Shown: piece after piece, positions 1 to 64,000 of the stretch | Layout: the number at the start of each line of letters is the position of its first letter | Numbering within the stretch: position 1 is the first letter of the stretch | Source: Frankia casuarinae | GTDB lineage: Bacteria; Actinomycetota; Actinomycetes; Frankiales; Frankiaceae | Assembly: GCF_000013345.1 (NCBI RefSeq) | Contig: NC_007777.1 | Location: 186,001-250,000 of the forward strand | DNA: 64,000 nt | Reading direction: 5' to 3' | Made by a program: the position numbers and the translations under genes | Notes under the pieces: generated by a model | Seen by the model: the letters and a program-made list of their open reading frames with translations, nothing else | Database searches by the model: none | What the model was told of the DNA's origin: nothing

Positions 1-2675
1 GACAACAGCCCCGACAGGCACCACCACATCCGCGGCCACGAGGTGCCCGTTGCCGGTGGTCCGTGGATGTCCAGGCGTTCCAACACCGGTCCGGCGAGGA
101 CGTCCCACAGCCAGCCGAAGACGTTCGAGAGCCCCTTCTCGTCGCCGCGTTCGACAGCCGTCAGGAAAGCGAGGACCTGGTCACCAACGGCTTCTTCAGT
201 GAGGTCCGGCAGGGGTAGGAGCTGCACGCCGGCCGTGGTCAGGATCAGGGCATCGCAACGGATCTCGCTGACGTTGACGGCCACGATCGGCCCCTGGCTC
301 GCGGCGTGCCGAAGATCGTCGATGGTTGGTGGCAGAAGAAAACGCTCGAAGTCCGGCAGGCTGCGGATCTCGGAGACGAGGCTTGCGAACCGCGCCGCGC
401 GGGCATGCCGCCGGTCGGCACCGCGTCGTGCCGTGCCCGTCGCGTCGTTTCCGACGAATGGCGGGGATGCCTGCTCCGCCAGCGGTATGTCGGATCCGTC
501 GAAGGCGGGAGGAGCGTCGAACTCATCCTGAAGCCGCCTGAACAGCGCGGCCTTCTCCGGGTCTCTTGCGGCAAGGAGGGCGAGGTCCGTACGGGCGTCG
601 AGAATCTGGCCGAGGATGACTCCGCGTCCTTGCTCCCAGAGTTCCAGGGCGCGTTCGACCTTGCCGACCTGTAAACACGCTGCGGCGGCCTGCGATCCCA
701 GCCGGGACAGGGTGACGAGACGATACTCCTGGTCTTCGCGGTCAAGGCTGCGCGGCGCGACCTGTCCCAGCAGGTCCACAGCGGTGCTGTAGCCGGCGAC
801 AGCCTGCTGCCAGTCGCCCGCGGTGGCCGCCAGGCTCGCCCATGCTCCCGCCGCCTTCGCTCGGATGCTGGGTGCTGCCGTTGCCAGCGCGGCGGCACGT
901 CGAAACACGGCGATACTGACATCCCGATCCGCCGGCCTCCCAGTGTGTTCGAAACGGTTCCACAAACTAAGACCGAGGCCGGACAGGGAAGTGGCAGCAT
1001 CCGGGTCATCGCCGCGAGCATCGACCGCCATCCGGTACGCCGCCACGGAACCGTCCAGGTCGGGCATGTCTTCTGTCCGGTCAAAGCGGAGATGGAGGGT
1101 CTCGCCGAGATTCGACGCCGCGGCCGCGACAAAGGCTCTGTTCTCTTTGGCCTCGGCGGCGGCGAGCGCCGCGCGGGCAGTTTCCACCGCCTCGTCCAGA
1201 TCTGCGGAGGTACCAGCCAGCCGGGCGCGTCGTGACAGCGCCCTGCAGAGGTTCACCATGACGGGGACCCAAGCCGTGTGCTCCGTCGAGGTGGCAGCCG
1301 CCGCCTGCCGGCCGACGGTGACTGCCTCGTCCAGGTCGGCCGCGCGCCCGATTCGATCCGCGCGCAGACCCACCACGGCCCCAAGATTGGTCAGTATCAC
1401 GGCCCGTTCCGCGTGGCTGGCCGGCGTCGCCACTACCGCCTGCCGGCAGACCTCCACAGCCTCATCCAGGTCAACCAGCAGCCCGACCCGATCAAAACGT
1501 GCCCGGAGAATGTTGCCCAGATTGGAGAGACGCCGGGCACGGTCCGGGCTGCCGGGAGGAGTCACAGCCACTGCCCGCCGGGCCGTCTCCACCGCCGTGG
1601 TGAGGTCGGAGTCCGTCCCGGTGTGCAGCGCCCGGACCAGCAGCGCAGCACTCAAGTTTCCCAAGACGACCGGAAAGTGCGGATGGCTGGGAGGCGTTAC
1701 TGTGGCCGCGCGGCCAAAGATATCGATGGCGGCCGTTAGATCCGTCGAGACCCCGGCCTGCACGAAACGCGTCTGCAGCGCGACGGCCAGATTGGTGAGC
1801 ATCGTCGCGTACTGAGGATGGTGGGCCGGCGTCACATCGACGGCGCGTCGACCCTGTTCCACTGCCTCGTCGAGATCGGCTCGCGCGCCCGTCCACTCGA
1901 ACCGGGAACGCAGAATGTTACTTAGGTTTGACAGATAACGGCCGCTATTAGGATCTTGTGGCGGGATGACCGCGACCGCCTGCCGGATTGCCTGCAGGGA
2001 TTCCTCCAGGTCCGCCGGCGACTTCCGGTGCACACATCGCGCCCATAGCGAACCACTGAGACCCGACAGCACCAGGAAGCGGGAAGGGTGGTTCTCCGGT
2101 GCCCGGGTGGCGGCCAGCCGGCCGAGGTCGACCGCCTCGTCGATGTCGGAGTCCGAACCCGTCCAGGCGAACCGCGTCTGTAACGCCGTCGCGAGATTGG
2201 AAAGGAGCCCGACGTGAAGCGGATGACTCACGGGCGTAACAGCAGACGCGCGTCGGAACAGGGCGATCGCCTCGCTGAGACCGTCGACGTCACCGGTTTT
2301 CGTCGACTGGCCGTACAGGTGTTCGGCGCGAAGTGCCAACCTTTCCCGGCTGCTCGGGTTCATGTCAGCCTCGTCAAGGGCGTCACGGATCTCGCTGGGT
2401 AGAAGGGTCGGATTCGACCGGTGGACCGATGCCAGCAGTTCCCGTGCCCGCGCCAGGTCCGGCCGGCCATCGTCACCTCCCAGCACAAGATAACGACACC
2501 AGTACAGAAGACCGGCCGCGAGCAGAACATCCGTGTCGATGGACGGATCCGGGACGGCGTTCAAGAGACCCATCACCTCCAACACCGCATCGTTGGCCAA
2601 CACGATCTCGGGGGAGCTTTCGGCGGCGAACAGCTCCAGTCGCCCCTGGACCCTGGCAAGAAGATCGTCCCGCAT
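1..2675 (-). CDS. TPR-repeat protein with C-terminal CHAT (caspase-like) domain, partial
   Basis: The reading frame is open from an ATG at 2675 to the window edge (about 891 codons) with no stop. The start follows AGGAGAGGGG. From about residue 120 to 620 there are repeats of about 50 residues with the pattern 'LSNLatALqtRF...G...DLDEAVE..RrAv..tP..hp', which are tetratricopeptide-like. From about residue 640, blocks such as 'GDWQQAVAGYSTAVDLL' and 'ELWEQGRGVILGQ' followed by 'PRMWWCLSGLL' match the entry into a CHAT domain, a caspase/separase-like peptidase fold. The catalytic His and Cys would lie beyond the edge. In known bacterial TPR-CHAT proteins the TPR array senses or scaffolds and CHAT cleaves a partner. 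Three co-oriented genes lie just upstream (2891-4439). A conflict or signalling role is inferred; the domain call is firm. Confidence 0.85.
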   Translation of the reverse strand, partial: MRDDLLARVQGRLELFAAESSPEIVLANDAVLEVMGLLNAVPDPSIDTDVLLAAGLLYWCRYLVLGGDDGRPDLARARELLASVHRSNPTLLPSEIRDALDEADMNPSSRERLALRAEHLYGQSTKTGDVDGLSEAIALFRRASAVTPVSHPLHVGLLSNLATALQTRFAWTGSDSDIDEAVDLGRLAATRAPENHPSRFLVLSGLSGSLWARCVHRKSPADLEESLQAIRQAVAVIPPQDPNSGRYLSNLSNILRSRFEWTGARADLDEAVEQGRRAVDVTPAHHPQYATMLTNLAVALQTRFVQAGVSTDLTAAIDIFGRAATVTPPSHPHFPVVLGNLSAALLVRALHTGTDSDLTTAVETARRAVAVTPPGSPDRARRLSNLGNILRARFDRVGLLVDLDEAVEVCRQAVVATPASHAERAVILTNLGAVVGLRADRIGRAADLDEAVTVGRQAAAATSTEHTAWVPVMVNLCRALSRRARLAGTSADLDEAVETARAALAAAEAKENRAFVAAAASNLGETLHLRFDRTEDMPDLDGSVAAYRMAVDARGDDPDAATSLSGLGLSLWNRFEHTGRPADRDVSIAVFRRAAALATAAPSIRAKAAGAWASLAATAGDWQQAVAGYSTAVDLLGQVAPRSLDREDQEYRLVTLSRLGSQAAAACLQVGKVERALELWEQGRGVILGQILDARTDLALLAARDPEKAALFRRLQDEFDAPPAFDGSDIPLAEQASPPFVGNDATGTARRGADRRHARAARFASLVSEIRSLPDFERFLLPPTIDDLRHAASQGPIVAVNVSEIRCDALILTTAGVQLLPLPDLTEEAVGDQVLAFLTAVERGDEKGLSNVFGWLWDVLAGPVLERLDIHGPPATGTSWPRMWWCLSGLL

Positions 2676-2803
2676 CGACTCGTTCCCCTCTCCTCTGTGA
2701 CGAGGCTTCCTCAACGTCCGGCCTTCCGGGCCGGACCCATACCTGCCGAATTTGCTGGTTTCGAATGTGGCAGAGTCTCCCCTTTGTCCGCAGTGTCTGT
2801 CCA

Positions 2804-2835
2804 GAACCTCGACGTTTGAGAACCTCGACGTTTGA
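2804..2835. repeat. 16-bp tandem duplication between membrane gene and TPR-CHAT gene
   Basis: Two perfect head-to-tail copies of GAACCTCGACGTTTGA. The copies lie in the 215-bp gap (2676-2890) upstream of the TPR-CHAT gene. I see no other feature in that gap. Confidence 0.9.
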
Positions 2836-2890
2836 GGAAAAGGACGCGTGACGGTGTTGGCAATGTTGTTGTAGCGAGATCAGAGGGAGA

Positions 2891-3832
2891 TCACGGGGTG
2901 GGCTGTGTGAAGTTAGGGGTGTTGTTGTCGGAACCGCGCCAGAGGTAGGCGGTGAGGGCTTGCCCCGCGGGTTTTTCTTCTGCGGGGGTGTGGGGGAGCG
3001 GCCAACGAAGGTGGGTGTAGAGCTGGGTGCGGTGAGTGTCGAAGGCGACTTCGATCAGTTCGCCGAACGCCTGCGCACGGGCGGGGATGACGACGGTGAC
3101 GGTGATGGTGGCGACGGCGAGACCCGCAGGGATGGCAAGCAGGGTGTAGAGGCCACCGGTGGCGGCGAAGAGCAGCGCCCACAGGGTAATGGTGGCGGCA
3201 GTGTCGAGGGCGGTGCGGGCGGCGGCGAGGTCGGTCCGGTGGGTGTCAGGGAGCAGAGGCCAGAGACGGGGCCAGCAGATAATGGTGTCCAAGCCGTATT
3301 TGTCAGTGGGGCGTCGTTCGGCGGCGCGCAGGATGTTGCCCGTGCGGGTGGCTAGGAAGAAGCCGGGGGCGCCTGGGGATGGATGCTGTCGGCGACGCCG
3401 TTCGAGGCGGGTGTAGACGACGAGCTGCCGGTTTGTGGGGGTGTTCGGGGGTTGCACGGCAGTGTGTGCTGTCTGCCAGGCGAGGTCGTCTGCGGCGGCG
3501 CGTGCCGCAGCGCGGGCGGCGAGGCGGTGGCGGAGGGGGTCGGCGATGGCCGGCCAGTAGCCCTCAAGCAGTCGGAGCAGCGGAGTGGCAGCGCTGCTGA
3601 CCAGGACCGCGGTGGCTGCGATGCCGAGTAGGGCGGTGAGGATGGCGAGGGTTTGGATTGCGGGGGTCTGCCGGTCGAGCCAGCTGGTGTGGTTGCTGAG
3701 GGTGTGAAGGCCGCCGTGGTGGTAGGTCCAAACGGCGAGGAGGGCGAGCCAGTACACCAGGGCGGGGGCGGCGATCGATGCCCATCGGTCGGCGACTTTC
3801 TCGCCGACTGTTTTCCAGAACTCCTCGAGCAT
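2891..3832 (-). CDS. Membrane protein of unknown function upstream of TPR-CHAT gene
   Basis: A 313-aa protein beginning 'MLEEFWKTVGEKVADRW' at 3832. This frame is open further upstream, but the upstream part is a proline/arginine-rich shadow, and the preceding gene stops at 3838, so the internal ATG is chosen. Hydrophobic segments lie near residues 20-38 and 55-80, with a long hydrophobic stretch near 215-255. This gives an N-terminal hairpin, a cytosolic-looking middle with Arg/His-rich helices, and a C-terminal membrane hairpin. The family is not recognised. It starts 5 bp after the 138-aa gene and reads toward the TPR-CHAT gene, so it probably belongs to the same transcript. It could anchor a signalling or effector complex at the membrane; that role is inferred from position only. 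Confidence 0.6.
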   Translation of the reverse strand: MLEEFWKTVGEKVADRWASIAAPALVYWLALLAVWTYHHGGLHTLSNHTSWLDRQTPAIQTLAILTALLGIAATAVLVSSAATPLLRLLEGYWPAIADPLRHRLAARAAARAAADDLAWQTAHTAVQPPNTPTNRQLVVYTRLERRRRQHPSPGAPGFFLATRTGNILRAAERRPTDKYGLDTIICWPRLWPLLPDTHRTDLAAARTALDTAATITLWALLFAATGGLYTLLAIPAGLAVATITVTVVIPARAQAFGELIEVAFDTHRTQLYTHLRWPLPHTPAEEKPAGQALTAYLWRGSDNNTPNFTQPTP

Positions 3833-3837
3833 GCCTG

Positions 3838-4254
3838 TCAGCCTCGTACGAGGGTGACCTGGTGGGTGGGGCAGGTGGGGATGGCGCTGCCTAGGTCGGG
3901 CCGGTACCAGGTGTAGTCGCCGCGCGGGCAGTTGTACCGGTCGGCGGCGACTGGACCTGGGTCGCCGAGGGGGCTGGGGCGGGGGGTGCGCTGGTAGCGG
4001 GGCTGCTGGTCGGGCGGCCTGTAGTGCGGGGCGTCGGCGAGAACATCGCGCAGGAACCGGCCGGTGTGAGGGTGGCCTTCGAGGAGGGCGCGCAGCTGAC
4101 CAGCCTGGGTTCCTGCGTCGGCCGGGTTGGCAGTGGTGAGCAGGGCGGCGATCCCTTGGTCGAAGGCTGCGGCGTCCTGGGGGGCGAACCAGTCGGCGAG
4201 GTAGGGGCGGATGGCACGGCCGGCTTCGATGATGCCGTGGTTGTCGCTGGTCAA
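3838..4254 (-). CDS. 138-aa protein with C-terminal zinc-ribbon-like motif, probable TPR-CHAT partner
   Basis: Starts at a TTG (4254) preceded by GGGAG at good spacing, and its first bases overlap the stop of the small upstream gene (TTGA). Residues 8-70 form an Ala/Leu-rich helical module ('IRPYLADWFAPQDAAAFDQG'...'HPHTGRFLRDVL'). The C-terminus carries 'NCPRGDYTWYRPDLG' and 'IPTCPTHQVTLV', which place Cys, Cys and His as in a one- or two-knuckle zinc ribbon. Small helical domain plus ribbon proteins of this style recur next to effector genes in actinobacterial conflict loci. I recognise the style rather than a named family. Its position two genes upstream of the TPR-CHAT gene suggests an adaptor or effector-associated role (inference). 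Confidence 0.6.
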   Translation of the reverse strand: MTSDNHGIIEAGRAIRPYLADWFAPQDAAAFDQGIAALLTTANPADAGTQAGQLRALLEGHPHTGRFLRDVLADAPHYRPPDQQPRYQRTPRPSPLGDPGPVAADRYNCPRGDYTWYRPDLGSAIPTCPTHQVTLVRG

Positions 4255-4439
4255 GGCGGAGACTCCCTGCAGAAGGGGGTGGGTCGGTCCTGGGGCAGGA
4301 GCCGGCGGCGGGTGGGATCAAGCGCCGGCGTGCAGGTGGGATGCCCACACCGACCCGGACCTGTGCCGCTGGCCGGTAGCCCGGCTGCGACGTCGGCGAG
4401 GTGGGCGGGCAAGTCGCCGAGCTCGACATGAGGTCGCAC
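4251..4439 (-). CDS. Small Cys-containing protein, first gene of the TPR-CHAT group
   Basis: About 62 aa from a GTG at 4439. The frame opens at 4490, so a longer form of 79 aa is possible. Its C-terminal half reads 'GRCGHPTCTPAL' and ends 'PTPFCRESPP', giving three cysteines and a histidine that could bind a metal. The stop overlaps the TTG start of the next gene by 3 bases, a typical sign of translational coupling. The reading is modest because the protein is short and the start is uncertain, but the overlap and the Cys pattern favour a real gene over a shadow. Confidence 0.4.
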   Translation of the reverse strand: MRPHVELGDLPAHLADVAAGLPASGTGPGRCGHPTCTPALDPTRRRLLPQDRPTPFCRESPP

Positions 4440-4442
4440 CCG

Positions 4443-4475
4443 GCCAGTAGGCGGAGGTGAACTCCGCCTACTGGC
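4443..4475. terminator. Perfect 14-bp inverted repeat with 5-nt loop
   Basis: Arms GCCAGTAGGCGGAG and CTCCGCCTACTGGC flank GTGAA. The repeat lies between the stop of the F420-type oxidoreductase (4521) and the start of the small gene at 4439, both on the minus strand. No U-tract follows, as is common in high-GC actinobacteria. It may end the upstream transcript or act as an operator for the downstream gene group. The symmetry is certain; the function is inferred. Confidence 0.55.
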
Positions 4476-4520
4476 GGACGTCGAGAACATACGCGCCGCC
4501 GACCTGGTCTGGCCGAACCG

Positions 4521-5390
4521 TCAGGTCGATAGGCGGTCGAGGAGGCCGAACCGCTGGGCGAACGCGGATATCTCGTCGCGCTGCTGAACTGGATCGATGG
4601 CCGTGGCGCCCACGACGATGCGGGTCACACCCTGCGCGGCGAACGCCTCCACCCGTTCCGGTGTCATGTCGATCGACCCCCATCGCGTGTACTCCAGAGC
4701 ATCCGGATTACGGCCAGCCTCGAAGGCGGTCGACCGGGCGAGGTCTAGTTGGAGGCTACGCTCATCAGGACCGAGCGCACCGCCGGGAAAGTAGCCGTCG
4801 CCTCGCAGCCCGGCCCGGCGTGCAGCCGCCCGACTTGATCCACCAACGTGGATGGGCAGCTGGGTAACGCCGTAGGGCTTCGGGAAGCTGCACAGGTTGT
4901 CGAAGTCGAAGAACTCCCCGCGGAAGCTGACCCCGTCCTCGCCCCCGGCCCAGAGCAGTCGCATCACGTCGATCGCCTCGTCGGCGCGGCGACCACGGGT
5001 GCTGAAATCCACCCCCACCGCCTGGGCCTCGCCCGGCAAGGTTCCCAGCCCCACGGTCAATAGCCGCATCCGCCCCTTGGACAGCACATCAATGGTGGCC
5101 AGTCGCTTGGCGAGGACCACTGGATGGTGGTAGGGAAGCAGCAGCACGCCCGTGCCGAGCAGCATCCGGTTCGTGGCCGCGGCGACGAGGCTCAGGCAAT
5201 CGAGGGGATCGGCGTAGGGCAGCGACGGCGGGATCTCGATGGACCCGACCATCGCCCCGGGGTACAGCACGATGTGCTCCGGCAGATACAGTGCCTCGAA
5301 GCCGCATTCCTCCGCATGCTGGGCGTAGGCAGTGATCCGGTCCGGGTCGACACCGTAGTAGGGCGTGCTGTAGCCGATTGCGAACTTCAT
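4521..5390 (-). CDS. LLM-class F420-dependent oxidoreductase
   Basis: A 289-aa luciferase-like TIM-barrel protein. The N-terminus 'MKFAIGYSTPYYGVDPDRI' and 'EECGFEALYLPEHIV' are typical of the family, as are 'VLLLPYHHPVVLAKRLATID' and 'HVGGSSRAAARRAG'. The length is usual for the TIGR03619-like actinobacterial branch, which reduces or oxidises small molecules with coenzyme F420; the substrate cannot be read from the sequence. The ATG is preceded by a purine-rich stretch. The gene lies 104 bp downstream of a co-oriented MerR regulator gene and may be controlled by it. A stem-loop (4443-4475) follows its stop codon. Confidence 0.85.
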   Translation of the reverse strand: MKFAIGYSTPYYGVDPDRITAYAQHAEECGFEALYLPEHIVLYPGAMVGSIEIPPSLPYADPLDCLSLVAAATNRMLLGTGVLLLPYHHPVVLAKRLATIDVLSKGRMRLLTVGLGTLPGEAQAVGVDFSTRGRRADEAIDVMRLLWAGGEDGVSFRGEFFDFDNLCSFPKPYGVTQLPIHVGGSSRAAARRAGLRGDGYFPGGALGPDERSLQLDLARSTAFEAGRNPDALEYTRWGSIDMTPERVEAFAAQGVTRIVVGATAIDPVQQRDEISAFAQRFGLLDRLST

Positions 5391-5425
5391 CTCATTCTTC
5401 CGATCTGCTGATACCCCATTGCTCC

Positions 5426-5447
5426 CCGCCCGCCGTTGGCCGGGCGG
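5426..5447. terminator. Stem-loop between merR-type gene and LLM oxidoreductase gene
   Basis: Arms CCGCCCG and CGGGCGG with an 8-nt loop lie 47-68 bp after the MerR stop and just upstream of the oxidoreductase. It could attenuate or end MerR transcription. The short arms make this tentative. Confidence 0.35.
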
Positions 5448-5493
5448 ACAGGGACGTTGAGCTCGATGACTGTTCGTCGGTCAGCGACGGCTA

Positions 5494-5853
5494 CTACGGC
5501 CGCATCGCGATCGTTTGAGCGAGCTGGCTCTGCAACTGCTGCCGTACCGCGTCGAGCCGCTTGATACAGACATCGACTTCGGCGAGTTTGCGTCGCAGCA
5601 CCAGCACAGAGTCCGGGCAAACGTGTCCCGACGTGTTGCCGGCCCGCAAACAGGCGACGAACGGGCGGATGTCGTTGAGGTCGAAGCCCACAGCGAGCAG
5701 GGCCCGAATTTCGTGGACGACTCGCAGCTCTGTCTCGTCGTAGACGCGGTAGCCGTTGGCGGAGCGCCGTGGCCGTACCAACCCGTGTGACTCGTAGTAG
5801 CGCAGCGTGCGGGTGCTCGTGCCGGCCCGTTCCGCCAGTTCGCCGATCAGCAT
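5494..5853 (-). CDS. MerR-family transcriptional regulator
   Basis: A 119-aa protein starting at the ATG at 5853, directly after AAGGAGGTCGG, an excellent ribosome site. The N-terminal 70 residues are the MerR helix-turn-helix and wing ('MLIGELAERAGTSTRTLRYY', then 'GLVRPRRSANGYRVYDE'). A C-terminal coiled coil follows ('LAEVDVCIKRLDAVRQQL'). Cysteines near residues 67 ('FVACLRAG'), 78 ('GHVCPDS') and 92 could sense redox state or a metal, but the spacing matches no named sensor exactly. A dyad at its own promoter (5890-5909) points to autoregulation. The co-oriented LLM oxidoreductase gene downstream is the likely target or partner. Confidence 0.9.
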   Translation of the reverse strand: MLIGELAERAGTSTRTLRYYESHGLVRPRRSANGYRVYDETELRVVHEIRALLAVGFDLNDIRPFVACLRAGNTSGHVCPDSVLVLRRKLAEVDVCIKRLDAVRQQLQSQLAQTIAMRP

Positions 5854-5881
5854 CCGACCTCCTTCACCCGCCCGGGGCAAG

Positions 5882-5912
5882 ACGCTAAACCTTGTCGCCG
5901 GCGTCAAGGCAA
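5882..5912 (-). promoter_or_regulatory. MerR-type promoter with 20-bp dyad operator
   Basis: The dyad CCTTGTCGCCGGCGTCAAGG (5890-5909) pairs at 9 of 10 positions. On the minus strand it sits inside a spacer of 19 bp between TTGCCT (5912-5907) and TAGCGT (5887-5882). An over-long spacer holding a dyad is the hallmark of promoters activated by MerR proteins. The merR-type gene starts 29 bp downstream. Confidence 0.7.
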
Positions 5913-6159
5913 CGTGCCGCCGGTAAGAAAGTTGCCGGAGGAGGTCACCCCGGCCACCGCAGCACGGTGGCCGGGGTGACGAAGAAGACGTCCCAGCGGG
6001 CCCGGGGTAACAGCCGGGACAGCGCCGCGAGGATCACCCGATCTACCTATCCCAGCCCCGCCCAAGCCAGCCCAGATGGAACGTACTGCCTGTCTCGTCT
6101 CATCTTGGCAGGTAGGGGGGCTCCGGTTTTCCCCCGGAGGTGATCGTGCTGGCGGTGCG

Positions 6160-6203
6160 CCGGTGGACAGCCGGTGGACAGCCGGTGGACAGCCGATGGA
6201 CAG
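6160..6203. repeat. 11-bp unit repeated four times
   Basis: Three perfect copies and one one-mismatch copy of CCGGTGGACAG lie just past the stop of the beta-propeller gene. The rest of the 5913-6224 interval shows only a possible short hairpin near 6121-6139 and no gene. Confidence 0.9.
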
Positions 6204-6224
6204 GAGTATCGAACACGCGAGGGC

Positions 6225-7595
6225 TTATCGCATGATTCCGGTGTGGCCGAGGGAGTAGCGCCCGGGCTGCGGCCAGACAGCGAGCCCGTGCGGCTCGTGG
6301 CCCACCGGGATCTCGGTCAACAGCCGGCCGGTCGTCGGGTCCGACCCGCCGTTCCCGCCGGTATCGAACACGTACACGACGTTGCTGCGCCGGCCGGACA
6401 GCCACAGCCGGGTCCCGTCGGCGTTGACGTTGCCCATATCGGGGGTCCCGCCGCTGGGGATGGCCCAGTTTGCGACGATCTTCCTGGTGGTGAAGGAGAT
6501 GACCGACACGGAGCCCCGATCACCGGTATGCGGGAACGGGACCATGTCGGAGGTCATCATGCCGCCCCGGTTGACGACGTAGAGATAGCGGCCGTCGCGG
6601 CTGGGGTACAGGCCGTGGGCCTCCGGGCCGGTCTGGACAAAGCCGGTTTTGGTGAGGGTGTCCCCGTCGATGAGGTGGACGCCGCCGGCGTTCATGTCGG
6701 CGACGTACCAGACCCGGCCCGCAGGATCGATCTTGATGTCCTGGGGGGCCGCGGTGCGTCCGAGATCGAGGTAGCCGAGGACCCGCTCGTGCGCCAGGTC
6801 GATCTTGACCAGTTGGCCGGCGAACTCGCAGGTGGCGATCGCATAGGTGCCGTCCGGGGAGAAGTCGACGTGGTTGACGCCCGCGCACCGGCTGCCCACG
6901 TCGAGGCTGTGGCGCAGGGCGAAGGTGTGCGGGTCGCGGAAGTCGACGCTGTGGTTCGCCTCGGCGATGACCATCGCGCTCTTTCCGTCGAGGGTGAAGT
7001 ACAGGTTGTAAGGGTCGGTGACCGGTATGGCCCGGCCGGCGAGGCGCCCGGTCCGCGGGTCGATCGGTGACAGACTGTTCCCGACGTTGTTGTTGACCCA
7101 CAGTGTCCGCAGGTCCCAGGACGGGACCACATGCTGCGGGCCGCGCCCCGTGGGGTAGGTGGCCACTACCCGCAGCGTGTGCTGGTCGATGACGCTGACC
7201 GTGCCGTCGGACAGGTTCGGGACATAGACGAGCTGCGGATCGTCGCGCACGACCGGGCTCAGCATCCCGGCATGGGCGTGGGCGTACACATCCACAGCAG
7301 TGGTGGTAGCACCAGCAACGGTGGTACCACCAGCAACGGCGGCGGTGGGGCTTGCTCCCGCCCTGGCCGGGGACGCGGCCGGGGACGCGCCCGGGGACGC
7401 GCCCGGGGACGCGCCCGGGGACGCAGGCGGTTGCGGGAGGGCTCCAGCGTTCGCAGCCTGGTTGCCCGGGTCACGGAGGGCCCAGCCCGCCAGCAGGGCG
7501 ACGACAAGGACCACCAGGCCGGCCAGCAGGATCGGGCCGTACGGCCGGGGCCGCTTCCCGGGCCGGGGTTGATGCGATTTCGCCCTGGTTGGCAT
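6225..7595 (-). CDS. Membrane-anchored YVTN/YncE-type beta-propeller protein
   Basis: A 456-aa protein. A basic N-terminus is followed by one membrane segment (about residues 20-41). Next comes a low-complexity linker built of ASPGASPG units (12-bp DNA repeats at 7365-7424), then an extracellular propeller. Blade motifs include 'LVYVPNLSDGTVSVIDQHTL', 'GPQHVVPSWD', 'VDFSPDGTYAIATCE' and 'DGRYLYVVNRGG', the beta-propeller pattern of surface and quinoprotein-like repeat proteins. No catalytic residues can be assigned. It diverges from a deacetylase-like lipoprotein gene and begins a run of extracytoplasmic proteins (to 11257), so a role in the cell surface or in ligand scaffolding is likely. 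Confidence 0.8.
   Translation of the reverse strand: MPTRAKSHQPRPGKRPRPYGPILLAGLVVLVVALLAGWALRDPGNQAANAGALPQPPASPGASPGASPGASPAASPARAGASPTAAVAGGTTVAGATTTAVDVYAHAHAGMLSPVVRDDPQLVYVPNLSDGTVSVIDQHTLRVVATYPTGRGPQHVVPSWDLRTLWVNNNVGNSLSPIDPRTGRLAGRAIPVTDPYNLYFTLDGKSAMVIAEANHSVDFRDPHTFALRHSLDVGSRCAGVNHVDFSPDGTYAIATCEFAGQLVKIDLAHERVLGYLDLGRTAAPQDIKIDPAGRVWYVADMNAGGVHLIDGDTLTKTGFVQTGPEAHGLYPSRDGRYLYVVNRGGMMTSDMVPFPHTGDRGSVSVISFTTRKIVANWAIPSGGTPDMGNVNADGTRLWLSGRRSNVVYVFDTGGNGGSDPTTGRLLTEIPVGHEPHGLAVWPQPGRYSLGHTGIMR
7365..7424. repeat. Coding 12-bp minisatellite (five units)
   Basis: Five consecutive 12-bp units ending CGGGGACGC encode the ASPA/ASPG linker of the beta-propeller protein. All are in frame, so copy-number change would alter linker length only. 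Confidence 0.85.
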
Positions 7596-7838
7596 GCCGA
7601 CACGCTAGTACCGTCTTTTCACGCGGGGCCCTTCGACCCCGTCGGACGGTCGCATAATCGAATATGGTAGAAAGGCGTTTTACTGATCGCTTGCCTGGTT
7701 GTGATCTATCGTCGACAAGAAGGCTCGTGTCGGGGTCTGGCCGCCCGTGGCCTCACGGTACCCGGCTGGTGATCCTGGGTGCCCATCGGGCGCCTCCAGT
7801 GGCCGGGATATCCCCGTAGCCGAGATACCCTCAGCGTC

Positions 7839-8693
7839 ATGTCTCAGCCGGCCGGTCGTGGTACCTCTCGTCGTCAGTTCCTGGCTGTGGCCGGTACGGC
7901 GGCGGCTACGGGGCTGGCGGGCTGCGGTACCGGTGGCTCGACCCCCTCGGCGCCACCAGCGTCCTCAGGAGCAACGCCGTCACCCTTCGCCCCTGCCCTT
8001 GGCGGCACATCGGGTGAGACCGCGGCGGCCTCTTCCGCTGCCGGCGCGGCCGGCGGCCCGGAGCTGGTGCCGGGAGGCGCGGCGGCGGCGGTCACCCACG
8101 GACCGCGTGACCGGTCCCGGGTCGCGCTCACCTTCCATCTCGGCCCGCACGAGGCGGGTCAGGATCTGTCCCTGGCCCATCAGCTCCTCACCGACGCCGC
8201 CAGGCTCTCGGCACCGATCACCGTGTTTGCGGTCGGGCAATGGCTCGACCAGCACCGCGACCTCGTCCCCGTCATCCTCGCGGCCGGCAACGAACTGGCG
8301 AACCACACCTACACCCACCCGGCGCTGACGACGCTTCCAGCCGATCGGGTGACCGCGGAGATCACCGGCTGCCGGGACGTCCTGGCCCGACTGGCCCCGA
8401 CGCAGGGCCGCTACTTCCGGCCCTCCGGCACGAGCACCGCCACCCCGCTGATCCTCACCGAGGCCGGCGCCGCCGGGTACCGCACGGTTGTGGACTTCGA
8501 CGTCGACCCGCTCGACTACACCTCCCCCGGAGCCGACACCGTCGTCGCGCGGGTGCGGGCCGGCACCCGGCCAGGCTCCATCGTGAGCATGCATTTCGGC
8601 TACCCGGGCACCGTCAGCGCGTTCCCCCGGATCGTCGCGAACCTGCGCACGGCCGGCCTCACCCCGGTACCGGTCCACGACCTGCTCACCTGA
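7839..8693 (+). CDS. Polysaccharide deacetylase-like lipoprotein lacking the catalytic Asp motif
   Basis: A 284-aa protein from the ATG at 7839. It has twin arginines ('TSRRQFLAVAG') and a lipobox with Cys at residue 29 ('GLAGC'), so a Tat-exported lipoprotein is likely. A Ser/Pro/Ala linker leads to a NodB-type fold. Motif 2 'NHTYTHP' (metal His residues) and motif 3 'YFRPSG' are present. Motif 1, normally TFDDGP, reads 'LTFHLGP' (residues 97-103): the catalytic base and the metal-binding Asp are replaced by His and Leu. It is therefore probably non-catalytic or has altered chemistry. An intact homologue is encoded convergently at 8831-9703. Confidence 0.85.
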   Translation: MSQPAGRGTSRRQFLAVAGTAAATGLAGCGTGGSTPSAPPASSGATPSPFAPALGGTSGETAAASSAAGAAGGPELVPGGAAAAVTHGPRDRSRVALTFHLGPHEAGQDLSLAHQLLTDAARLSAPITVFAVGQWLDQHRDLVPVILAAGNELANHTYTHPALTTLPADRVTAEITGCRDVLARLAPTQGRYFRPSGTSTATPLILTEAGAAGYRTVVDFDVDPLDYTSPGADTVVARVRAGTRPGSIVSMHFGYPGTVSAFPRIVANLRTAGLTPVPVHDLLT

Positions 8694-8742
8694 CCTCGGA
8701 AGGGCCGGCCCGGGTGAAACTCCTTGGCTCCTTGGCCGGGCA

Positions 8743-8770
8743 TTTCTTGACCGGGAGTTTCTTGACCGGG
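8743..8770. repeat. 15-bp period tandem duplication between convergent deacetylase genes
   Basis: TTTCTTGACCGGG occurs twice, 15 bp apart, in the short interval between the two convergent deacetylase genes. No clear terminator hairpin was seen there. Confidence 0.7.
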
Positions 8771-8830
8771 CATTCCTCGGGCCCTTCCGACCAGGACGAG
8801 ATCGTCGCTTCCGCGGAAATGTTGCCGTTG

Positions 8831-9703
8831 TCAGCCGACGGCGCGGGAGGTGCCGAACATGGTATCCAGGGTGACCGGCTGAAGGTTGCGCTGCTCGATC
8901 AGTTGTTGGACCTTGTCGAACAGGCCGAGGATGGTCTGGTGGTTGGCGTGGCCGAGCATTATCGTGCCTGGCTTGAGGTACTGCTCGGCAAGCCCGATGA
9001 GCTGCTGCGGGGTGAGTGTGGTCGAGTCGCCGAAGCTGCCGTTCCACAGCAGGACCCGGGTGTAGCCGAGCTCGCCCACGAGCCCGTCGACGTGGGGGTT
9101 GTGGGCGCCGTAGGGCGGACGGAACCAGGGCCGGCTGGTGATCCCGAAGGTTCGCTGAATCCACTGCTCGTTCCGCTCTATATCGGCCCGGATCGCGGTG
9201 TCCGTCTCGTGCAGCAGGTTCTTGTGGGTCCAGGTGTGGTTGCCGATCTGCACCTGGCCGGACTCCACCAGCGGACGCAGGACGTCGGCGTGGCGGTCCC
9301 AGATCGCCCGGTAGGCGCCGTTCGGCGAGAACGTGATGGGGATCTTCGATCGCTGGGCGAACGCCACGTAGCCGGCGACCGTCGCGGCATCGTAGCCGTC
9401 GTCGATCGTCAGGGCGATCTGCTGGGTCCGGGCGGGTGCCTGGAAGGTCACGGTGGGTCGGCCTGGATGCGGCGGGGGCATCGGCGGAAACGAGGGCGAC
9501 GGACCTGTGACCACTCCATCCCCGGGCGTGGCTACGGAATTCCCGGGCGTGGGTACGGGTGCGACCGCTGGGACGGGGCCAGGGCCGCGCACGGTGTCGG
9601 TGGCGTGGGTGTCGGGCTTGGCGGGCGCCGTGCCGGCCGAGCATCCGATCAGCGCCTGCGCGGCGCCGATGCCCAGTAGGGAAAGGAGCATCCGTCGATC
9701 CAT
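8831..9703 (-). CDS. Polysaccharide deacetylase lipoprotein (NodB/CE4 family)
   Basis: A 290-aa protein with a lipoprotein signal ('LLGIGAAQALIGC', Cys 21), a Pro/Gly/Val linker to about residue 90, and a complete NodB domain. Motif 1 is 'LTIDDGYD' (Asp 101-102), motif 2 'NHTWTHK' (His 156 and 160) and motif 3 'WFRPPYGAHNP'. The C-terminal 'IMLGHANHQT' is the usual metal-site loop. CE4 enzymes remove N- or O-acetyl groups from peptidoglycan or other surface glycans outside the membrane. It is convergent with the degenerate deacetylase-like gene, and the pair may act on one glycan. Confidence 0.9.
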   Translation of the reverse strand: MDRRMLLSLLGIGAAQALIGCSAGTAPAKPDTHATDTVRGPGPVPAVAPVPTPGNSVATPGDGVVTGPSPSFPPMPPPHPGRPTVTFQAPARTQQIALTIDDGYDAATVAGYVAFAQRSKIPITFSPNGAYRAIWDRHADVLRPLVESGQVQIGNHTWTHKNLLHETDTAIRADIERNEQWIQRTFGITSRPWFRPPYGAHNPHVDGLVGELGYTRVLLWNGSFGDSTTLTPQQLIGLAEQYLKPGTIMLGHANHQTILGLFDKVQQLIEQRNLQPVTLDTMFGTSRAVG

Positions 9704-9834
9704 AGACCGACATTAACGGACATATGATTACGCTTTACCATCGGTGCGTGTAATCGCGGTTCTTCCTTGTCGAGTTGCTTCGTATGTTTCTCGAAGGGAT
9801 CATGCGGTGGCCGTCCCCTTTACAGACCGCCACT

Positions 9835-9918
9835 CTGGGGTGTCGTAGGACCGTCGCGGAGTGGCGCAGGACTGTTCTGGGGTGGCGCAGGACTGTTCTG
9901 GGGTGTCGCAGGACTGCT
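9835..9918. repeat. Four imperfect copies of a 21-22-bp unit
   Basis: Units of the type CTGGGGTGGCGCAGGACTGTT are repeated head to tail upstream of the SGNH-hydrolase gene, in the 9704-9973 interval. The frame of that gene stays open through the repeats, but protein similarity starts only at 9974. Confidence 0.85.
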
Positions 9919-9973
9919 ACTCCACGTGCATCACATCCGTGGACTCCACTCCACGGCCTGTCATCATGACGGT

Positions 9974-11257
9974 ATGACGGGTAGCGATCTCGGGCGATGC
10001 CGGTGGAGCATGCTCGTGGTGGGTCTGGTGGCGGCCGTGGTGGTCGCGGGTTGCCGTGACACGGGCGCAGCGGAGGTATCCCGTAGCCGGCAGAACGTCG
10101 CGGCAGCGACATCGCAACCTTCTGTGACGACGGTGACACGTTCGCGGCAGGCGATGGTGACCGTGCAGGCGGGACGCTCGCGCACAGTCGTCGGGCTGAG
10201 CGCGGTGGCCCTGCACGGCAGGGTCACCGGGCCCGCGGCATCCACAGCGTGGACGATGCTGTCGGGACCGGCCCCGGCCCGATTCGCCGGTGACGCGCCG
10301 GACACGACGGTGACCCTCCCGGCTCCGGGCAACTACGTGTTCCAGCTGACCGCGACCGACCGGTCCGGCCGTTCACGATCCTCGCGGACCAGGCTGACCG
10401 CGCTGCGCTACGTCGCGCTGGGTGACTCGTATTCCTCCGGGGACGGAGCCGGCCCCGTCGCCGACTACCTCCCGGGCAGCTACCGGCCATTCGGTGGCTG
10501 CCGACGCTCGACCGATGCCTACCCGGCTCTCGTCCACGCCGCCCTGGCCACCAAGGACCCGCCGCCGTCCGCGACGTCTGATCCACTGTTCACCTTCGGG
10601 GCCTGCGCGGGCGCACGCACTCGGGACTTCTCCACGTCGCAGGGGCCTGGCACCCCACCACAGGACACCTATCTGGACGGGTCGGCCGACACCGTCGGAC
10701 TGGTCACCCTCACCGTCGGCGGCAACGACATCGGTTTCGCCGACATCGCGGTCTACTGTGCGGCACTGCACGTGACCACACTTCTCCCGTCCTGTCGGGA
10801 CCACTCCGCACCGGCCGTGGGGGCCGCTCTGAACACCCTGCAGCCACAACTCACCGCGACCTACCGGGCTGTCCGACGGGCCCGCAGCCTCGCCCCCGGG
10901 GCACGGATCCTCGTCCTGGGCTATCCCCGGCTGTTCCCCGACGCTCTGGACGCACCCTGCCCGGTCAGCGTCCTCGGGAAGCTGGGGGTACGCATCCAGC
11001 CGGCCGACGCGGCCTGGTTCAACCAGACCGTCCACGACCTCGACAACACGATCCGCGCCGCCGCGAGGGCGGCCGGCGTGACCTACGTGGACACCGAAAA
11101 CGCCTTCGCCGGGCACGAGTTCTGCAGCAGTACAGGCAGCCCTCCCGACGTCGACCTCCTCGGAACGCCGTTCTCCGCCGCGTTCCACCCCAACGGCCAG
11201 GGGCAGCGTGCGCTGGCCACCGCGATCACCGCCGCCTATCTTCCCACCGGCCGTTGA
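9974..11257 (+). CDS. SGNH/GDSL hydrolase lipoprotein with N-terminal PKD-like domain
   Basis: A 427-aa protein from the ATG at 9974, chosen because it begins a lipoprotein signal ('SMLVVGLVAAVVVAGC'); the frame opens at 9767 but the extra residues come from tandem repeats. Residues about 60-140 resemble a PKD/Ig-like beta sandwich ('LPAPGNYVFQLTATDRSGRS'). The catalytic domain shows block I 'ALGDSYSSGDG' (Ser 152), block III 'TVGGNDIGF' and the terminal His in 'FHPNGQGQ', as in secreted actinobacterial lipases and esterases of the SGNH family. It should hydrolyse esters of lipids or acylated glycans at the cell surface. Neighbouring deacetylases suggest work on the same envelope polymer. Confidence 0.9.
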   Translation: MTGSDLGRCRWSMLVVGLVAAVVVAGCRDTGAAEVSRSRQNVAAATSQPSVTTVTRSRQAMVTVQAGRSRTVVGLSAVALHGRVTGPAASTAWTMLSGPAPARFAGDAPDTTVTLPAPGNYVFQLTATDRSGRSRSSRTRLTALRYVALGDSYSSGDGAGPVADYLPGSYRPFGGCRRSTDAYPALVHAALATKDPPPSATSDPLFTFGACAGARTRDFSTSQGPGTPPQDTYLDGSADTVGLVTLTVGGNDIGFADIAVYCAALHVTTLLPSCRDHSAPAVGAALNTLQPQLTATYRAVRRARSLAPGARILVLGYPRLFPDALDAPCPVSVLGKLGVRIQPADAAWFNQTVHDLDNTIRAAARAAGVTYVDTENAFAGHEFCSSTGSPPDVDLLGTPFSAAFHPNGQGQRALATAITAAYLPTGR

Positions 11258-11358
11258 CATCATTCGAGGTTGACATCATTCGAGGTTGACACATCCGAGA
11301 CTGACACATCCGAGACTGTCTCCGGGTCGGTCAAAAACACCCCGGTCAAAAACACCCC
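11253..11358. repeat. Three adjacent tandem doublets in one intergenic gap
   Basis: GTTGACATCATTCGAG at 11253 and 11269, GACACATCCGAGACT at 11288 and 11303, and GGTCAAAAACACCCC at 11329 and 11344. Each is a perfect head-to-tail duplication of a different 15-16-bp sequence. Together they fill nearly the whole gap between two convergent genes. Confidence 0.95.
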
Positions 11359-12236
11359 TAGTCGGCGAGAACCAGGCGGTGGAGTTTGTCAGGGTCGAGG
11401 ATCAGGTCGATGGTGGCGATCCGGCCGTCGCGCACGGTGAGGCCGGCGACGGCGATGACACCGGTCGATGTGCGCGCGACGATCCCGGCGGTGCCGTTGA
11501 CCAGGGCTGGCTGGCAGTGCCGCGCGAAGCGGGGGCCTTGGATGGCGGTGTGCTGTGCGACGTCCGCGGAGCCGGTGAGCAGCGTGGGCATGAGCCGGGT
11601 GCGTGAGCCGGTGTCGACGCGGAACACGACGTCGGGATCGAGCACCGCGACGAGGGCGTCGAAGTCGCCGGCCCGGGCTGCGGCCAGGAACGCGGCGACG
11701 ACCTTGCGCTGTGCGGCGAGGTCGGGGTCCGGGACCGTCGGGGCGCCTCGCACCCGCCGTCGGGCGCGGCTGGCGAGCTGGCGGGCCGCGGCGGGGGTCC
11801 GGTCGACTATCGGGGCGATCTCCTCGAACGGCACGGCGAACATGTCGTGCAGGACGAACGCGAGCCGCTCGGACGGGGTGAGCGTCTCGAGCACGACGAG
11901 CAGCGCCAGGCCGACGGAGTCGGCGAGCACGGTCTGCTGCTCCGGGCCGTCACCGTCCTCGGCGCTGACGATCGGCTCGGGCAGCCAGGTGCCCACGAAG
12001 TCCTCCCGGCGCGCCTGGCGGGCACGCAGCATGTCGATGCATACCCGACCCACGACCGTCGTCAGCCAACCGCCGAGGTTGTTGATCGCCTCGTCGCCGG
12101 AGCGGCTCAGCCGCAGCCATGCCTCCTGGACGGCGTCCTCGGCCTCGCTGAGCGAACCGAGCATGCGGTACGCGACCGCCTGCAGCCGCGGGCGCTGGCG
12201 CTCGAACTGCTCGGCCTGCCACGTCGCATCCTCCAT
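11358..12236 (-). CDS. sigJ: ECF41-group RNA polymerase sigma factor with SnoaL-like C-terminal domain
   Basis: A 292-aa protein from the ATG at 12236 (GAGAGG upstream). Sigma region 2 is 'RMLGSLSEAEDAVQEAWLR' and region 4 contains 'LTPSERLAFVLHDMF' and 'APIVDRTPAAARQLASRARR'. Between them is the ECF41 signature 'WLPEP'. The C-terminal ~110 residues form a SnoaL/NTF2-like domain ending in 'DPDKLHRL', the ECF41 DPDKL motif that sets sigma activity, so no separate anti-sigma factor is expected. The divergent epimerase-like gene (12470) is the classic ECF41 neighbour and target. The sigJ name reflects the mycobacterial homologue. Confidence 0.9.
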   Translation of the reverse strand: MEDATWQAEQFERQRPRLQAVAYRMLGSLSEAEDAVQEAWLRLSRSGDEAINNLGGWLTTVVGRVCIDMLRARQARREDFVGTWLPEPIVSAEDGDGPEQQTVLADSVGLALLVVLETLTPSERLAFVLHDMFAVPFEEIAPIVDRTPAAARQLASRARRRVRGAPTVPDPDLAAQRKVVAAFLAAARAGDFDALVAVLDPDVVFRVDTGSRTRLMPTLLTGSADVAQHTAIQGPRFARHCQPALVNGTAGIVARTSTGVIAVAGLTVRDGRIATIDLILDPDKLHRLVLAD

Positions 12237-12343
12237 TGCCTGCACCTCTCGCTTGCACCCCGCCGAACCAGCCTCTCCTGAGCAGTTGACGAACGCGGCA
12301 CCGCCGATGTGACGACGCCACCCGTCCGGGTCCGGGGGACGGC

Positions 12344-12371
12344 TGGTGGCTGGTGGCCGGTGGCCGGTGGG
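12344..12371. repeat. 7-bp GGTGGCY repeat upstream of ECF41 target promoter
   Basis: About four copies of GGTGGCT/GGTGGCC lie immediately before the candidate ECF41 promoter, in the divergent interval between the sigma gene and the epimerase-like gene. Confidence 0.75.
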
Positions 12372-12377
12372 CACGGC

Positions 12378-12404
12378 GGTCACATCTGTCCGGCGGGATC
12401 CGAC
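12378..12404 (+). promoter_or_regulatory. Candidate ECF41 promoter of the epimerase-like gene
   Basis: GGTCACA (12378-12384), a 16-bp spacer, then CGAC (12401-12404). ECF41 promoters are known for TGTCACA at -35 and CGTC at -10 with similar spacing, so each element differs by one base. It lies 66 bp upstream of the ATG at 12470. The match is by eye. Confidence 0.5.
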
Positions 12405-12469
12405 AGACATCCGACGGACATCCGACAGGCAGGTGATCCGCGTACCCGCGGGTCAGGAGGAGCGCAGCA

Positions 12470-13165
12470 ATGAGGATTGTCGTGTTCGGAGCGAACGGGC
12501 CGACTGGCCGGCTGCTGACCGAGCAGGCGCTGGCCGCCGGTTACGACGTCGTCGCGGTGACCAGGCGCCCGGCGGAATTCCCGATCACGCACGAACGGCT
12601 CGACGTCGTGGGGGCCGACGTGCACGACGCCCAGGCCGTCGATCGGGCCGTCGAAGGAGCCGACGTGGTGCTGTCGACGCTTGGCGTGCCGTTTACGCGC
12701 GAACCGATCAACATCTACAGCGACGGAATCCGGAACATCACTGCGGCGATGTTCCGGCACGGGGTCAAGCGAGTGGTCGTGGTGAGCTCGAGTGCCACCG
12801 AGCCGCATCATCATGCCGATGGCGGTTTCCTGCTCAATCGGGTCCTCCAGCCGCTGATCACCGCGACGATCGGCAAGACGACCTACCGCGATATGCGCCG
12901 CATGGAGGAACTTCTGCGCGATAGCAACCTAGATTGGACGATCATGCGTCCCTCGGGTCTGTTCGACGCGCCCGCCGTGACGAGCTACGAGCTTCACGAG
13001 GACCAGGCGCCGGGTATCTTCACCAGCCGCGCGGACCTGGCCGCGAGCCTGCTCGAACAGGCGATCGAGGTACGGTTCGTACACAAGGCGGTCGCCGTGA
13101 CGACCCGCGAAGGCGCCCCGACGCTATTTCAGATGTTGCGCCGGGAGGCATTCAAGCGGGACTGA
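12470..13165 (+). CDS. NAD(P)-binding NmrA/SDR-type epimerase-like protein, probable ECF41 target
   Basis: A 231-aa protein with the Rossmann start 'MRIVVFGANGPTGRLL' (GxxGxxG-type loop), 'LDVVGADVHDAQAVDRAVEG' and 'VKRVVVVSSSATEP', then 'LDWTIMRPSGLFD'. This is an atypical short-chain dehydrogenase (NmrA/YwnB-like). It starts at an ATG preceded by AGGAGGAGCGCAGCA. Carboxymuconolactone decarboxylases, oxidoreductases and epimerases of this kind are the usual genes next to ECF41 sigma factors, and the divergent sigma gene at 12236 plus the promoter-like element at 12378 fit that. The substrate is unknown. Confidence 0.85.
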   Translation: MRIVVFGANGPTGRLLTEQALAAGYDVVAVTRRPAEFPITHERLDVVGADVHDAQAVDRAVEGADVVLSTLGVPFTREPINIYSDGIRNITAAMFRHGVKRVVVVSSSATEPHHHADGGFLLNRVLQPLITATIGKTTYRDMRRMEELLRDSNLDWTIMRPSGLFDAPAVTSYELHEDQAPGIFTSRADLAASLLEQAIEVRFVHKAVAVTTREGAPTLFQMLRREAFKRD

Positions 13166-13252
13166 CCTCAGTAAACGCGGCCAGCAGCCGGGGCCGGCCT
13201 CATGGGACAGGACGGCCGGCGCCCGGCTGACGGCGTTGTTCGTTACTTGTTT

Positions 13253-13280
13253 CGCTATTCGCTATTCGCTATTCGCTATT
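13253..13280. repeat. 7-bp CGCTATT repeat, four copies, containing a stop codon
   Basis: Four perfect CGCTATT units lie at the 3' end of the Kelch gene. The TAG stop (13278-13276 on the minus strand) is formed by the last unit, so the C-terminus of the protein is set by repeat sequence. The rest of 13166-13252 shows no feature. Confidence 0.9.
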
Positions 13281-14727
13281 TGCTTAGTGCGGCGACGGTG
13301 TTCAGCGTCTTGCCGGAGCTGGACGTTCCACCCAGCACGTACACCCGGCCGTCACCACCGGTCGCCGCGGCATGCCCGGCCCGGGTCGAGGGGGAGCTGG
13401 TCGGTCCGGCGGCCCACCGGTCGTCCTTCGGGGTGTATACCTGCACCGCCCCGGTGACGTTCCCGGCGCTGTCCCGCCCGCCGATGATGTAGACCCGGCC
13501 GTCGGGGCCGGTCGCCCCGGCGGCACCCGCGACGCCGTCCGGCAGGTCGGACATCTGGGCCCACGAACCCTTCTCGGCCGCTTTCGAACCCGGTGTATAG
13601 GCGAAGACGTCGGTGGCTGCCCGCGCTGCGGAGCCGCCGCCAGCCCCGATGCCGCCGGCGGCCAGGATCCGGCCGTCCGGCAGGGCCGTCAGGACCGGAG
13701 CCCTGTTCCCGGATGGCGGCGCCCCGGCCGTCGACCAGCTGTCCGAGCCGGGGTCGTAGATCGCCAGGGTCTTCGCGTCGAGAACGTAGATCCTGCCGTC
13801 GGTGCCGCGGGCCGCGCTCGGGTCACCCATGGCGCTCGGCAGGGGCTTCCCCGTCGACCAGCTTCCGCTGGACGGGGTGTACACCTCGACGATGTCCGTG
13901 GGCTGGTTCGAGCTGCCGGACCGGCCGCCGATCGCGTAGATCCGGCCATCGAGGTCGGTCGCGGCGGCGAGGTGGGTACGCGCGGTCGGCAGATCGGGCG
14001 CGTCCGTCCAGGCGTTCTTCCGCGGGTCGTAGACCTGGACCGTCCCCACCGGCGTCAGGGGTGCGACGCCCGGCGGTGACGTGGGTGAGCCGGTGCCCGT
14101 CGGTGTCCCGGGCGTGGTCGGTGAACCGGTCGGACTCGCGCCGGGTGATCCGGTCAACGTCGCGGTGGGCAGGTCGGTGGTCGGGCTGGTGGTCGGGTCA
14201 TCGGTTGACGGGCCGAGCGGACCGGCCAGTGGCTTCCGGGTCAGGCTCGCCGGACCCACCGTCGATGTCGTCGTCGCGGAACTTCCGGGCGTCCCGGTGG
14301 GGGCCGGCGACTGCGTCGGTGATGCGGGTGCGGTTGGCGAAGTGGGTGTGGTGGTTGGTGAAGTGGGTGTAGTCGGTGACGCGGTCGGGCCGGGCGTTGC
14401 CGTGGGCGTCCCCGTAGGCGAGCCCGGGGCGCCGCCACCGGCGCCCGTCTCGGCGGCCTGGCCGCCGATCGCATAGATTCGTCCGTCACATCCCGTGGTG
14501 GCCGCGAGATGGACACGGGGAGTCGGCAGGGCGGTAACCGTCTCCCAGCTTTGCAGTGGGCCGGCGATCTGGGGCAGCGACGGGCATCTGCTCGTCGGGC
14601 TGCCGGTCGGTGCTGCCGCCTCGGCCACCGAGCTGAGCAGCCCCGGCGCGGCCAGGGCTGCTGCCAGCGTGGCGGTCAGGACGAAGGCGCGCGAGGCGCA
14701 CCGACGTGATGTACGGGACCAGTTCAT
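13276..14727 (-). CDS. Secreted Kelch-repeat beta-propeller protein
   Basis: A 483-aa protein from the ATG at 14727, preceded by a strong GGGGGGAG. It has a signal peptide ('FVLTATLAAALAAPGLLSSV' ending 'AEAA'). Kelch units read 'LPTPRVHLAATTGCDGRIYA', 'TARTHLAAATDLDGRIYAIG', 'DGRVYIIGGRDSAG' and 'RAGHAAATGGDGRVYVLGG'. A Thr/Ser/Pro-rich insert of about 130 residues (about 105-235) interrupts the propeller between the first and second units and is probably an extended or glycosylated loop. No enzyme motif was seen. It is probably secreted or wall-associated. It is transcribed away from the upstream glycosyltransferase pair, with its promoter in 14728-14989. Confidence 0.85.
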   Translation of the reverse strand: MNWSRTSRRCASRAFVLTATLAAALAAPGLLSSVAEAAAPTGSPTSRCPSLPQIAGPLQSWETVTALPTPRVHLAATTGCDGRIYAIGGQAAETGAGGGAPGSPTGTPTATPGPTASPTTPTSPTTTPTSPTAPASPTQSPAPTGTPGSSATTTSTVGPASLTRKPLAGPLGPSTDDPTTSPTTDLPTATLTGSPGASPTGSPTTPGTPTGTGSPTSPPGVAPLTPVGTVQVYDPRKNAWTDAPDLPTARTHLAAATDLDGRIYAIGGRSGSSNQPTDIVEVYTPSSGSWSTGKPLPSAMGDPSAARGTDGRIYVLDAKTLAIYDPGSDSWSTAGAPPSGNRAPVLTALPDGRILAAGGIGAGGGSAARAATDVFAYTPGSKAAEKGSWAQMSDLPDGVAGAAGATGPDGRVYIIGGRDSAGNVTGAVQVYTPKDDRWAAGPTSSPSTRAGHAAATGGDGRVYVLGGTSSSGKTLNTVAALSK

Positions 14728-14944
14728 GAAGTCTCCCCCCTCTGAGGACCGCGGGTGCGGCCCTGACCGACGGGTGGATGGCATGGGTAGATGACGGTGC
14801 ACGCACGAGAACTAGCTGTACGTTGTGCATCCTGACGTTGTGCATTCCCATTGATTCGAAGAGTAATCACCATTGGGTTCGGTGCCCGCGGGTCCACCCG
14901 GACGGGACGAGTGGGCCTGACGTGCTGCGGGACCATCCCCCGAC

Positions 14945-15000
14945 GGGGGTGAGTGGCGCGGGTCAGAGGTGCGGGGGTGAGTGCGCGGGTCAGAGGTGGC
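14945..15000. repeat. 28-bp imperfect tandem duplication at the 3' end of the flippase-like gene
   Basis: Two near-identical copies of a G-rich 28-bp unit beginning GGGGGTGAGTG and containing GCGGGTCAGAGGTG. The second copy includes the stop codon region of the membrane gene (14990). A second small doublet (ACGTTGTGCAT, near 14820-14845) lies upstream. Confidence 0.75.
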
Positions 15001-15955
15001 CGCGGCGGACCAGCAGGGCCAGGACGCAGGCCGACGGGGCCATCGGCAGCCATACCGTGATCATCCGGTAGCCGAGGACCGCCGCGAGCGCGATGGCGGC
15101 GGACTGGCCGGCAGCCATGATCGCTGCTGTCAGGGCCGCGTCGAGCGAGCCGAAGCCGCCCGGCGAGGGCACCAGGGCCGAGGCCGCGCTCGCCGCGAAG
15201 TAGATCGCGAATACCGCGCCGACCCCGAGCGGAAGGTGCAGCGCACGCATGATCGCCCACAGGGTCGCGGCGTGCAGCATCGGGATGGCGGCCGAGCCGC
15301 CCCACAGCAGGGCCGCCCGGCTCGGCGACTGCAGGGTGGTCTTCATCGACCGTAGGTGGTCGACGACGCCCGCCCATGCCCGGCGGGCCGCCCGGCGGAC
15401 CGGGGCGATCAGCCAGCCGAGCAGGCCGAGCAGAGCGAGCCCGGCGAGCACCGCCGGGACCACCATGGCCACCGGCTCGCCGCGGGGTAGGCGTGCCACG
15501 TCCACCGGCAGGAATCCCCCCGCCAGGAGCATGATCAGCACGGCCAGGTGCGTGGTGACACCGGCGGCGGTGTCGAGGCCCACCGCCGTCACCGCCTCCC
15601 GCAGGGTCAGCCCCGCACGATGCAGGAAACGAAGCTTCACCGCGCCGACCCCGAAGCCCGCCGGCAGCACGTGGTTGGCGACGCTGCCGGCGACCTGGAC
15701 CGCGAGCAGCGGACCCACTGGCAGGGGCCGGGCCACCGTGCCCTGCTGGCAGGCCGCTCCCGCGATCCAGGTCAACTGGGCGACAGCGACCGCGCCCACC
15801 AGCCAGGACGGGTGGGCGCGCGTCAACGCGTCGACACCGCTCTCGACCGTTGTCCACGAACGCGCGAGCCAGACCACCGCCAGCAGCGGCGCGGCCACGG
15901 CTGCAACCCCCTTCGCCCGGATGTATCCCATCCGCCGTCTCGCCATGGAATTCAA
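14990..15955 (-). CDS. Flippase-like integral membrane protein (lysylphosphatidylglycerol synthase TM/UPF0104 family)
   Basis: A 321-aa protein with about eight hydrophobic segments. Family motifs include 'GSVANHVLPAGFGVGAVKLR', 'DTAAGVTTHLAVLI' and 'ALVPSPGGFGSLDAALTAAI'. This is the transmembrane domain seen in MprF and in AglD-like partners of glycosyltransferases, thought to flip lipid-linked substrates or hold partner enzymes. Its ATG overlaps the stop of the upstream GT4 gene by 4 bases (15952-15955). Such coupling implies that the transferase makes, and this protein presents or flips, a lipid-linked sugar. The exact lipid cannot be read. Confidence 0.85.
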   Translation of the reverse strand: MNSMARRRMGYIRAKGVAAVAAPLLAVVWLARSWTTVESGVDALTRAHPSWLVGAVAVAQLTWIAGAACQQGTVARPLPVGPLLAVQVAGSVANHVLPAGFGVGAVKLRFLHRAGLTLREAVTAVGLDTAAGVTTHLAVLIMLLAGGFLPVDVARLPRGEPVAMVVPAVLAGLALLGLLGWLIAPVRRAARRAWAGVVDHLRSMKTTLQSPSRAALLWGGSAAIPMLHAATLWAIMRALHLPLGVGAVFAIYFAASAASALVPSPGGFGSLDAALTAAIMAAGQSAAIALAAVLGYRMITVWLPMAPSACVLALLVRRGHL

Positions 15956-17220
15956 CCGCCTTGGCTCACATCGATCCGGTCTGGAACGATGTCGTCCGAA
16001 ATCATGCCGCTGGGCCCGATGTTGCTCGAGACGACGCCATCCGGGACCTCCCGATGCGCCGCCGAGGATCCGAAAGAGTGTCCCGCGACACCCTCAAGAT
16101 CGGAATCTGGCCCGCCCGCGAGCAGTCCGGCGAGCCGCCGGCTCAACTCACCCCAGTTCCAGTTCCGGCACATCCAGTCCCGTCCGGCGAGGCCCATCCG
16201 GGCGGATCTCTCGGGGTCGTCGAGCAGGTCGGCGACGGCCGTCGCCACGGCGTGCCGGTCGCGGCCGTCCACGACGACGCCGGTGCGACCGGGCAGGACG
16301 ACGTCGGGTGCCCCGCCCTGGGCACCGGTGACGACCGGCAGGCCGCTCGCCGCCGCTTCCAGGGCGGACAGTCCGAGACCTTCGAGGTCCAGGCCGAGCA
16401 GGCGGGTGCGGGACGGCATTGCGAAGACGTCGGCGGCGTCGAGATAGGCCGGAAGATCCTGCTCCGTGACCGCGCCGGCGAAATGCACCGCGTCGGCGAC
16501 GCCCACCTGGGTGGCGAGCCGTCGCAACCGGTCCGCGGCGGGACCCTGCCCGACCAGCAGCAGCCGTGCGGCGGGATGACGTCGCAGGACCACCGGCCAG
16601 CCTCGGATGAGCATGTCCTGCCCCTTGCGCGCCACCAGGCGGGCCACGCAGATCACGACCGGTCGGTCCGACCAGCCGTGTTGCCGGCGGATCTCCTCGC
16701 CCCCGACCCGCGGCCGGAACCGTCCGGTATCCACCCCGCCGGTCAGCCGCGCGAGTGTCGTGCCCGGCGGGGCGACGGCGAGCAGCCGGCGCCGGGTGAA
16801 CGCCGTCAGATAGGTCAGGACGTCGGCCCGGGCGGCGACCGCTCGGACGAGCGACCACCCGCCGGGCAGCCGGGACCAGGCGACCTCGTGCCCGTGGCTC
16901 GACGACACCACCCGGGAGATCCCGGCCGTTCGCAGCGTCGGGGCGAGCAGGCCGAGCGGCGCCGCGGTGGGAAACCAGGCCGCCTCGCAGTGCTCGGACC
17001 GCACGACCGATCGCAGGAGGCGCCGGGATCCGGGGGAGGTGAGGATCCTCTCGTCCATGCGGATCACCGGGAAGGGCAGCGTCCGGTCGAAGGCGGCGGC
17101 GCTGGGGGCTGCCGGCGCCACGACCACCACCCGGTCAGCCGGAAGCCCGGCCGCGAGATGGTAGGCGAACGTCTGGATGCCGCCGAGCACCGGGGGGAAC
17201 TTGTCGGCGACCACCAGCAT
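15952..17220 (-). CDS. GT4-family glycosyltransferase (PimB-like)
   Basis: About 422 aa from the ATG at 17220 ('MLVVADKFPPVLGGIQTFAY'), which is the canonical GT4 N-terminus. The frame stays open to 17550, but the extra residues are low complexity (GAGTA repeats), so a start up to about 110 codons earlier is possible. The C-terminal GT-B domain shows 'VICVARLVARKGQDMLI', 'LLLVGQGPAADRLRRL', 'ADVFAMPSRTR' and 'EGLGLSALEAAASGLPVV', the E-x7-E region that binds the sugar nucleotide. Homologues mannosylate phosphatidylinositol or other lipids. An odd 45-residue tail follows the domain. It is translationally coupled to the flippase-like gene. Confidence 0.85.
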   Translation of the reverse strand: MLVVADKFPPVLGGIQTFAYHLAAGLPADRVVVVAPAAPSAAAFDRTLPFPVIRMDERILTSPGSRRLLRSVVRSEHCEAAWFPTAAPLGLLAPTLRTAGISRVVSSSHGHEVAWSRLPGGWSLVRAVAARADVLTYLTAFTRRRLLAVAPPGTTLARLTGGVDTGRFRPRVGGEEIRRQHGWSDRPVVICVARLVARKGQDMLIRGWPVVLRRHPAARLLLVGQGPAADRLRRLATQVGVADAVHFAGAVTEQDLPAYLDAADVFAMPSRTRLLGLDLEGLGLSALEAAASGLPVVTGAQGGAPDVVLPGRTGVVVDGRDRHAVATAVADLLDDPERSARMGLAGRDWMCRNWNWGELSRRLAGLLAGGPDSDLEGVAGHSFGSSAAHREVPDGVVSSNIGPSGMISDDIVPDRIDVSQGG

Positions 17221-17224
17221 GCTT

Positions 17225-17285
17225 GGCACGTCGACCAGGCCGGTACCGGCCCCGGCGGTACCGGCCCCGGCGGTACCGGCCCCGG
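17225..17285. repeat. 15-bp GC-rich tandem repeat upstream of GT4 core
   Basis: Three to four copies of CCCCGGCGGTACCGG encode GAGTA units in the possible N-terminal extension of the GT4 protein, or lie in its leader if the start is at 17220. Confidence 0.8.
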
Positions 17286-17463
17286 CAGGATCGGTACCTG
17301 AGGCCGGTCCGCTCCTCGCAGGGCGGATCGGCGCGTTCGGATCATCGGTGGGGCCCGGCGGGAGGGGAAGTTCCCTCACGCGTCGTCCGGCCGGCGACAG
17401 GGCTGAACGAGCGGCATCGGGCGTGTGGCGTCCCGGTTGACGGGATGCGACGGCAGGGGGTGA

Positions 17464-17477
17464 CCCTTCATGAAGGG
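17464..17477. promoter_or_regulatory. Perfect 14-bp palindrome CCCTTCATGAAGGG
   Basis: A gap-free palindrome between the GT4 gene and the divergent truncated gene at 17554. It is a candidate operator for the GT4/flippase transcript. No regulator gene is adjacent. Confidence 0.4.
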
Positions 17478-17553
17478 AGATGATTGCAGCCTCACGATGT
17501 GGCGCTAATGAGACCTGCGATCGTGACGAGCGTCCGCGCCAGGGGCGCATCCC

Positions 17554-17949
17554 GTGGCGAGCTGGACGGCGGCGGCCCGTGGGGCACGGGACTCCTGGAA
17601 CCGCCCGGGAGCCTGGGCGTCGGTGCCGGTCCTCTCCTTCGGCCCCACGCCGGCGAGCGAGTACGCCTTCCAGTTGACCGCCGATCTACTGATCCACGGC
17701 TGGGATCTGGCGCGGGCGATCGACATGCACGGCCGGCGGGCCGGTGACACCTCGTCGGTGGCGGGTGTCGGCTCTGACCGGGACCTCGTGCACCGGGTCC
17801 ACGAGCAGCTGGCGTCGCAGATCGACGCCTGGCGGGCGGCCGGCATCTTCGCCCGCCCGGTGCCGGTCCCGGATGACGCCGACGAGTGGACGAGGTTGCT
17901 GGCCCTCACCGGCCGCTCGCCCGACTGGCGGCCCGGATCCGGCGGATAG
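17554..17949 (+). pseudogene. 5'-truncated maleylpyruvate isomerase / TIGR03086-family protein remnant
   Basis: About 110 residues match the C-terminal half of the mycothiol-linked DinB-like family. Examples are 'FGPTPASEYAFQLTADLLIH', 'GWDLARAIDMHGR', and the closing 'VPVPDDADEWTRLLALTGR' and 'SPDWRPG'. Family members are about 190-200 aa with an N-terminal metal-binding DinB helix bundle holding the first His. That half is absent here, and the sequence before 'SWNRPGAWASV' is unrelated. A short protein could still be made, but it would lack the metal site. Probably a deletion remnant. Confidence 0.65.
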
Positions 17950-18003
17950 CTCGGCACGACGGATATCAGCACAAGAGCACAAGGGATATCGACACAACGG
18001 ATA

Positions 18004-18486
18004 TCAGCACAATGGGTAGATGAGGATGGGGGCGCCCGACCCCCCGGGTGCGGAGGTGGCCGGGGCCGTGCAGCTGTGTCGCGGGCTCGGTGCCGTGGGT
18101 GTAGGCGGATACTCGCCACTCGGCACCGGGCTTGGCACCGGGTGTTTCGCCCCGCCCACCTCCGTCGGCGTCGGTGACGCGGTGGCCGACGAAGGCCCGC
18201 TCTTCAGGGAGGGGCCCGCCGTCAGTGACGAGGGATCCGTGAGTGACGAGGGATCCGAGCCGCCGCCGATGCCCAGCCTGCCGATCGCCGCTGGCAGCGA
18301 GCCGTCCTTGGCGATGGCGAGGTCGGCCGCTGCCGCGGCGCCCTCGGCGCGTCCCCAGCTCACCCGTAACCCGGACGTCGCGATCAGACCGCCGACGGCG
18401 AACGCGGCCACGGCGCTCACGACGACGAGTAGGGCCAAGAGCAGCCGCACGGTGCGACGGTCACCGGAATCCACCGGAACGCTCAC
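18004..18486 (-). CDS. Single-pass membrane protein of unknown function
   Basis: About 160 aa from a GTG at 18486 with GGAG upstream. A basic N-terminus ('DSGDRRTVR') is followed by one membrane segment ('LLLALLVVVSAVAAFAVGGL') and an extracytoplasmic Ser/Pro/Thr/Gly-rich region with SDPSSLTDPSSL repeats. The family is not recognised. The frame opens further upstream (18633), but without a hydrophobic or conserved N-terminus. A run of related GGATATC...ACAC doublets lies just past its stop (17955-18012). Confidence 0.5.
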   Translation of the reverse strand: MSVPVDSGDRRTVRLLLALLVVVSAVAAFAVGGLIATSGLRVSWGRAEGAAAAADLAIAKDGSLPAAIGRLGIGGGSDPSSLTDPSSLTAGPSLKSGPSSATASPTPTEVGGAKHPVPSPVPSGEYPPTPTAPSPRHSCTAPATSAPGGSGAPILIYPLC

Positions 18487-18684
18487 GACCGTCTCCGACC
18501 GTCCGGTATATCGATACCTGGAGTGAATACCCGTGAGCACAACTGTAGGCGTCGGTATCGGGCGGCGGCCACGGAATCCCTCCGCATTGGGTGACCGTAG
18601 CGGATCGCGACGGGCTCCAAGGGACAGCGGCACGCCGGATGGGAGTCGGATCTCGGGTCGAGGGGCCGCCGGGTCCCGCCGGGC

Positions 18685-19857
18685 TCAAGAGCTCAGGACG
18701 CCGACTCCTGTCCCGGCTCCTGTCCCGGCTCCCATCCCGCCACTCGGTCCCGCCTCCCGCTCGGCCAGCAGCACCGCGAGGTCGTCCTGCAGCCTGCCAT
18801 CCACGTGGGCGCGCAGAGCCCCGGCGAGACGGTCGAGCGCGTCGTCCTGGCTGCCGCCCCGCAGCAGGTCCAGATGATCGTCCAGAGGGAAGAACCGCCC
18901 CCGGCCGTCCCGGGCCTCGGTGAGACCGTCGGTGAACAGCAGCATCCGATCGCCGACCGCCCAGCTCGCCATCGTGACGGAGAAACGCTCGGCCAGCCCG
19001 AGCGGCGGACTCGGCGACTTCAGTTCCAGCGTGGTGCACTCGTCCGCCGAGACCAGTCGTGGCGGGTGATGCCCGGCCGAGCACAGGCCCAGCCGACCGT
19101 CCGGGTGGATGTCGACGATGAGCGCCGTCACGAAGTCCTCGGGTTCGGCCTCCCGACCCACCGCGCGGGCGCAGGCGGCGGCCACCTGTTCCGGGTCGAG
19201 CCAGGTCACTGCCGCCTCGCGGAAGGCACCGAGCACTATCGAGGCCAGCCGGACCGCGGGCAGGCCCTTGCCGCGGACATCGCCGATGATCATCCGGATG
19301 CTCTGCGAGGTGGAGACGACCTCGTAGAGATCGCCACCCACCGACGCCTCCTGGGCGGCGGAGAGGTACCGAGCCGCGAAACCGGCCCCGTTGAGCCGGC
19401 TCGGGACCGCCGGTAGCAGTGCCCGCTGCGCGACCTCGGCGACCGCTTTGACCTGGTGCAGTTGTGAGCGTTGCCGTTCCCGGCACACGCAGATGCAGAC
19501 CGCGATCACGGACTGGAGGGCGACCAGCGTGGTTGCGGCGAGATGCGGACCGGTCCCGAACCAATGATCCCAGAAGCCGGAGAGGAGCGCCGCGATCACT
19601 GCCAGCGCTCCGACCGCGGCGGTGACCCGGGGTGGACTGGCCGCCGCGATGATCAGTGGCCCGAGACCGAAGTACCCGACCAGGATCAGCCCGGGCGTCG
19701 CGTCGAGGATGACGACCGTGACGAGGACGAGCGTTCCGGCTATGAGGGGACGGACGTCCTCCACCCCGCCGAGCCCCTCTAATCCGCCGGGCCCCTCCAC
19801 CCTGCCGAGTCCGCCGAGTCCGCCGAGTCCGCCAGCGCCTGAACGACGTCTTCGCAT
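18685..19857 (-). CDS. Membrane-bound PP2C-type SpoIIE serine phosphatase
   Basis: A 390-aa protein with a Gly-rich N-terminus (GLG repeats from 9-bp DNA units near 19800-19835). Three membrane segments follow between about residues 38 and 120. A linker ('VKAVAEVAQRALLPAVPSRL') then leads to a PPM/SpoIIE domain with 'ASVGGDLYEVV' and 'IGDVRGKGLPAVR' (metal-binding Asp), 'CSAGHHPPRLV' and 'MLLFTDGLTEARD', plus the closing 'LQDDLAVLLAER'. Such phosphatases dephosphorylate anti-anti-sigma factors (RsbV-like) to release stress sigma factors. No partner STAS or kinase gene is adjacent. The C-terminus is another Gly/Thr repeat. Confidence 0.9.
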   Translation of the reverse strand: MRRRRSGAGGLGGLGGLGRVEGPGGLEGLGGVEDVRPLIAGTLVLVTVVILDATPGLILVGYFGLGPLIIAAASPPRVTAAVGALAVIAALLSGFWDHWFGTGPHLAATTLVALQSVIAVCICVCRERQRSQLHQVKAVAEVAQRALLPAVPSRLNGAGFAARYLSAAQEASVGGDLYEVVSTSQSIRMIIGDVRGKGLPAVRLASIVLGAFREAAVTWLDPEQVAAACARAVGREAEPEDFVTALIVDIHPDGRLGLCSAGHHPPRLVSADECTTLELKSPSPPLGLAERFSVTMASWAVGDRMLLFTDGLTEARDGRGRFFPLDDHLDLLRGGSQDDALDRLAGALRAHVDGRLQDDLAVLLAEREAGPSGGMGAGTGAGTGVGVLSS

Positions 19858-19944
19858 GGGTCATTGTCCCGGCCGGATCGGGATCCCGTGAGAGGGCCTC
19901 GCATTTCGGCTATTCGGTAACATCCCGCTACCCGTAAGGTCAGA

Positions 19945-19978
19945 TCGGGCCGTGGACCAGGTCGGGCCGTGGACCAGG
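19945..19978. repeat. 17-bp tandem duplication
   Basis: Two perfect copies of TCGGGCCGTGGACCAGG lie between the phosphatase gene start and the amidase gene end. Confidence 0.9.
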
Positions 19979-20007
19979 TCGGATCGGGTGCCCGTCGGGT
20001 CAGATCG

Positions 20008-21528
20008 TCAGATCGCGTGGGCCGAGCGTTCTCCCGGCTGATGGAGGTGCCAGCGCTCGCTGTCCTCCACCTGCGCCGCGAGGGAGATCAGCAGGGTCTC
20101 GCTGTTCGCCGGCCCCATCAACTGGGCGCCGACGGGCAGTCCCGCCGCGGTGCGTCCGGCCGGTACGTTGACGGCCGGCCAACCGAGGACGTTCCACGGC
20201 CAGGTGTAGGGACACGCCGCCACGATCGCCTGGTCGGTGGCCCAGTTGCTCTCCCGGTTGAGCTCGCCCACCCGGGGCGGCGGAGTGGCGGTCGTCGGGG
20301 CGAGTATGACGTCCACCCGCCGGAAGACGCGGCCGATGTTGAGCCGGGCCAGTGGTTCCGCGGCGCGTGTCAGCGGGAGGAACGGGCGCAGCATCCGTCC
20401 GGTCCGCGCGTTGGCCATGGTCCGCGGGTCAAGCAGGGTGGGATCGGGCACCCGCCCGGCCCAGTCGCGGATGCCGTCCATGGACCGCGGCAGGAAAATC
20501 GTGCCAAGCAGGCCGTAGGGCGGCTCCACCGGCACGATGTCATGCCCGCAGCGGGCCAGGATCTCGGCCATCCGTTCCACGGCGGCCCGGACGGCCGGAT
20601 CGAGGGCCACCGGCATCCCGCTGTACGGGTGGTGCAGGGAGAGCCCGATCCGCAGGCGGGGAGGGGGATGGCCGGCGGCGGTGAGGAACGGCTCGGCCGG
20701 CGCCGGCGGTCGAGCGCGGTCGATGGGCAGGCTGCCGGACAGGACGTCGAGCAGCAGGGCCCCGTCGGCGACGGTTCGGGTTAGCGGGCCGTAGACAGTG
20801 AGCCCGTTGAACTGCTCGCGGACCGGGGCGCTCGAGATGCGCCCCCGCTGCGGTTTGATCCCGACCAGGTGGGTCCAGGCGGCGGGGATGCGCACGGAGC
20901 CCGCCCCGTCCGAACCGATCGCAGCCGGTACCAGCCCCGCGGCCACCGCGGCCGCCGCGCCTCCGGAGGAACCGCCGGGAGAGTAGTCGAGATCCCACGG
21001 GTTGCGGGTCACCCCGAACGCCTGGCCCTCGGTGAACGGCCACTGCCCGAACTCGGGGGTGTTGGTCTTGCCGATGATGATGGCACCGGCCGCCTTCAGC
21101 CGTCGCACCATCTCGCTGTCCCGGACCGCGGGGGGGAACTCCCCCATGGCGCCGAAGGCCGTGGGGGTACCGGTCAGGTCGGTGTCATCCTTGATCGCAA
21201 TGGGCACGCCGAGTAGCGGTCGCCATCCCGGCGTGCTCCACCAGCCGCCGCGGCCGTCCCGGCCGGGACGGCCGCGGCGGGCGGCGAGCGCGACGTCCGC
21301 CGCCTCGGCCTCTGTCAGGGCCGCCTCGGCCCGTACCCAGCGGAAGGCGTTAAGGGTGGCCTGGGTCGCCGCTGTCCGGGCCAACGCGGCTTCGACGAGC
21401 TCGCGGGACGTCATCTCGCCGGAGGCGAGGCGTGCGGCCAGTGTGCGGATGCCTTCGAGCGGACCGTTCCGGTCGGCTGCGGAGGGCATTGTGGGCACAT
21501 CCGACATCAGCCACCCCCTGACGCTCAT
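20008..21528 (-). CDS. Amidase signature-family hydrolase
   Basis: A 506-aa protein of usual length. The Ser-cisSer-Lys triad is visible: Lys 113 in 'PIAIKDDTDL', the cis-Ser in 'YSPGGSSGGAAAA' (about 186-187) and the nucleophile Ser 210 in 'GSDGAGSVRIPA'. The family cleaves carboxylic amides in the cytosol; the substrate is not predictable. A second in-frame ATG at 21507 ('MSDVPTMPSAAD') may be the true start. The gene stands alone, with the 21529-22052 interval upstream holding repeats. Confidence 0.9.
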   Translation of the reverse strand: MSVRGWLMSDVPTMPSAADRNGPLEGIRTLAARLASGEMTSRELVEAALARTAATQATLNAFRWVRAEAALTEAEAADVALAARRGRPGRDGRGGWWSTPGWRPLLGVPIAIKDDTDLTGTPTAFGAMGEFPPAVRDSEMVRRLKAAGAIIIGKTNTPEFGQWPFTEGQAFGVTRNPWDLDYSPGGSSGGAAAAVAAGLVPAAIGSDGAGSVRIPAAWTHLVGIKPQRGRISSAPVREQFNGLTVYGPLTRTVADGALLLDVLSGSLPIDRARPPAPAEPFLTAAGHPPPRLRIGLSLHHPYSGMPVALDPAVRAAVERMAEILARCGHDIVPVEPPYGLLGTIFLPRSMDGIRDWAGRVPDPTLLDPRTMANARTGRMLRPFLPLTRAAEPLARLNIGRVFRRVDVILAPTTATPPPRVGELNRESNWATDQAIVAACPYTWPWNVLGWPAVNVPAGRTAAGLPVGAQLMGPANSETLLISLAAQVEDSERWHLHQPGERSAHAI

Positions 21529-21829
21529 GGCTGCTGTCCGAACCGTAGCCGACGCCGGGTCGTCCGCACCGTCGATCGCCTGATACCTCCCATTGTCCCC
21601 TGCTGTGGGCAGGTTGGGGAGAGATGAGCCATGATCGATATATTAGCCGTTATGTGGCATTTATGTGTCTGTGGATAGTGTTGGGCATCGGTGACGCGGC
21701 CCCGTGTCCTGTCAGGGCGTCTACATCGGGTTATCCGCATTGATTCCGGGTATGACGATGAGAAGTACGGCTAGTGAACATCCCGCCCGGTCGGCTTTCT
21801 CCGCGAGTCACGGGGAGCCGGCGGCAGGT

Positions 21830-21863
21830 CTGATCGCAGATGTGGCCTGATCGCAGATGTGGC
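21830..21863. repeat. 17-bp tandem duplication
   Basis: Two perfect copies of CTGATCGCAGATGTGGC in the long intergenic region upstream of the 196-aa protein gene. Confidence 0.9.
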
Positions 21864-21913
21864 TCGGCGAGGTGGTCCGCGTCGGTCCCGGTCGGACGGG
21901 CCGAGCGTGATGC

Positions 21914-21993
21914 CAGCTCAGCCGTTGACCAGCTCAGCCGTTGACCAGCTCAGCCGTTGACCAGCTCAGCCGTTGACCAGCTCAGCCGTTGAT
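21914..21993. repeat. 16-bp tandem array, five copies
   Basis: CAGCTCAGCCGTTGAC is repeated head to tail at 21914, 21930, 21946, 21962 and 21978 (the last with one mismatch), with no spacers. It lies 60 bp upstream of the 22053 gene and is not CRISPR-like. The remaining 21529-21830 stretch is AT-richer than its surroundings and shows no gene. Confidence 0.95.
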
Positions 21994-22052
21994 TCCAGAT
22001 CGGACCCGGTCTCCAGGTCAGACACCGACACCTTCCAGGGAGGAACCGAACG

Positions 22053-22643
22053 ATGCCAATGGACCCGAGTTCAGTGATGCCGGAGCCCGCACGGACCGCG
22101 TCGCTTCCCGCCGACGACACGACCACGGCTCCGTTCGCGTGCCCTCCGGTCCCCCCGGTCCCGACCGGTACCGAGAGGGTAGGTGCCGGCCCGGCACCCG
22201 GCCTGAACGGTCACGCTTCCCCGGCGCCGAGCCCCGACGTCATCGCCGCGACCACCTCCGCCTCACGTGTCACCGGCCCGGGAAACGTCACCGGCCCGGG
22301 AAACGTCACCGGCCCGGGAAACGTCAGGGAGCCGGGAAACGTCAGCGGCCCGGACCTGGCCGGCCCGGACATGACCACCCCGGGCGCCAGGGCCAGAGTG
22401 GCCGGCGGAGCCGCCGAGGTGCGCCAGAAGGTCAACGAGGCCGTCCAGACCCTTGCTCCCCATGTGTCGGTCGCCACCGAGAAGACGAAGGGGGCGGCCG
22501 AGAAGACCCTCGCCACCAGCGGGAAAGCCGCGCGGTCCGTCGGGCAGCGGATGCGGAGCAACCCGAAGGCCACGGGTGGGGTCCTGGCCGGCACGGTGGT
22601 GCTGCTGCTGGTGGTCCGGCGGGGACGGCGGCGCCGGGGATGA
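22053..22643 (+). CDS. Membrane-anchored protein with TGPGNV repeats
   Basis: A 196-aa protein from an ATG preceded by GGGAGGAACCGAACG. The N-terminal half is Pro/Ala-rich and holds VTGPGN units encoded by 18-bp DNA repeats (about 22266-22332). Residues about 110-165 form an Ala/Lys-rich amphipathic helix ('RVAGGAAEVRQKVNEAVQTL'), and a C-terminal membrane helix ends in 'RRGRRRRG'. The arrangement resembles small DUF3618-like or stress-associated membrane proteins, but the family is not certain. The next gene, 31 bp on, encodes a GlsB/YeaQ protein, so the two are probably co-transcribed. Confidence 0.6.
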   Translation: MPMDPSSVMPEPARTASLPADDTTTAPFACPPVPPVPTGTERVGAGPAPGLNGHASPAPSPDVIAATTSASRVTGPGNVTGPGNVTGPGNVREPGNVSGPDLAGPDMTTPGARARVAGGAAEVRQKVNEAVQTLAPHVSVATEKTKGAAEKTLATSGKAARSVGQRMRSNPKATGGVLAGTVVLLLVVRRGRRRRG

Positions 22644-22674
22644 GTAATCCAACCACCTCGTAGGGAGAAAACTA

Positions 22675-22983
22675 ATGATCACCTTCATCGTCGTCATGAT
22701 TCTGCTCGGACTTGTCGCCGGGGCCGTCGCACGCGTGTTGCTGCCCGGCCGGGATCCCATCGGGATTCTCGGCACCATTGTGGTGGGAATCATCGGATCT
22801 TTCGTCGGAGGATTCCTCGGCTACGTCCTGTTCAATAAGGATGTCGGCGAAGGCGCTCTGCAGCCGTCCGGCATTCTCGGGTCCATCATCGGTGCCATCC
22901 TGGTTCTCCTGGTGTGGCGGAACGTGGGGGGCCACGGCGGCCGGTCGGGGTCGACCCGCAGCCGTCGTTACGCCCGCCGGTAA
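22675..22983 (+). CDS. GlsB/YeaQ/YmgE-family stress response membrane protein
   Basis: A 102-aa protein with three membrane helices and the family's Gly-rich signatures: 'LGLVAGAVARVLLPG', 'GIIGSFVGGFLGYVLF' and 'PSGILGSIIGAILVLLVW'. The ATG follows AGGGAGAAAAC. Members are small inner-membrane proteins induced by stress, without a known activity. The basic tail ('STRSRRYARR') is longer than usual. Probably an operon with the gene at 22053. Confidence 0.9.
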   Translation: MITFIVVMILLGLVAGAVARVLLPGRDPIGILGTIVVGIIGSFVGGFLGYVLFNKDVGEGALQPSGILGSIIGAILVLLVWRNVGGHGGRSGSTRSRRYARR

Positions 22984-23110
22984 TCGCGATACCCGCCGGC
23001 GACCGGGTGACCGCGATCCGGTCAGCAGCACACAGAGCACCTGCTCTGACCCGACGCCTGCTTCGGCCTGGGTCCTCCACCTGCGGAGGAGCTGGGCCGG
23101 AGCCTTCGGT

Positions 23111-23167
23111 GGTGTCGTTATGCGCCTGTGGTGTCGTTTGGCGCCTGCGGTGTCGTTTGGCGTCGGG
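23111..23167. repeat. 19-bp repeat at the 3' end of the mscS-like gene
   Basis: Three imperfect copies of GGTGTCGTTTGGCGCCTGC. They encode the last residues of the channel protein and include its stop codon. The 22984-23110 gap holds nothing else. Confidence 0.8.
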
Positions 23168-24755
23168 TCGATTCCCCTGGCTGCGCCGCGTCGTCATCGT
23201 CGTCGTCGTCGCGGGGCGGTGGAGAAGAAGCGGAGCTGTCATGCTCGCTGGTCTCGCTGGTCTCGCTGAAGTTCCGCGCCCGTTCCGCGGCGTCGGCACT
23301 CGCGCCGGAGAACAGCCGGGCGTCCTCGGCGGCGTCGGCAGGCGCACCCGTGGGCGCGGTGCTCGTCCCGCCGTCCGTACCGGTCTCCGCCTCCCGGCTC
23401 GCGCTGCCGGCGGCGGTAACCGCGGCCGAGTTCGTGGCATCCATGATCGTGGGGGAGAGGAGACCTTGCACTGGGACGGGAACCGCCCGCGCTGGTTCTT
23501 CGCCGCGGCGGATGCCGTTCGTCTTGCGGAGCCGGTCGGACCTGCCGTCGGGATGGTCTCCATCGGGATGGTCGCCGTGGGGATGGTCGCGGCCGTGGAG
23601 ATAGTTGTGCCGGCCGTTGCCGGACGGATCGGGGTGGCGGCCGTCGCGGTCATCGGCCCGGCCCTGATCCGGGATGCGCAGACCGAGCAGGTGCGCGGAG
23701 GCGTCGAACTCGATGCGGGTCCGGGGCAGAGCTGTCGGATGGTTGTGCTGGACCCATCGGACGAGTGCCTCGCGCATGTGGCAGCGCAGGTCGAACACGG
23801 TCGGTCCGTCCTTGCCGCTGACCAGGACGCGGATGCGGATGTGATCATCGATGGCGTCGGTGACCTGCAGGACGCAGACTCGCTTGTCCCACAGGTCCGT
23901 GGCGTCCAGGACCCGGTGCATCTCGGCCCGCATCTCGTCGATCGGGATTGCCCAGTCCAGGTCCAGCTCGACGGCACCGAGGACCGCGGACTCCTTGCGG
24001 GTCCAGTTCTGGAACGGTGTCGTGGTGAAGTAGGTCGACGGAAGGACCATCCGCCGGTCATCCCAGATGTGGACGACGACGTAGGTGAGAGTGATCTCCT
24101 CGATCCTGCCCCACTCCTTCTCGACCACCACCACATCGTCGACCCGGATGGCGTCGGTGAAGGCCAGTTGGAGTCCGGCGAAGACGTTGGACAGTGAGGT
24201 CTGGGCGGCCAACCCCGCGACGATGCCGACCACGCCGGCCGAGGCGAAGATGCTGGCGCCGGCGACGCGGACGCTCGGGAACGTCATGAGCATCGAGGCG
24301 CCCGCGATGATCGAGATGATGGCCACCGTGATCCGTCGGAGCAGGGTGACCTGGGTGCGCACCCGGCGGGCATGCCGGTTGTCGACGATATCCATTCGGT
24401 AGCGGGCGAGCGCGAGGTCCTCGAAGGCGAACGCGAGCACCGTGACGCACCAGGCGATTCCAGCGATAAGGGCGACATTAGACACTCGCAGGGCTGCCCC
24501 GGTCCAGGTCTGTTCAGCCGTGGAGGTGAGGCCGACGAGCAGGGCCACCAGCACGAGCGTGAGTCGCGTCGGCCGCTTACCGCGCTGTGCGAGATCGGCG
24601 ACGATCTCCGAATGGCGGCCGATCCGTCTGGCCATGCGGTGCAGCAATACGGAGACGGCCAGGGCCAGCAGGACCGCACCGCCCAGGATCGTCAGGACGG
24701 CGACGGTCGATTGCATGTCGGAGAAGGACAGATCGGGCGCGGCGCTCAGACGCAC
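23118..24755 (-). CDS. MscS-family mechanosensitive channel with His/Asp-rich C-terminal tail
   Basis: A 545-aa protein from a GTG at 24755 with GAGGAG 9 bases upstream. Four to five N-terminal membrane helices lead to the MscS pore region ('GASIFASAGVVGIVAGLAAQ', 'SLSNVFAGLQLAFTDAIRVD') and the beta domain ('TYFTTTPFQNWTRKE'). The last ~190 residues are unusual. They include a His/Asp/Gly repeat segment ('HGRDHPHGDHPDGDHPDG') that could bind divalent metal, a low-complexity Ala/Ser region and a run of seven Asp. Ordinary MscS proteins end soon after the beta and alpha/beta domains. It probably gates on membrane tension in osmotic downshock; the tail may tune gating. Confidence 0.88.
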   Translation of the reverse strand: MRLSAAPDLSFSDMQSTVAVLTILGGAVLLALAVSVLLHRMARRIGRHSEIVADLAQRGKRPTRLTLVLVALLVGLTSTAEQTWTGAALRVSNVALIAGIAWCVTVLAFAFEDLALARYRMDIVDNRHARRVRTQVTLLRRITVAIISIIAGASMLMTFPSVRVAGASIFASAGVVGIVAGLAAQTSLSNVFAGLQLAFTDAIRVDDVVVVEKEWGRIEEITLTYVVVHIWDDRRMVLPSTYFTTTPFQNWTRKESAVLGAVELDLDWAIPIDEMRAEMHRVLDATDLWDKRVCVLQVTDAIDDHIRIRVLVSGKDGPTVFDLRCHMREALVRWVQHNHPTALPRTRIEFDASAHLLGLRIPDQGRADDRDGRHPDPSGNGRHNYLHGRDHPHGDHPDGDHPDGRSDRLRKTNGIRRGEEPARAVPVPVQGLLSPTIMDATNSAAVTAAGSASREAETGTDGGTSTAPTGAPADAAEDARLFSGASADAAERARNFSETSETSEHDSSASSPPPRDDDDDDDAAQPGESTRRQTTPQAPNDTTGA

Positions 24756-25231
24756 AGACAGGCTCCTCGTCCTGGGCCATGGTCAGGGATGAAAAGGCTC
24801 GATGTCGGCCTGGGATACGGGTCCGGGTCACAGTGTGCCCGGTTGCCGTTCCCCGCGCCGGGGCCCAGCGCAGGGCTCCGATGGCAGTCGCAGCGAGGGC
24901 GTAGCAGTCACATGCATGGGGTTGGTCTGCCCGGAACATTCAGATCCAATGAAGTGATCCGAATCACGTCTGCCTGAAGGGTGGGGCGGACGATTGCGGT
25001 GGGTCCCCATCCGACTTCGTTCACGAATATAGACGTGTGGTGCGGACAAGAAAAACGTGGTTCTACCGGCGTCGCCATAGGTGTGATCGTGACACGAACG
25101 GGTCCTTCGCGGAAACACGCCGTCCTCCGTCGCCAGATTGTGTCTCGTTGAAAATAGCTACCTGGCAGGGAAGAAAGGTACGCGGGTCTGCAAGATATGG
25201 TGTCAACTGCTCGGCGCCGAGCCGGCCGTGG

Positions 25232-25259
25232 TGGAACACGTCGAGTTCGACGTGTTCCA
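25232..25259. promoter_or_regulatory. 28-bp near-perfect palindrome in an orphan intergenic region
   Basis: Arms TGGAACACGTCGA and TCGACGTGTTCCA flank GT. It sits in 24756-25429, a 670-bp stretch that is less GC-rich than its surroundings and has no convincing gene on either strand; short open frames there lack family features. It could be an operator, a site for a DNA-binding dimer, or a relic of a mobile element. Confidence 0.5.
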
Positions 25260-25429
25260 GAATGCGACCGCCACCCATTCACGGCGGCGAAAGTGGGACT
25301 GGAGGCGATGCTCCTGCTGTAGAATCTTTTGTCCAGGTGTGGAAGGGGTATGGGAGTGTGTCGCTGGCGGACCTGGGGTATCGCCCCGCCTACGTGGAGA
25401 CGCCGGTGTTCGTAGCAGTTGTCGCTAGA

Positions 25430-26062
25430 TCAATGTTCCCGGGGGGGCAGGAAGCGGTACATCACGTGGAGGTCGACGTCGCCGAGCCAAGGATGGCGGA
25501 AGGCCGCCGGAAGGGTCCCGACGAGGCGGAACGCCAGCGAGCGCCACAGCGCGACCAACCGTGGATTGGCTGCGACGACGGCGTTGAGCTGCATCGCCCG
25601 GTAGCCGAGATCGGCCGCGTACTCGATCATCTGCTCCGCGGCCTGCCGGCTGACGCTCTCCCAGCGGTCGCCTTCGGCTCCCCGGCCGCCGTAGTAGCTA
25701 CGTCCCCCGTACGGCCCGTAGCCCCGGTACATTCCGGCCCCGCCGCGCGGAGCCCCGTGATCCACCCGCTTAGGATCAACGAGCAGCATCGCCTGGACGA
25801 CATGATCTCCCAGACCCGGCTGACTCGGTGTGAGCAGCGCGGTCGCGACGATCGAGGTGTCGCCCGGGCCGTCCTCCTCCATCACCAGAACCTCGGCCGG
25901 CGGGGGCAGCATCCACGCGCTTTTCGCGACCTCCTCGTCGGTGTCCGGTGTCCAGGCGCAAGTCTCGCCCTCGACCACAACGGCCCGCCAGATCGGCCAG
26001 ATCGCGCCCCAGTCCTCCTCTGATGCCCGCCGTGTCCGCACAGATCGATCCTGCCTGTTCAC
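25430..26062 (-). CDS. GNAT-family N-acetyltransferase with Gly/Tyr-rich insert
   Basis: A 210-aa protein. The N-terminus 'RTRRASEEDWGAIWPIWRAV' and the C-terminal 'GYRAMQLNAVVAANPRLVAL' followed by 'WRSLAFRLVGTLPAAF' are typical of GNAT (PhiNR/YncA-like) acetyltransferases. The acetyl-CoA loop is expected around residues 100-130. That region is replaced or interrupted by 'GAGMYRGYGPYGGRSYYGG', a Gly/Tyr/Arg-rich insert not usual in the family, so cofactor binding may be altered. It stands alone; the substrate is unknown. Confidence 0.75.
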   Translation of the reverse strand: MNRQDRSVRTRRASEEDWGAIWPIWRAVVVEGETCAWTPDTDEEVAKSAWMLPPPAEVLVMEEDGPGDTSIVATALLTPSQPGLGDHVVQAMLLVDPKRVDHGAPRGGAGMYRGYGPYGGRSYYGGRGAEGDRWESVSRQAAEQMIEYAADLGYRAMQLNAVVAANPRLVALWRSLAFRLVGTLPAAFRHPWLGDVDLHVMYRFLPPREH

Positions 26063-26132
26063 CGGGCCGGAAGGTAACGGCCTGGAGCGCTGAACCCGCG
26101 GCAGTCACCCATCCTGGCGTTCGGTGGTTCGG

Positions 26133-26417
26133 TCACCGGCCGGGTTTTAAGATCGGGTCGACGGCGTAACCGCTGCATCCCTGCAGATGAACCCGGCCCA
26201 TCAGTTGATCGGGATGGCCGGCGCGGGGCCGCACGGAGAGATTCGTCATGGCATAGCCGTCCGGGTGGTTGATCCAGCGTTCGCCGCTGAGATTCACCGC
26301 CCCATCGGTGTAGGTGATCCATACGAGAAACACACCGTGGGGAACCTTCGGATTGGTCGGCAGCGGAGAGAAGTCGAAAGTGGTCCACCGCTGGCAACAT
26401 CGAGCGTGCCCGTCGAG
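26133..26417 (-). pseudogene. Fragment of an unidentified (probably secreted) protein
   Basis: The frame is open from 26417 to the stop at 26133 and reads like real protein: 'CQRWTTFDFSPLPTNPKVPH', then 'FLVWITYTDGAVNLSGERW' and 'GRVHLQGCSGYAVDPILKPG'. The only start codon in frame is the GTG at 26333, which falls inside the protein-like region. This suggests that the 5' part has been lost. The family is not recognised. Two cysteines and beta-rich composition fit an exported domain. Confidence 0.35.
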
Positions 26418-26676
26418 CTACTTTGTGCCGGTCGCGGCCGGTACGGTCGCCTTGCCGGACGGGCCGGATAGTGGTCCGGTCCGGTGGCGTGCCGCTGATG
26501 TGGCGCGGCCGCCGGCGAGGACACTCGAGCGGACGACCTGCTGCGGCGCGCGCTCGGCGCACGCGATCCGACGCTGCTCCCGCATCAGCAGGAGCAGGTG
26601 CTCCGCTCGCTGCGCCGCTCGGGGGCCATGGCCTGAAACCGGTATCGCAGCGGCGCGGCTAGGAGGTTTATCCAGG

Positions 26677-28077
26677 ATGGCTCTACATCGTCAGGCGAGT
26701 GGTGATCGGGCGGAGGAGACGGTCGACGTACGGCCGCACCTGGCCCCGCTGGGCGAGGAGGTCGTAGTCCCGCGGTTCCGGATGCCGCAGGAGTCGACTG
26801 CGCCGGAGACGGCCTACCAGATCGTCCACGACGAGCTGATGCTCGACGGCAAGGCGCGGCTGAACATGGCCACGTTCGTGACCACCTGGATGGACTCGTA
26901 CGCCGACCGGCTGATGGCCGAGTGCGCCCCGAAGAACATGATCGACAAGGATGAGTATCCGCAGACGGCGGCGCTGGAGGAACGCTGCGTCAACATCCTC
27001 GCCGACCTGTGGCACGCCCCCGACGCCGAGCACGCGGTCGGCTGCTCGACCACGGGGTCGTCCGAGGCGTGCATGCTCGCCGGGCTTGCCATGATCCGCC
27101 GCTGGCGGGCGCGTCGCCGGTCCGCCGGCGCCCCGGCCGACCGGCCGAACATCGTCATGGGTGTCAACGTGCAGGTGTGCTGGGAGAAGTTCGCCCGGTA
27201 CTGGGACGTGGAGGCACGGCTGGTGCCGATGGCGCCGGGGCGCACGCATCTGACCGCCGACGAGGCCGTGGCGCACTGCGACGAGAACACCATCGGCGTG
27301 GTGGCGATCCTCGGCTCGACGTTCGACGGCAGCTACGAGCCGGTCGCCGGGATCGTGGCCGCGCTGGACCACCTCGCCGCCTCCGGAGGGCCCGATGTTC
27401 CGGTACACGTGGATGCCGCGTCCGGCGGGTTCATCGCCCCGTTCTGCGACCCCGATCTGGTCTGGGACTTTCAGCTCGACCGGGTGGTGTCCATCAACAC
27501 CTCCGGGCACAAGTACGGCCTGGTCTATCCGGGGGTGGGCTGGGTGCTGTGGCGCGACCGGGCGCATCTACCGGCCGAACTCGTCTTCCAGGTGGACTAT
27601 CTGGGCGGGACGATGCCGACCTTCGCGCTGAACTTCTCCCGGCCGGGCGCACAGGTCGTCGCGCAGTACTACACCCTGCTGCAACTGGGCTATAAGGGCT
27701 ACCGCCGGGTGGCCCAGGCGTGTCGGGACAACGCCCGCTGGCTGGCCGCCGAGGTGGCGGCGATGGGGCCGTTCGAACTGGTCTCCGACGGTAGCGGCAT
27801 TCCGGCGTTCGCGTTCAAGCTCCGTGACGACATCACGGACTACACCGTCTTCGACGTCTCCGAGCTGCTGCGCACCCGTGGCTGGCTGGTGCCCGCCTAC
27901 CGGTTCCCGCCGGGGCTGACCGATCTTGCGGTGTTGCGGGTCGTCGTGCGTCACGAGTTCAGCCGGGACCTCGCCGGGCTGCTCATCGCCGACCTGCGCC
28001 GGGTGGTGAACCGGCTGGCCCATCCGGGCCGGCGCACCGCGGGCGACCGGCCCGGCGAGTCATCGTTCCACCACTGA
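26677..28077 (+). CDS. gadB: Glutamate decarboxylase (PLP-dependent)
   Basis: A 466-aa protein from the ATG at 26677, 10 bases after AGGAGG. It shows the group II decarboxylase features: 'ARLNMATFVTTWMDSYADRL', 'AVGCSTTGSSEACMLAGLAM', 'VHVDAASGGFIAPF' and the PLP lysine in 'NTSGHKYGLVYPGVGW' (Lys 279). The length and the N-terminal 'VPRFRMPQES' match bacterial GAD (GadA/B type). It converts glutamate to GABA and CO2 in the cytosol, consuming a proton. No GadC antiporter gene is nearby, so a metabolic rather than an acid-export role is plausible. Confidence 0.92.
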   Translation: MALHRQASGDRAEETVDVRPHLAPLGEEVVVPRFRMPQESTAPETAYQIVHDELMLDGKARLNMATFVTTWMDSYADRLMAECAPKNMIDKDEYPQTAALEERCVNILADLWHAPDAEHAVGCSTTGSSEACMLAGLAMIRRWRARRRSAGAPADRPNIVMGVNVQVCWEKFARYWDVEARLVPMAPGRTHLTADEAVAHCDENTIGVVAILGSTFDGSYEPVAGIVAALDHLAASGGPDVPVHVDAASGGFIAPFCDPDLVWDFQLDRVVSINTSGHKYGLVYPGVGWVLWRDRAHLPAELVFQVDYLGGTMPTFALNFSRPGAQVVAQYYTLLQLGYKGYRRVAQACRDNARWLAAEVAAMGPFELVSDGSGIPAFAFKLRDDITDYTVFDVSELLRTRGWLVPAYRFPPGLTDLAVLRVVVRHEFSRDLAGLLIADLRRVVNRLAHPGRRTAGDRPGESSFHH

Positions 28078-28089
28078 GCCGGGCGCCGG

Positions 28090-28330
28090 GCGCGGGGGCG
28101 AACCCGCCGAAGACGACCGAGTGCCCGCGGGGGGTCAGTGTGTACTCGATCCGCGGGGGTACCTCCACAGCGGGGGTACCTCCACATATGTGGACCGGTG
28201 GGGAGGCCATCGCGTCCCAGGCCGCGCAGGGACTCGGTGAGCACCCTGGGCGTGATGCCACGCAGCAGCACTTGGAGCTCGGAGAAGCGCCGCGGGCCGC
28301 CGAGGAATTTTTGTCGGTGCCGGGGTCCAA
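28090..28330 (-). pseudogene. HxlR-type transcriptional regulator remnant with two frame lesions
   Basis: One frame reads 'KFLGGPRRFSELQVLLRGIT' and 'PRVLTESLRGLGRDGL'; another continues as 'RSTYVEVPPRIEYTLTPRGH'. Together they are the core of an HxlR winged-helix protein. The join needs at least one single-base change before 'RSTY', plus removal of one copy of a 17-bp tandem duplication (GCGGGGGTACCTCCACA at 28165-28198). The N-terminus (the usual Cys and the 'GKW..LIL' helix) is missing. The remnant lies between gadB and the divergent VOC gene, which it may once have controlled. Confidence 0.7.
28165..28198. repeat. 17-bp tandem duplication inside the HxlR remnant
   Basis: Two perfect copies of GCGGGGGTACCTCCACA. 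The length is not a multiple of three, so the duplication shifts the frame of the regulator remnant. Confidence 0.9.
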
Positions 28331-28385
28331 GGTGATGTGGCACGGTCCGCCTGATACGGGTCCGCACGACACGAAGGAGCACATC

Positions 28386-29183
28386 ATGCCCACTCGAGAG
28401 ACCGCCCCGGCCGGAGCGCCCTGCTGGGTCGACCTGATGACCTCCGACCCGGCCCGGGCTCGGACGTTCTACAGCGAGCTGTTCGGCTGGACGGCGGAGG
28501 ATCCCGCTGAGGAGTTCGGCGGGTACTTCACCTTCACGAAGGACGGTGTCCAGGTCGCCGGCTGTATGCCCAAGCCGGACGAGGCCGTCCCGGATGGCTG
28601 GTCGGTCTACCTGGCCACGCCGGATGCCGAGAAGACCGTCGCCGCCGCCGTGGACCACGGGGGTCAGGTGATCGTCCCGGCGATGGTCGTCGGAGAGCTC
28701 GGCGTCATGGCCGTCGTGACCGACGCTGCCGGCGCGGCGATCGGCATGTGGCAGCCGGGGCTGCACCGTGGTTTCGGGGTGCTTGCCGAGCCGGGCGCCC
28801 CCGGCTGGTTCGAACTGCTCACCCGCGACTACGCTGCGGCTGTCGGCTTCTACCGGGACGTGTTCGGCTGGGACGTTCACGTCGTCAGCGACACCCCGGA
28901 GTTCCGCTACGCGACCTTCGGCAAGGACGAGGGCGCGCTTGCCGGCATCATGGACGCGGCGGGCTTCCTGGCCGAGGGCGTCCCGGCGCACTGGTCGGTG
29001 TACTTCGCCGTGCGGGACACCGACGCGGCGCTCGCGAAGACCGCCGAACTCGGTGGGTCGGTGGTGCTGCCCGCCGAGGACACCCCCTACGGCCGCCTCG
29101 CGGTCGCCGCCGACCCAACCGGCGCCGTGTTCAAGCTGGTCGGCCCGACCAAGTCTGAGCCCGCCCCCGCCGCCGCGAGCTGA
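28386..29183 (+). CDS. VOC-family protein with two tandem glyoxalase-like domains
   Basis: A 265-aa protein from the ATG at 28386, after GAAGGAG. Two homologous halves each start with the VOC pattern: 'GAPCWVDLMTSDPARARTFY', 'SELFGWT' and 'GAPGWFELLTRDYAAAVGFY', 'RDVFGWD'. They end 'AAIGMWQPG' and 'AVFKLVGPT'. This is the two-domain actinobacterial form once called hydroxylase-like. Such proteins bind or detoxify small metabolites, but no metal triad can be assigned with confidence. The 5' neighbour is the HxlR remnant. Confidence 0.88.
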   Translation: MPTRETAPAGAPCWVDLMTSDPARARTFYSELFGWTAEDPAEEFGGYFTFTKDGVQVAGCMPKPDEAVPDGWSVYLATPDAEKTVAAAVDHGGQVIVPAMVVGELGVMAVVTDAAGAAIGMWQPGLHRGFGVLAEPGAPGWFELLTRDYAAAVGFYRDVFGWDVHVVSDTPEFRYATFGKDEGALAGIMDAAGFLAEGVPAHWSVYFAVRDTDAALAKTAELGGSVVLPAEDTPYGRLAVAADPTGAVFKLVGPTKSEPAPAAAS

Positions 29184-29264
29184 CCCGCCCGGCCTGGTTC
29201 CCGCCGCGGATGTGCCTGGGGCACGGCACTGTCGTTGCGGGAACCGAGGGCTGGCCCGTTACCG

Positions 29265-29740
29265 TCGGCCCCGGCGTCGGTGACCTGGACCAGCACCATG
29301 TTGCTCTCCACCGCCTTCGGGTCGACGCGGCCGGGTGCGGCGTCGGCCAGCAGCGCGGCGAGCTCGGCAGCGCGTTGATGGTCCTCCGCGAGCCGGTCGA
29401 CATGGTGGTGCAGCGCGTGCAGGCCGGCCGCGGCCAACACGCCGGCTTGGCGCATCCCGCCGCCGAGCCGGCGGCGCCACTCCCGGACGGTGCCGACGCG
29501 GCCGGTATCACAGACGACCAGAGAGCCGACCGGCGCGCCCAGCCCCTTGGACAGGCACACCGACAGGGTCGTGAAAGCGGCCGCGAGGCGCCGCGGCGGG
29601 ACGGCGCTTGCGACCGCGGCGTTCCACAGCCGCGCGCCGTCGCAGTGCAGCGTCACGCCGGCGGAGTCGGCGATGGCACGGAACTCCGCCAGCCGGCCGA
29701 GCGACCAGACCCGGCCGCCGGAAACCGTTGGCCGAGTGGA
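29265..29740 (-). pseudogene. Low-specificity threonine aldolase fragment
   Basis: The central part of a PLP-dependent threonine aldolase is intact. It reads 'SGGRVWSLGRLAEFRAIADS', 'LHCDGARLWNAAVASAV', the PLP-lysine segment 'VCLSKGLGAPVGSLVV', 'RRRLGGGMRQAGVLAAAGL' and 'RVDPKAVESNMVLVQV'. The first ~120 residues (including the PLP phosphate-binding region) and the C-terminal small domain are absent, and unrelated sequence follows on both sides. The remnant is convergent with the VOC gene. It cannot be a working enzyme. Confidence 0.75.
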
Positions 29741-29798
29741 GCGGATCCGCCCACCTCGCGGGCAGGCCGGTGGACCGCTCACAGGACGCTGAACCGGG

Positions 29799-30353
29799 TC
29801 AGACCTGTGGAGCGGGCTGCTGGAACGGCCGTGCGCTGGTGGTCGCCTCCCACCTCCAAGAAGTGCGTCGAGGCCGGCCGTCGAGCTCACTCCGGCCGGT
29901 GCACCACAGCAGCACCTGAGCCGGGTCTCCGTCCGGTGCATCGGGGAACAGACGGCGAAGCACCCGTATGCCCAGGGGTGCTGGGAACCGGCAGGGGACC
30001 GTCAGCCCCGCGGCGATGTCCCAGGTATGGAGGAGGATTTCGGCGACGCCCATCGCCGCGAAGCCTTCGGGATCGCATGGCCCCCAATGCCAGGCCTGCG
30101 TTGCGGGGTCGGCGGTGGCCAGCGCGCTGCTGAGCAGTCCACCGCACGCGGTGATGACCTGGAGCACCTCGCGCGGTGGCGTGTCCGGGGGAACGGTCAG
30201 ATCGAAGGGCAGGTAGGCATGGGTGGGCCGGCCCTGCCCCAGCCCGCGGCGCATGAGATCGGCGGCGGTCTCGCTCAAGGTCCGCGATGTGTCTCGCGCG
30301 ATCGACATCGCCTGCCGATGAAGATCGTCAGGTAGGTCAATCGTAGTGCGCAC
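29799..30353 (-). CDS. Chimeric ORF: ribbon-helix-helix antitoxin N-terminus joined to a mycothiol-isomerase-like C-terminus
   Basis: A 184-aa protein from a GTG at 30353. Residues 1-40 ('RTTIDLPDDLHRQAMSIARD', 'LSETAADLMRRGLGQG') are a VapB-type ribbon-helix-helix DNA-binding segment. From about residue 55 the sequence turns into the C-terminal half of a maleylpyruvate isomerase/TIGR03083-like DinB protein: 'GFAAMGVAEILLHTWDIAAG', 'GIRVLRRLFPDAPDGDPAQV' and 'LLWCTGRSELDGRPRRTSWR'. The junction probably arose by deletion between two genes. No VapC toxin gene follows. It may be expressed but has lost the N-terminal metal-binding part of the isomerase. A pseudogene origin is likely. Confidence 0.6.
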   Translation of the reverse strand: MRTTIDLPDDLHRQAMSIARDTSRTLSETAADLMRRGLGQGRPTHAYLPFDLTVPPDTPPREVLQVITACGGLLSSALATADPATQAWHWGPCDPEGFAAMGVAEILLHTWDIAAGLTVPCRFPAPLGIRVLRRLFPDAPDGDPAQVLLWCTGRSELDGRPRRTSWRWEATTSARPFQQPAPQV

Positions 30354-30417
30354 ACCGCGGTCTTAGCGTAGCGACGTAGCGATCGGTCGAGCATGGCATA
30401 CGGAACGTATATCGCTC

Positions 30418-31841
30418 GTGTACTCAAGGTTGTATGGGTACGTGTCATTGCACTGTGCCCGACCCTCGGCTATTACCGGCGCGGGCGGTATCGCCGCGTT
30501 CCTCGCGGCTTGCGGCAGCTCCGGATCCAGCGCGGACACGGGCGCGGCCGGCGCGTCAGGCGCCGCGGGACGCACCTGGTCGTTCACGTTGCGCAAGGGC
30601 GTGCTCTTCTCTGACGGCACCCCGCTGGACGCGCCGACCGTGAAGGCGTCGTTCGACCGGCTGCTGGACCCGGCGAACAAGTCCGCCGCCTTGTCCGCCT
30701 TCGCGTCAGTCCTCAAGGCCGGCGGCGTGGCGGTGTCGGGGGCGGACACGGTGGTCTTCCACCTCGAGCGGCCGTTCTCCGACTTCCCTTACCTGGTCTC
30801 CGCGGGCAACTACAACGCGGTCGTGCTCAAGAGCGACTACAAGGTCGGCACGTTCGCCACGAAGGCGATCGGCACCGGGCCGTTCCGGCTCGACTCCTAC
30901 GACGTCGGCCAGGGAGCCTCACTGCGCCGCAACCCGAAGTACCGGGACGCCGGCAAGCCGTACCTCGACGGCGTCAAGGTGACCTTCCACAAGGACGCCC
31001 AGGCCGACCTACTGGCATTGCAGAGCGGCGCCATCGACGCGCAGATCCTGTCCGAGGCCGACCTCGTCGTCCCGATCGCCGGAAGCAACTCCATCGCCGT
31101 CGACAAGGCCAGCGGTACCAGCCTGACCGCGTTCACCCTACGCGTCGACAGGCCGCCGTTCACGAAGAAGGAGGTCCGGCAGGCCATCTCCTACGCGCTG
31201 GACCGGCCGGGTGTCCTCACCGCCGTCTACAACGGGGTCGGCGTCATCGGCAACGACCACCTTCTCGCGCCCGCGTTCGCGGCCGCACCGAAGGACCTCG
31301 CGCAACGCGCGAAGGACGCGGCGAAGGTCCGGTCGCTGCTGTCCGCCGCGGGGTCGAGAATCTGCGGTTCACCCTCAGCTTCGACGCCCCGAACAAGGCC
31401 TACGCGCTGGTCATCCAGGACCAGCTCAAGCAGGTGGGGATCACCGTCGATCTCGACCAGCAGACCTCCGACGTGTTCTACGGCGGCAATCAGGAGACCG
31501 ACACCCCCTGGCTGTTCACCACCGCGAACCTCGTCGGCTGGGTGGGCCGCCCGACGCCGAGCCAGTTCATCATCCCGATGGTGAAGAGCCACGGGGTCTG
31601 GAACGGTTCGAAATACGCCAACCCCGCCTTGGACGCCGCGGCCGACGCCTACGACGCCGCGACCGACCCCGCCGAGCGGAAGAAGCAGGCCGAGATCATC
31701 GCGCGGGCCCTTCACGAGGACGTGCCGGTCATCATCACCGTGTGGTCCGGGGCCGTCCGGGCCTACCGGTCCGACCGGGTCAGGGGGCTACGCGCCCACC
31801 CGTCGGCCTTCCTCGACCTGACAACCGTGAGCCGGGCCTGA
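30418..31841 (+). pseudogene. Dipeptide/nickel-type ABC transporter substrate-binding protein, internally deleted and frameshifted
   Basis: A lipobox ('GGIAAFLAACGSSGSS') is followed after only ~20 residues by 'TWSFTLRKGVLFSDGTPLDA', which normally lies about 70-80 residues further on, so part of lobe I is deleted. The protein then reads well ('AIGTGPFRLDSYDVGQGASL') until 'RSLLSAAG'. There one G is missing from the run at about 31350, and the frame changes; the rest continues as 'FDAPNKAYALVIQDQLKQVG' to the stop at 31841. Family 5 solute-binding proteins deliver peptides, nickel or opines to the permease. It is the first gene of a decayed operon with 31848-34250. Confidence 0.8.
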
Positions 31842-31847
31842 TCCGGC

Positions 31848-32712
31848 ATGGTGCGTTTCCTGGCCCGGAGGTTGGCGGCGATCCCCGTCACCATGCTGGC
31901 GGTCAGCTTCCTGGTGTTCATCGCCACCGAACTGATCCCCGGCGACGTGGCGCGCGTCGTGCTGGGTCGGGAGGCCAGCCAGGCGTCGGTGGACGCGCTG
32001 CGCCACCAGCTGCGTCTCGACGAGCCGCTGATGCCCCGCTACCTGCACTGGCTGGGTGGGTTCGTCACCGGTGACTGGGGGCGCTCCTACACGCTCGGGG
32101 TCGACGTTCGCCCGCTGGTGATCGAACGTCTGCTCGACAGCGCGACGCTTGCCCTGCTCGCCTTCGTCCTGCTGGTGGTCTTCAGCGTGAAGCTGCACTG
32201 GCTGCCCTCGTCGGCGCAGGCACCGCCGGGGGCTGATCCGCTGACCTCGATCCGGCATCTGCTGCTGCCCGCGGTCTGCCTGGTCCTGCTGTGCACCGGC
32301 TATGTCGCCAGGCACGTGCGGGCGAGTACAGCCGCGGTCCTCGCTAGCCCGTTCATCCGGGCGATGCGGGTGCGTGGCATGTCCGAGGCGCAGCTCGTGC
32401 GAGGGCACGTGCTGCGCAACTCGCTGGTGCCGGCGACGAGCGCGCTCGCCGTGCAGCTGCAGTTCCTGCTCGCGGGACTGGTGACCGTCGAGCTGCTGTT
32501 CGGTTACCAGGGCATCGGCGACCTGCTGCTGTCGTCGGCGACCTGCTGCTGTCGTCGGCGACCAGCTGCTGTCGTTGGCGACCAGCAAGGACGTGCCGAC
32601 CCTGCAGGCCGGCGCGATCGTGCTCGGCGCGGTGGGAATGGGCATCTACGTCGTCGCCGACCTGGTGTACGCGCCGCTCGATCCGCGCGTGCGGGTGGGG
32701 AGGGCGCGGTGA
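31848..32712 (+). pseudogene. DppB-like ABC permease with internal deletion and repeat-driven frameshift
   Basis: Starts 'MVRFLARRLAAIPVTMLAVS' 6 bp after the binding-protein gene. The N-terminal region is normal, but 'LALLAFVLLV' runs directly into 'VFSVKLHWLPSS', skipping about 45 residues (two membrane helices). After 'VELLFGYQGIGD' a 20-bp unit is present in three copies (32523-32582) where one would fit. The 40 extra bases shift the frame, and the true C-terminus ('SLATSKDVPTLQAGAIVLGA' to 'DPRVRVGRAR') lies in another frame ending at 32712. Not functional as it stands. Confidence 0.82.
32523..32582. repeat. 20-bp tandem repeat (three copies) that shifts the permease frame
   Basis: CTGCTGCTGTCGTCGGCGAC occurs twice, followed by a variant CAGCTGCTGTCGTTGGCGAC. 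Removing two copies restores the DppB frame exactly; adding one more would also restore it. Confidence 0.95.
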
Positions 32713-33344
32713 ACGACATCACGGTGGATTCCGCGGCGAGCGTCGCGGCTGGCCCCGCGGTCGGCGGTGCGCCGGGCCGGTCGGCGGCGGATCCGACGCA
32801 CCGCCGACGGCGCGGATCGCTAGACCAGCGGCGGCTCGTCCGCCGGCCGTCGTTCGCGGTCGTCGACGTGCTCGCGGTCTTCCCGAATCTGGTCGCGGCC
32901 GTGGTGGTGGTGGCGCTCGTGGGCCGCTCGACGACCACCCTCGTCCTGGTCATCGGAACGTTCTTCGTCCCGATCGTGACCCGCAGTGTGCGGGCGGCCG
33001 TGCTGGTCGAGTGGGAGAAGCCCTATGTCGAGGCCGCCCGGCTGCGCGGCGAGCCGTTCTGGTCGCTGCTGTGGCGGGAGGTGCTGCCCAACGTGACCGG
33101 AACCGTGCTGGTCGAGGCGCCGTCGCGGCTGGGCGACGCGGTCTTCGCCGCCTCGACCCTGTCCTTTCTCGGACTCGGCCAGCCACCGGGATCCCCGGAG
33201 TGGGGGGCCTCCGTGGCCGACAACCGGGTCTTCCTCCAGCAGGGCTGGTGGACGGTGCTGTTCCCGGCGCTCGCCGTCGGAAGTCTCGTCATCGGTGTCG
33301 CGCTGATCGCCGACACCCTGCGGGAACAGGAGACCCGGCGATGA
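32709..33344 (+). CDS. DppC-like ABC permease with a large internal deletion
   Basis: About 211 aa from a GTG at 32709 that overlaps the DppB stop (GTGA). After a short N-terminus it jumps from 'LDQRRLVRRPSFAVV' to 'DVLAVFPNLVAAVVV', omitting the first two helices and the large extracytoplasmic loop of DppC proteins (usual length about 290-300 aa). The EAA loop ('VEAARLRGEPFWSLLWREVL') and the C-terminal helices ('STLSFLGLGQPPGSPEWGAS') are intact. Open but almost surely inactive, since the other genes of the operon are also broken. Confidence 0.7.
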   Translation: MNDITVDSAASVAAGPAVGGAPGRSAADPTHRRRRGSLDQRRLVRRPSFAVVDVLAVFPNLVAAVVVVALVGRSTTTLVLVIGTFFVPIVTRSVRAAVLVEWEKPYVEAARLRGEPFWSLLWREVLPNVTGTVLVEAPSRLGDAVFAASTLSFLGLGQPPGSPEWGASVADNRVFLQQGWWTVLFPALAVGSLVIGVALIADTLREQETRR

Positions 33345-34250
33345 GCGACGCGGCGATGAATGGCCAGGCGATGAATGGCCAGGCGGTGGGCGGCCCGGTG
33401 GTGGGCGAGGCCGTGGCCGCCGGGGGGCTTGTCGTCGATGGACTGACGGTGAGCTACCCATCGTCCGGCGGACCGGCCGTTGCGGTCGACGGCGTCAGCC
33501 TGCGGGTCCGACCCGGCGAGACCTACGGCCTGGTCGGAGAGTCGGGGTGCGGCAAGAGCACGCTGGCCGCAGCGCTCGCGGACGTGCTGCCCGGCGGGGG
33601 TGCCATCGACGCCGGCCGCATCGTGCTCGACGGGATGGACGTGCGGGCCCTGTCCGCCCGGGAGCGCAGGCGGTGGCGGGCCGACGCCTTCGCTATGGTC
33701 CACCAGGGCACGAGCAGCAGCCTGGACCCCACCGTGCGGGTCGGCGCGCAGGTGGCGGAGGCCTGCCGGCTGGCGGGGCTATCCCGGGCCGAGGCCCGGT
33801 CCCGGGCCGTCGAGCTGCTCGGCGCGGTGCGGCTGCCAGCGCCCGCGACGATCGCGCGACGCTGGCCGCACGAACTCTCCGGGGGCCAGCAGCAGCGGGT
33901 CGGCATCGCAGCGGCCCTCGGGCAGCCCCCGCCTGCTCGTCCTGGACGAGCCGACCACCGGCCTTGTCGCCGCCGTCCCGCGGGTGGGGGTGAGCAGGCG
34001 GGAACGCAGGATGCCGGCGGTGCCCGGGCAACCGCCGCCGCCGACCGACCGGCCGGTGGGCTGCACCTTCGCCGACCGGTGTGCGCTCGCCGACGAGGTG
34101 TGCCATGCGTCCGAGCCGCCGCTCGCCCCCGTCGCCGACTCCCCCGGCGGCCGCGCGGTGCACTGCCATCTGGACGCCGCCGATCTGCCTGTGCTCCCGC
34201 CACTGCCGGCGGCGGGCACCGGGGTGATGGCGGAGAAGGAGAATGTCTGA
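33341..34250 (+). pseudogene. DppD/F-like ABC transporter ATPase, frameshifted and internally deleted
   Basis: ATG overlaps the permease stop (ATGA). The N-terminus has a 15-bp DNA repeat giving AMNGQAMNGQA. Walker A is 'GLVGESGCGKSTLAAAL' and the signature is '[16 protein letters not shown]'. A base change in a C-run near 33930 then shifts the frame; Walker B ('LLVLDEPTTGL') lies in the next frame. It joins directly to 'VPRVGVSRRERRMPAVPGQ' and the oligopeptide C-terminal box 'PVGCTFADRCALADEVCHAS', so the D-loop and H-loop region is lost. Perhaps a deletion fusion of two tandem ATPase genes. Confidence 0.8.
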
Positions 34251-34281
34251 TGTCGGAGAAACCGGAGAGGACGCCCCTGCC

Positions 34282-35313
34282 ATGACCGACGAGATTCCCG
34301 CCATCGACCTGGAAGCGGCGCTGGCCGAGGACGCGCCCGCGGACCTGCTGCTGCGCGTGCGCGAGGCGGCCGAGCGGATCGGCCTGATCCAGGTGGTCAA
34401 CCACGGCGTTCCGCTGGAGCTGATCGAGGATTTCGAGCGTCGGGTCGAGCGCGTCCTGCGTCTGCCGCGGCCGGAGAAGGCGAAGTTGGCCAGCCCCACC
34501 GGACACCCCTTCCGGGGCTGGCGGCAGTGGCCCGACGACCTCGGCCGCCTCGAACTCGAACGGTATTCCGTGGGCCAGTTCGACAACCCGGCCGATGCCG
34601 CCGCCGCAGGCGTGTCCGAACGGTGGCTCGGGCTCTACAAACACGGCAACGTCTGGCCGCCGGAGGACCCCGACCTGCGCGGGGTCACCTTCGCCTACGC
34701 CAAGGCGGCCGTGGTGCTGGCCCAGCGGGTGCTCGGCCTGTACGAGCGGCTGCTCGGACTACCGGCAGGCAGCTTCCCGGACGCCGAGCCGCACCACATC
34801 AACATGATCGTCAACGACTACCCGACCTGGACCTACCCGGACACGGTCGCTGAGGAGGAGAAGCTTCTCCTGCTGGAGCACACGGACGGCTCGGCGGTGA
34901 CCATCCTGCACCAGCACGGCGAGTACTCCGGGCTCCAGGCGCAACAGGCCGACGGCACCTGGATTCCGGTGCCCGTCGTGCCCGGGGCGTTGCAGGTGTT
35001 CTCGGGGACAATCCTCACCCGCTGGACCAACGGTCTGTTCCGGCCCGTCCGCCACCGGGTCGTGGCCGGCGGCAGTGCGACCCGGCAGTCGACCGGGATC
35101 TTCTACCATCCGAGTCTGGACACCGTGCTGGAACCGCTGCCGGCCTTCGTCGGGGAGGACGGCACGGAGTTCGAGCCCGTTGTCCTGGGCGAGATCGACG
35201 AGACCAACGTCGAGAACTACCTGAAGGTCTTCGGCCGGCCGGAGCAGGTGGCCGCGTGGCGGGAGGGCCGTCCGTTCGTCTCGGAGCTTGCGGAGACCTC
35301 CGCCGGCCGCTGA
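34282..35313 (+). CDS. Isopenicillin N synthase-like Fe(II)/2-oxoglutarate oxygenase
   Basis: A 343-aa protein. The ATG at 34282 ('MTDEIPAIDLEAAL') fits the family start; an in-frame ATG at 34243 overlaps the end of the ATPase remnant. The N-terminal DIOX_N region ('ERIGLIQVVNHGVPLELIED') precedes the jelly roll. The iron ligands are His 200 and Asp 202 ('LLEHTDGSAVT') and His 258 ('RPVRHRVV'), with the 2-oxoglutarate Arg-x-Ser just after ('TRQSTGIFYHP'). The gene appears intact, unlike the transporter genes it follows. It may have processed the compound that the transporter imported. The substrate is unknown. Confidence 0.85.
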   Translation: MTDEIPAIDLEAALAEDAPADLLLRVREAAERIGLIQVVNHGVPLELIEDFERRVERVLRLPRPEKAKLASPTGHPFRGWRQWPDDLGRLELERYSVGQFDNPADAAAAGVSERWLGLYKHGNVWPPEDPDLRGVTFAYAKAAVVLAQRVLGLYERLLGLPAGSFPDAEPHHINMIVNDYPTWTYPDTVAEEEKLLLLEHTDGSAVTILHQHGEYSGLQAQQADGTWIPVPVVPGALQVFSGTILTRWTNGLFRPVRHRVVAGGSATRQSTGIFYHPSLDTVLEPLPAFVGEDGTEFEPVVLGEIDETNVENYLKVFGRPEQVAAWREGRPFVSELAETSAGR

Positions 35314-35591
35314 CCTGGGCGGCCGCACTGCCGTCGGAATCCGACCGGTCATTTCATCCCTCTCATCCCATATGCGTCATCTGATCGGCTCCCCAGGTGC
35401 CGTAATCGCGTGCCGTAATCGCGTGCCGGAGAGGGTATCGAGGGGCTCCAGGAGGCTGATCACGAGCGGACATTCTCCTTGCGGTTTCGCAACGACTGCG
35501 TGTCGGTTATGGAAAGCACCGCCGGCGCGACCCCTCCCTGCGTGTGTCATCGGCTTGATGGCAGAGGCTCCCCAGGTGAGAGGACGTCGAC

Positions 35592-36524
35592 ATGATCCGC
35601 GGGCTGGCTCGTACCCGGGTCCGGAGCGCGAGGACACGTGACGGGAGGAGAGCTTTCCTGCTCGCGGCCGTAATCATTTTACTTTCCATGGCGACATCGT
35701 CGCCGGTCAGGGCGGCCGGCGGTCCCACCCGCGGCGAGGGCGTCGCGGTTCCCTTCGAGGGGTTCACGGATCGAAACGGGGGCCCGACATCGATCGGCGG
35801 TGCGGTCGGTGTGGACCTGGTGCTCGGGTCGACCAGCCGACCGTACCTTCCCTGCCAGAACTACGACCCGCGGGCCCGTACGGGCGACGCCTTCGTCAAC
35901 GCCTGCCAGGAACGGGGAAGTTACACCACCTACTCCCGCTTCCCTCCCGGCGGAGGCCTGCTTTTCCCGGCTGGCTACTTCATGGGCAACAGCCAGCCCG
36001 ACCTGGTCCGGGGTGGTCTGCTGCGGACCGGCTGGGGAGCGCGCACCGCCGGCCTGTCGTTCGAGTTCTACCCGGATCAGGCGCATGACGCCGAGATCGT
36101 CCATTCGCGTTTCTACATCGACCGGTTCGACCATTGGACACACGGCTGGACGTACTCCGTCGCCATCGGCCGCATCGCCCTCACCGCCCTCGGCGACCCC
36201 GGAACCGCTCGGATCAGCGGGCAGCTGACCGACCGCGGCCGGCCGCCGGCACCGGGCCGGGTGCGGATCGTCATCTTCGGCGGCCACGCCCGTTCCTCCA
36301 CCGGCTATCCGATCTCCTCCTTCGCCGTCCGCACCAGCACCGGGTCATCCGACTGGAGCAGCGGAGCGCTCTACGCCGGCCCGCAGCGCATCACCGTCAC
36401 CGACACCGCGACGCATCGGGAATGCGTCCTGGAACGCCCGCGCGTCCTCGGCCCGGACAGCAGGATCGACCTCGATCTCTCCCGGCCGGGTTTCGGCCAG
36501 CCCGGCAGCACCTGCACGCCCTGA
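35592..36524 (+). CDS. Secreted protein of unknown function
   Basis: A 310-aa protein from an ATG after GAGAGGACGTC. A twin-Arg-like basic N-terminus ('TRDGRRAFLLAAVIILLSMA') and a signal peptide end near 'SPVRAAGG'. The mature part is beta-rich with Cys in 'YLPCQNYDP', 'NACQERG', 'HRECVLERP' and 'GSTCTP', suggesting two disulfides. No family was recognised; a concanavalin-like or carbohydrate-binding fold is possible. Single gene; the upstream gap 35314-35591 holds a 13-bp doublet (GTGCCGTAATCGC near 35399-35424), and downstream 36525-36787 is AT-richer with no gene. Confidence 0.7.
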   Translation: MIRGLARTRVRSARTRDGRRAFLLAAVIILLSMATSSPVRAAGGPTRGEGVAVPFEGFTDRNGGPTSIGGAVGVDLVLGSTSRPYLPCQNYDPRARTGDAFVNACQERGSYTTYSRFPPGGGLLFPAGYFMGNSQPDLVRGGLLRTGWGARTAGLSFEFYPDQAHDAEIVHSRFYIDRFDHWTHGWTYSVAIGRIALTALGDPGTARISGQLTDRGRPPAPGRVRIVIFGGHARSSTGYPISSFAVRTSTGSSDWSSGALYAGPQRITVTDTATHRECVLERPRVLGPDSRIDLDLSRPGFGQPGSTCTP

Positions 36525-36787
36525 CCACCCGCGTGGCTTGACCACCCGCTCGGACGTCGTCTACGCAGGGTGATATATCCAGGACATAGGGTGCCTATTC
36601 ATTCCGGGATGACTGTAGATATTGCACATAGAGTGACGCCGTCGCTCCTTTTGGAAATTCGACGATGCCGGCTCAACGGCGTTTGGCCGAAGGCACATAC
36701 GATTCCGCTATCACGTCATATGCGATCTTGTGCCGATACTTCGGTGCTCTCGGCATGACGTAACCGCCGCATCAGGACTGCCGTATC

Positions 36788-36803
36788 AAGGAGGCCTCAG
36801 ATC
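36788..36803 (+). promoter_or_regulatory. Strong ribosome site facing an ATC codon
   Basis: AAGGAGG at 36788-36794 is followed 6 bases later by ATC (36801) in the Rieske oxygenase frame. The 17 residues between this ATC and the first ATG look like the family N-terminus ('IDRHELIDLTRRALKIA'). A start at ATC, or an ATG-to-ATC mutation, is implied. Confidence 0.6.
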
Positions 36804-36851
36804 GACCGCCACGAGCTCATCGATCTCACTCGACGGGCGCTCAAAATCGCG

Positions 36852-37949
36852 ATGGACAAGACGACCGACATGGTGCCCGCGGAGCGCCGCCAGCCGGCCT
36901 TGGCGTACACGGGCCAGGGACGCTTCGAGCGCGAGCGCGAGCTTGTCCTGCGCTCTCCGCAGCTTGTCGGCTACCGCTCTGAGTTGCCGGCCCCCGGAAG
37001 CTACTGCACGAAGACCGTCATGGGCGTTCCCGTGCTTCTGACCCGGGGCGAGGACGGCACGGTCAGGGCTTTCCAGAACGTCTGCGCCCATCGCCAGGCG
37101 CCAGTCGCGGAGGGCTGTGGCGCGGCAGAGCGGTTCGTCTGCCCGTATCACGCCTGGGTGTATGACGCCCAGGGTGACTTCGTCGGCGGACCCGGCCGTG
37201 AAGGTTTCCCCTCGACGATGGCCGGGAAGCCCCGTCTCACGCAACTGCCCGCCGCGGAGCATTCCGGATTCCTGTGGGTCGGTCTCCAGCCGGACAGCGG
37301 TCCCCTGGACATCGATGCCCACCTGGGAGAGCTCGGTCCGGAACTCGCGTCCTGGGACATCGGTAGCTGGGCCTCGGTGGGCGAGAAGGTGCTCGACTTC
37401 CCGATCAACTGGAAGTTCGCGCTCGACACGTTCGCCGAGAACTATCATTTTGCCACGGTGCACCGGGACACGTTCGCGCTGATCACCAAGAGCAACTGCG
37501 CGCTGTTCGACTCCTTCGGCCCGCACCATCGGCTGGTCTTCCCGATGCGGCACATCACGGACCTCGCGGACAAGCCCGAGGAAGAATGGGAACCACTGCA
37601 CAACCTCGTGGTGATCTACGCACTGTTCCCCAACATCGTCCTGTCGGTCACTGTCGCCAACGGCGAGGTGTTCCGGGTCTATCCCGGGAGCGGACCGGGT
37701 CATTCGATCACCTATCACCAGAACGCGTCGCCGATGGATCTCACGGACGAGGCGACGCGAACCGCCGCGGACGAGATCTTCGAGTACGCGCACGCCACGG
37801 TGCGCGACGAGGACTACCGCATGGCGATCGACATCCAGAAGAACATGGCGTCGGGGGTGCGGCCCGAGCTTGTCTTCGGACGCAACGAGCCGGGGCTGCA
37901 CCATCGTCATGCGGTTATCGACGAGGCGCTCGCCGCATTCGGCGGGTAG
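36852..37949 (+). CDS. Rieske non-heme iron oxygenase, alpha subunit
   Basis: 365 aa from the ATG at 36852; the real N-terminus may be at the ATC at 36801 (see the ribosome-site entry). The Rieske [2Fe-2S] motif is 'NVCAHRQAP'...'FVCPYHAWVYD' (Cys 78, His 80, Cys 97, His 100). The mononuclear iron site has His 199 and His 204 ('AENYHFATVHRDTF'), with the bridging Asp just before ('FALDTF'). The size fits a ring-hydroxylating or demethylating oxygenase alpha subunit. No ferredoxin or reductase gene is adjacent, so it must borrow electron carriers. The substrate is unknown. Confidence 0.88.
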   Translation: MDKTTDMVPAERRQPALAYTGQGRFERERELVLRSPQLVGYRSELPAPGSYCTKTVMGVPVLLTRGEDGTVRAFQNVCAHRQAPVAEGCGAAERFVCPYHAWVYDAQGDFVGGPGREGFPSTMAGKPRLTQLPAAEHSGFLWVGLQPDSGPLDIDAHLGELGPELASWDIGSWASVGEKVLDFPINWKFALDTFAENYHFATVHRDTFALITKSNCALFDSFGPHHRLVFPMRHITDLADKPEEEWEPLHNLVVIYALFPNIVLSVTVANGEVFRVYPGSGPGHSITYHQNASPMDLTDEATRTAADEIFEYAHATVRDEDYRMAIDIQKNMASGVRPELVFGRNEPGLHHRHAVIDEALAAFGG

Positions 37950-38183
37950 CGCCGGTCCGGACGGGCCCCGCGCCGACCCCTGGCGCGGGTGGGCCGGGGC
38001 CCAGGGCTGCGGCGAGGTAGCAAATCAGCATTGATCGACTACGAAGCGTGGCGGCTCTGGTAGCTCCCTCGCGGGGCTGAGAGTCGGGCGGTGTGGTTTC
38101 GGCAGTGCGTGGTCGGTCGCTGGCCGCGTGGACGGGAATACTGATTTTTAATGCGTGATGTCGTCGGATCATGACTTCGTGGA

Positions 38184-38490
38184 TCATGATGGTTTCAAGG
38201 TCAGATCGACGTCGTCGAAGGCCCGGTTGGCGATCTGCCCGCCTTTGAGTACCGACCACAGCCCTTCCACCGGGTTCAGGTCGGGCGCGTACGAGGGCAG
38301 CGCCACCACAGTCAGCCACAGTGTGTTCGCAGCGATGAAAGCGGCCATCTCCGCGCACAGGTGCCGGTTGAGGTTGTCCCAGACCAGCACGACCGGCCGG
38401 CCCAGCCGCTTGTGCACGGCCACGACCAGATCCCGGATAGTCCCGCCAGGAGAACGACTTCGGCTCGTCGCGGCGGCCCCGGTGTTTCAC
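38184..38490 (-). pseudogene. IS630-family transposase 3' fragment
   Basis: The DDE domain end is clear: 'RLGRPVVLVWDNLNRHLCAE', 'LPSYAPDLNPVEGLWSVLKG'. These hold the second Asp and the final Glu of the DDE triad. The preceding 'RGRRDEPKSFSWRDY' lies in a different frame, so there is a frameshift near 38430. The N-terminal helix-turn-helix half is absent. No terminal inverted repeats were seen. An IS remnant flanking the restriction-modification region. Confidence 0.8.
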
Positions 38491-38839
38491 CGGTCCGCTT
38501 CAACCTGTGCGACCGGCTCGTCCCGGGCGAACCGTTCGGCCGCGTCCCTCCGGACCGGTTCCCGGCGATCCCGTTCCGTGGCGGTCAGCCCGCCACCCGT
38601 CGCGTACCTCGTACCAGCCGGCTACCCGAACAGAACGCGCACCACTCACCCAGAGATCACAATAAGGTGAAGGATAATCGTGCTTCCACACAACTTCGCG
38701 GATTAAAACTCAGTAGCCCGCCTGGACCGCCTCAAGCTGACGGCAGCCGCCAACACGCGGACCGGGGCTGCGGCCCAGCACCTGCTGCTCATCGCTGTCG
38801 CACAGACCGCGCCCTGCAGCGGGGGCTGACCGGATCAAC

Positions 38840-39040
38840 GGGGCATAACCTCACGCACCGCTCCACACTGTCAGTCGGGTCATGTTCGCTGTGCCTCGGC
38901 GCCGGACGCTCTCCCACGGGCGGGATTGACGTCGCTGGCGTACTCGCGGTGGACGAACCGCCCAGGTCGAACGCGGCGTTGGCGTCATGGTCGATCACCA
39001 GCCGGCAGGCCTCACCACGTGGCTGGGAACCCGCCGCCAC
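38840..39040 (-). pseudogene. Possible TnpB (IS200/IS605) C-terminal remnant
   Basis: Reads 'RGEACRLVIDHDANAAFDLG', resembling the last zinc knuckle and RuvC Asp segment of TnpB (typically CG..IDRDxNAAxNL). Only one Cys of the pair is kept and nothing upstream fits. Weak. The 38491-39183 interval otherwise holds short protein-like scraps (for example 'VEKDKALLAGLWPGWKPAIR' on the plus strand near 39045-39105) but no gene. Confidence 0.35.
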
Positions 39041-39183
39041 CAGGTGGAGAAGGACAAGGCGTTGCTGGCCGGCCTCTGGCCCGGCTGGAAACCGGCCATT
39101 CGCTGGGGCCTCGCTCCGGACCTGGCCGCCGCAGTGTAGGGCGGTCTGTAGCCGGGTGCGGACCGTGTCACGAGGGTCTTGGC

Positions 39184-39414
39184 ATGATCGTCAGAACTGT
39201 GCGGCAGACTATCGTCCGTGGGGATCAGATTCGCGAGTTGCCGGGCGACCTTCGTGCCGCGTTGCCGGAGGAGCGGGACGAGGGCGACACGTGCGAGCCG
39301 CTGATCAAGGCGTACCTGGAGGCCGACCCGGGGTGGACCGAGAGGTTCTCCGAGGTCTGGCAGTGGACAGCCTGGCCTGGCCGTGGCGGGGTGAGTGACA
39401 TCGGGATCGGCTGA
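39184..39414 (+). pseudogene. N-terminal stub of a helicase/restriction-type protein
   Basis: 76 aa from an ATG. 'GDTCEPLIKAYLEADPGWTE' and 'FSEVWQWTAWPGRGGVSDIG' resemble the Mrr-like N-terminal nuclease entry of large DEAD/DEAH helicases in restriction systems, where 'WPGR.G.DTGID' leads into the PD-(D/E)xK core. The protein stops right after 'SDIGIG', so the nuclease and helicase parts are missing. It lies 150 bp upstream of hsdM. It may be a relic of another defence gene in the same island. Confidence 0.5.
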
Positions 39415-39564
39415 GATCAGAGTCGACGATTCCGCCAGACCGCTCGGCTGCTGGTACGGGCTGGCCAGGAACTTCGGCCCCGAGCACGGCGGCGTCGGTA
39501 GCCCATGGCCCGGACGCGGGCGTCCGGCATCCCGTCTTCGCGTGAGATCCCCTCAAGGAGCCCT

Positions 39565-41316
39565 GTGAGCACCCTCGGTAGTTTCATCTGGTCGATCGCC
39601 GACCAGCTTCGGGGTCCCTACCGCCCCAACCAGTACGGCAACGTGATCCTCCCGCTCACGATCCTGCGCCGGCTCGACTGCATCCTCGAGCCCGACCGGG
39701 AGACGGTCCGCGAGCTCGCGCGGACGTTCGACAACCCGAACCGGCTGAAGATCGAGGTGAAGAAGGCGACCGGCAGGCCGTTCTACAACACTTCCAACTA
39801 CGGATTCAGCAACCTCCTGGCCGACGCCGACGGGCTGGCGGACAACCTGGCCGACTACCTCGACCGATTCTCGGCGGACGTCGACGTGTTCGAGTACTTC
39901 GACTTCAAGAAGGAGATCCTCGCGCTGGAGAAGGCGGGGCTCCTGCGCGAGATCATCACCTCGTTCAAGGCGATCGATCTGCACCCCAAGGTGGTGTCGA
40001 ACGCCGACATGGGCGATGCGTTCGAGTACATCATCCGCAAGTTCAACGAGGCCGCGAACGAGACCTCCGGCGACCACTACACCCCACGCGACGCGATCCG
40101 GCTGCTGGTCGACCTGCTCTTCGCCGAGAAGGAGGCCGACCTGTCCGAGGCCGGCATCGTGCGTACCCTCTACGACCCGACCGCGGGCACCGGCGGCATG
40201 CTCGCCCTGGCCGAGGAGCACCTGCTCGCGCAGAACCCGGACGCGAACCTGAGCCTGTATGGCCAGGAGTACAACCCGCAGTCGTACGCGATCTGCAAGT
40301 CCGACCTGCTCGCCAAGGGCCACGACGCGACCAACATCGCCTTCGGTAACACGCTCACCGACGACGCCTTCAAGGGCAGGAAGTTCGACTTCTGCATGTC
40401 CAACCCGCCCTACGGCGTCGACTGGAAGCAGTACGCCAAGAAGGTCACCGAGGAGCGCGACGAGGCGGGCCCGTACGGCCGGTTCGCCCCCGGCCTGCCG
40501 GCGACCTCGGACGGGCAGATGCTCTTCCTGCTCCACCTGGCCCACAAGATGCGGGCGCCCAAGGACGGCGGCGGCCGGGTCGGGATCATCATGAACGGCT
40601 CGCCGCTCTTCAACGGCGCCGCCGGGTCCGGCCCCTCCGAGATCCGCCGGTGGCTGCTGGAGAACGACCTGGTCGAGGCGATCGTCGCGCTGCCGACCAA
40701 CATGTTCTTCAACACCGGCATCGCCACGTACATCTGGATCCTCGACAACACCAAGCACCCCGACGCCAGGGGCCTGGTCCAGATCATCGACGGCACCTCG
40801 TTCTGGACCAAGATGCGCAAGAACCTCGGTTCCAAGGGCCGTGAGATCTCCGACACCGACCGCGAGAAGGTCGTCAGCCTGTACGTCGACTTCCTCGACG
40901 CCGACCCCGACTACTCCAAGGTGCTGAGCAACGACGAGTTCGGCTACTGGACCATCACCGTCGAGCGACCCCTGCTTGGCGAGGACGGCAAGCCGGTCGT
41001 CGACCGCAAGGGTCAGCGCAAGCCCGACCCGAAGAAGCGCGACACCGAGAACGTCCCCTTCACCTACGGTGGCTCGACCGCCGGCCGGGCCGGCAAGCTC
41101 GACGTCATCAACGCCTACTTCGACGCCGAGGTGAAGCCGCACGTCCCCGACGCCTGGATCGACTGGGCCAAGGTCAAGACCGGCTACGAGATCCCCTTCA
41201 CCCGCCACTTCTACAGGTACGTCCCACCCCGCCCCCTCGCCGAGATCGACGCCGACCTGGACAAGCAGATCGCCAAGATCCTCGACCTCCTGCGGGAGGT
41301 CGAGGGTGATCGCTGA
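39565..41316 (+). CDS. hsdM: Type I restriction-modification DNA methyltransferase subunit
   Basis: 583 aa from a GTG at 39565, 4 bases after AAGGAG. An N-terminal HsdM helical domain ('STLGSFIWSIADQLRGPYRP') precedes the N6-adenine methylase core. AdoMet motif I is 'DPTAGTGGMLALAEE' (204-211 for DPTAGTGG) and catalytic motif IV is 'SNPPYGVDW' (280-283). It methylates the adenine of a bipartite target chosen by HsdS, and two HsdM bind one HsdS. It overlaps hsdS by 11 bp in one operon with hsdR. All motifs are intact, so it is likely active. Confidence 0.95.
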   Translation: MSTLGSFIWSIADQLRGPYRPNQYGNVILPLTILRRLDCILEPDRETVRELARTFDNPNRLKIEVKKATGRPFYNTSNYGFSNLLADADGLADNLADYLDRFSADVDVFEYFDFKKEILALEKAGLLREIITSFKAIDLHPKVVSNADMGDAFEYIIRKFNEAANETSGDHYTPRDAIRLLVDLLFAEKEADLSEAGIVRTLYDPTAGTGGMLALAEEHLLAQNPDANLSLYGQEYNPQSYAICKSDLLAKGHDATNIAFGNTLTDDAFKGRKFDFCMSNPPYGVDWKQYAKKVTEERDEAGPYGRFAPGLPATSDGQMLFLLHLAHKMRAPKDGGGRVGIIMNGSPLFNGAAGSGPSEIRRWLLENDLVEAIVALPTNMFFNTGIATYIWILDNTKHPDARGLVQIIDGTSFWTKMRKNLGSKGREISDTDREKVVSLYVDFLDADPDYSKVLSNDEFGYWTITVERPLLGEDGKPVVDRKGQRKPDPKKRDTENVPFTYGGSTAGRAGKLDVINAYFDAEVKPHVPDAWIDWAKVKTGYEIPFTRHFYRYVPPRPLAEIDADLDKQIAKILDLLREVEGDR

Positions 41317-42556
41317 GAGGCTCGACCTCGTCGACTCCGGTGTGTCCTGGCTCGGGAAGGTCCCGCCGCACTGGACCACAAAGCCACTGTGGTCCATGTT
41401 CGAACGCATCAAGGATGTGGACCATCCGGAAGAGCAGATGCTATCCGTCTTTCGCGAGTACGGCGTCGTGGCGAAGGACTCGCGCGACAACATCAACAAG
41501 ACTGCCGAGAACCGCAGCATCTACCAGCTCGTCCACCCAGGCTGGCTGGTCGCCAACCGGATGAAGGCATGGCAAGGTTCGGTTGGCATCTCCTCGCTCC
41601 GCGGGATCGTTTCCGGTCACTACATCTGCTTCGCGCCGCGCCATAGTGAGGACGCCCGCTACCTCAACTGGCTCCTTCGCTCGACCACCTACACCAACGG
41701 CTACGCACTGCTCTCGCGCGGAGTGCGCATCGGTCAGGCCGAGATCGACAACGACGAGTTCCGGCTGATGCCGATCCTGCTCCCGCCGCTAGGGGAGCAG
41801 CGCGCCATCGCCGACTACCTCGACCGCGAGACCGCCCGCATCGACACGCTCATCGAGGAACAGCAGCGTCTGATCGAAATGCTCCGTGAGCGGCGCCGGG
41901 CAGTCGCTTTGCACGCGATCGATCAGCAGATCCATGCGGGCGCGACGACAGACAAACTAGGTCGCTCTACTCGAATCGGCAACGGGTCAACTCCGAGGCG
42001 TGAGACTGCCAGCTATTGGCGTGACGGAGAGTTCCCGTGGCTGAACAGTTCCGCTGTCAACGAGTCTCGTGTCACGCACGCCGACCAATTCGTGACCGAC
42101 ATCGCACTCTATGAATGTCACTTGCCAGTCGTTGCTCCAGGCTCGGTCTTGGTGGGTCTGACTGGCCAAGGAAAGACACGCGGAATGGCAACGCTTCTTG
42201 AGATCGAGGCGACGGTGAACCAGCACGTCGCGTACATAGCGCCTGATCGAGGCACATGGTTGCCGGAGTACCTCCTGTGGTCGCTCAGGGCGTCGTATGA
42301 CGACCTCCGACGCTTGAGTGAAGAGAACGGCAGTACGAAGGGTGGGCTCACTTGCCAGGCGCTAAAGCAATATCGGCTTGCTGTACCACCCCTCGATGAG
42401 CAGCGTCGCGTTGCCGCTTACCTTGACGAGCAGACTGCGAAGATTGACTCGCTGATCGGCGAGACCGAGCGGTTCATCGAGCTGGCCCGTGAGCGGCGGG
42501 TGGCGCTGATCACGGCGGCGGTGACGGGGCAGGTCGATGTGCGGGGGATGGTCTGA
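41306..42556 (+). CDS. hsdS: Type I restriction-modification specificity subunit
   Basis: 416 aa from a GTG at 41306 overlapping hsdM. Two target-recognition domains (about residues 10-160 and 215-365) are each followed by a conserved helix: 'LPPLGEQRAIADYLDRETAR' and 'VPPLDEQRRVAAYLDEQTAK'. The helices set the spacer between the two half-sites of the DNA target. The second TRD (about 41950-42370) is visibly less GC-rich than the rest of the operon, which suggests that it was swapped in by recombination. The stop overlaps the hsdR start (TGATG). Confidence 0.93.
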   Translation: MIAERLDLVDSGVSWLGKVPPHWTTKPLWSMFERIKDVDHPEEQMLSVFREYGVVAKDSRDNINKTAENRSIYQLVHPGWLVANRMKAWQGSVGISSLRGIVSGHYICFAPRHSEDARYLNWLLRSTTYTNGYALLSRGVRIGQAEIDNDEFRLMPILLPPLGEQRAIADYLDRETARIDTLIEEQQRLIEMLRERRRAVALHAIDQQIHAGATTDKLGRSTRIGNGSTPRRETASYWRDGEFPWLNSSAVNESRVTHADQFVTDIALYECHLPVVAPGSVLVGLTGQGKTRGMATLLEIEATVNQHVAYIAPDRGTWLPEYLLWSLRASYDDLRRLSEENGSTKGGLTCQALKQYRLAVPPLDEQRRVAAYLDEQTAKIDSLIGETERFIELARERRVALITAAVTGQVDVRGMV

Positions 42557-45500
42557 TGGCCGACTACCACGAGGTCGTCTTCGAGTCCGAGATCTGCGCG
42601 TACCTGGAGGCTCATGGGTGGCTGTACTCGGCGGGCGACTCCGGGTATGACCGTGAGCGGGCGCTCTTCCCCGCGGATGTGTTCGGCTGGTTGGAGGAGA
42701 CTCAGCCGGCGGCGTACGGGAAGGCGTTGAAGGCGGCCGGGTCGGCGGCGAAGTTCCTCGATGTGCTGGCCACGGCGCTCGACAGGCCGCTGGAGCACGG
42801 CGGCGGGACGTTGAACATCCTGCGCAACGGGGTCGTCTACATCGGTGGTGGCCGGTTGAAGCTGGCGCAGTTCCGGCCGGAGACCAGCCTGAACGCGACG
42901 ACGGTGGCGCAGTATGCGGCGATGCGGGTGCGGGTGATGCGGCAGGTGCGCTTCTCCACCGCCGATCAGCGCAGCATCGACCTGGTGTTCTTCGTCAACG
43001 GGCTGCCGGTGGCGACGGTGGAGCTGAAGACGGACTTCACGCAGTCGCTGGACGAGGCGATCAGCCAGTACCGCAAGGACCGGCGCCCGGTCACCAACGG
43101 CCGGGCGGAGCCGTTGCTGTCGTTCGGGCATCGGGCGCTGGTGCACTTCGCGGTCTCCAACGACCTGGCGGCGATGACCACCAGGTTGGAGGGGGAGAAG
43201 ACGCACTTTTTGCCGTTCAACATCGGCCACGACGGCGGGGCGGGGAACCCGCCAGGTGCCGAGGGGCGGTCGGCGACGGCGTACCTGTGGGAGCGGGTCT
43301 GGGAGAAGGACGCCTGGCTCACCATCGTCGGGCGGCTGATGATCGTGGAGACCCGGGAGGAGTGGGACGTCGCGACGGGGACGTCGGTGCGACGTACCAG
43401 CATGCTCTTCCCGCGGTTCCACCAGTGGGAGGCCGTGACGACCATCGTCGACGCCGTACGCGAGGAGGGCGTCGGCCACCGGTACCTGATCGAGCACTCG
43501 GCCGGGTCGGGGAAGACGAACACGATCGCCTGGACCGCACACCGGCTGGCGCGGCTGCACGTGGACGACGAGAAGGTCTTCGACACGGTCCTCGTGGTCG
43601 TGGACCGGACGGTGCTTGACGGGCAGCTTCAGGAGGCGATCCGGCAGATCGACGGGTCCGGCAGGATCGTGGCCACGATCAGCCCGGAGGACGTCCGCAA
43701 GGCCGGCGCGACGTCGAAGTCCGGGCTGCTGGCCGCCGCGCTGCGGAACGGCGAGCTGATCATCGCGGTGACGGTGCAGACGTTCCCGTTCGCGATGGAC
43801 GAGATCCAGGCGGACAAGGGGCTGACGGGCAGGAAGTTCGCCGTGATCGCCGACGAGGCGCACTCGTCGCAGTCCGGCAGGATCTCCTCCCAGCTGAAAG
43901 CCGTGCTCACCGCCGAGGAGATCAAGGACCTCGCCGACGGCGGCGAGGTCGCCCTGGAATCGCTTCTGGCGGCGCGGATGAGCGAGCGGGCCGACTCGCC
44001 GAACATCTCCTACTTCGCGTTCACCGCGACCCCGAAGGCCAAGACGCTGGAGATGTTCGGGCGGAAGGGGCCGGACGGGAAGCCGGTCGAGTTCCACCTG
44101 TACTCGATGCGGCAGGCGATCGAGGAGGGGTACATCCTCGACGTTCTGCGTGGCTATCAGTCGTACGACACCGCGCTGAAGATCGCCGGTAAGGCCACCG
44201 CCGACAGCGAAGTCGAGGAAAGCGCCGCGCGTAAGGGGCTGATGCGGTGGGTGAAGCTGCACCCGACCAACATCAGCCAGAAAGTCCAGATCATCGTCGA
44301 GCACTTCCACGCCAACGTCGCCCACCTGCTGGAGGGCAGGGCGAAGGCGATGGTCGTCACCGACTCGCGCAAGGCCGCGGTGAAGTACAAGAAGGCGATC
44401 GACGCCTACATCGCTCGCCGGGTCGCGGAGGATCCGTCGTACACCTACCGCACGCTGGTCGCCTTCTCCGGGTCGGTGACGATGGACGAGAACGAGGTGT
44501 GGACCTCGGAGTGGGGGCCGGTGCCGGCGGAGGACGTCGAGTTCACCGAGACCAACCTCAACCCCGGCGCCGGCGCGGACCTGGCCGCGGCGTTCAAGGG
44601 CGGGACCTACACGATCATGCTGGTGGCCAACAAGTTCCAGACCGGCTTCGACCAGCCGCTGCTCTCGGCGATGTACGTCGACAAGAAGCTCTCCGGGGTC
44701 ACCGCCGTGCAGACGCTCTCCCGGCTCAACCGCACCCACCGCACCGCGGGCGGGGAGATCAAGCGCACGACGTTCGTCCTCGACTTCGTGAACACGCCCG
44801 ACGACATCCGGGCCGCGTTCGAGCCGTACTTCACCGGTGCGACCCTGGAGACCGAGACCGACCCGTACGTCGTCGCCCACCTCGCCGCCAAGCTCGCCCA
44901 GACGGGGATCTACACCGCCGACCAGGTACGGAACGTCGCCGAGTTGTGGGTGAAGCGGAAGGGTAACAACGCGCTCTCGGCCGCGATCGCTCCGGCGAAG
45001 CACGAGTTCGCGAGCCGCTACGCCGCCGCGATCGAGGCCGATGACAAGGTCACGCTCAGCACCCTCGACCTGTTCCGTCAGGACGTCTCCACCTACGTCC
45101 GGCTCTACGACTTCATGAGCCAGATCGTCGACTACGGCGACCCGCACCTGGAGATGCTCTCCATCTTCCTACGCCTCCTGGAGAAGGTCATCGCCGACTC
45201 CTCCTGGGCCGCCGAGGTCGACCTCTCCGACGTCGTCCTGGTCGGGGTCAGACACGAGAAGCGGATCGCCGTCGACATCTCGCTGACCGGCGACGGCGAG
45301 CTCAAGGGAATCAGCGCCGCCGGAACCGGCGCCCGCAAGGAGCCCAGGTACGTCGCGCTCCAGGTCGTGATCGACAAGATGAACGACCTCTTCGGCGCCG
45401 AGTCCTTCACCGAGTCGCAGATCCGCGAGTTCGTCGACGGCCTGGTCCAGCGACTCCTCGCCTACCCCGACCTCGTCAGGCAGACCCAGGTCAACTCGAA

Positions 45501-45681
45501 GAAGCAGTTCATGGACTCCGACGACTTCAAGGCCGTCGTCACCGAGGCCGTCCTCGACAACCAGGAAGCCCACAACACCATGGCCGACTACTTCTTCAGC
45601 GACGGCCCTGGGATCAACAGCGTCATCCTTGCCCTCGCGGACGCCTTCTACGAGGTCGCCACGTCACAGGAGACCGACTGA
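42556..45681 (+). CDS. hsdR: Type I restriction endonuclease/translocase subunit
   Basis: A 1041-aa protein of usual length. The N-terminal nuclease has 'IDLVFFVNGLPVATVELKTD' (PD-(D/E)xK Lys in ELK, about 156-158). The SF2 motor shows Walker A 'HSAGSGKTNTIAW' (316-321 for AGSGKT), motif II 'DEAH' (433-436), motif III 'YFAFTATPKAKT', and motif VI in 'ALQTLSRLNRTHR'-type sequence ('VQTLSRLNRTHRTAGG'). A C-terminal helical domain contacts the methylase. It translocates unmethylated DNA and cuts it at a distance. The gene is intact and coupled to hsdS. The 45682-46702 gap downstream has no convincing gene. Confidence 0.95.
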   Translation: MADYHEVVFESEICAYLEAHGWLYSAGDSGYDRERALFPADVFGWLEETQPAAYGKALKAAGSAAKFLDVLATALDRPLEHGGGTLNILRNGVVYIGGGRLKLAQFRPETSLNATTVAQYAAMRVRVMRQVRFSTADQRSIDLVFFVNGLPVATVELKTDFTQSLDEAISQYRKDRRPVTNGRAEPLLSFGHRALVHFAVSNDLAAMTTRLEGEKTHFLPFNIGHDGGAGNPPGAEGRSATAYLWERVWEKDAWLTIVGRLMIVETREEWDVATGTSVRRTSMLFPRFHQWEAVTTIVDAVREEGVGHRYLIEHSAGSGKTNTIAWTAHRLARLHVDDEKVFDTVLVVVDRTVLDGQLQEAIRQIDGSGRIVATISPEDVRKAGATSKSGLLAAALRNGELIIAVTVQTFPFAMDEIQADKGLTGRKFAVIADEAHSSQSGRISSQLKAVLTAEEIKDLADGGEVALESLLAARMSERADSPNISYFAFTATPKAKTLEMFGRKGPDGKPVEFHLYSMRQAIEEGYILDVLRGYQSYDTALKIAGKATADSEVEESAARKGLMRWVKLHPTNISQKVQIIVEHFHANVAHLLEGRAKAMVVTDSRKAAVKYKKAIDAYIARRVAEDPSYTYRTLVAFSGSVTMDENEVWTSEWGPVPAEDVEFTETNLNPGAGADLAAAFKGGTYTIMLVANKFQTGFDQPLLSAMYVDKKLSGVTAVQTLSRLNRTHRTAGGEIKRTTFVLDFVNTPDDIRAAFEPYFTGATLETETDPYVVAHLAAKLAQTGIYTADQVRNVAELWVKRKGNNALSAAIAPAKHEFASRYAAAIEADDKVTLSTLDLFRQDVSTYVRLYDFMSQIVDYGDPHLEMLSIFLRLLEKVIADSSWAAEVDLSDVVLVGVRHEKRIAVDISLTGDGELKGISAAGTGARKEPRYVALQVVIDKMNDLFGAESFTESQIREFVDGLVQRLLAYPDLVRQTQVNSKKQFMDSDDFKAVVTEAVLDNQEAHNTMADYFFSDGPGINSVILALADAFYEVATSQETD

Positions 45682-46702
45682 CAGAATGTCCGGTCAGGGG
45701 CGCTTTCGTCCCTCGGGAAATCGGCCTGCTCCGAGCCACCGGCATCAGTCGGGTCACGGCGTCCAAAGCGTCGGCATGGCCGTCGCGAGATGACCGAACG
45801 CCGCCTACAGAAACCCGATCACCGGATCCTGGCCCTCTGCCTCCGAAGACCGTGACCTACCGAAACCGGTCCCTCACCGCGCCAGTATAGCGGCGCTCCA
45901 GAGCCCATAGGCGCGGGTCTCGCGCCGGATCCGCCAGCACCCGTCGTGACCGGCCACCGAGCCCTGGGCGCGCTGCGTCGATCATGCGTGCCTGAGCAAG
46001 GGCGTACTCGGCGGGGCGCCACCGGAACCGGTCATGTTCAGCCCGAGGCCGAGCTCGCCTTGCCCGGCCGAGAGTGGTTGGTCCGTGACGGGGCAGGGCG
46101 CTGGCTTGGACCATCTCAGGGTGGGTAGGAGACTCATGCCAGCGTGATGGCTACTCAAGATCCACGGTCACGCGGCGCAGGCGCTCGGGTGTGCACCTCG
46201 TGAACCCGGACGACGAACCAGCACCCGGCAGCCGCCGGCACCCCGGGACACACAGAGTGCCCGTGACCTGCACGAACACACACATGACGGCACTATGCGA
46301 TACTAGACGGCAGGCTGTCCTACGGGCTTTTAACCGGCGGGTTTCCCGCCCTGCAGCTGCCGCGAACCTTGAACGATATTGGTTTGGCCTGCATCGTTCG
46401 AAAAATTGACCCTCCGGCGCGGGTCCGTCGGGCCGCGCGTGTGCTCGATGTGTGCTCATTGTGTCGTCACCCGCTAAACGATCTCCGTTTGTCGCGCTGC
46501 GTCGCGGGCGAACCCGGCCGCCGGGAGAGGCGGGCTCGCGGCGATGTACCAGATGATTTTGATCGCTATGGCGGGCCAGTGCTGCTATGTCGGAGATCAA
46601 CAAGCCGAGAAGTCCTGATATCTGACTATGCCTGCGGTCGCGCGGTCGGCTCCGACGCACGAGTCTTGTCAACGGTTTCCGAAAACTGGATCTGGATCTG
46701 GC
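45682..46702. other. Gene-free interval downstream of hsdR
   Basis: About 1 kb with mixed base composition (the part after about 46270 is AT-richer). Only short frames without family features are present on either strand. A short perfect stem-loop, GGCGGG-TTT-CCCGCC, lies at 46336-46350. I see nothing else that can be named. Confidence 0.5.
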
Positions 46703-48961
46703 TCAGCCACCCCGGGCGCGCTGGACGCCCCGGCCCCCGGCACCGCCACCGCCCCCACCCGCGCCGAACAGCCCGCCCCCGCCGCTCAGAGCTCCGCCTC
46801 TGGTGGACGATGAGTTCGTGCGTGCCGACGGCAGCGCCGCGTGCAGGTCGGCGAGGATGACCTGGTTACCGGCGGTGAGGCCGGACGTCACCTCGGTCCG
46901 GTCGGCCCCCACCGCCCCGGTGGTCACCCGGACGGTCACCGCCTTGCCCTTCCGCAGGACCGAGACCGTGCTCAGCCCGCCGACCCGGTGCACCGCCGAG
47001 GTCGGCACGGTCAGCATGTTCCGGACCTCCCGTACCACGATCGACACGGTCGCGCCGGTGCCGTCGAAGAGCTTCGTCCGCGTCGCCGCCAGTGCGATCT
47101 TGACGGGGTAGGTCGTGGTCGACCCGGTTGTGCTGTTCAGGACGCCGATCGAGGAGACGGTGCCGGTCAGCGGCGTCGACACGCCGTCGACGGTGACGTC
47201 GGCCCGGTCGCCGGGCCGCACCAGGTCCACGGCGGACAGCGGGACCGTGGTGACGACCTGCTTGCCACCGGCGCCGAGCACGGTGATGGCGTTGGTGCTG
47301 GAGAACGCGCCGACGGTCATCCCGGGTGAGATCGAGACGGCGGCCACCGTCCCGGTGACGGGGCTGGTCAGGGTCGTCTCCGCCAGGTTCTGCTGGGCCA
47401 GCGCCACCTGCGCGACAGCCGCGTCGATGGCGGCCTGGTCGGCCGCGAGCTGCTCGGCGGTGACGACCCTGGCCGCCCGGCTGGACGTACCGCCGCTGGA
47501 CGTACCGCCGCTGGACGTACCGCCGCTGGACGTACCGCCGCCCACGCTGCGGGACGATCCCGCCGAGCTTCCGGAGCGGACGGTCGATCCTCCACCGGAG
47601 GAGCTGGGGGCGGGACCGTGGCTGGGGGCGGGAGCCGGCCCACCCGTCGCACCTGGCACCCACGGGGCCGGCGCGCTCAGCGGACGGGCGCTCGAAGTGG
47701 CTGGTTGGGTTGGTTGGGTTGGTTGGGTTGGTTGGGCTGGTTCGGTCGGGATGGCCGAGGCGGCCGGAGCTGTCGGAACGCCGGCTGTCGGAACGCCGGC
47801 CGTGCCGAGGTCGCGGACCGCAGCGTCCAGGTTCAGTTTGGCGGCGGCGAGTTGGGACACCAGCGTGGCCAGGTCCGACGGCTGTGACGGCCCTGGCGAT
47901 GTGCTGTACCTGGCGACGAGGGCACCGATCGCGTGCTGGCACTGGAGGGCGTCAACGGAACCGGTCGGGTCGGGATCCTCGATCTTCACCGTGTACGGCG
48001 TGCCCGCGTCTAGACCGGTGAAGGCATAGGAACCGGTCACGGAGGCGACCACGGCGCCGTCCCGGAGCAGAGTGATCGCGTCGTCGGCGCCGGCGGTCCC
48101 GCTGATCTTCCCGGTGGCGTCCGACGGGGCGGCGAGGACCGGCGTCGTCGTGTACGTGATCGGCGCGCGGGGCGGCCCGGCGACCACCACGCAGCCTCCG
48201 CCGGGGGACGTCAGCTTCCCGAGATCGGCGCCGAGGCCGGCCAGCACGCTGTCGAGGGACGACTGGGCATTCTCGACGTCCTGCTGCGCTGTGGTGACCG
48301 CCGTCAGGAGGGTGCCCGGCTCCGTCGTCCCGTTGTCCGTCGTCCCGGCTGGAGCCGCCGCCGGGGTCGGCGCCGGGGAGCGTCCGGTCGAGGAACTGAT
48401 CAGTTCGATGCCGGCGGACGACGAGCCGCCCCGGAACGAGCTGCCCGTCACGTCTGCCAGGGAGGTGGCCACGGCCCCCGCCGCTGTGAACGTGCCCGGG
48501 CCCGTCCCCGAAGCGGTCGCCGACGAGGTCTGGCCCGACTCGTCCGCGGTCAGTGCCAGCCGCGCGTTCGCCAGCGTCGCGTTCGCCGCGTCCAGGGCTC
48601 GCCGCAGCGGCCCCGGGTCCAGGCCGGCCAGCGTCTGCCCGGCCGTGACCTGGTCACCGATCGCCACCGGCACGGCGGTCACCGTTCCGGCGACCGGAAA
48701 CGCCAGTGTCGCCTTGTTGACTGTGGCCACCGTTCCGACCGAGGTGAGGGCCTGGGTCACCGACGCCATGCTGGCGGTGGCCAGCCGGTAGGAGGGCCCC
48801 GGGCCCGCCGTGACCGCGAGCCCCGTTCCGACGCCGGTACCAGCCAACAGCACCGCTGCCGTGCCGCCCACCACGACCTTGCGGGGCCGACCCAACCGGC
48901 GGCGCGACGGCCGCGGCTTCTCCTCAGGCGCTGCCTTCTCGGACACTGCCCCTTCAGGCAT
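46703..48961 (-). CDS. HlyD/MacA-type membrane fusion protein with large low-complexity and Ig-like inserts
   Basis: About 752 aa from the ATG at 48961, which overlaps the preceding gene's stop; the frame is open to 49006. One N-terminal membrane helix ('VVVGGTAAVLLAGTGVGTGL') is followed by a split biotinyl-lipoyl domain ('TLAFPVAGTVTAVPVAIGDQ' and 'LTSPVTGTVAAVSISPGMTV') and the C-terminal barrel ('NMLTVPTSAVHRVGGLSTVS'). In the hairpin region sit a beta-sandwich-like segment ('YAFTGLDAGTPYTVKIEDPD') and PTQPTQ and GGTSS repeats (DNA repeats near 47490-47545 and 47700-47745). At roughly twice the usual length, it is an unusual adaptor for the MacB-like transporter upstream. Confidence 0.85.
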   Translation of the reverse strand: MPEGAVSEKAAPEEKPRPSRRRLGRPRKVVVGGTAAVLLAGTGVGTGLAVTAGPGPSYRLATASMASVTQALTSVGTVATVNKATLAFPVAGTVTAVPVAIGDQVTAGQTLAGLDPGPLRRALDAANATLANARLALTADESGQTSSATASGTGPGTFTAAGAVATSLADVTGSSFRGGSSSAGIELISSSTGRSPAPTPAAAPAGTTDNGTTEPGTLLTAVTTAQQDVENAQSSLDSVLAGLGADLGKLTSPGGGCVVVAGPPRAPITYTTTPVLAAPSDATGKISGTAGADDAITLLRDGAVVASVTGSYAFTGLDAGTPYTVKIEDPDPTGSVDALQCQHAIGALVARYSTSPGPSQPSDLATLVSQLAAAKLNLDAAVRDLGTAGVPTAGVPTAPAASAIPTEPAQPTQPTQPTQPATSSARPLSAPAPWVPGATGGPAPAPSHGPAPSSSGGGSTVRSGSSAGSSRSVGGGTSSGGTSSGGTSSGGTSSRAARVVTAEQLAADQAAIDAAVAQVALAQQNLAETTLTSPVTGTVAAVSISPGMTVGAFSSTNAITVLGAGGKQVVTTVPLSAVDLVRPGDRADVTVDGVSTPLTGTVSSIGVLNSTTGSTTTYPVKIALAATRTKLFDGTGATVSIVVREVRNMLTVPTSAVHRVGGLSTVSVLRKGKAVTVRVTTGAVGADRTEVTSGLTAGNQVILADLHAALPSARTNSSSTRGGALSGGGGLFGAGGGGGGAGGRGVQRARGG
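47490..47745. repeat. Two coding minisatellites in the fusion-protein gene
   Basis: GGACGTACCGCCGCT (15 bp) is repeated four times near 47487-47541, and a GGTTGGGTT-type repeat of 9 bp near 47700-47742 encodes PTQPTQ. The second has runs of G that could fold as a quadruplex on the plus strand. Confidence 0.8.
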
Positions 48962-50012
48962 TTGTGGACCCGGTGCGACCGGAGCCGGTGGCGCCGGAGC
49001 CCGCACTGCCGCCCCCCTGGCCGCCGAAGCCGCCGCCGCCGAAGCCGCCGCCGCCGAAGCCGCCGCCGCCGAAGCCGCCGCCGCCGAAGCCGGCGGTGCA
49101 GCGGCCGTTCGTCTTCGGGCTCAGCGTGATGTGGGTCGCCGTGACGGCGCCAGTGTCGTCGGTCTGGCCGTTCGCGGTCGCGCACTGCCCGACGGCCAGT
49201 GCCTTGGCCGCCGCGGTGACCGACTGGGTGTACCTGGTGTCCCCGTTGACCTGCGCAGTGTAGGTGATGGCTGCCCCGCTGCCGCTGCCGCTGCCGCTGC
49301 CGCTGCCGGTGACGGTGATGGTCGAGCCGGACACCGAGGCCACCTTGCCCTCCGCGCGCGCGCCGAATTCGTCTCGGAAGCCTCCCGGCCCTCGGGTGCC
49401 CAGCGAGCGCGGACGCGGGCTGCCGCTCGGCCGGGGCTGGCCGGTCGGCCGTCGCCCGGCGGTCGGCTGTGTGCAGGCGTCCCCGACCGGCTGGCTGATC
49501 AGCACCGTCGTGGCGGTGAACGAGGTGGGCCTCGGCCTGGGGCTGGGCGCCGCCGAGTCCGGCGTGCCACCGGTGCCGCCCGCGCCGCCGGCCGGCGAAC
49601 CGGATGCCCCGTTCCCGGTCGGCACGTCGGCGGCGAAGACGCACACCCCTGGCCTGACGTCGGCGAGGGTCGCGGCGATGATCTGGGTGAACGTGGTCGT
49701 CCCGGTGAACTTCACCGTCACCTGCCCCGACGGCTGGCTCTGGACCTCGATGCTGCCGGAGCTGGCGCTGGCGGCGTCGACCTCGGCGATGGTGCCGAAC
49801 GCGGCCGGGCCGCCGGCGCCGGATCCACGGCCCCCCTGACTGGGCGGGCCGCCCGGCTGGCCGGTGCTCGGACTGCCCTGTGCCGACGCCGCGGTCGAAG
49901 AGCCACCGCAGCCGGCGAGCGCCGCGACCAGCATGGTCGTGGCGGCGGCGAGGGCGAGCCGCGTCGGGCGGCCGCCGGTCAGGGACCTGGTGAGCGGTGC
50001 TTGACCAGTCAA
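48954..50012 (-). CDS. Lipoprotein with two DUF5666-like domains and FGGGG tail repeats
   Basis: 352 aa. The signal peptide ends in a lipobox ('TTMLVAALAGCGGSSTA'). Two beta-barrel-like domains with the DUF5666 pattern follow: 'GTIAEVDAASASSGSIEVQS' and 'GKVASVSGSTITVTGSGSG' with 'VGQCATANGQTDDTGAVTAT'. Between them lies a Pro/Arg-rich linker. The C-terminus is FGGGG repeated four times (15-bp DNA units near 49025-49088). It is co-directional with, and between, the MacB-like permease gene and the second fusion-protein gene. It may be an extracytoplasmic accessory of the exporter or its cargo. Confidence 0.75.
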   Translation of the reverse strand: MTGQAPLTRSLTGGRPTRLALAAATTMLVAALAGCGGSSTAASAQGSPSTGQPGGPPSQGGRGSGAGGPAAFGTIAEVDAASASSGSIEVQSQPSGQVTVKFTGTTTFTQIIAATLADVRPGVCVFAADVPTGNGASGSPAGGAGGTGGTPDSAAPSPRPRPTSFTATTVLISQPVGDACTQPTAGRRPTGQPRPSGSPRPRSLGTRGPGGFRDEFGARAEGKVASVSGSTITVTGSGSGSGSGSGAAITYTAQVNGDTRYTQSVTAAAKALAVGQCATANGQTDDTGAVTATHITLSPKTNGRCTAGFGGGGFGGGGFGGGGFGGGGFGGQGGGSAGSGATGSGRTGSTNA

Positions 50013-50037
50013 GATCTCGATCCTCGTCCTGGGATGG

Positions 50038-51273
50038 CTACTCGCTGCGGAGTGCGTCGATGGGAGCCAGCCGGGCGGCCCGGCTAGCGGGGTAGACGCC
50101 GAAGGCGATACCGATGGCGACGGCCACGGCGATCGCGCCGAGCACCGCCCACCACACGATCGCCACCGGGTTGTCGATGAAGTGCGGCAGCACCAGGGCG
50201 CCGGTGATGCCCAACAGCGCGCCGACCACCCCGCCGGCGAAGCTGAGCACGGACGCCTCGGCCAGGAACTGGCGTCGGATCGCCGCCGGTGGTGCGCCCA
50301 ACGCCTTGCGCAGCCCGATCTCGCGGGTGCGCTCGGTCACCGAGACCAGCATGATGTTCATCACGCCGATCCCGCCGACCAGCAGGGACAGTGCCGCGAT
50401 GCCGGCCAGCAGCACGGTGAGGGTCTTGCTCACCGAGGTCGCGGTGTCCAGCAGCGACTGCTGGCTGATGATCGTGAAGTCGGCGCTGGCCGGGTTGGCG
50501 ATGCCGTGCTGGTTCAGCAGCAGGTCGGTCGCCTCCTGATAGGCCGCTGAGAGCGTGGACGACGAACGTGCCTCGATGTAGATCGAGGAGACCGAGGTGC
50601 GGGTCGTCCCGCCGAACAGTCGGCTCGCCGCGGTGGACAGCGGCACGACCGCCTGGTCGTCGAGGTTGCTCGTGGTGTTCGAACCGGCCGGATCGAGCAC
50701 CCCGACCACCGTGAACGGAATGTTGTTGATCGTCACGCTCTGGTCGACCGGGTCGCGTCGGCCGAACAACTGCTCGGCGGTGTCCGAGGCGAGGACGGTC
50801 ACCGCCGCCGACTGGGCGTCGTCCGTGGTGGTGAGGAAACGGCCCTCGGCGAGGGTGCGGTTGCGCACCGGGCGCCAGGCCGCAGTCGTGCCGACCACCG
50901 TCGTCGTCCAGTTCGTGGCCCCGTTCACCAGCGTCAGTTGGCCCTGCTTGACCGGGGCGACCCCGACGATGTCCGGTGTGGAGACCGGTGACGACAATGC
51001 GGCCGCGTCCGTCATGGTCAGCGTCGAGGCGGAGCCGAACCCGCCGCGCAGGCCGGTGGTGGGGCTCGTCGAGCTGCCTGGCGAGACGATGAGCAGGTTG
51101 CTGCCCAGGGCACTGATCTGCGATCCGACCTTGTTCTGCGTGCCGACGCCGAGGCCCACGGTGAGCACCACCGCGGCGATCCCGATCAGGATGCCCAGCA
51201 CAGTCAGCCCGGAGCGCAGCCGGTGCGTGCGGATCGCGTCCCACCCGGTGCGCAGCGTCTCCAGCCAGCCCAT
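50038..51273 (-). CDS. MacB-like ABC transporter permease (FtsX-type)
   Basis: 411 aa. An N-terminal helix after 'RTHRLRSGLTVLGILIGIAA' is followed by a large extracytoplasmic MacB_PCD domain (about 45-260) and three C-terminal helices in the FtsX domain. That domain holds 'LLVGGIGVMNIMLVSVTERT', 'EIGLRKALGAPPAAIRRQF' and the closing 'YPASRAARLAPIDALRSE'. Such permeases act with a periplasmic adaptor to expel peptides or small molecules mechanically. Its start overlaps the ATPase stop, so the two genes are coupled. Together with the ATPase and adaptors it forms a complete MacAB-type exporter. Confidence 0.92.
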   Translation of the reverse strand: MGWLETLRTGWDAIRTHRLRSGLTVLGILIGIAAVVLTVGLGVGTQNKVGSQISALGSNLLIVSPGSSTSPTTGLRGGFGSASTLTMTDAAALSSPVSTPDIVGVAPVKQGQLTLVNGATNWTTTVVGTTAAWRPVRNRTLAEGRFLTTTDDAQSAAVTVLASDTAEQLFGRRDPVDQSVTINNIPFTVVGVLDPAGSNTTSNLDDQAVVPLSTAASRLFGGTTRTSVSSIYIEARSSSTLSAAYQEATDLLLNQHGIANPASADFTIISQQSLLDTATSVSKTLTVLLAGIAALSLLVGGIGVMNIMLVSVTERTREIGLRKALGAPPAAIRRQFLAEASVLSFAGGVVGALLGITGALVLPHFIDNPVAIVWWAVLGAIAVAVAIGIAFGVYPASRAARLAPIDALRSE

Positions 51274-52148
51274 CAGGATGCCGCCGTGTCGGACTCGACC
51301 AGGCCGTCCCGGATCCGCACGACCCGGTGCGCCCGGGCCGCCACGTCCAGCTCATGAGTGATCAGGACGATCGTCCGGCCCTGCTGGTGCAGCTCGTCGA
51401 GGAGGTCCAGCACGTCACCGGTGGCGGTGGAGTCCAGGTTTCCGGTCGGCTCGTCGGCCAGGATGAGCGACGGGTCGCCGACCAGCGCCCGGGCCATCGC
51501 GACGCGTTGCTGCTGGCCGCCGGACAGCTCGCCCGGCCGGTGCTCAACCCGGTCGGCGAGGCCGACCCGGTCGAGTGCCGCGACGGCCCGCGCCCGGCGG
51601 ACCTCGCGGCGCATCCCCCGGTAGGTCAGGGGCAGCTCGACGTTGCGCCACGCGGACAGCGACGGCAACAGGTTGAACTGCTGGAACACGAAGCCGATCC
51701 GGCGGTTGCGGATCTCGGCCAGGTCGGCCTCGCTCATCCCGCCGACGTCCTCCCCAGAGAGCCGGTAGCTGCCCGAGGTGAGCACGTCGAGGCAGCCGAT
51801 GATGTGCATCAGCGTCGACTTCCCGGACCCGGACGGCCCGACGATCGCGACGTACTCGCCGGTTCCGATCCGGGCCGAGACACCACGCAGCGCCGTGACG
51901 TCCAGCGATCCCGCCCGGTAGGACTTGGTCACCTGGTCCAGCTCGATGACAGGGGCGTTGACGACGAGGGTGTCGTTGTCCGAATACGGCGGGAGCGGCG
52001 TCGCCGGACCCGCCGTCCCTCCCGACCTTGCCTGCTCTTGCCCTGCCTGCTCTTGCCCTGCCTGCTCTTGTCCTGTCTGCTCTTGTCCTGCCGGTTCCTC
52101 CGGCGTCCAGGCCAGTTCGTTTTCCGTTGTCCCGACCACCTCAGCCAC
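51273..52148 (-). CDS. MacB/LolD-like ABC transporter ATP-binding protein
   Basis: About 291 aa from the GTG at 52148, which overlaps the stop of the upstream adaptor gene; the frame opens at 52229. An N-terminal tail of about 65 residues with GQEQA repeats (15-bp DNA units at 52030-52090) precedes the ATPase. Motifs: Walker A '[18 protein letters not shown]', Q-loop '[17 protein letters not shown]', signature '[15 protein letters not shown]', Walker B '[13 protein letters not shown]' and the H-loop '[10 protein letters not shown]'. The LolD/MacB class powers the FtsX-type permease encoded next. The repeat tail is not a family feature. Confidence 0.92.
52030..52090. repeat. 15-bp coding repeat in the ABC ATPase gene
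   Basis: Four units of the type CCTGCCTGCTCTTGC/T encode GQEQA/T repeats before the ATPase domain; all are in frame. Confidence 0.85.
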
Positions 52149-53610
52149 CCCCGCCGAAGCCGCCGCCCCGACCAGCGGAGCCGCCACCCCCGCCTCCGGG
52201 GAAACCGCCTCCGCCGCCGAACCCGGCACCGCCCCCGAACCTGCCCGTACCGCCCTGGCCCGTGGCCCGGCCCGGGCCGGTTCCGGACCCGCTCCGGGTG
52301 GCCACCTGCGGGGTGTCGACCACGACCTTGTCGCCTTCCGACAGCCCGGAGACGACCTGCGTGAAGCCGCCTCCGGTGGGTCCGGTCGTCACGGTCGTGG
52401 CGGTCTTCCTGCCGTTGGACAGGACGTAGACCGTGGGCTTGCCGTCGGCCTGAGTGATCGCCGCTGTCGGGACGACCAGAACGTCGCCGAGCTGCTTGTA
52501 GGTCAACGAGACTGTCGCGGTGTCACCCGCGTGCATCCCGCCGGGGCTGCCGGTCACCTTGATCATAACCGGGAAGGCTGCCGTCCCTCCGGAGCTCGAC
52601 GCGATGAGGCCGACCGACGACATCGTCCCGTAGACCGTGTTCCTGCCGGCGTCGGAGGTGCCCGCACCGCCCTGGCTCGCGGGACCGGAACCGGCTCCCG
52701 GCCCGCCGCTACCGCCAGTTCCACCGCCACCGCCGCCACCGCCGCCACCGGGGAGCCGGCCGATCGGCACGCCTCCGGTGCCACCCGTGCCCGGCACGAT
52801 CGTCGCCTGGTCGCCCTTCGCGATCAGACCGACCCCGCTGGAGTCCACGGTGGCGTTTACGATCCACGAGTCGGTGCTGATCACCAGGATCTGTGCGCCG
52901 GACGACGAGCCGGACGAGCCCGACCCCGAGCCCGACCCCGAGCCCGACCCCGACCCGGCGGCCGACCCCAGGCCGGACGAGGCGGCGCCGCCCGATCCGG
53001 ACCCGCCTGCCGAGCTCGCGGATCCGCCGGACTGGCCTGATCCGCTCCCGCCGGAGGATGCCGCCACCTGCTGGCCGACCACCAGGGACAGGCTCGCCAC
53101 GACACCCTTGACCGGTGCGGTGAGAGTCGCGCCGTCCAGCGCGGCCTGCGCGGTCGACACCCCGTCGGTCGCGGTCGTCACCGAGGCCTGATCGACGGCG
53201 AGCTGTGTGCTGGACGCCCCGGAGTCCTGGTCGGAGGCTAGCTTGGCCTGGCTGTTCGCCAGCGTTAGCTTGGCTTGGACGAGACTCGCGGTCAACGACG
53301 CCGAGTCGATGGTCGCCAGCGGCTGGCCGGCGTTCACCGGGTCGCCCTCGCCCACCAGGACGCTGGTGACCTTCCCCGCCGCCGTGAAGTTCAGGGCTGC
53401 CTCGGTGGCTGGTTCGATCGTTCCGGTCGTCGTGATCGACTGTTTGATGGTCCCGATGCTGGCGGCGACGGTCCGCGACGAGGGGGCGGCCGGCCCGGAC
53501 GAACCGCCGCGGGTGAACACGTAGGTCGTGACCGCCGCGGCGACGACGACTGCCGTGACCGTGGCGACCACCCACCGGTGGCGCGCGATCAGCCGGACTG
53601 GAGAGATCAT
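52141..53610 (-). CDS. HlyD/MacA-type membrane fusion protein
   Basis: 489 aa. An N-terminal membrane helix ('RWVVATVTAVVVAAAVTTYV') is followed by the lipoyl half-motifs 'ALNFTAAGKVTSVLVGEGDP' and 'DGATLTAPVKGVVASLSLVV'. An alpha hairpin lies in the usual place, then a beta barrel and 'DVLVVPTAAITQADGKPTVY'. Gly/Ser-rich linkers (about residues 190-240 and 275-310) and a Gly-rich tail are expanded. It is the first gene of the minus-strand exporter operon (53610 to 46703) and should link the MacB-like permease to the wall. The operon carries two such adaptors, which is unusual. Confidence 0.9.
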   Translation of the reverse strand: MISPVRLIARHRWVVATVTAVVVAAAVTTYVFTRGGSSGPAAPSSRTVAASIGTIKQSITTTGTIEPATEAALNFTAAGKVTSVLVGEGDPVNAGQPLATIDSASLTASLVQAKLTLANSQAKLASDQDSGASSTQLAVDQASVTTATDGVSTAQAALDGATLTAPVKGVVASLSLVVGQQVAASSGGSGSGQSGGSASSAGGSGSGGAASSGLGSAAGSGSGSGSGSGSGSSGSSSGAQILVISTDSWIVNATVDSSGVGLIAKGDQATIVPGTGGTGGVPIGRLPGGGGGGGGGGTGGSGGPGAGSGPASQGGAGTSDAGRNTVYGTMSSVGLIASSSGGTAAFPVMIKVTGSPGGMHAGDTATVSLTYKQLGDVLVVPTAAITQADGKPTVYVLSNGRKTATTVTTGPTGGGFTQVVSGLSEGDKVVVDTPQVATRSGSGTGPGRATGQGGTGRFGGGAGFGGGGGFPGGGGGGSAGRGGGFGGGG

Positions 53611-53799
53611 GAGCCGCCGTTCGCGGATGGCAACTGATTCTGCACGGCGGCAAGCATCGCGGGGATAGCTGAACCTGGCCTTTACGGCACCTGTGCGTCA
53701 GCTATGAGTTCACCGGCCCATCGTCGCGGTTGGCGGTCGGGTCGAATGCTGGTGATTGATTGATGTGAATCCGGGGTTTGTGTTGTCGTGCCGTTCCGG

Positions 53800-54309
53800 C
53801 GGTGGTTCGCTGCCGGTGCCATTGCTGCTGGAGGCGATGGTCGACGCGCTGCTGGCCGGAGTGACGTCAGACCTCGACGAGCGCCAGCCCTGGCACGACC
53901 AGGTCGCCCAACTCGCTCATCGTCTGCACGAGGCACGGCTGTCTCGCCGCGACGGTGCTCGGCTGTTCGCGGGCGTCTTCTTTCCCCTGCCCGACGCGCT
54001 GGCGTACGGCGAACAATTGGTCTCCGCTCTCCGCGTGGGGGGACTGTCCAGCCGAGATGCCGCGTGGTCGACGGACACGATCACTTACTACGTGGTCAGT
54101 CACAGCACTGAGGAACAACTGAGGAACAACTCGCCGCCGCTCTGCCCGATCCGTCCGCGAGCGCCGCACGGCTCATTGGCCCGGTCGGTCCACGACGTCA
54201 CCCGCAGCTGTTCGCTGCGCTCGACCATCTCCCTGCTCCGCACCAGAAGGAGCACTTCGACTTCGGCCTGCGTCTTGTCATCGGCGGCATCCGCCGTGCC
54301 GTCGGGTAA
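53800..54309 (+). pseudogene. TetR-family regulator remnant broken by an 11-bp tandem duplication
   Basis: 'PWHDQVAQLAHRLHEARLSR' and 'RDGARLFAGVFFPLP' match the C-terminal ligand domain of TetR-class repressors. After 'SHSTEEQL' an 11-bp duplication (GAGGAACAACT at 54110-54131) shifts the frame. Removing one copy restores 'STEEQLAAALPDPSASAARL' through 'FDFGLRLVIGGIRRAVG' to a TAA at 54309. The N-terminal helix-turn-helix is also absent. It lies next to the exporter operon, which it may once have repressed. Confidence 0.78.
54110..54131. repeat. 11-bp tandem duplication disrupting the TetR remnant
   Basis: Two perfect copies of GAGGAACAACT. Deleting one copy restores the reading frame exactly. 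Confidence 0.95.
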
Positions 54310-54984
54310 ACAGGATCATGGGCGGCCGGTGCCTACCCGCGGCGATCCGAGTACCGTCGCCCAGGCCATGAGATGGCCCTCGGCCACGCGCCACGCGCCA
54401 CGCGCAAGCCGTCCAACACGATCGCGATCCGCGTGGTGCGGTGCTCCCTGCTGGCGGTCGGATTGGCAGACCTGACGGCCTGCTGCTATTGGGAGATCAG
54501 GGTATCTGTCATTGGTAGAGTAGAGACACGGTCGACGCCGGCTCGCCGGCCGGTCATTTCATCATCGCGGGCAGCTCCGCACCGCGAGGGGCAGTGGTCC
54601 ACTCGGGCGCGGGACGTATCGTGCCGCTGCGGACGCGCCCGCTGAGCATGGCCGAGCAGGACGTCGACAAGCCGACTGTGAGCCTCGCCGCGCCACGCCC
54701 CCGACGATGTGGCGCTGCAGGAGCAGGCAGAACACGAAGACCGGCAGGCAGGCCAGGTCGCTGCCGGCCCCCAGGCCGCGGCGATCCCGAGCACCGTCGG
54801 CACGAAGCCGATGGTGATCCGCACCTGGATGCACAGAGGGATGGCCTTGCTCGGGTGGTAGGCGGCCCGGGTGAGGCCGGTGACCACAGTAGTCGTTGGG
54901 GACGGGGCTTCTCGTAGGTCAACTCCTGTACCGGTGTGCCGGAATTTCCTAGAAACCGCGGTCCGTCGCCACCACGATGGTCCC

Positions 54985-55391
54985 ATGATCTTGATTACTG
55001 GTGCGACCGGCACCGTCGGTCGCGAGGTGCTGCGCCTCCTAGTCGGCCGGGGCGCCCGGATTCGGGCGATGACGCGAGAACCAGCCCGTCTCCGTCTTCC
55101 TGATGGCGCGCTGATCGATGTCGTGCAGGCCGACTTCGAACGTGCTGACTCGCTCCACAGCGCGGTCGCTGGTGTGGACAGCGTCTTCCTGCTGACCGCT
55201 CCGAGCCCCACCGGCTCGGTCGCCGAGCATGACCTGGCCATGATTCAGGCGGCCCGTGCCTACGGCGTCCGGAAGGTTGTCAAGCTGTCCGCCATCGGCG
55301 GGAAAGCCGATGACGCCGACAATCTGCCCTCGCCCAGGCACCGTGCCGGCGAACAGGCGCTGGTCGCCAGCGGACTGACCTGGTCCGCGCC
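54985..55391 (+). pseudogene. NmrA-like NAD(P)-binding protein, 3'-truncated
   Basis: Starts 'MILITGATGTVGREVLRLLV' (Rossmann loop) and continues with 'ADFERADSLHSAVAGVDSVF' and 'ARAYGVRKVVKLSAIGGKAD'. This is the azoreductase/NmrA type. Similarity ends at 'ALVASGLTWS' (about 55385), before the substrate-binding half ('ILRP..F..N'). The following sequence belongs to another gene fragment in a different frame. The 54310-54984 interval upstream holds no convincing gene. Confidence 0.75.
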
Positions 55392-55940
55392 GGATTCGAT
55401 CCGTCCATCGCGGACTCCGCCGTCGACGGCTACCAGCTCGTCCGGGACGGCGGTAACGCAGTCATCACCGACGATGTCGACCTGTTCGATATCAGGCCCC
55501 CGGCCAGCGCGGCTTCGTACGCGCCGAGTCCTGATGCGCCCAGCGGGCCGGCTCGGGCAGGGCAGATCCCGCCGGATCGGAACCGGGCCATGGCGAGGGC
55601 GGCGGCGCTTGAGGATCGGCTGTTCGCGACCGCGCCGCCACCGACGCGGGGCCGGGAACATGGTGCCTTCGGCCGGACCGTGCGCGGGGAGTGGGTGACC
55701 GCGGATCTGGTCGGCCCTTCCAACCTGCGCCTTTTCCTCGGCGTCCTCGACCGGCCGCTGGAACCCGCGCAGCTGGGCGCCTACCGCCGGCAGCGTGGCG
55801 CCGCCAGCCGCGACTTCGATCGGCTCCAGGTTGCCGTCGGGCGGCGGTTGATGGTCGTCGTGGCCCGTGGCACGGACCGTGAGCCCGACTGGGTGGAAGT
55901 GACCGGCCATCTCGGGCCCCCGCAGGCTGGCGAGGTCTGA
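55383..55940 (+). pseudogene. C-terminal fragment of an unidentified protein
   Basis: A protein-like frame with no start codon at its head runs from the NmrA break to a stop at 55940: 'LVRAGFDPSIADSAVDGYQL', 'NLRLFLGVLDRPLEPAQLGA', 'RRLMVVVARGTDREPDWVEV'. The first ATG in frame is at 55590. The family is not recognised. The direct join to the NmrA fragment points to a deletion that removed the end of one gene and the beginning of the next. Confidence 0.4.
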
Positions 55941-55999
55941 CGCCGGGACCCATCGACGAAGTCTCCCTACGGCGGCGCGCACGGCGACGCTAGAAGGTG

Positions 56000-56834
56000 T
56001 CACAGGGCGGACCCTGAGCGTAGGAGCCGGGGATGGTCAGGGCGTAGCCGATCAAGGTGATGGGCGGGACCGAGGACGGCTTGCCGGGCGGCAGTCGCGA
56101 GGATGGCCTGTGCGCGGGCGGGGAGGCCGAGCCGGTTCCAGTGGAAGATCACGTGTAGTGCGATGATGGCACGTATCCAACGGGTAAGCTGGCCCTCTTC
56201 GCGGAGCTTCCGGAGCGTTCCGCCCGCGTCCTCGAACGCGTCGAGCCAGCTGCCGAGGAGGTCTGCGCGGGCTTCGCCGACGAGGAGACGGTGGACGTCG
56301 CCTGTGAAGGAGGCCCAGACCTGCGGGTCCGACGGCGGGTTGGCGAAGACCGAGCGCTGCTCTGCGATCCGTGCCCAGACATCTCCTTGCTCGTTGAAGT
56401 CGAGTCCTGCGGTGCGCATGAGCGCCGTGCACAGCACGAGGGAGTGTTCGCGCCGGTCGGTCGGGTTGGTGGCGAGGAACGACAGCAGGTGGTTGCTGTC
56501 GTGGTGGAACAGCTCGTGGGCGGCCGTTCATGCTGGCGGGGCCGCCGAAGGCGTGGACCTCTGGCTCGTAGATGTCGGCGGTCCAGCGGACTCCATCGGT
56601 GAGCAGCGCGTGGGGGCGGTCGGTGGTCGTGTCGTACTGGCCGTCCGTGTCCTGCGCGGTCAGGTAGCGGATGCGCCAGGCGCCCTTGCGGATGAAGAAC
56701 CAGGAGGTGATGAGCCCGTCCGCCTCGGCGCGGGGCAGGATGCGCGCCAGGTGACCGATGGCTTGGTCTTCCCGCCCGCGGGGCTGCGGGCCGGGGTAGC
56801 GGATGTTCAGCTGTTTCCATGGGGTCTCGTGCAT
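56000..56834 (-). pseudogene. Thiopeptide-type bacteriocin biosynthesis protein (LanB C-domain), frameshifted
   Basis: Starts 'MHETPWKQLNIRYPGPQPRG' 14 bp after the LanC stop. 'ADGLITSWFFIRKGAWRIRY' and 'DIYEPEVHAFGGPASMN' are hallmarks of the TIGR03891/SpaB_C domain, which eliminates glutamate from glutamylated Ser/Thr in RiPP dehydratases. After 'ASMN' one extra G (near 56527) shifts the frame; the next frame continues 'AHELFHHDSNHLLSFLATNP' to a stop at 56000. A stand-alone elimination domain is normal in FxLD-type and thiopeptide clusters. No precursor peptide, LanB N-domain or methyltransferase gene was seen nearby. Confidence 0.8.
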
Positions 56835-56848
56835 GTCGGGCCTTCCGG

Positions 56849-57600
56849 TCAGCAAAGCAGGAGGCAGGCGTCCCAAGACGTCGTGGTCCCGGCCACGGCG
56901 AGCTCGGCCCCGGCCGACCCGTCGAGGAAGCCAGGGGATGCGTCCGCCGCAGCGGCGGTGTCCTGGTGCAGACGCAGCAGCGGTGCGAGGGCGATAGGGG
57001 TTCGCGCGTCGGCCGCGATCCGGCGTGCGGTGGCGAGTAGCCCGGCGGTCCCGTGGCAGAGGCCGGGTTCAGTGAGCCGGGCCAGTTGGGCCGGGTCGCG
57101 GATGCAGGCGGCGAACGCCGTTTCAGCGAGGTGCTCGCGGGTGGTGTCGCCGAGGGCGCGGGCGGCGAGCTGTTGGGTGCGGGCGATACCCGGAGCGCCG
57201 TAGCACCACGATGGCCGCAGCGGGCCGCGTTGGCGGGGCTCGCCGCAGTCGAGGTCGTCGAGCGTGACGAACTCCGGCCACCACGATCCTTCGCTGGCTG
57301 GCCGCCGCCAGGTATCGAGCCACTGGCAGATCGTCCTGAGCGCCTGTTCCTGTCCGTCGACTCGGACGCCGTCGAGCAGGGCGAGGGCCAGAAGCGCGGC
57401 GGGGCCCGTGATGCCGTGGGCGATCCCGTGGTTGCCATGCCCACCGGGCGGGCCGGCCTTCGTGCGGCTGGGGCCGTGGGGGCACCACCAGCCGGGCAGG
57501 CCGTCGATCGGCTCCGTGAGAAGCACCAGGTAGGCGAGGACCTCGCGGAGCAGGTCAAGATCGTCGAGGCGGCGGGCTACGACGCCGAGCCCGGTCACCC
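56849..57600 (-). pseudogene. LanC-like lanthionine synthetase, 5' part replaced by IS66 sequence
   Basis: The C-terminal ~245 residues of a LanC cyclase. 'GNHGIAHGITGPAALLALAL' holds the catalytic-site His region, and 'RPSWCYGAPGIARTQQLAAR' and 'EPGLCHGTAGLLATARRIAA' carry the zinc ligands (Cys, and Cys-His). LanC proteins are about 400 aa; the first toroid half is missing. The frame is fused in phase to an IS66 transposase N-terminus (57600-58132), giving one open frame of 427 codons. The zinc site is intact but the fold is incomplete. Partner of the frameshifted gene at 56000-56834. Confidence 0.82.
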
Positions 57601-58132
57601 CGCCGGGCCGGGCGGCCACATGACGGCGCCCGCAGCCGCACACGACCCGGTAGAGATCATGCTGGGTCACGGTCGACCCGGGCCGGTTCGACATCGTGGG
57701 ACTGGTGCGAACGGGCGACCCCCGCCGGCCTCGCCCCGGCCAGCGACACCCCACAGTCACACACCCCGACCGGAAAATGCGCCTCGACCCGGTCCGGGTC
57801 CTCCCGCCAAGCCAGCGTCCACCCGTCCTGCCCGGCTGCTTACCACGTTTCTTCTTCCCGCCCCCGGCGGCACGGCGCTCAGCCCGGTTCGGCCCCACCC
57901 GGCCCGGCAGCACCCCGTCCGACGACGGCGGCAACGACGGGTTCCCCGAGTTCCGCGAGCCCGCCCGCCTCAACCGGTCGACCTCCGCCGCCAGCTCCTC
58001 GACCCGACGTTCCTGCCCAGCCAGCCGCTCCTCCCGCTCGGCGATCCCGGCCCGCAGCTGTTCGATCAGCCCCGCCCGCGCCACCACGAGAGCAACCAGC
58101 TCCTCACGCGACATCTCCTCCGGCGGCGGCAC
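57600..58132 (-). mobile_element. IS66-family transposase N-terminal remnant fused in frame to lanC
   Basis: 'VVARAGLIEQLRAGIAEREE' and the following coiled coil ('RRVEELAAEVDRLRRAGSRN', 'SGNPSLPPSSDG') are the IS66 TnpC N-terminus. The zinc-finger part reads in two frames: 'LAWREDPDRVEAHFPVGVCD' and 'SLAGARPAGVARSHQSHDVE' lie in another frame between two single-base indels (near 57830 and 57690). Past these the frame returns at 'GSTVTQHDLYRVVCGCGRRH'. The rest of the transposase is gone. The two indels compensate, which is why the open frame runs on into LanC. Confidence 0.75.
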
Positions 58133-58242
58133 CCCACCACATCACCACACGCACCAGATCCGATGCGCCACACATCAGCCAACAGTCGGACCCGGAACGA
58201 GCGCCAACCACTCACAGCAACATCAACAATGAAGCTGAATGT

Positions 58243-58521
58243 TTACGACGGGCCATGGTGCGGATCATGGCCCAGTGGACGAAGGTGGCAGAGCTGGCCG
58301 GGTCGCGTTCGTAGTCCCGAGCGAGGCGGCGGTGGCCGGCGATCCAGGCCAGGGTGCGGTTCCACCACCCACCGCTTCGGAAGCGGCTGGAAGCCTTTCT
58401 GTCCTTCCTTCTTCCGGACGATCTCCACGGTGGTCTTCATGACGGTGGCGGCCCAGGTCACGAACCGGCCGGCGAACCCGCCGTATGCTCGGACTACTAC
58501 GAGACCTCCGTCCCGCTCCAC
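58243..58521 (-). pseudogene. IS5-family transposase 3' remnant
   Basis: 'GRFVTWAATVMKTTVEIVRK' and 'GQKGFQPLPKRWVVE' are followed, after a one-base insertion near 58360, by 'RTLAWIAGHRRLARDYERDP' and 'FVHWAMIRTMARR' in the next frame. This is the conserved C-terminal DDE segment (final Glu and the R-x6-R helix) of IS5/IS427-type transposases. Earlier parts are lost. The flanking 58133-58242 and 58522-58824 sequences show no gene. Confidence 0.75.
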
Positions 58522-58824
58522 GGCCCTCGGCCGGCCACGAACCTGCCCGCCACCAGACAGGACAGAGGTTGTCGAGGAACGTGAGCAGGCTGTCCGGTGG
58601 CCGGTAGCGTTGGGCCTACGACTCTCGGACGCGAAGACCCGCGTACGTCAGGACTGCTCCCGCCCTTCCCGGCATGCCCCGGTCAAGGCTGTCCTCAGCT
58701 ACGTCGTCCACGAACAGGAACCGGCAGCTGGGGGCGGTGAAGTAGTGGTCGACCAGCAGTTGGCGGGCGCCGTCGCGGTCCTGACGGTTCGTTCGTTCGG
58801 GCGCTGACGCATGGTCGGCGGCCG

Positions 58825-59118
58825 GTGGCGATCACCACCGATAAGGCACCTGTCTACCCGAGGCTCCTCGACGAGCTGTTGCCTGGGATGCCTGCCATGT
58901 CGACGCCGCCCGGGAGAACAACCGGATCGAAGCCGACCACGGCCGACTCAAAGCACGACGCCGCGCGGGCTGAAATGGCTGCGCTCGGTCCAAACTCTCA
59001 GCGCCGGACACGCCTTAGTCCAGAACGTCCGCCGCGGCCACTTCCGAACTCGGGATCGACAGCAACCCACAGCTGAGGCTGGCCGCCGCGTTCACCGAAC
59101 TCGCTACCGCTATCTGAC
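58825..59118 (+). pseudogene. IS6-family transposase 3' remnant with two frameshifts
   Basis: Three consecutive frames spell the C-terminus of an IS6/IS26-type transposase: 'AITTDKAPVYPRLLDELLPG', then 'CHVDAARENNRIEADHGRLK', then 'LKWLRSVQTLSAGHALVQNV' 'RRGH'. The final DDE Glu lies in 'IEADHGRLK'. The N-terminal half is absent. It marks the right end of an IS-rich debris field (56.8-59.1 kb). Confidence 0.75.
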
Positions 59119-59244
59119 CGACAGACGCCCCGGCCCGCTGGCATGCCCAGCTTCCCCGTAACGCAACAGAGCCCCCGGGGATCACCCTCGGCTTGCTGGC
59201 AGGCGGACACGTCGCCGACGGCCACGTCCGCGCCGGCGCCGCCG

Positions 59245-60312
59245 TCAGTCCTTTCCGAACAGGCCGAGATAGCGGCGGGAGCTGTTCGGGCTCAGGTTCG
59301 GGTTGTGCAGGGAGGATTGCACGTTGTCAGCTTCCGCGTTGTTGTAGTAGGCCTCGTAGGCGAGGAGTCCGGCGTTCGCCGCGAAGAACTCGTGCATCTT
59401 CTCGATGTAGAACGGGTTGTCGCCGCCACCGCCGGTCGAGCGCACCAGTCCCCATTCGGGGACGGCGAACCGCTTGCCGTGGGCGCGGGCGAAGGCGGCG
59501 ACGGTGCACAGCCCGGAACGCTGCTGGCATTGCCGGGTCCAGACCTGCTCCGTCGTGGACGCCGGATAGGAGTCGTAGGAGTCGATGCTGACGACGTCGA
59601 CGTAGGCGTCGCCGGGGTAGGCGGACCAGACGTCCGCGCCGCTGCCGGGCAGGCTGTCGCGGTGCGCGGTCATGTTCCAGTCGATCTTCACGTGCGGAGC
59701 GGTCGACCGGATCGCGGTGGCGGCGTGTTGGAAGCAGCTTTTCCACGCCTGCGGATCCCGGACGTGCCACCAGAACCAGTCCCCGTTGAACTCCCAGCCG
59801 AGGCGCACGTAGGCGTCGCCGCGGCCGTACTTCGACAGAGTCTGCCCGAACTGGGCCCAGTAGCCGTCGTACTCACCGCGAGCGCACGCCTGTTCATTGC
59901 CGTTCTGCGGGTACAGCGGTTGCGCCACCGACAGCTCCCCGGGAAAGGCTGCCCGGGTGAACGCCCCGACCGGCCAGGACGCCGTGGTGATGCTCGGCCA
60001 GTTGGCGCGGTCCGTGAAAACGATCGCGAGGTCGACGGGACGGCGGGTCCACGCCGCCCACGCGGTCACGTCTGCCGGGAAGTTTCCATTGGCGCCGGAT
60101 ACCCAGCCCAGCCCGGACGGTGCCGGCTCCACGGCGGAGGGGGGCGTGGTGGTTGGTGACGGCCGCGGAGCGCGGGGACGCTCGGGCTGATCCGAGCAGG
60201 CCGCCACGCCCAGCACAACAGCCATCACCATCGTCAGTGCGGTCAGCGGCATCCATAACGGCCTGCCCGGGCGAGCCCGGTACCCGGCCCGACCTCGCTG
60301 CCGGGCCGTCAC
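59245..60312 (-). CDS. GH26-like glycoside hydrolase lipoprotein
   Basis: About 355 aa from a GTG at 60312 (open to 60375; ATG also at 60252). A basic N-terminus precedes a lipobox ('MVMAVVLGVAACSDQPE'). After a Pro/Thr linker the catalytic barrel shows 'YVRLGWEFNGDWFWWHVRDP', with the probable acid/base Glu, and 'GKRFAVPEWGLVRSTGGGG', with the probable nucleophile Glu. This arrangement is like GH26 mannanases and related actinobacterial enzymes. It should act on a beta-glycan outside the cell. 'YLGLFGKD' closes the protein. It stands alone between the IS debris and a regulator gene. Confidence 0.8.
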   Translation of the reverse strand: MTARQRGRAGYRARPGRPLWMPLTALTMVMAVVLGVAACSDQPERPRAPRPSPTTTPPSAVEPAPSGLGWVSGANGNFPADVTAWAAWTRRPVDLAIVFTDRANWPSITTASWPVGAFTRAAFPGELSVAQPLYPQNGNEQACARGEYDGYWAQFGQTLSKYGRGDAYVRLGWEFNGDWFWWHVRDPQAWKSCFQHAATAIRSTAPHVKIDWNMTAHRDSLPGSGADVWSAYPGDAYVDVVSIDSYDSYPASTTEQVWTRQCQQRSGLCTVAAFARAHGKRFAVPEWGLVRSTGGGGDNPFYIEKMHEFFAANAGLLAYEAYYNNAEADNVQSSLHNPNLSPNSSRRYLGLFGKD

Positions 60313-60567
60313 GCTGCACGTTCCATCGGGTCCCTCGGTCCTTCCTGGCGCTCCGGTACCACGAAAACCAACCATACCGTTACGTCAGTGTCGTATCGGA
60401 CAGTCGTCGCGGATGTGGCGGGCGAGCCCAGGATCGATCATGCTGGCAGGTCGGTCGATCGCGGCGATCAGATGCCGGAGAACACCGAGCCCCCGCGGGT
60501 ACTGCTCCACGGGGACACCTGGACCTGCTTGACTTCGATAAGAGTGGCGGCGTGCCGCCATATTTGC

Positions 60568-61410
60568 TCAGTTGACGGCACGCAGGCTGGTACCGCCCCT
60601 CCTGCGCAACCGGTTCAACGTGTCGGCGGTCGTGTCGTCGGCGGGAAGGAATACCACCAGCTGCTGAGCATCGGCGGGTGGGAGCTCCAGGACCTCGCGG
60701 TCAAGCCGCAGTTCACCAACCACGGGGTGTGTCCACCGCAGCGGACCGCGCCGTGGTAGCGCGTGCCGGTTCAGTCGCTGGGTGAAGTCGTCGCCGGCGA
60801 CCGGAGCGAGTTCCGCCCTGAATTGGGCCGAGCGCTCGGCCGACGGGCCGTGCCACAGGTCGAAGGCTCGTTCGTCGGCGATCTGATCCCATTCCGGGAA
60901 GACCTCGCGGGCGCGCCTGTCGGTGAAGACGAAGCGCGTGAGGTTGGGCCTGTCGGTATCGAGCAGCCCCGACGGTCGGGCGACCAGGTCGAAGCCACTG
61001 GTGTACGCGAGGATGTCACCCAGGCGGTTGGTGACCAGTGCGATCCCTGGCTCGAGCTGGTCGAGCAGCTTGAGCACTGTCTGCCTGACCTCCAGCCGAG
61101 GTTGGGTGAGCGGGCCGATACACACGCCAGCGGCGATCTTGGCCAGGTAGCGCAGGTGCTCCCGCTCGGAGACGTCGAGGCGCAGCGCGTCGGCGAGCGC
61201 GTTGACGACGGAGGCCGATGGGTTGCGGTCGCTCCCCTGCTCGATCCGGACGAGATACTCAACGCTGATTCCTGCCAGCGAAGCCAGCTCCGACCGCCGT
61301 AGCCCCGGGACGCGGCGCCGGGGGCCTGCCGGCAGGCCGAGCGTCTCGGGCCGGGTGGCATCGCGCCTGGCGCGGAGGAAGTCACCCAGCGGCGTACTCA
61401 CGCTCTTCAC
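60568..61410 (-). CDS. XRE-family regulator with MmyB-like ligand domain
   Basis: 280 aa from a GTG. The N-terminal helix-turn-helix reads 'TPLGDFLRARRDATRPE' and 'GLRRSELASLAGISVEYLVR' with 'IEQGSDRNPSASVVNALADA'. The C-terminal MmyB-like PAS-type domain has 'PGIALVTNRLGDILAYTSGF', 'TRFVFTDRRAREVFPEW' and 'LRWTHPVVGELRLDREVLEL'. Actinobacterial members repress divergent oxidoreductase genes and are thought to bind fatty-acid-like ligands. The divergent FMN reductase at 61515 and the palindrome at 61444-61468 fit that layout. Confidence 0.9.
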   Translation of the reverse strand: MKSVSTPLGDFLRARRDATRPETLGLPAGPRRRVPGLRRSELASLAGISVEYLVRIEQGSDRNPSASVVNALADALRLDVSEREHLRYLAKIAAGVCIGPLTQPRLEVRQTVLKLLDQLEPGIALVTNRLGDILAYTSGFDLVARPSGLLDTDRPNLTRFVFTDRRAREVFPEWDQIADERAFDLWHGPSAERSAQFRAELAPVAGDDFTQRLNRHALPRRGPLRWTHPVVGELRLDREVLELPPADAQQLVVFLPADDTTADTLNRLRRRGGTSLRAVN

Positions 61411-61443
61411 TGTAAGACCGGCACGGCCTCGGTACGCCGTCCG

Positions 61444-61468
61444 AGGCTGGCCCTATCAGGGCCAGCCT
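61444..61468. promoter_or_regulatory. Operator-like palindrome between divergent regulator and reductase
   Basis: Arms AGGCTGGCCCT and AGGGCCAGCCT (11 bp, perfect) around ATC. It is placed 34 bp from the regulator start and 46 bp from the reductase start, where it could control both. Confidence 0.7.
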
Positions 61469-61514
61469 GCGCTCGGTCTGGCTGCCGCTGCCGGCGCGAC
61501 CGAACATGTGACGC

Positions 61515-62108
61515 ATGAGCGAAACCAGCAAACTTGTCATCGTCGTCGGCAGCGTGCGCGAGGCGAGGTTCGGACCGGTCGTGGCCTCATGGGTCGCCGA
61601 ACAGGCCTCCGCGCATGGGAGCTTCGACGTAGAGGTCGTCGACCTCGCCGACTTTGAGATCCCCCTATCCCTGCCCGCCGCGTCGCCGAAGTACGCCGGA
61701 GACTCATACCCGCGCCCGGCGGGCATGGCACCCCTGACCGCGCGACTCGACGCCGCGGACGCGTTCGTCCTAGTAACCCCCGAATACAACCATAGTTACC
61801 CGGCGTCACTGAAGGCTGCCATCGACTGGCACTTCACCCAGTGGACCGCGAAGCCGGTCGCTTTTGTCAGCTACGGCGGCGCGGCGGGTGGTCGGCACGC
61901 GGTCCTGCACCTGGAGAACGTCCTCACCGAGCTGCACGCGGTGACCATTCGCGACGGGCTGGCATTCCCGAACTACTTCGTGAACTGGGATGCTGGCCGG
62001 CCAGCTGATCCCGACGCTCCCGGCTACGCCAAGACGTTGTTCAACCAGCTTGCCTGGTGGGCCGCCGCACTCCAGAAGGCACGCGCCGAGGTGCCCTACC
62101 CTGACTAG
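61515..62108 (+). CDS. NADPH-dependent FMN reductase-like flavoprotein
   Basis: A 197-aa flavodoxin-fold protein. 'LVIVVGSVREARFGPVVASW' is the FMN phosphate-binding start, 'DAFVLVTPEYNHSYPASLKA' is the family signature around the isoalloxazine, and 'VAFVSYGGAAGGRHAVLHLE' is the second flavin loop. Such enzymes reduce FMN, quinones or azo dyes. The gene diverges from the XRE regulator and is probably its target. The start follows GTGACGC without a strong ribosome site. Confidence 0.9.
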   Translation: MSETSKLVIVVGSVREARFGPVVASWVAEQASAHGSFDVEVVDLADFEIPLSLPAASPKYAGDSYPRPAGMAPLTARLDAADAFVLVTPEYNHSYPASLKAAIDWHFTQWTAKPVAFVSYGGAAGGRHAVLHLENVLTELHAVTIRDGLAFPNYFVNWDAGRPADPDAPGYAKTLFNQLAWWAAALQKARAEVPYPD

Positions 62109-62255
62109 TGTCTCGTGATGATGGGCCCGCAGGCCCCCTCCTCGCGCAGCTGATCGGTGAGCTGTCGACAACGGACCCCGCGGGCGTGCCGTCGGGCAGG
62201 CCGACCGCGGCGCTGTGGACGTTGACGTGCATGACCCGGTTGGCCCCGTTCGGTG

Positions 62256-62930
62256 TTACCGGCCGCCCGCGGCGCCGCGGCGGGCGAACTCCTCCTGGGT
62301 GAGGTGTTCCGGGCAGTCGACCCGGATGTCGGACGGTCCGAGGCGGTAGTCGAAGAACGCGCAGCGGTGAACAGTGGGTTGGGCGTGGCGGGCGGGTCGG
62401 GCGTGGCGGGGTGCGGGTTCGAAGTGCCGGCAGGTGGTGCACGCGCGCGTCACGCTGATCAGATGTTCGGCGTGCAGGCATTCCAGCAGGTCCAGGAGGG
62501 TTGCGAGCAGGTGCTCGCCGTCCGGGCGGGGGATCCTGGAGGTCGCTACCTCGACCGGGGCGGTCCACCGGGAGACCGCGTGCGCGGTCCGTTGGCCGTC
62601 GGCGGTGAGGTGTAGCCGGTAGTGACGCCGGTCGGCGGGGTCCTGCTGGCGGCCTACGAGCCCTTTGCGGCGCAGGGCCGCCACGGCGTCGCTGACGGTG
62701 GGGTCGGCCACGTCGAGTTCACGTGCCAGCGCGCTGGTTCGGGCCGGCGGGGGTGGTCCCGCATAGATGCGGGCGAGGACCCGAAGCTGGGTGGGGGACA
62801 GGTCGTGCGCCTCGGCCAGGCGGCGGGCGAGCACCTGCAGGGCCTCGCCGATCCGGTCGAGGGCGGCCACGATCTTCGCGTCGAGTCCGGGGTGGCGTTC
62901 CTCGGGGGTGCCGGGCGGTCTCACGCGCAC
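62256..62930 (-). CDS. MarR-family regulator with a C-terminal Cys/His cluster
   Basis: About 224 aa from a GTG at 62930; the frame is open to a TTG at 63059, so the start is uncertain. The winged helix reads 'LSPTQLRVLARIYAG', 'TSALARELDVADPTVSDAVA' and 'LRRKGLVGRQQDPADRRHYR'. The last ~60 residues are unlike ordinary MarR. 'TRACTTCRHFEPAPRH', 'VHRCAFFDYRL' and 'RVDCPEHLT' supply four Cys and several His that could hold zinc or an Fe-S cluster. The gene diverges from the TmoA-like monooxygenase gene, which it probably regulates. A metal, redox or ligand sensor is inferred. Confidence 0.82.
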   Translation of the reverse strand: MRVRPPGTPEERHPGLDAKIVAALDRIGEALQVLARRLAEAHDLSPTQLRVLARIYAGPPPPARTSALARELDVADPTVSDAVAALRRKGLVGRQQDPADRRHYRLHLTADGQRTAHAVSRWTAPVEVATSRIPRPDGEHLLATLLDLLECLHAEHLISVTRACTTCRHFEPAPRHARPARHAQPTVHRCAFFDYRLGPSDIRVDCPEHLTQEEFARRGAAGGR

Positions 62931-63127
62931 GGTCCGAACGCCGCGTGTATCGCCAGCACCGCTGCCTCCTGCCGTTGGGACTTTCCCGGGTTCGCGACGG
63001 CCGACCCGCCGCGAGGGTCGTAACGGGGAAGGTCGGAACCCGCGAGTGGACCTTAGCAATCCGATCCGCCCGGACCGGATCGTTAGGAGTCCTTGACATC
63101 AAAGGTCGTCCCGCACATAGTTCTCCT

Positions 63128-63147
63128 TGTCGACTGAAATTGTCGAG
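63128..63147. promoter_or_regulatory. Direct TGTCGA pair in the divergent regulator-monooxygenase gap
   Basis: TGTCGA occurs twice, 14 bp apart centre to centre, about 100 bp upstream of the monooxygenase start. It could be part of an operator. Weak, by eye. Confidence 0.25.
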
Positions 63148-63244
63148 ATAGCGGCCGATGCCGGGTTGGGCCGTGCGGCGCGGGAGCGTCGCCGGACCGG
63201 GCGGGTTCGGTCCGCGTCCGTGGGGGAACACCAAGGAGGCGAGC

Positions 63245-64000
63245 ATGCCGAAGCTTGCCCGCAGTGACTGGTACGACCTTGCCCGCGACACCAACTGGTC
63301 GTTTGGCTATGTGTCCGAGCAGGACGTCTTCCCAGAGGAGCTGTCGGGGACGGGCCGGGTCCCAGCCGAGGGGTGGCTGGCCTGGGACGAGCCATACAAG
63401 ATCACTTATCGGGAGTACGTGCACAACCAGGTGACGAAGGACACCACGACGTACTCGGTCAAGAACGCGATCGCCCGCTCGGCGCTGTTCGAGAAGCTCG
63501 ACCCGGGATGGAAGTCGGTGATCCTGGCGCACTACGGCGCGATCACGATGCCGGAGTACCTCGCCTCCATCGGTGAGGCGCGGATGGGCCGGTTCGGGCG
63601 GGCGGCGGCGTGGCGCAATACGGCGACGTTCGGCACGCTCGACGAGGTCCGGCACGGCCAGATCCAGGCGTTCTTCCCCTATGGGTTGATCGGGAAGGAG
63701 CCGCGGGCCGACTGGGCGCTCAAGGCGTTCCACACGAACGACTGGATCGTGCTCGCGGTCCGGCAGCTGTTCGACGACATGTTCGTCGCCAACGACGCGC
63801 TGTCGATCGCGCTGCAGCTCACCTTCACCCTTGAGACCGGTTTCACGAACCTGCAGTTCCTCGGCATGGCGGCCGACGCGATCAAGGTGGGCGACCTGGA
63901 GTTCGGATCGCTGATCTCCAGTATCCAGACGGACGAGGCCCGCCATGCCCAGCAGGGCGAGCCGACCATCAAGATCCTTGCCGAGGGCGGCCACAAGGAC
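63245..64000 (+). CDS. TmoA-like diiron monooxygenase hydroxylase alpha subunit, partial
   Basis: 252 codons from an ATG after AAGGAGG, running off the window. Without gaps it follows toluene-4-monooxygenase TmoA and the related aromatic/alkene and isoprene monooxygenases. The diiron ligands fall at the TmoA numbers: Glu 104 ('TMPEYLA'), Glu 134 and His 137 ('LDEVRHGQ'), Glu 197 ('TLETGFTN'), Glu 231 and His 234 ('TDEARHAQQG'). Gate residues Ile 100 and Thr 201 are kept. Position 196, Phe in TmoA, is Leu here. It inserts oxygen into alkenes or arenes with a Rieske ferredoxin, coupling protein and reductase that should be encoded to the right. Confidence 0.93.
   Translation, partial: MPKLARSDWYDLARDTNWSFGYVSEQDVFPEELSGTGRVPAEGWLAWDEPYKITYREYVHNQVTKDTTTYSVKNAIARSALFEKLDPGWKSVILAHYGAITMPEYLASIGEARMGRFGRAAAWRNTATFGTLDEVRHGQIQAFFPYGLIGKEPRADWALKAFHTNDWIVLAVRQLFDDMFVANDALSIALQLTFTLETGFTNLQFLGMAADAIKVGDLEFGSLISSIQTDEARHAQQGEPTIKILAEGGHKD

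Follow-up and report, generated by a model that had tools for sequence, protein, structure and literature searches.

An in-frame IS66-LanC fusion in Frankia casuarinae, very probably the remnant of a decayed FxLD-type class I lanthipeptide cluster

Introduction

Actinobacteria carry a type of class I lanthipeptide cluster that includes an O-methyltransferase and, in many cases, an elimination-type domain standing alone, as described in the part of PMC7268733 relevant here. We equate the FxLD-type clusters with families I 1-4 of that paper and take the parent of the locus studied here to be a cluster of this actinobacterial type. Table 1 of PMC3091789, published in 2010, enters the strain CcI3 genes Francci3_0205 and Francci3_3997 as lone LanC, and the accompanying text proposes that frequent rearrangements could be the reason why Frankia has lanB and lanC genes lacking a lanA. 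For the same genome, 53 fragmentary transposases are counted in the section of PMC2770080 on this subject.

We analyzed a 64-kb stretch (hereafter the window), which comprises positions 186001-250000 of the single-contig 5,433,628-bp chromosome and contains a lanC-like gene fused to part of a transposase gene.

Results

The fusion and the gene downstream of it are made up of the following features:

56849..58132, minus strand: fused ORF, 427 codons (427 aa), start at the GTG of the IS66 transposase
57604..58246, minus strand: left part of an IS66-type element, comprising its GTAAAC end (58246) and ~176 codons from the start of the transposase, with two one-base indels
57600..57608, minus strand: probable junction left by the deletion, where the IS66 transposase gene meets lanC, with a few bases of imperfect similarity
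56849..57603, minus strand: 3' 70% of lanC (residues ~108-356 of the ortholog), with the zinc ligands and the His212 counterpart kept and the Asp141 counterpart lost
56064..56834, minus strand: stand-alone gene of the TIGR03891 (thiopep_ocin) type, with a frameshift near 56524 and without its own stop

In a profile search, residues 193-378 of the fused ORF matched LANC_like (2e-22), and residues 22-104 gave a DUF6444 match of 23.9 bits, below the cut-off of 27; DUF6444 is the N-terminal domain of IS66-type transposases. The switch from IS66 to lanC lies at 57603/57604, and each gene keeps its native frame there. Twelve of the 13 orthologous lanC loci align with the window DNA from 57603 onward, the thirteenth from 57605. 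On the other side, IS66 similarity begins exactly at 58246 in all four copies aligned, from three other genomes, and it ends at the junction or at most 26 bases past it, except for one copy that stops 26 and another that stops 117 bases before it. The ORF, the profile matches and the similarity edges at 57603 and 58246 together bear out the initial annotation of the locus as an IS66 N-terminus joined in phase to LanC. In the region of the joint, an IS66 copy of the same genome reads CGGGGTGTCCGG and lanC of the closest orthologous locus (G032) reads CGGGCTGACCGG, which places the crossover within a few bases of imperfect similarity. The G032 locus is 88% identical to the window over 1,540 bp of DNA, a match that exceeds chance.

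GTAA is the typical terminal end of the IS66 family. The left end at 58246 is of this type and common to the copies of other genomes, and the N-terminus of the transposase is present. The catalytic DDE domain and the right end of the element are absent, lanC sequence standing in the window from 57603 on. A plasmid search with the IS66 part returned one record with two places, the better of which covers 13% of the query. Beyond the IS66 end, 58245-59173 is a mosaic of pieces also present at other places in the genome, seemingly further IS remnants:

58245..58484, no strand assigned: repeated element, piece 1, probably an IS remnant; 77-78% identical to three genomic copies, weak IS5_3 match (E 0.074)
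58702..58783, no strand assigned: repeated element, piece 2, which adjoins piece 1 in two of the three other copies
58780..59173, no strand assigned: third repeated-element remnant, with 82% matches in two places at 4.91 Mb; taken for an IS by eye

Compared with intact homologs, one of which has an open frame of 504 codons, the IS66 part is one base short near 57830 and one base longer near 57680, so that 50 codons are read out of frame; in its native frame, the stretch 57830-57680 resembles the IS66 homolog. Two compensating indels that leave 427 codons open, as initially proposed, were thus found. From the base composition of the IS part, the chance of these 50 codons staying open is ~0.42, and the window contains 32 stop-free stretches of at least 427 codons; the openness of the fused ORF is therefore unremarkable. 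It was not forced either, since the other frames of three intact IS66 homologs contain stops across the whole aligned part. Selection for an open frame is not supported, as one antisense frame across this region is equally open, with 1 stop like the ORF itself. We consider the in-phase joint an accident, a one-in-three event.

The lanC part contains neither a stop nor a frameshift, a point against the decay reading. Window positions 57601-56852 correspond to residues 108-356 of a 356-residue ortholog, 251 of 356 residues being kept; accordingly, ~107 residues or about 30% are lost, less than the first half that had been thought missing. In an alignment with NisC (2g02), along which residue counterparts were counted by hand, D104 of the ortholog corresponds to Asp141, H169 to His212, and C240, C289 and H290 to Cys284, Cys330 and His331; the catalytic roles of these NisC residues were taken from the relevant part of PMC9889658. 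The counterparts of C240, C289, H290 and H169 are all kept in the window, in agreement with the initial description of the zinc ligands as intact. D104 is absent, as retained LanC sequence starts only four residues after it. Since the lost N-terminal segment includes D104, the zinc ligands and His212 stay and the conserved acid is gone. In a MAFFT alignment, D159 of the IS part falls into the column of the lost catalytic Asp, which we take as chance; in sequence, this residue is distant from the joint.

The fusion could be read as a new functional protein, in which a coiled-coil IS66 N-terminus and a zinc-binding LanC domain are expressed from the IS66 start. The 427-codon open frame and the intact zinc ligands and His212 counterpart speak for this, and a structure model of the fusion still finds MadC (8byk) as its best match (Z 18.7, 256 aligned, rmsd 4.3). 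However, the model of an intact ortholog scores Z 28.0 against the same structure (340 aligned, rmsd 4.0), residues 54-177 of the fusion have a pLDDT below 50, 50 codons of the IS part are out of frame, and the N-terminal ~107 residues are gone together with the Asp141 counterpart. Model confidence is modest, with a mean pLDDT of 66.7 for the ortholog and 56.9 for the fusion. We regard a new functional protein as highly improbable. An extension of this idea, in which the cell translates and retains the fusion so that it can scaffold or regulate one of its own three complete FxLD clusters, is extremely unlikely.

The TIGR03891 gene starts at the ATG at 56834 and is the next gene on the strand after the fused ORF. 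Each half scores 68.6 bits, above the cut-off of 48.45, but the halves occupy different frames, and near 56524 the gene differs in length by one base from the closest ortholog; the single-base frameshift first noted in this partner enzyme is thereby confirmed. In addition, the stop near 56063 is gone and the gene reads on past this position. The indels and the frameshift might be sequencing or assembly errors, and the locus a cleaner fusion, since the three one-base differences all lie in or beside short G/C runs. Nevertheless, the genome is a single contig with 99.94% completeness, the junction and the lost TIGR03891 stop are independent of single bases, and the missing genes are not restored by other base calls, which makes this reading very unlikely.

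TIGR03891 is found in lanthipeptide and in thiopeptide clusters. An ortholog search gave matches in 34 of 78 genomes, and all 13 matches outside the own genome with at least 65% identity (12 genomes) were taken as orthologous loci. In all 13, LanC residues 1-355/356 are in one frame and are followed by a TIGR03891 gene in one frame covering at least 238 of 257 residues; the enzyme of G032 scores 199.3 bits. LanB is present in all 13 loci, in two frames in one and cut by a contig end in three. Ten have a complete FxLD methyltransferase homolog, the other three lying at contig ends, and all three loci tested exceed the cut-off of 320 for the NCBIfam profile methyltran_FxLD (409.3-445.7 bits). 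A 62-aa ORF of G032 matched the LD_lanti_pre precursor model with 27.2 bits, just below the cut-off of 30. A search of ten ortholog gaps with a simple motif yielded FxLD-like precursors in three, the other seven being negative with that motif. Both precursor results weigh against the reading as a decayed FxLD-type cluster. Judging from the orthologs, the ancestral order would be methyltransferase, FxLD precursor, LanB, LanC and TIGR03891 enzyme. The presence of LanB and an FxLD-type methyltransferase upstream in 10 of the 13 loci indicates that the parent was most likely a class I FxLD-type lanthipeptide cluster with a protein-isoaspartate-type methyltransferase. A thiopeptide cluster is not favored, because the ten orthologous loci with enough flank carry LanB and the FxLD methyltransferase homolog. 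From the initial annotation as an inactivated lanthipeptide or thiopeptide cluster, we accordingly retain the inactivation and, on account of the orthologous loci, the lanthipeptide (FxLD) assignment, and drop the thiopeptide one.

In the window, tblastn with five proteins (E 1e-3) detected no LanB, methyltransferase or precursor gene, and the lack of LanB and a precursor at the locus is a further point against a new functional protein. Genome-wide, FxLD precursor matches were obtained at 1.34, 2.15 (weak), 2.16, 2.39 and 3.93 Mb, with none near 0.24 Mb at E values up to 1, and the methyltransferase of the FxLD system matched 17 places, none of them near 0.24 Mb. When a 9.4-kb stretch of an orthologous locus was compared with the genome, the remnant was the only match above 86% among the 40 of 538 candidates scored, and the next long match in this set was one of 74% at 4.78 Mb. 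Since no second high-identity match was present among these 40 of 538 candidates, there is no sign of the lost part having moved, and a move of the upstream half instead of its deletion is not supported. For the lanC stretch at or near the junction, 43-bp matches of 86% came up at 3.804 Mb and at 0.836 Mb, and both are regarded as chance; by eye, the 250 bases around 3.804 Mb look like unrelated GC-rich DNA.

The genome contains seven LanC loci (8 matches). The other six are about 0.9 Mb or more away, measured round the chromosome if it is circular, and a nearby intact lanC, which the initial annotation had named as counterevidence, is thus lacking. Identity to the closest orthologous LanC is about 42-48% in five of the six and 64% in one damaged copy. 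Complete clusters with methyltransferase, LanB, LanC, TIGR03891 gene and FxLD precursor are located at 1.34, 2.16 and 2.39 Mb. At 3.93 Mb, no LanC similarity is left beyond about residue 310, and LanC is separated from the TIGR03891 gene by a transposase-like ORF of 433 codons. At 4.22 Mb (L105:5564-6847), the LanC paralog shows a second in-frame accident, residues 5-131 being fused to residues 231-354, and an integrase-like ORF is found downstream among methyltransferase pieces. At 4.78 Mb, LanC begins at residue 182 with a transposase-like ORF alongside. The mobile-element ORFs at 3.93, 4.22 and 4.78 Mb were named by eye. Together with the remnant in the window, four of the seven LanC loci are thus damaged, each beside a mobile-element gene or remnant. 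A second fusion protein at 4.78 Mb, suggested by a 642-codon open frame, was rejected, as its front part is antisense to the transposase-like ORF.

In the 2.39-Mb cluster, 2393823-2393927 (L053) matches the FxLD precursor model with 57.9 bits (cut-off 30). By its position, this cluster would be cluster IV of CcI3, which is entered without lanA in the cluster list of PMC3091789.

Changes in the window and in G032 were assigned to lineages with seven outgroup loci, tied sites being dropped. LanC has 24 synonymous and 18 nonsynonymous changes here versus 21 and 13 in G032 (p = 0.82), the TIGR03891 gene 18 and 24 versus 25 and 20 (p = 0.29), and residues of LanC invariant in the outgroup changed three times here versus four times in G032. 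The direction fits relaxed constraint, but the difference is not significant for LanC and the TIGR03891 gene together (pooled Fisher p = 0.35), suggesting that the break is recent relative to the G032 split or that the test is weak. The result is a point in favor of a new functional protein. The counts taken alone are compatible with a kept function.

Francci3_0205 is very probably the fused ORF at 56849-58132, as judged from its position and numbering and from the seven LanC entries given for CcI3 in Table 1 of PMC3091789, which equal our seven loci; consequently, the locus is already in print there as a lone LanC. Among the titles and abstract openings on Frankia lanthipeptides or lantibiotics, no mention of an IS66-LanC fusion was found. 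Francci3_0204 is probably the TIGR03891 remnant, in view of its neighboring tag number and of the parallel with FRAAL6342 of F. alni, which by number comes next after the LanC FRAAL6343 and is likewise called an O-methyltransferase. In Table 2 of PMC3188489, Francci3_0204 appears as 'putative O-methyltransferase' in the top 100 of a 5-day ammonium culture (RPKM 670). If Francci3_0204 is the TIGR03891 remnant, the remnant is transcribed, which counts against the decay reading. Pseudogenes of this genome are usually transcribed, but this does not explain the top-100 rank of Francci3_0204. Francci3_0205 itself is absent from all three top-100 lists of transcripts in PMC3188489, which argues against a new functional protein.

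Table 2 of PMC3188489 also includes Francci3_3997 in the top 100 of a 3-day N2 culture (618) and Francci3_2032 in that of a 5-day culture (667). By their numbers, Francci3_0204, Francci3_2032 and Francci3_3997 all belong to LanC loci, each with a top-100 transcript in one culture. The value of Francci3_3997 may be inflated by the overlapping antisense transposase-like ORF.

Beside the remnant, the ORF at 53756-54475 matches only the C-terminal domain of a TetR_C_1 regulator, and the best match of an NmrA/NAD-binding protein encoded at 54871-55698 ends at residue 172 of 275. Further decay in 53756-55940 is possible. At the far end of the window, an ORF that starts at 63158 and runs off at 64000 looks by eye as if it could encode a soluble diiron monooxygenase large subunit.

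Discussion

Our results show two parent genes, their junction, missing genes, frameshifts and intact orthologs. The locus is very probably a decayed remnant of an FxLD-type class I lanthipeptide cluster, in which IS66 and lanC were joined by a deletion and are in phase by chance. An IS66 element would have been in place upstream of the cluster, among older IS debris, when a single deletion reached from inside it into lanC via a few bases of imperfect similarity. This event would have left only the proximal third of the IS66 transposase and taken the methyltransferase, the precursor, lanB and the first ~107 lanC codons. The left-over TIGR03891 gene is itself frameshifted and lacks its stop, and we infer that the remnant gives no working product. 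One deletion is most likely, being the simplest history; successive events are also possible.

This reading corrects the annotation of the locus: the lone LanC would be a deletion remnant and not a stand-alone cyclase. It also adds one more clear case of lanthipeptide cluster loss beside mobile elements in this genome, most likely ordinary genome decay of one among several related clusters.

With the FxLD-type class I clusters of Actinobacteria (TIGR04363, TIGR04364), the locus shares the order of LanC and, next to it, a TIGR03891 gene standing alone, which the orthologous loci have too. In contrast to these clusters, LanB, the precursor and the methyltransferase are gone here, LanC is truncated and the TIGR03891 gene is frameshifted. 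Francci3_0205 is listed as a lone LanC in PMC3091789, whose entries for this gene make no mention of a fusion with IS66 or of a deletion. In the IS-linked genome reduction of CcI3, as presented in the relevant part of PMC2770080, IS remnants likewise border lost DNA. However, whereas that account involves recombination between IS copies, the present case concerns one locus and was probably brought about by a deletion at short similarity.
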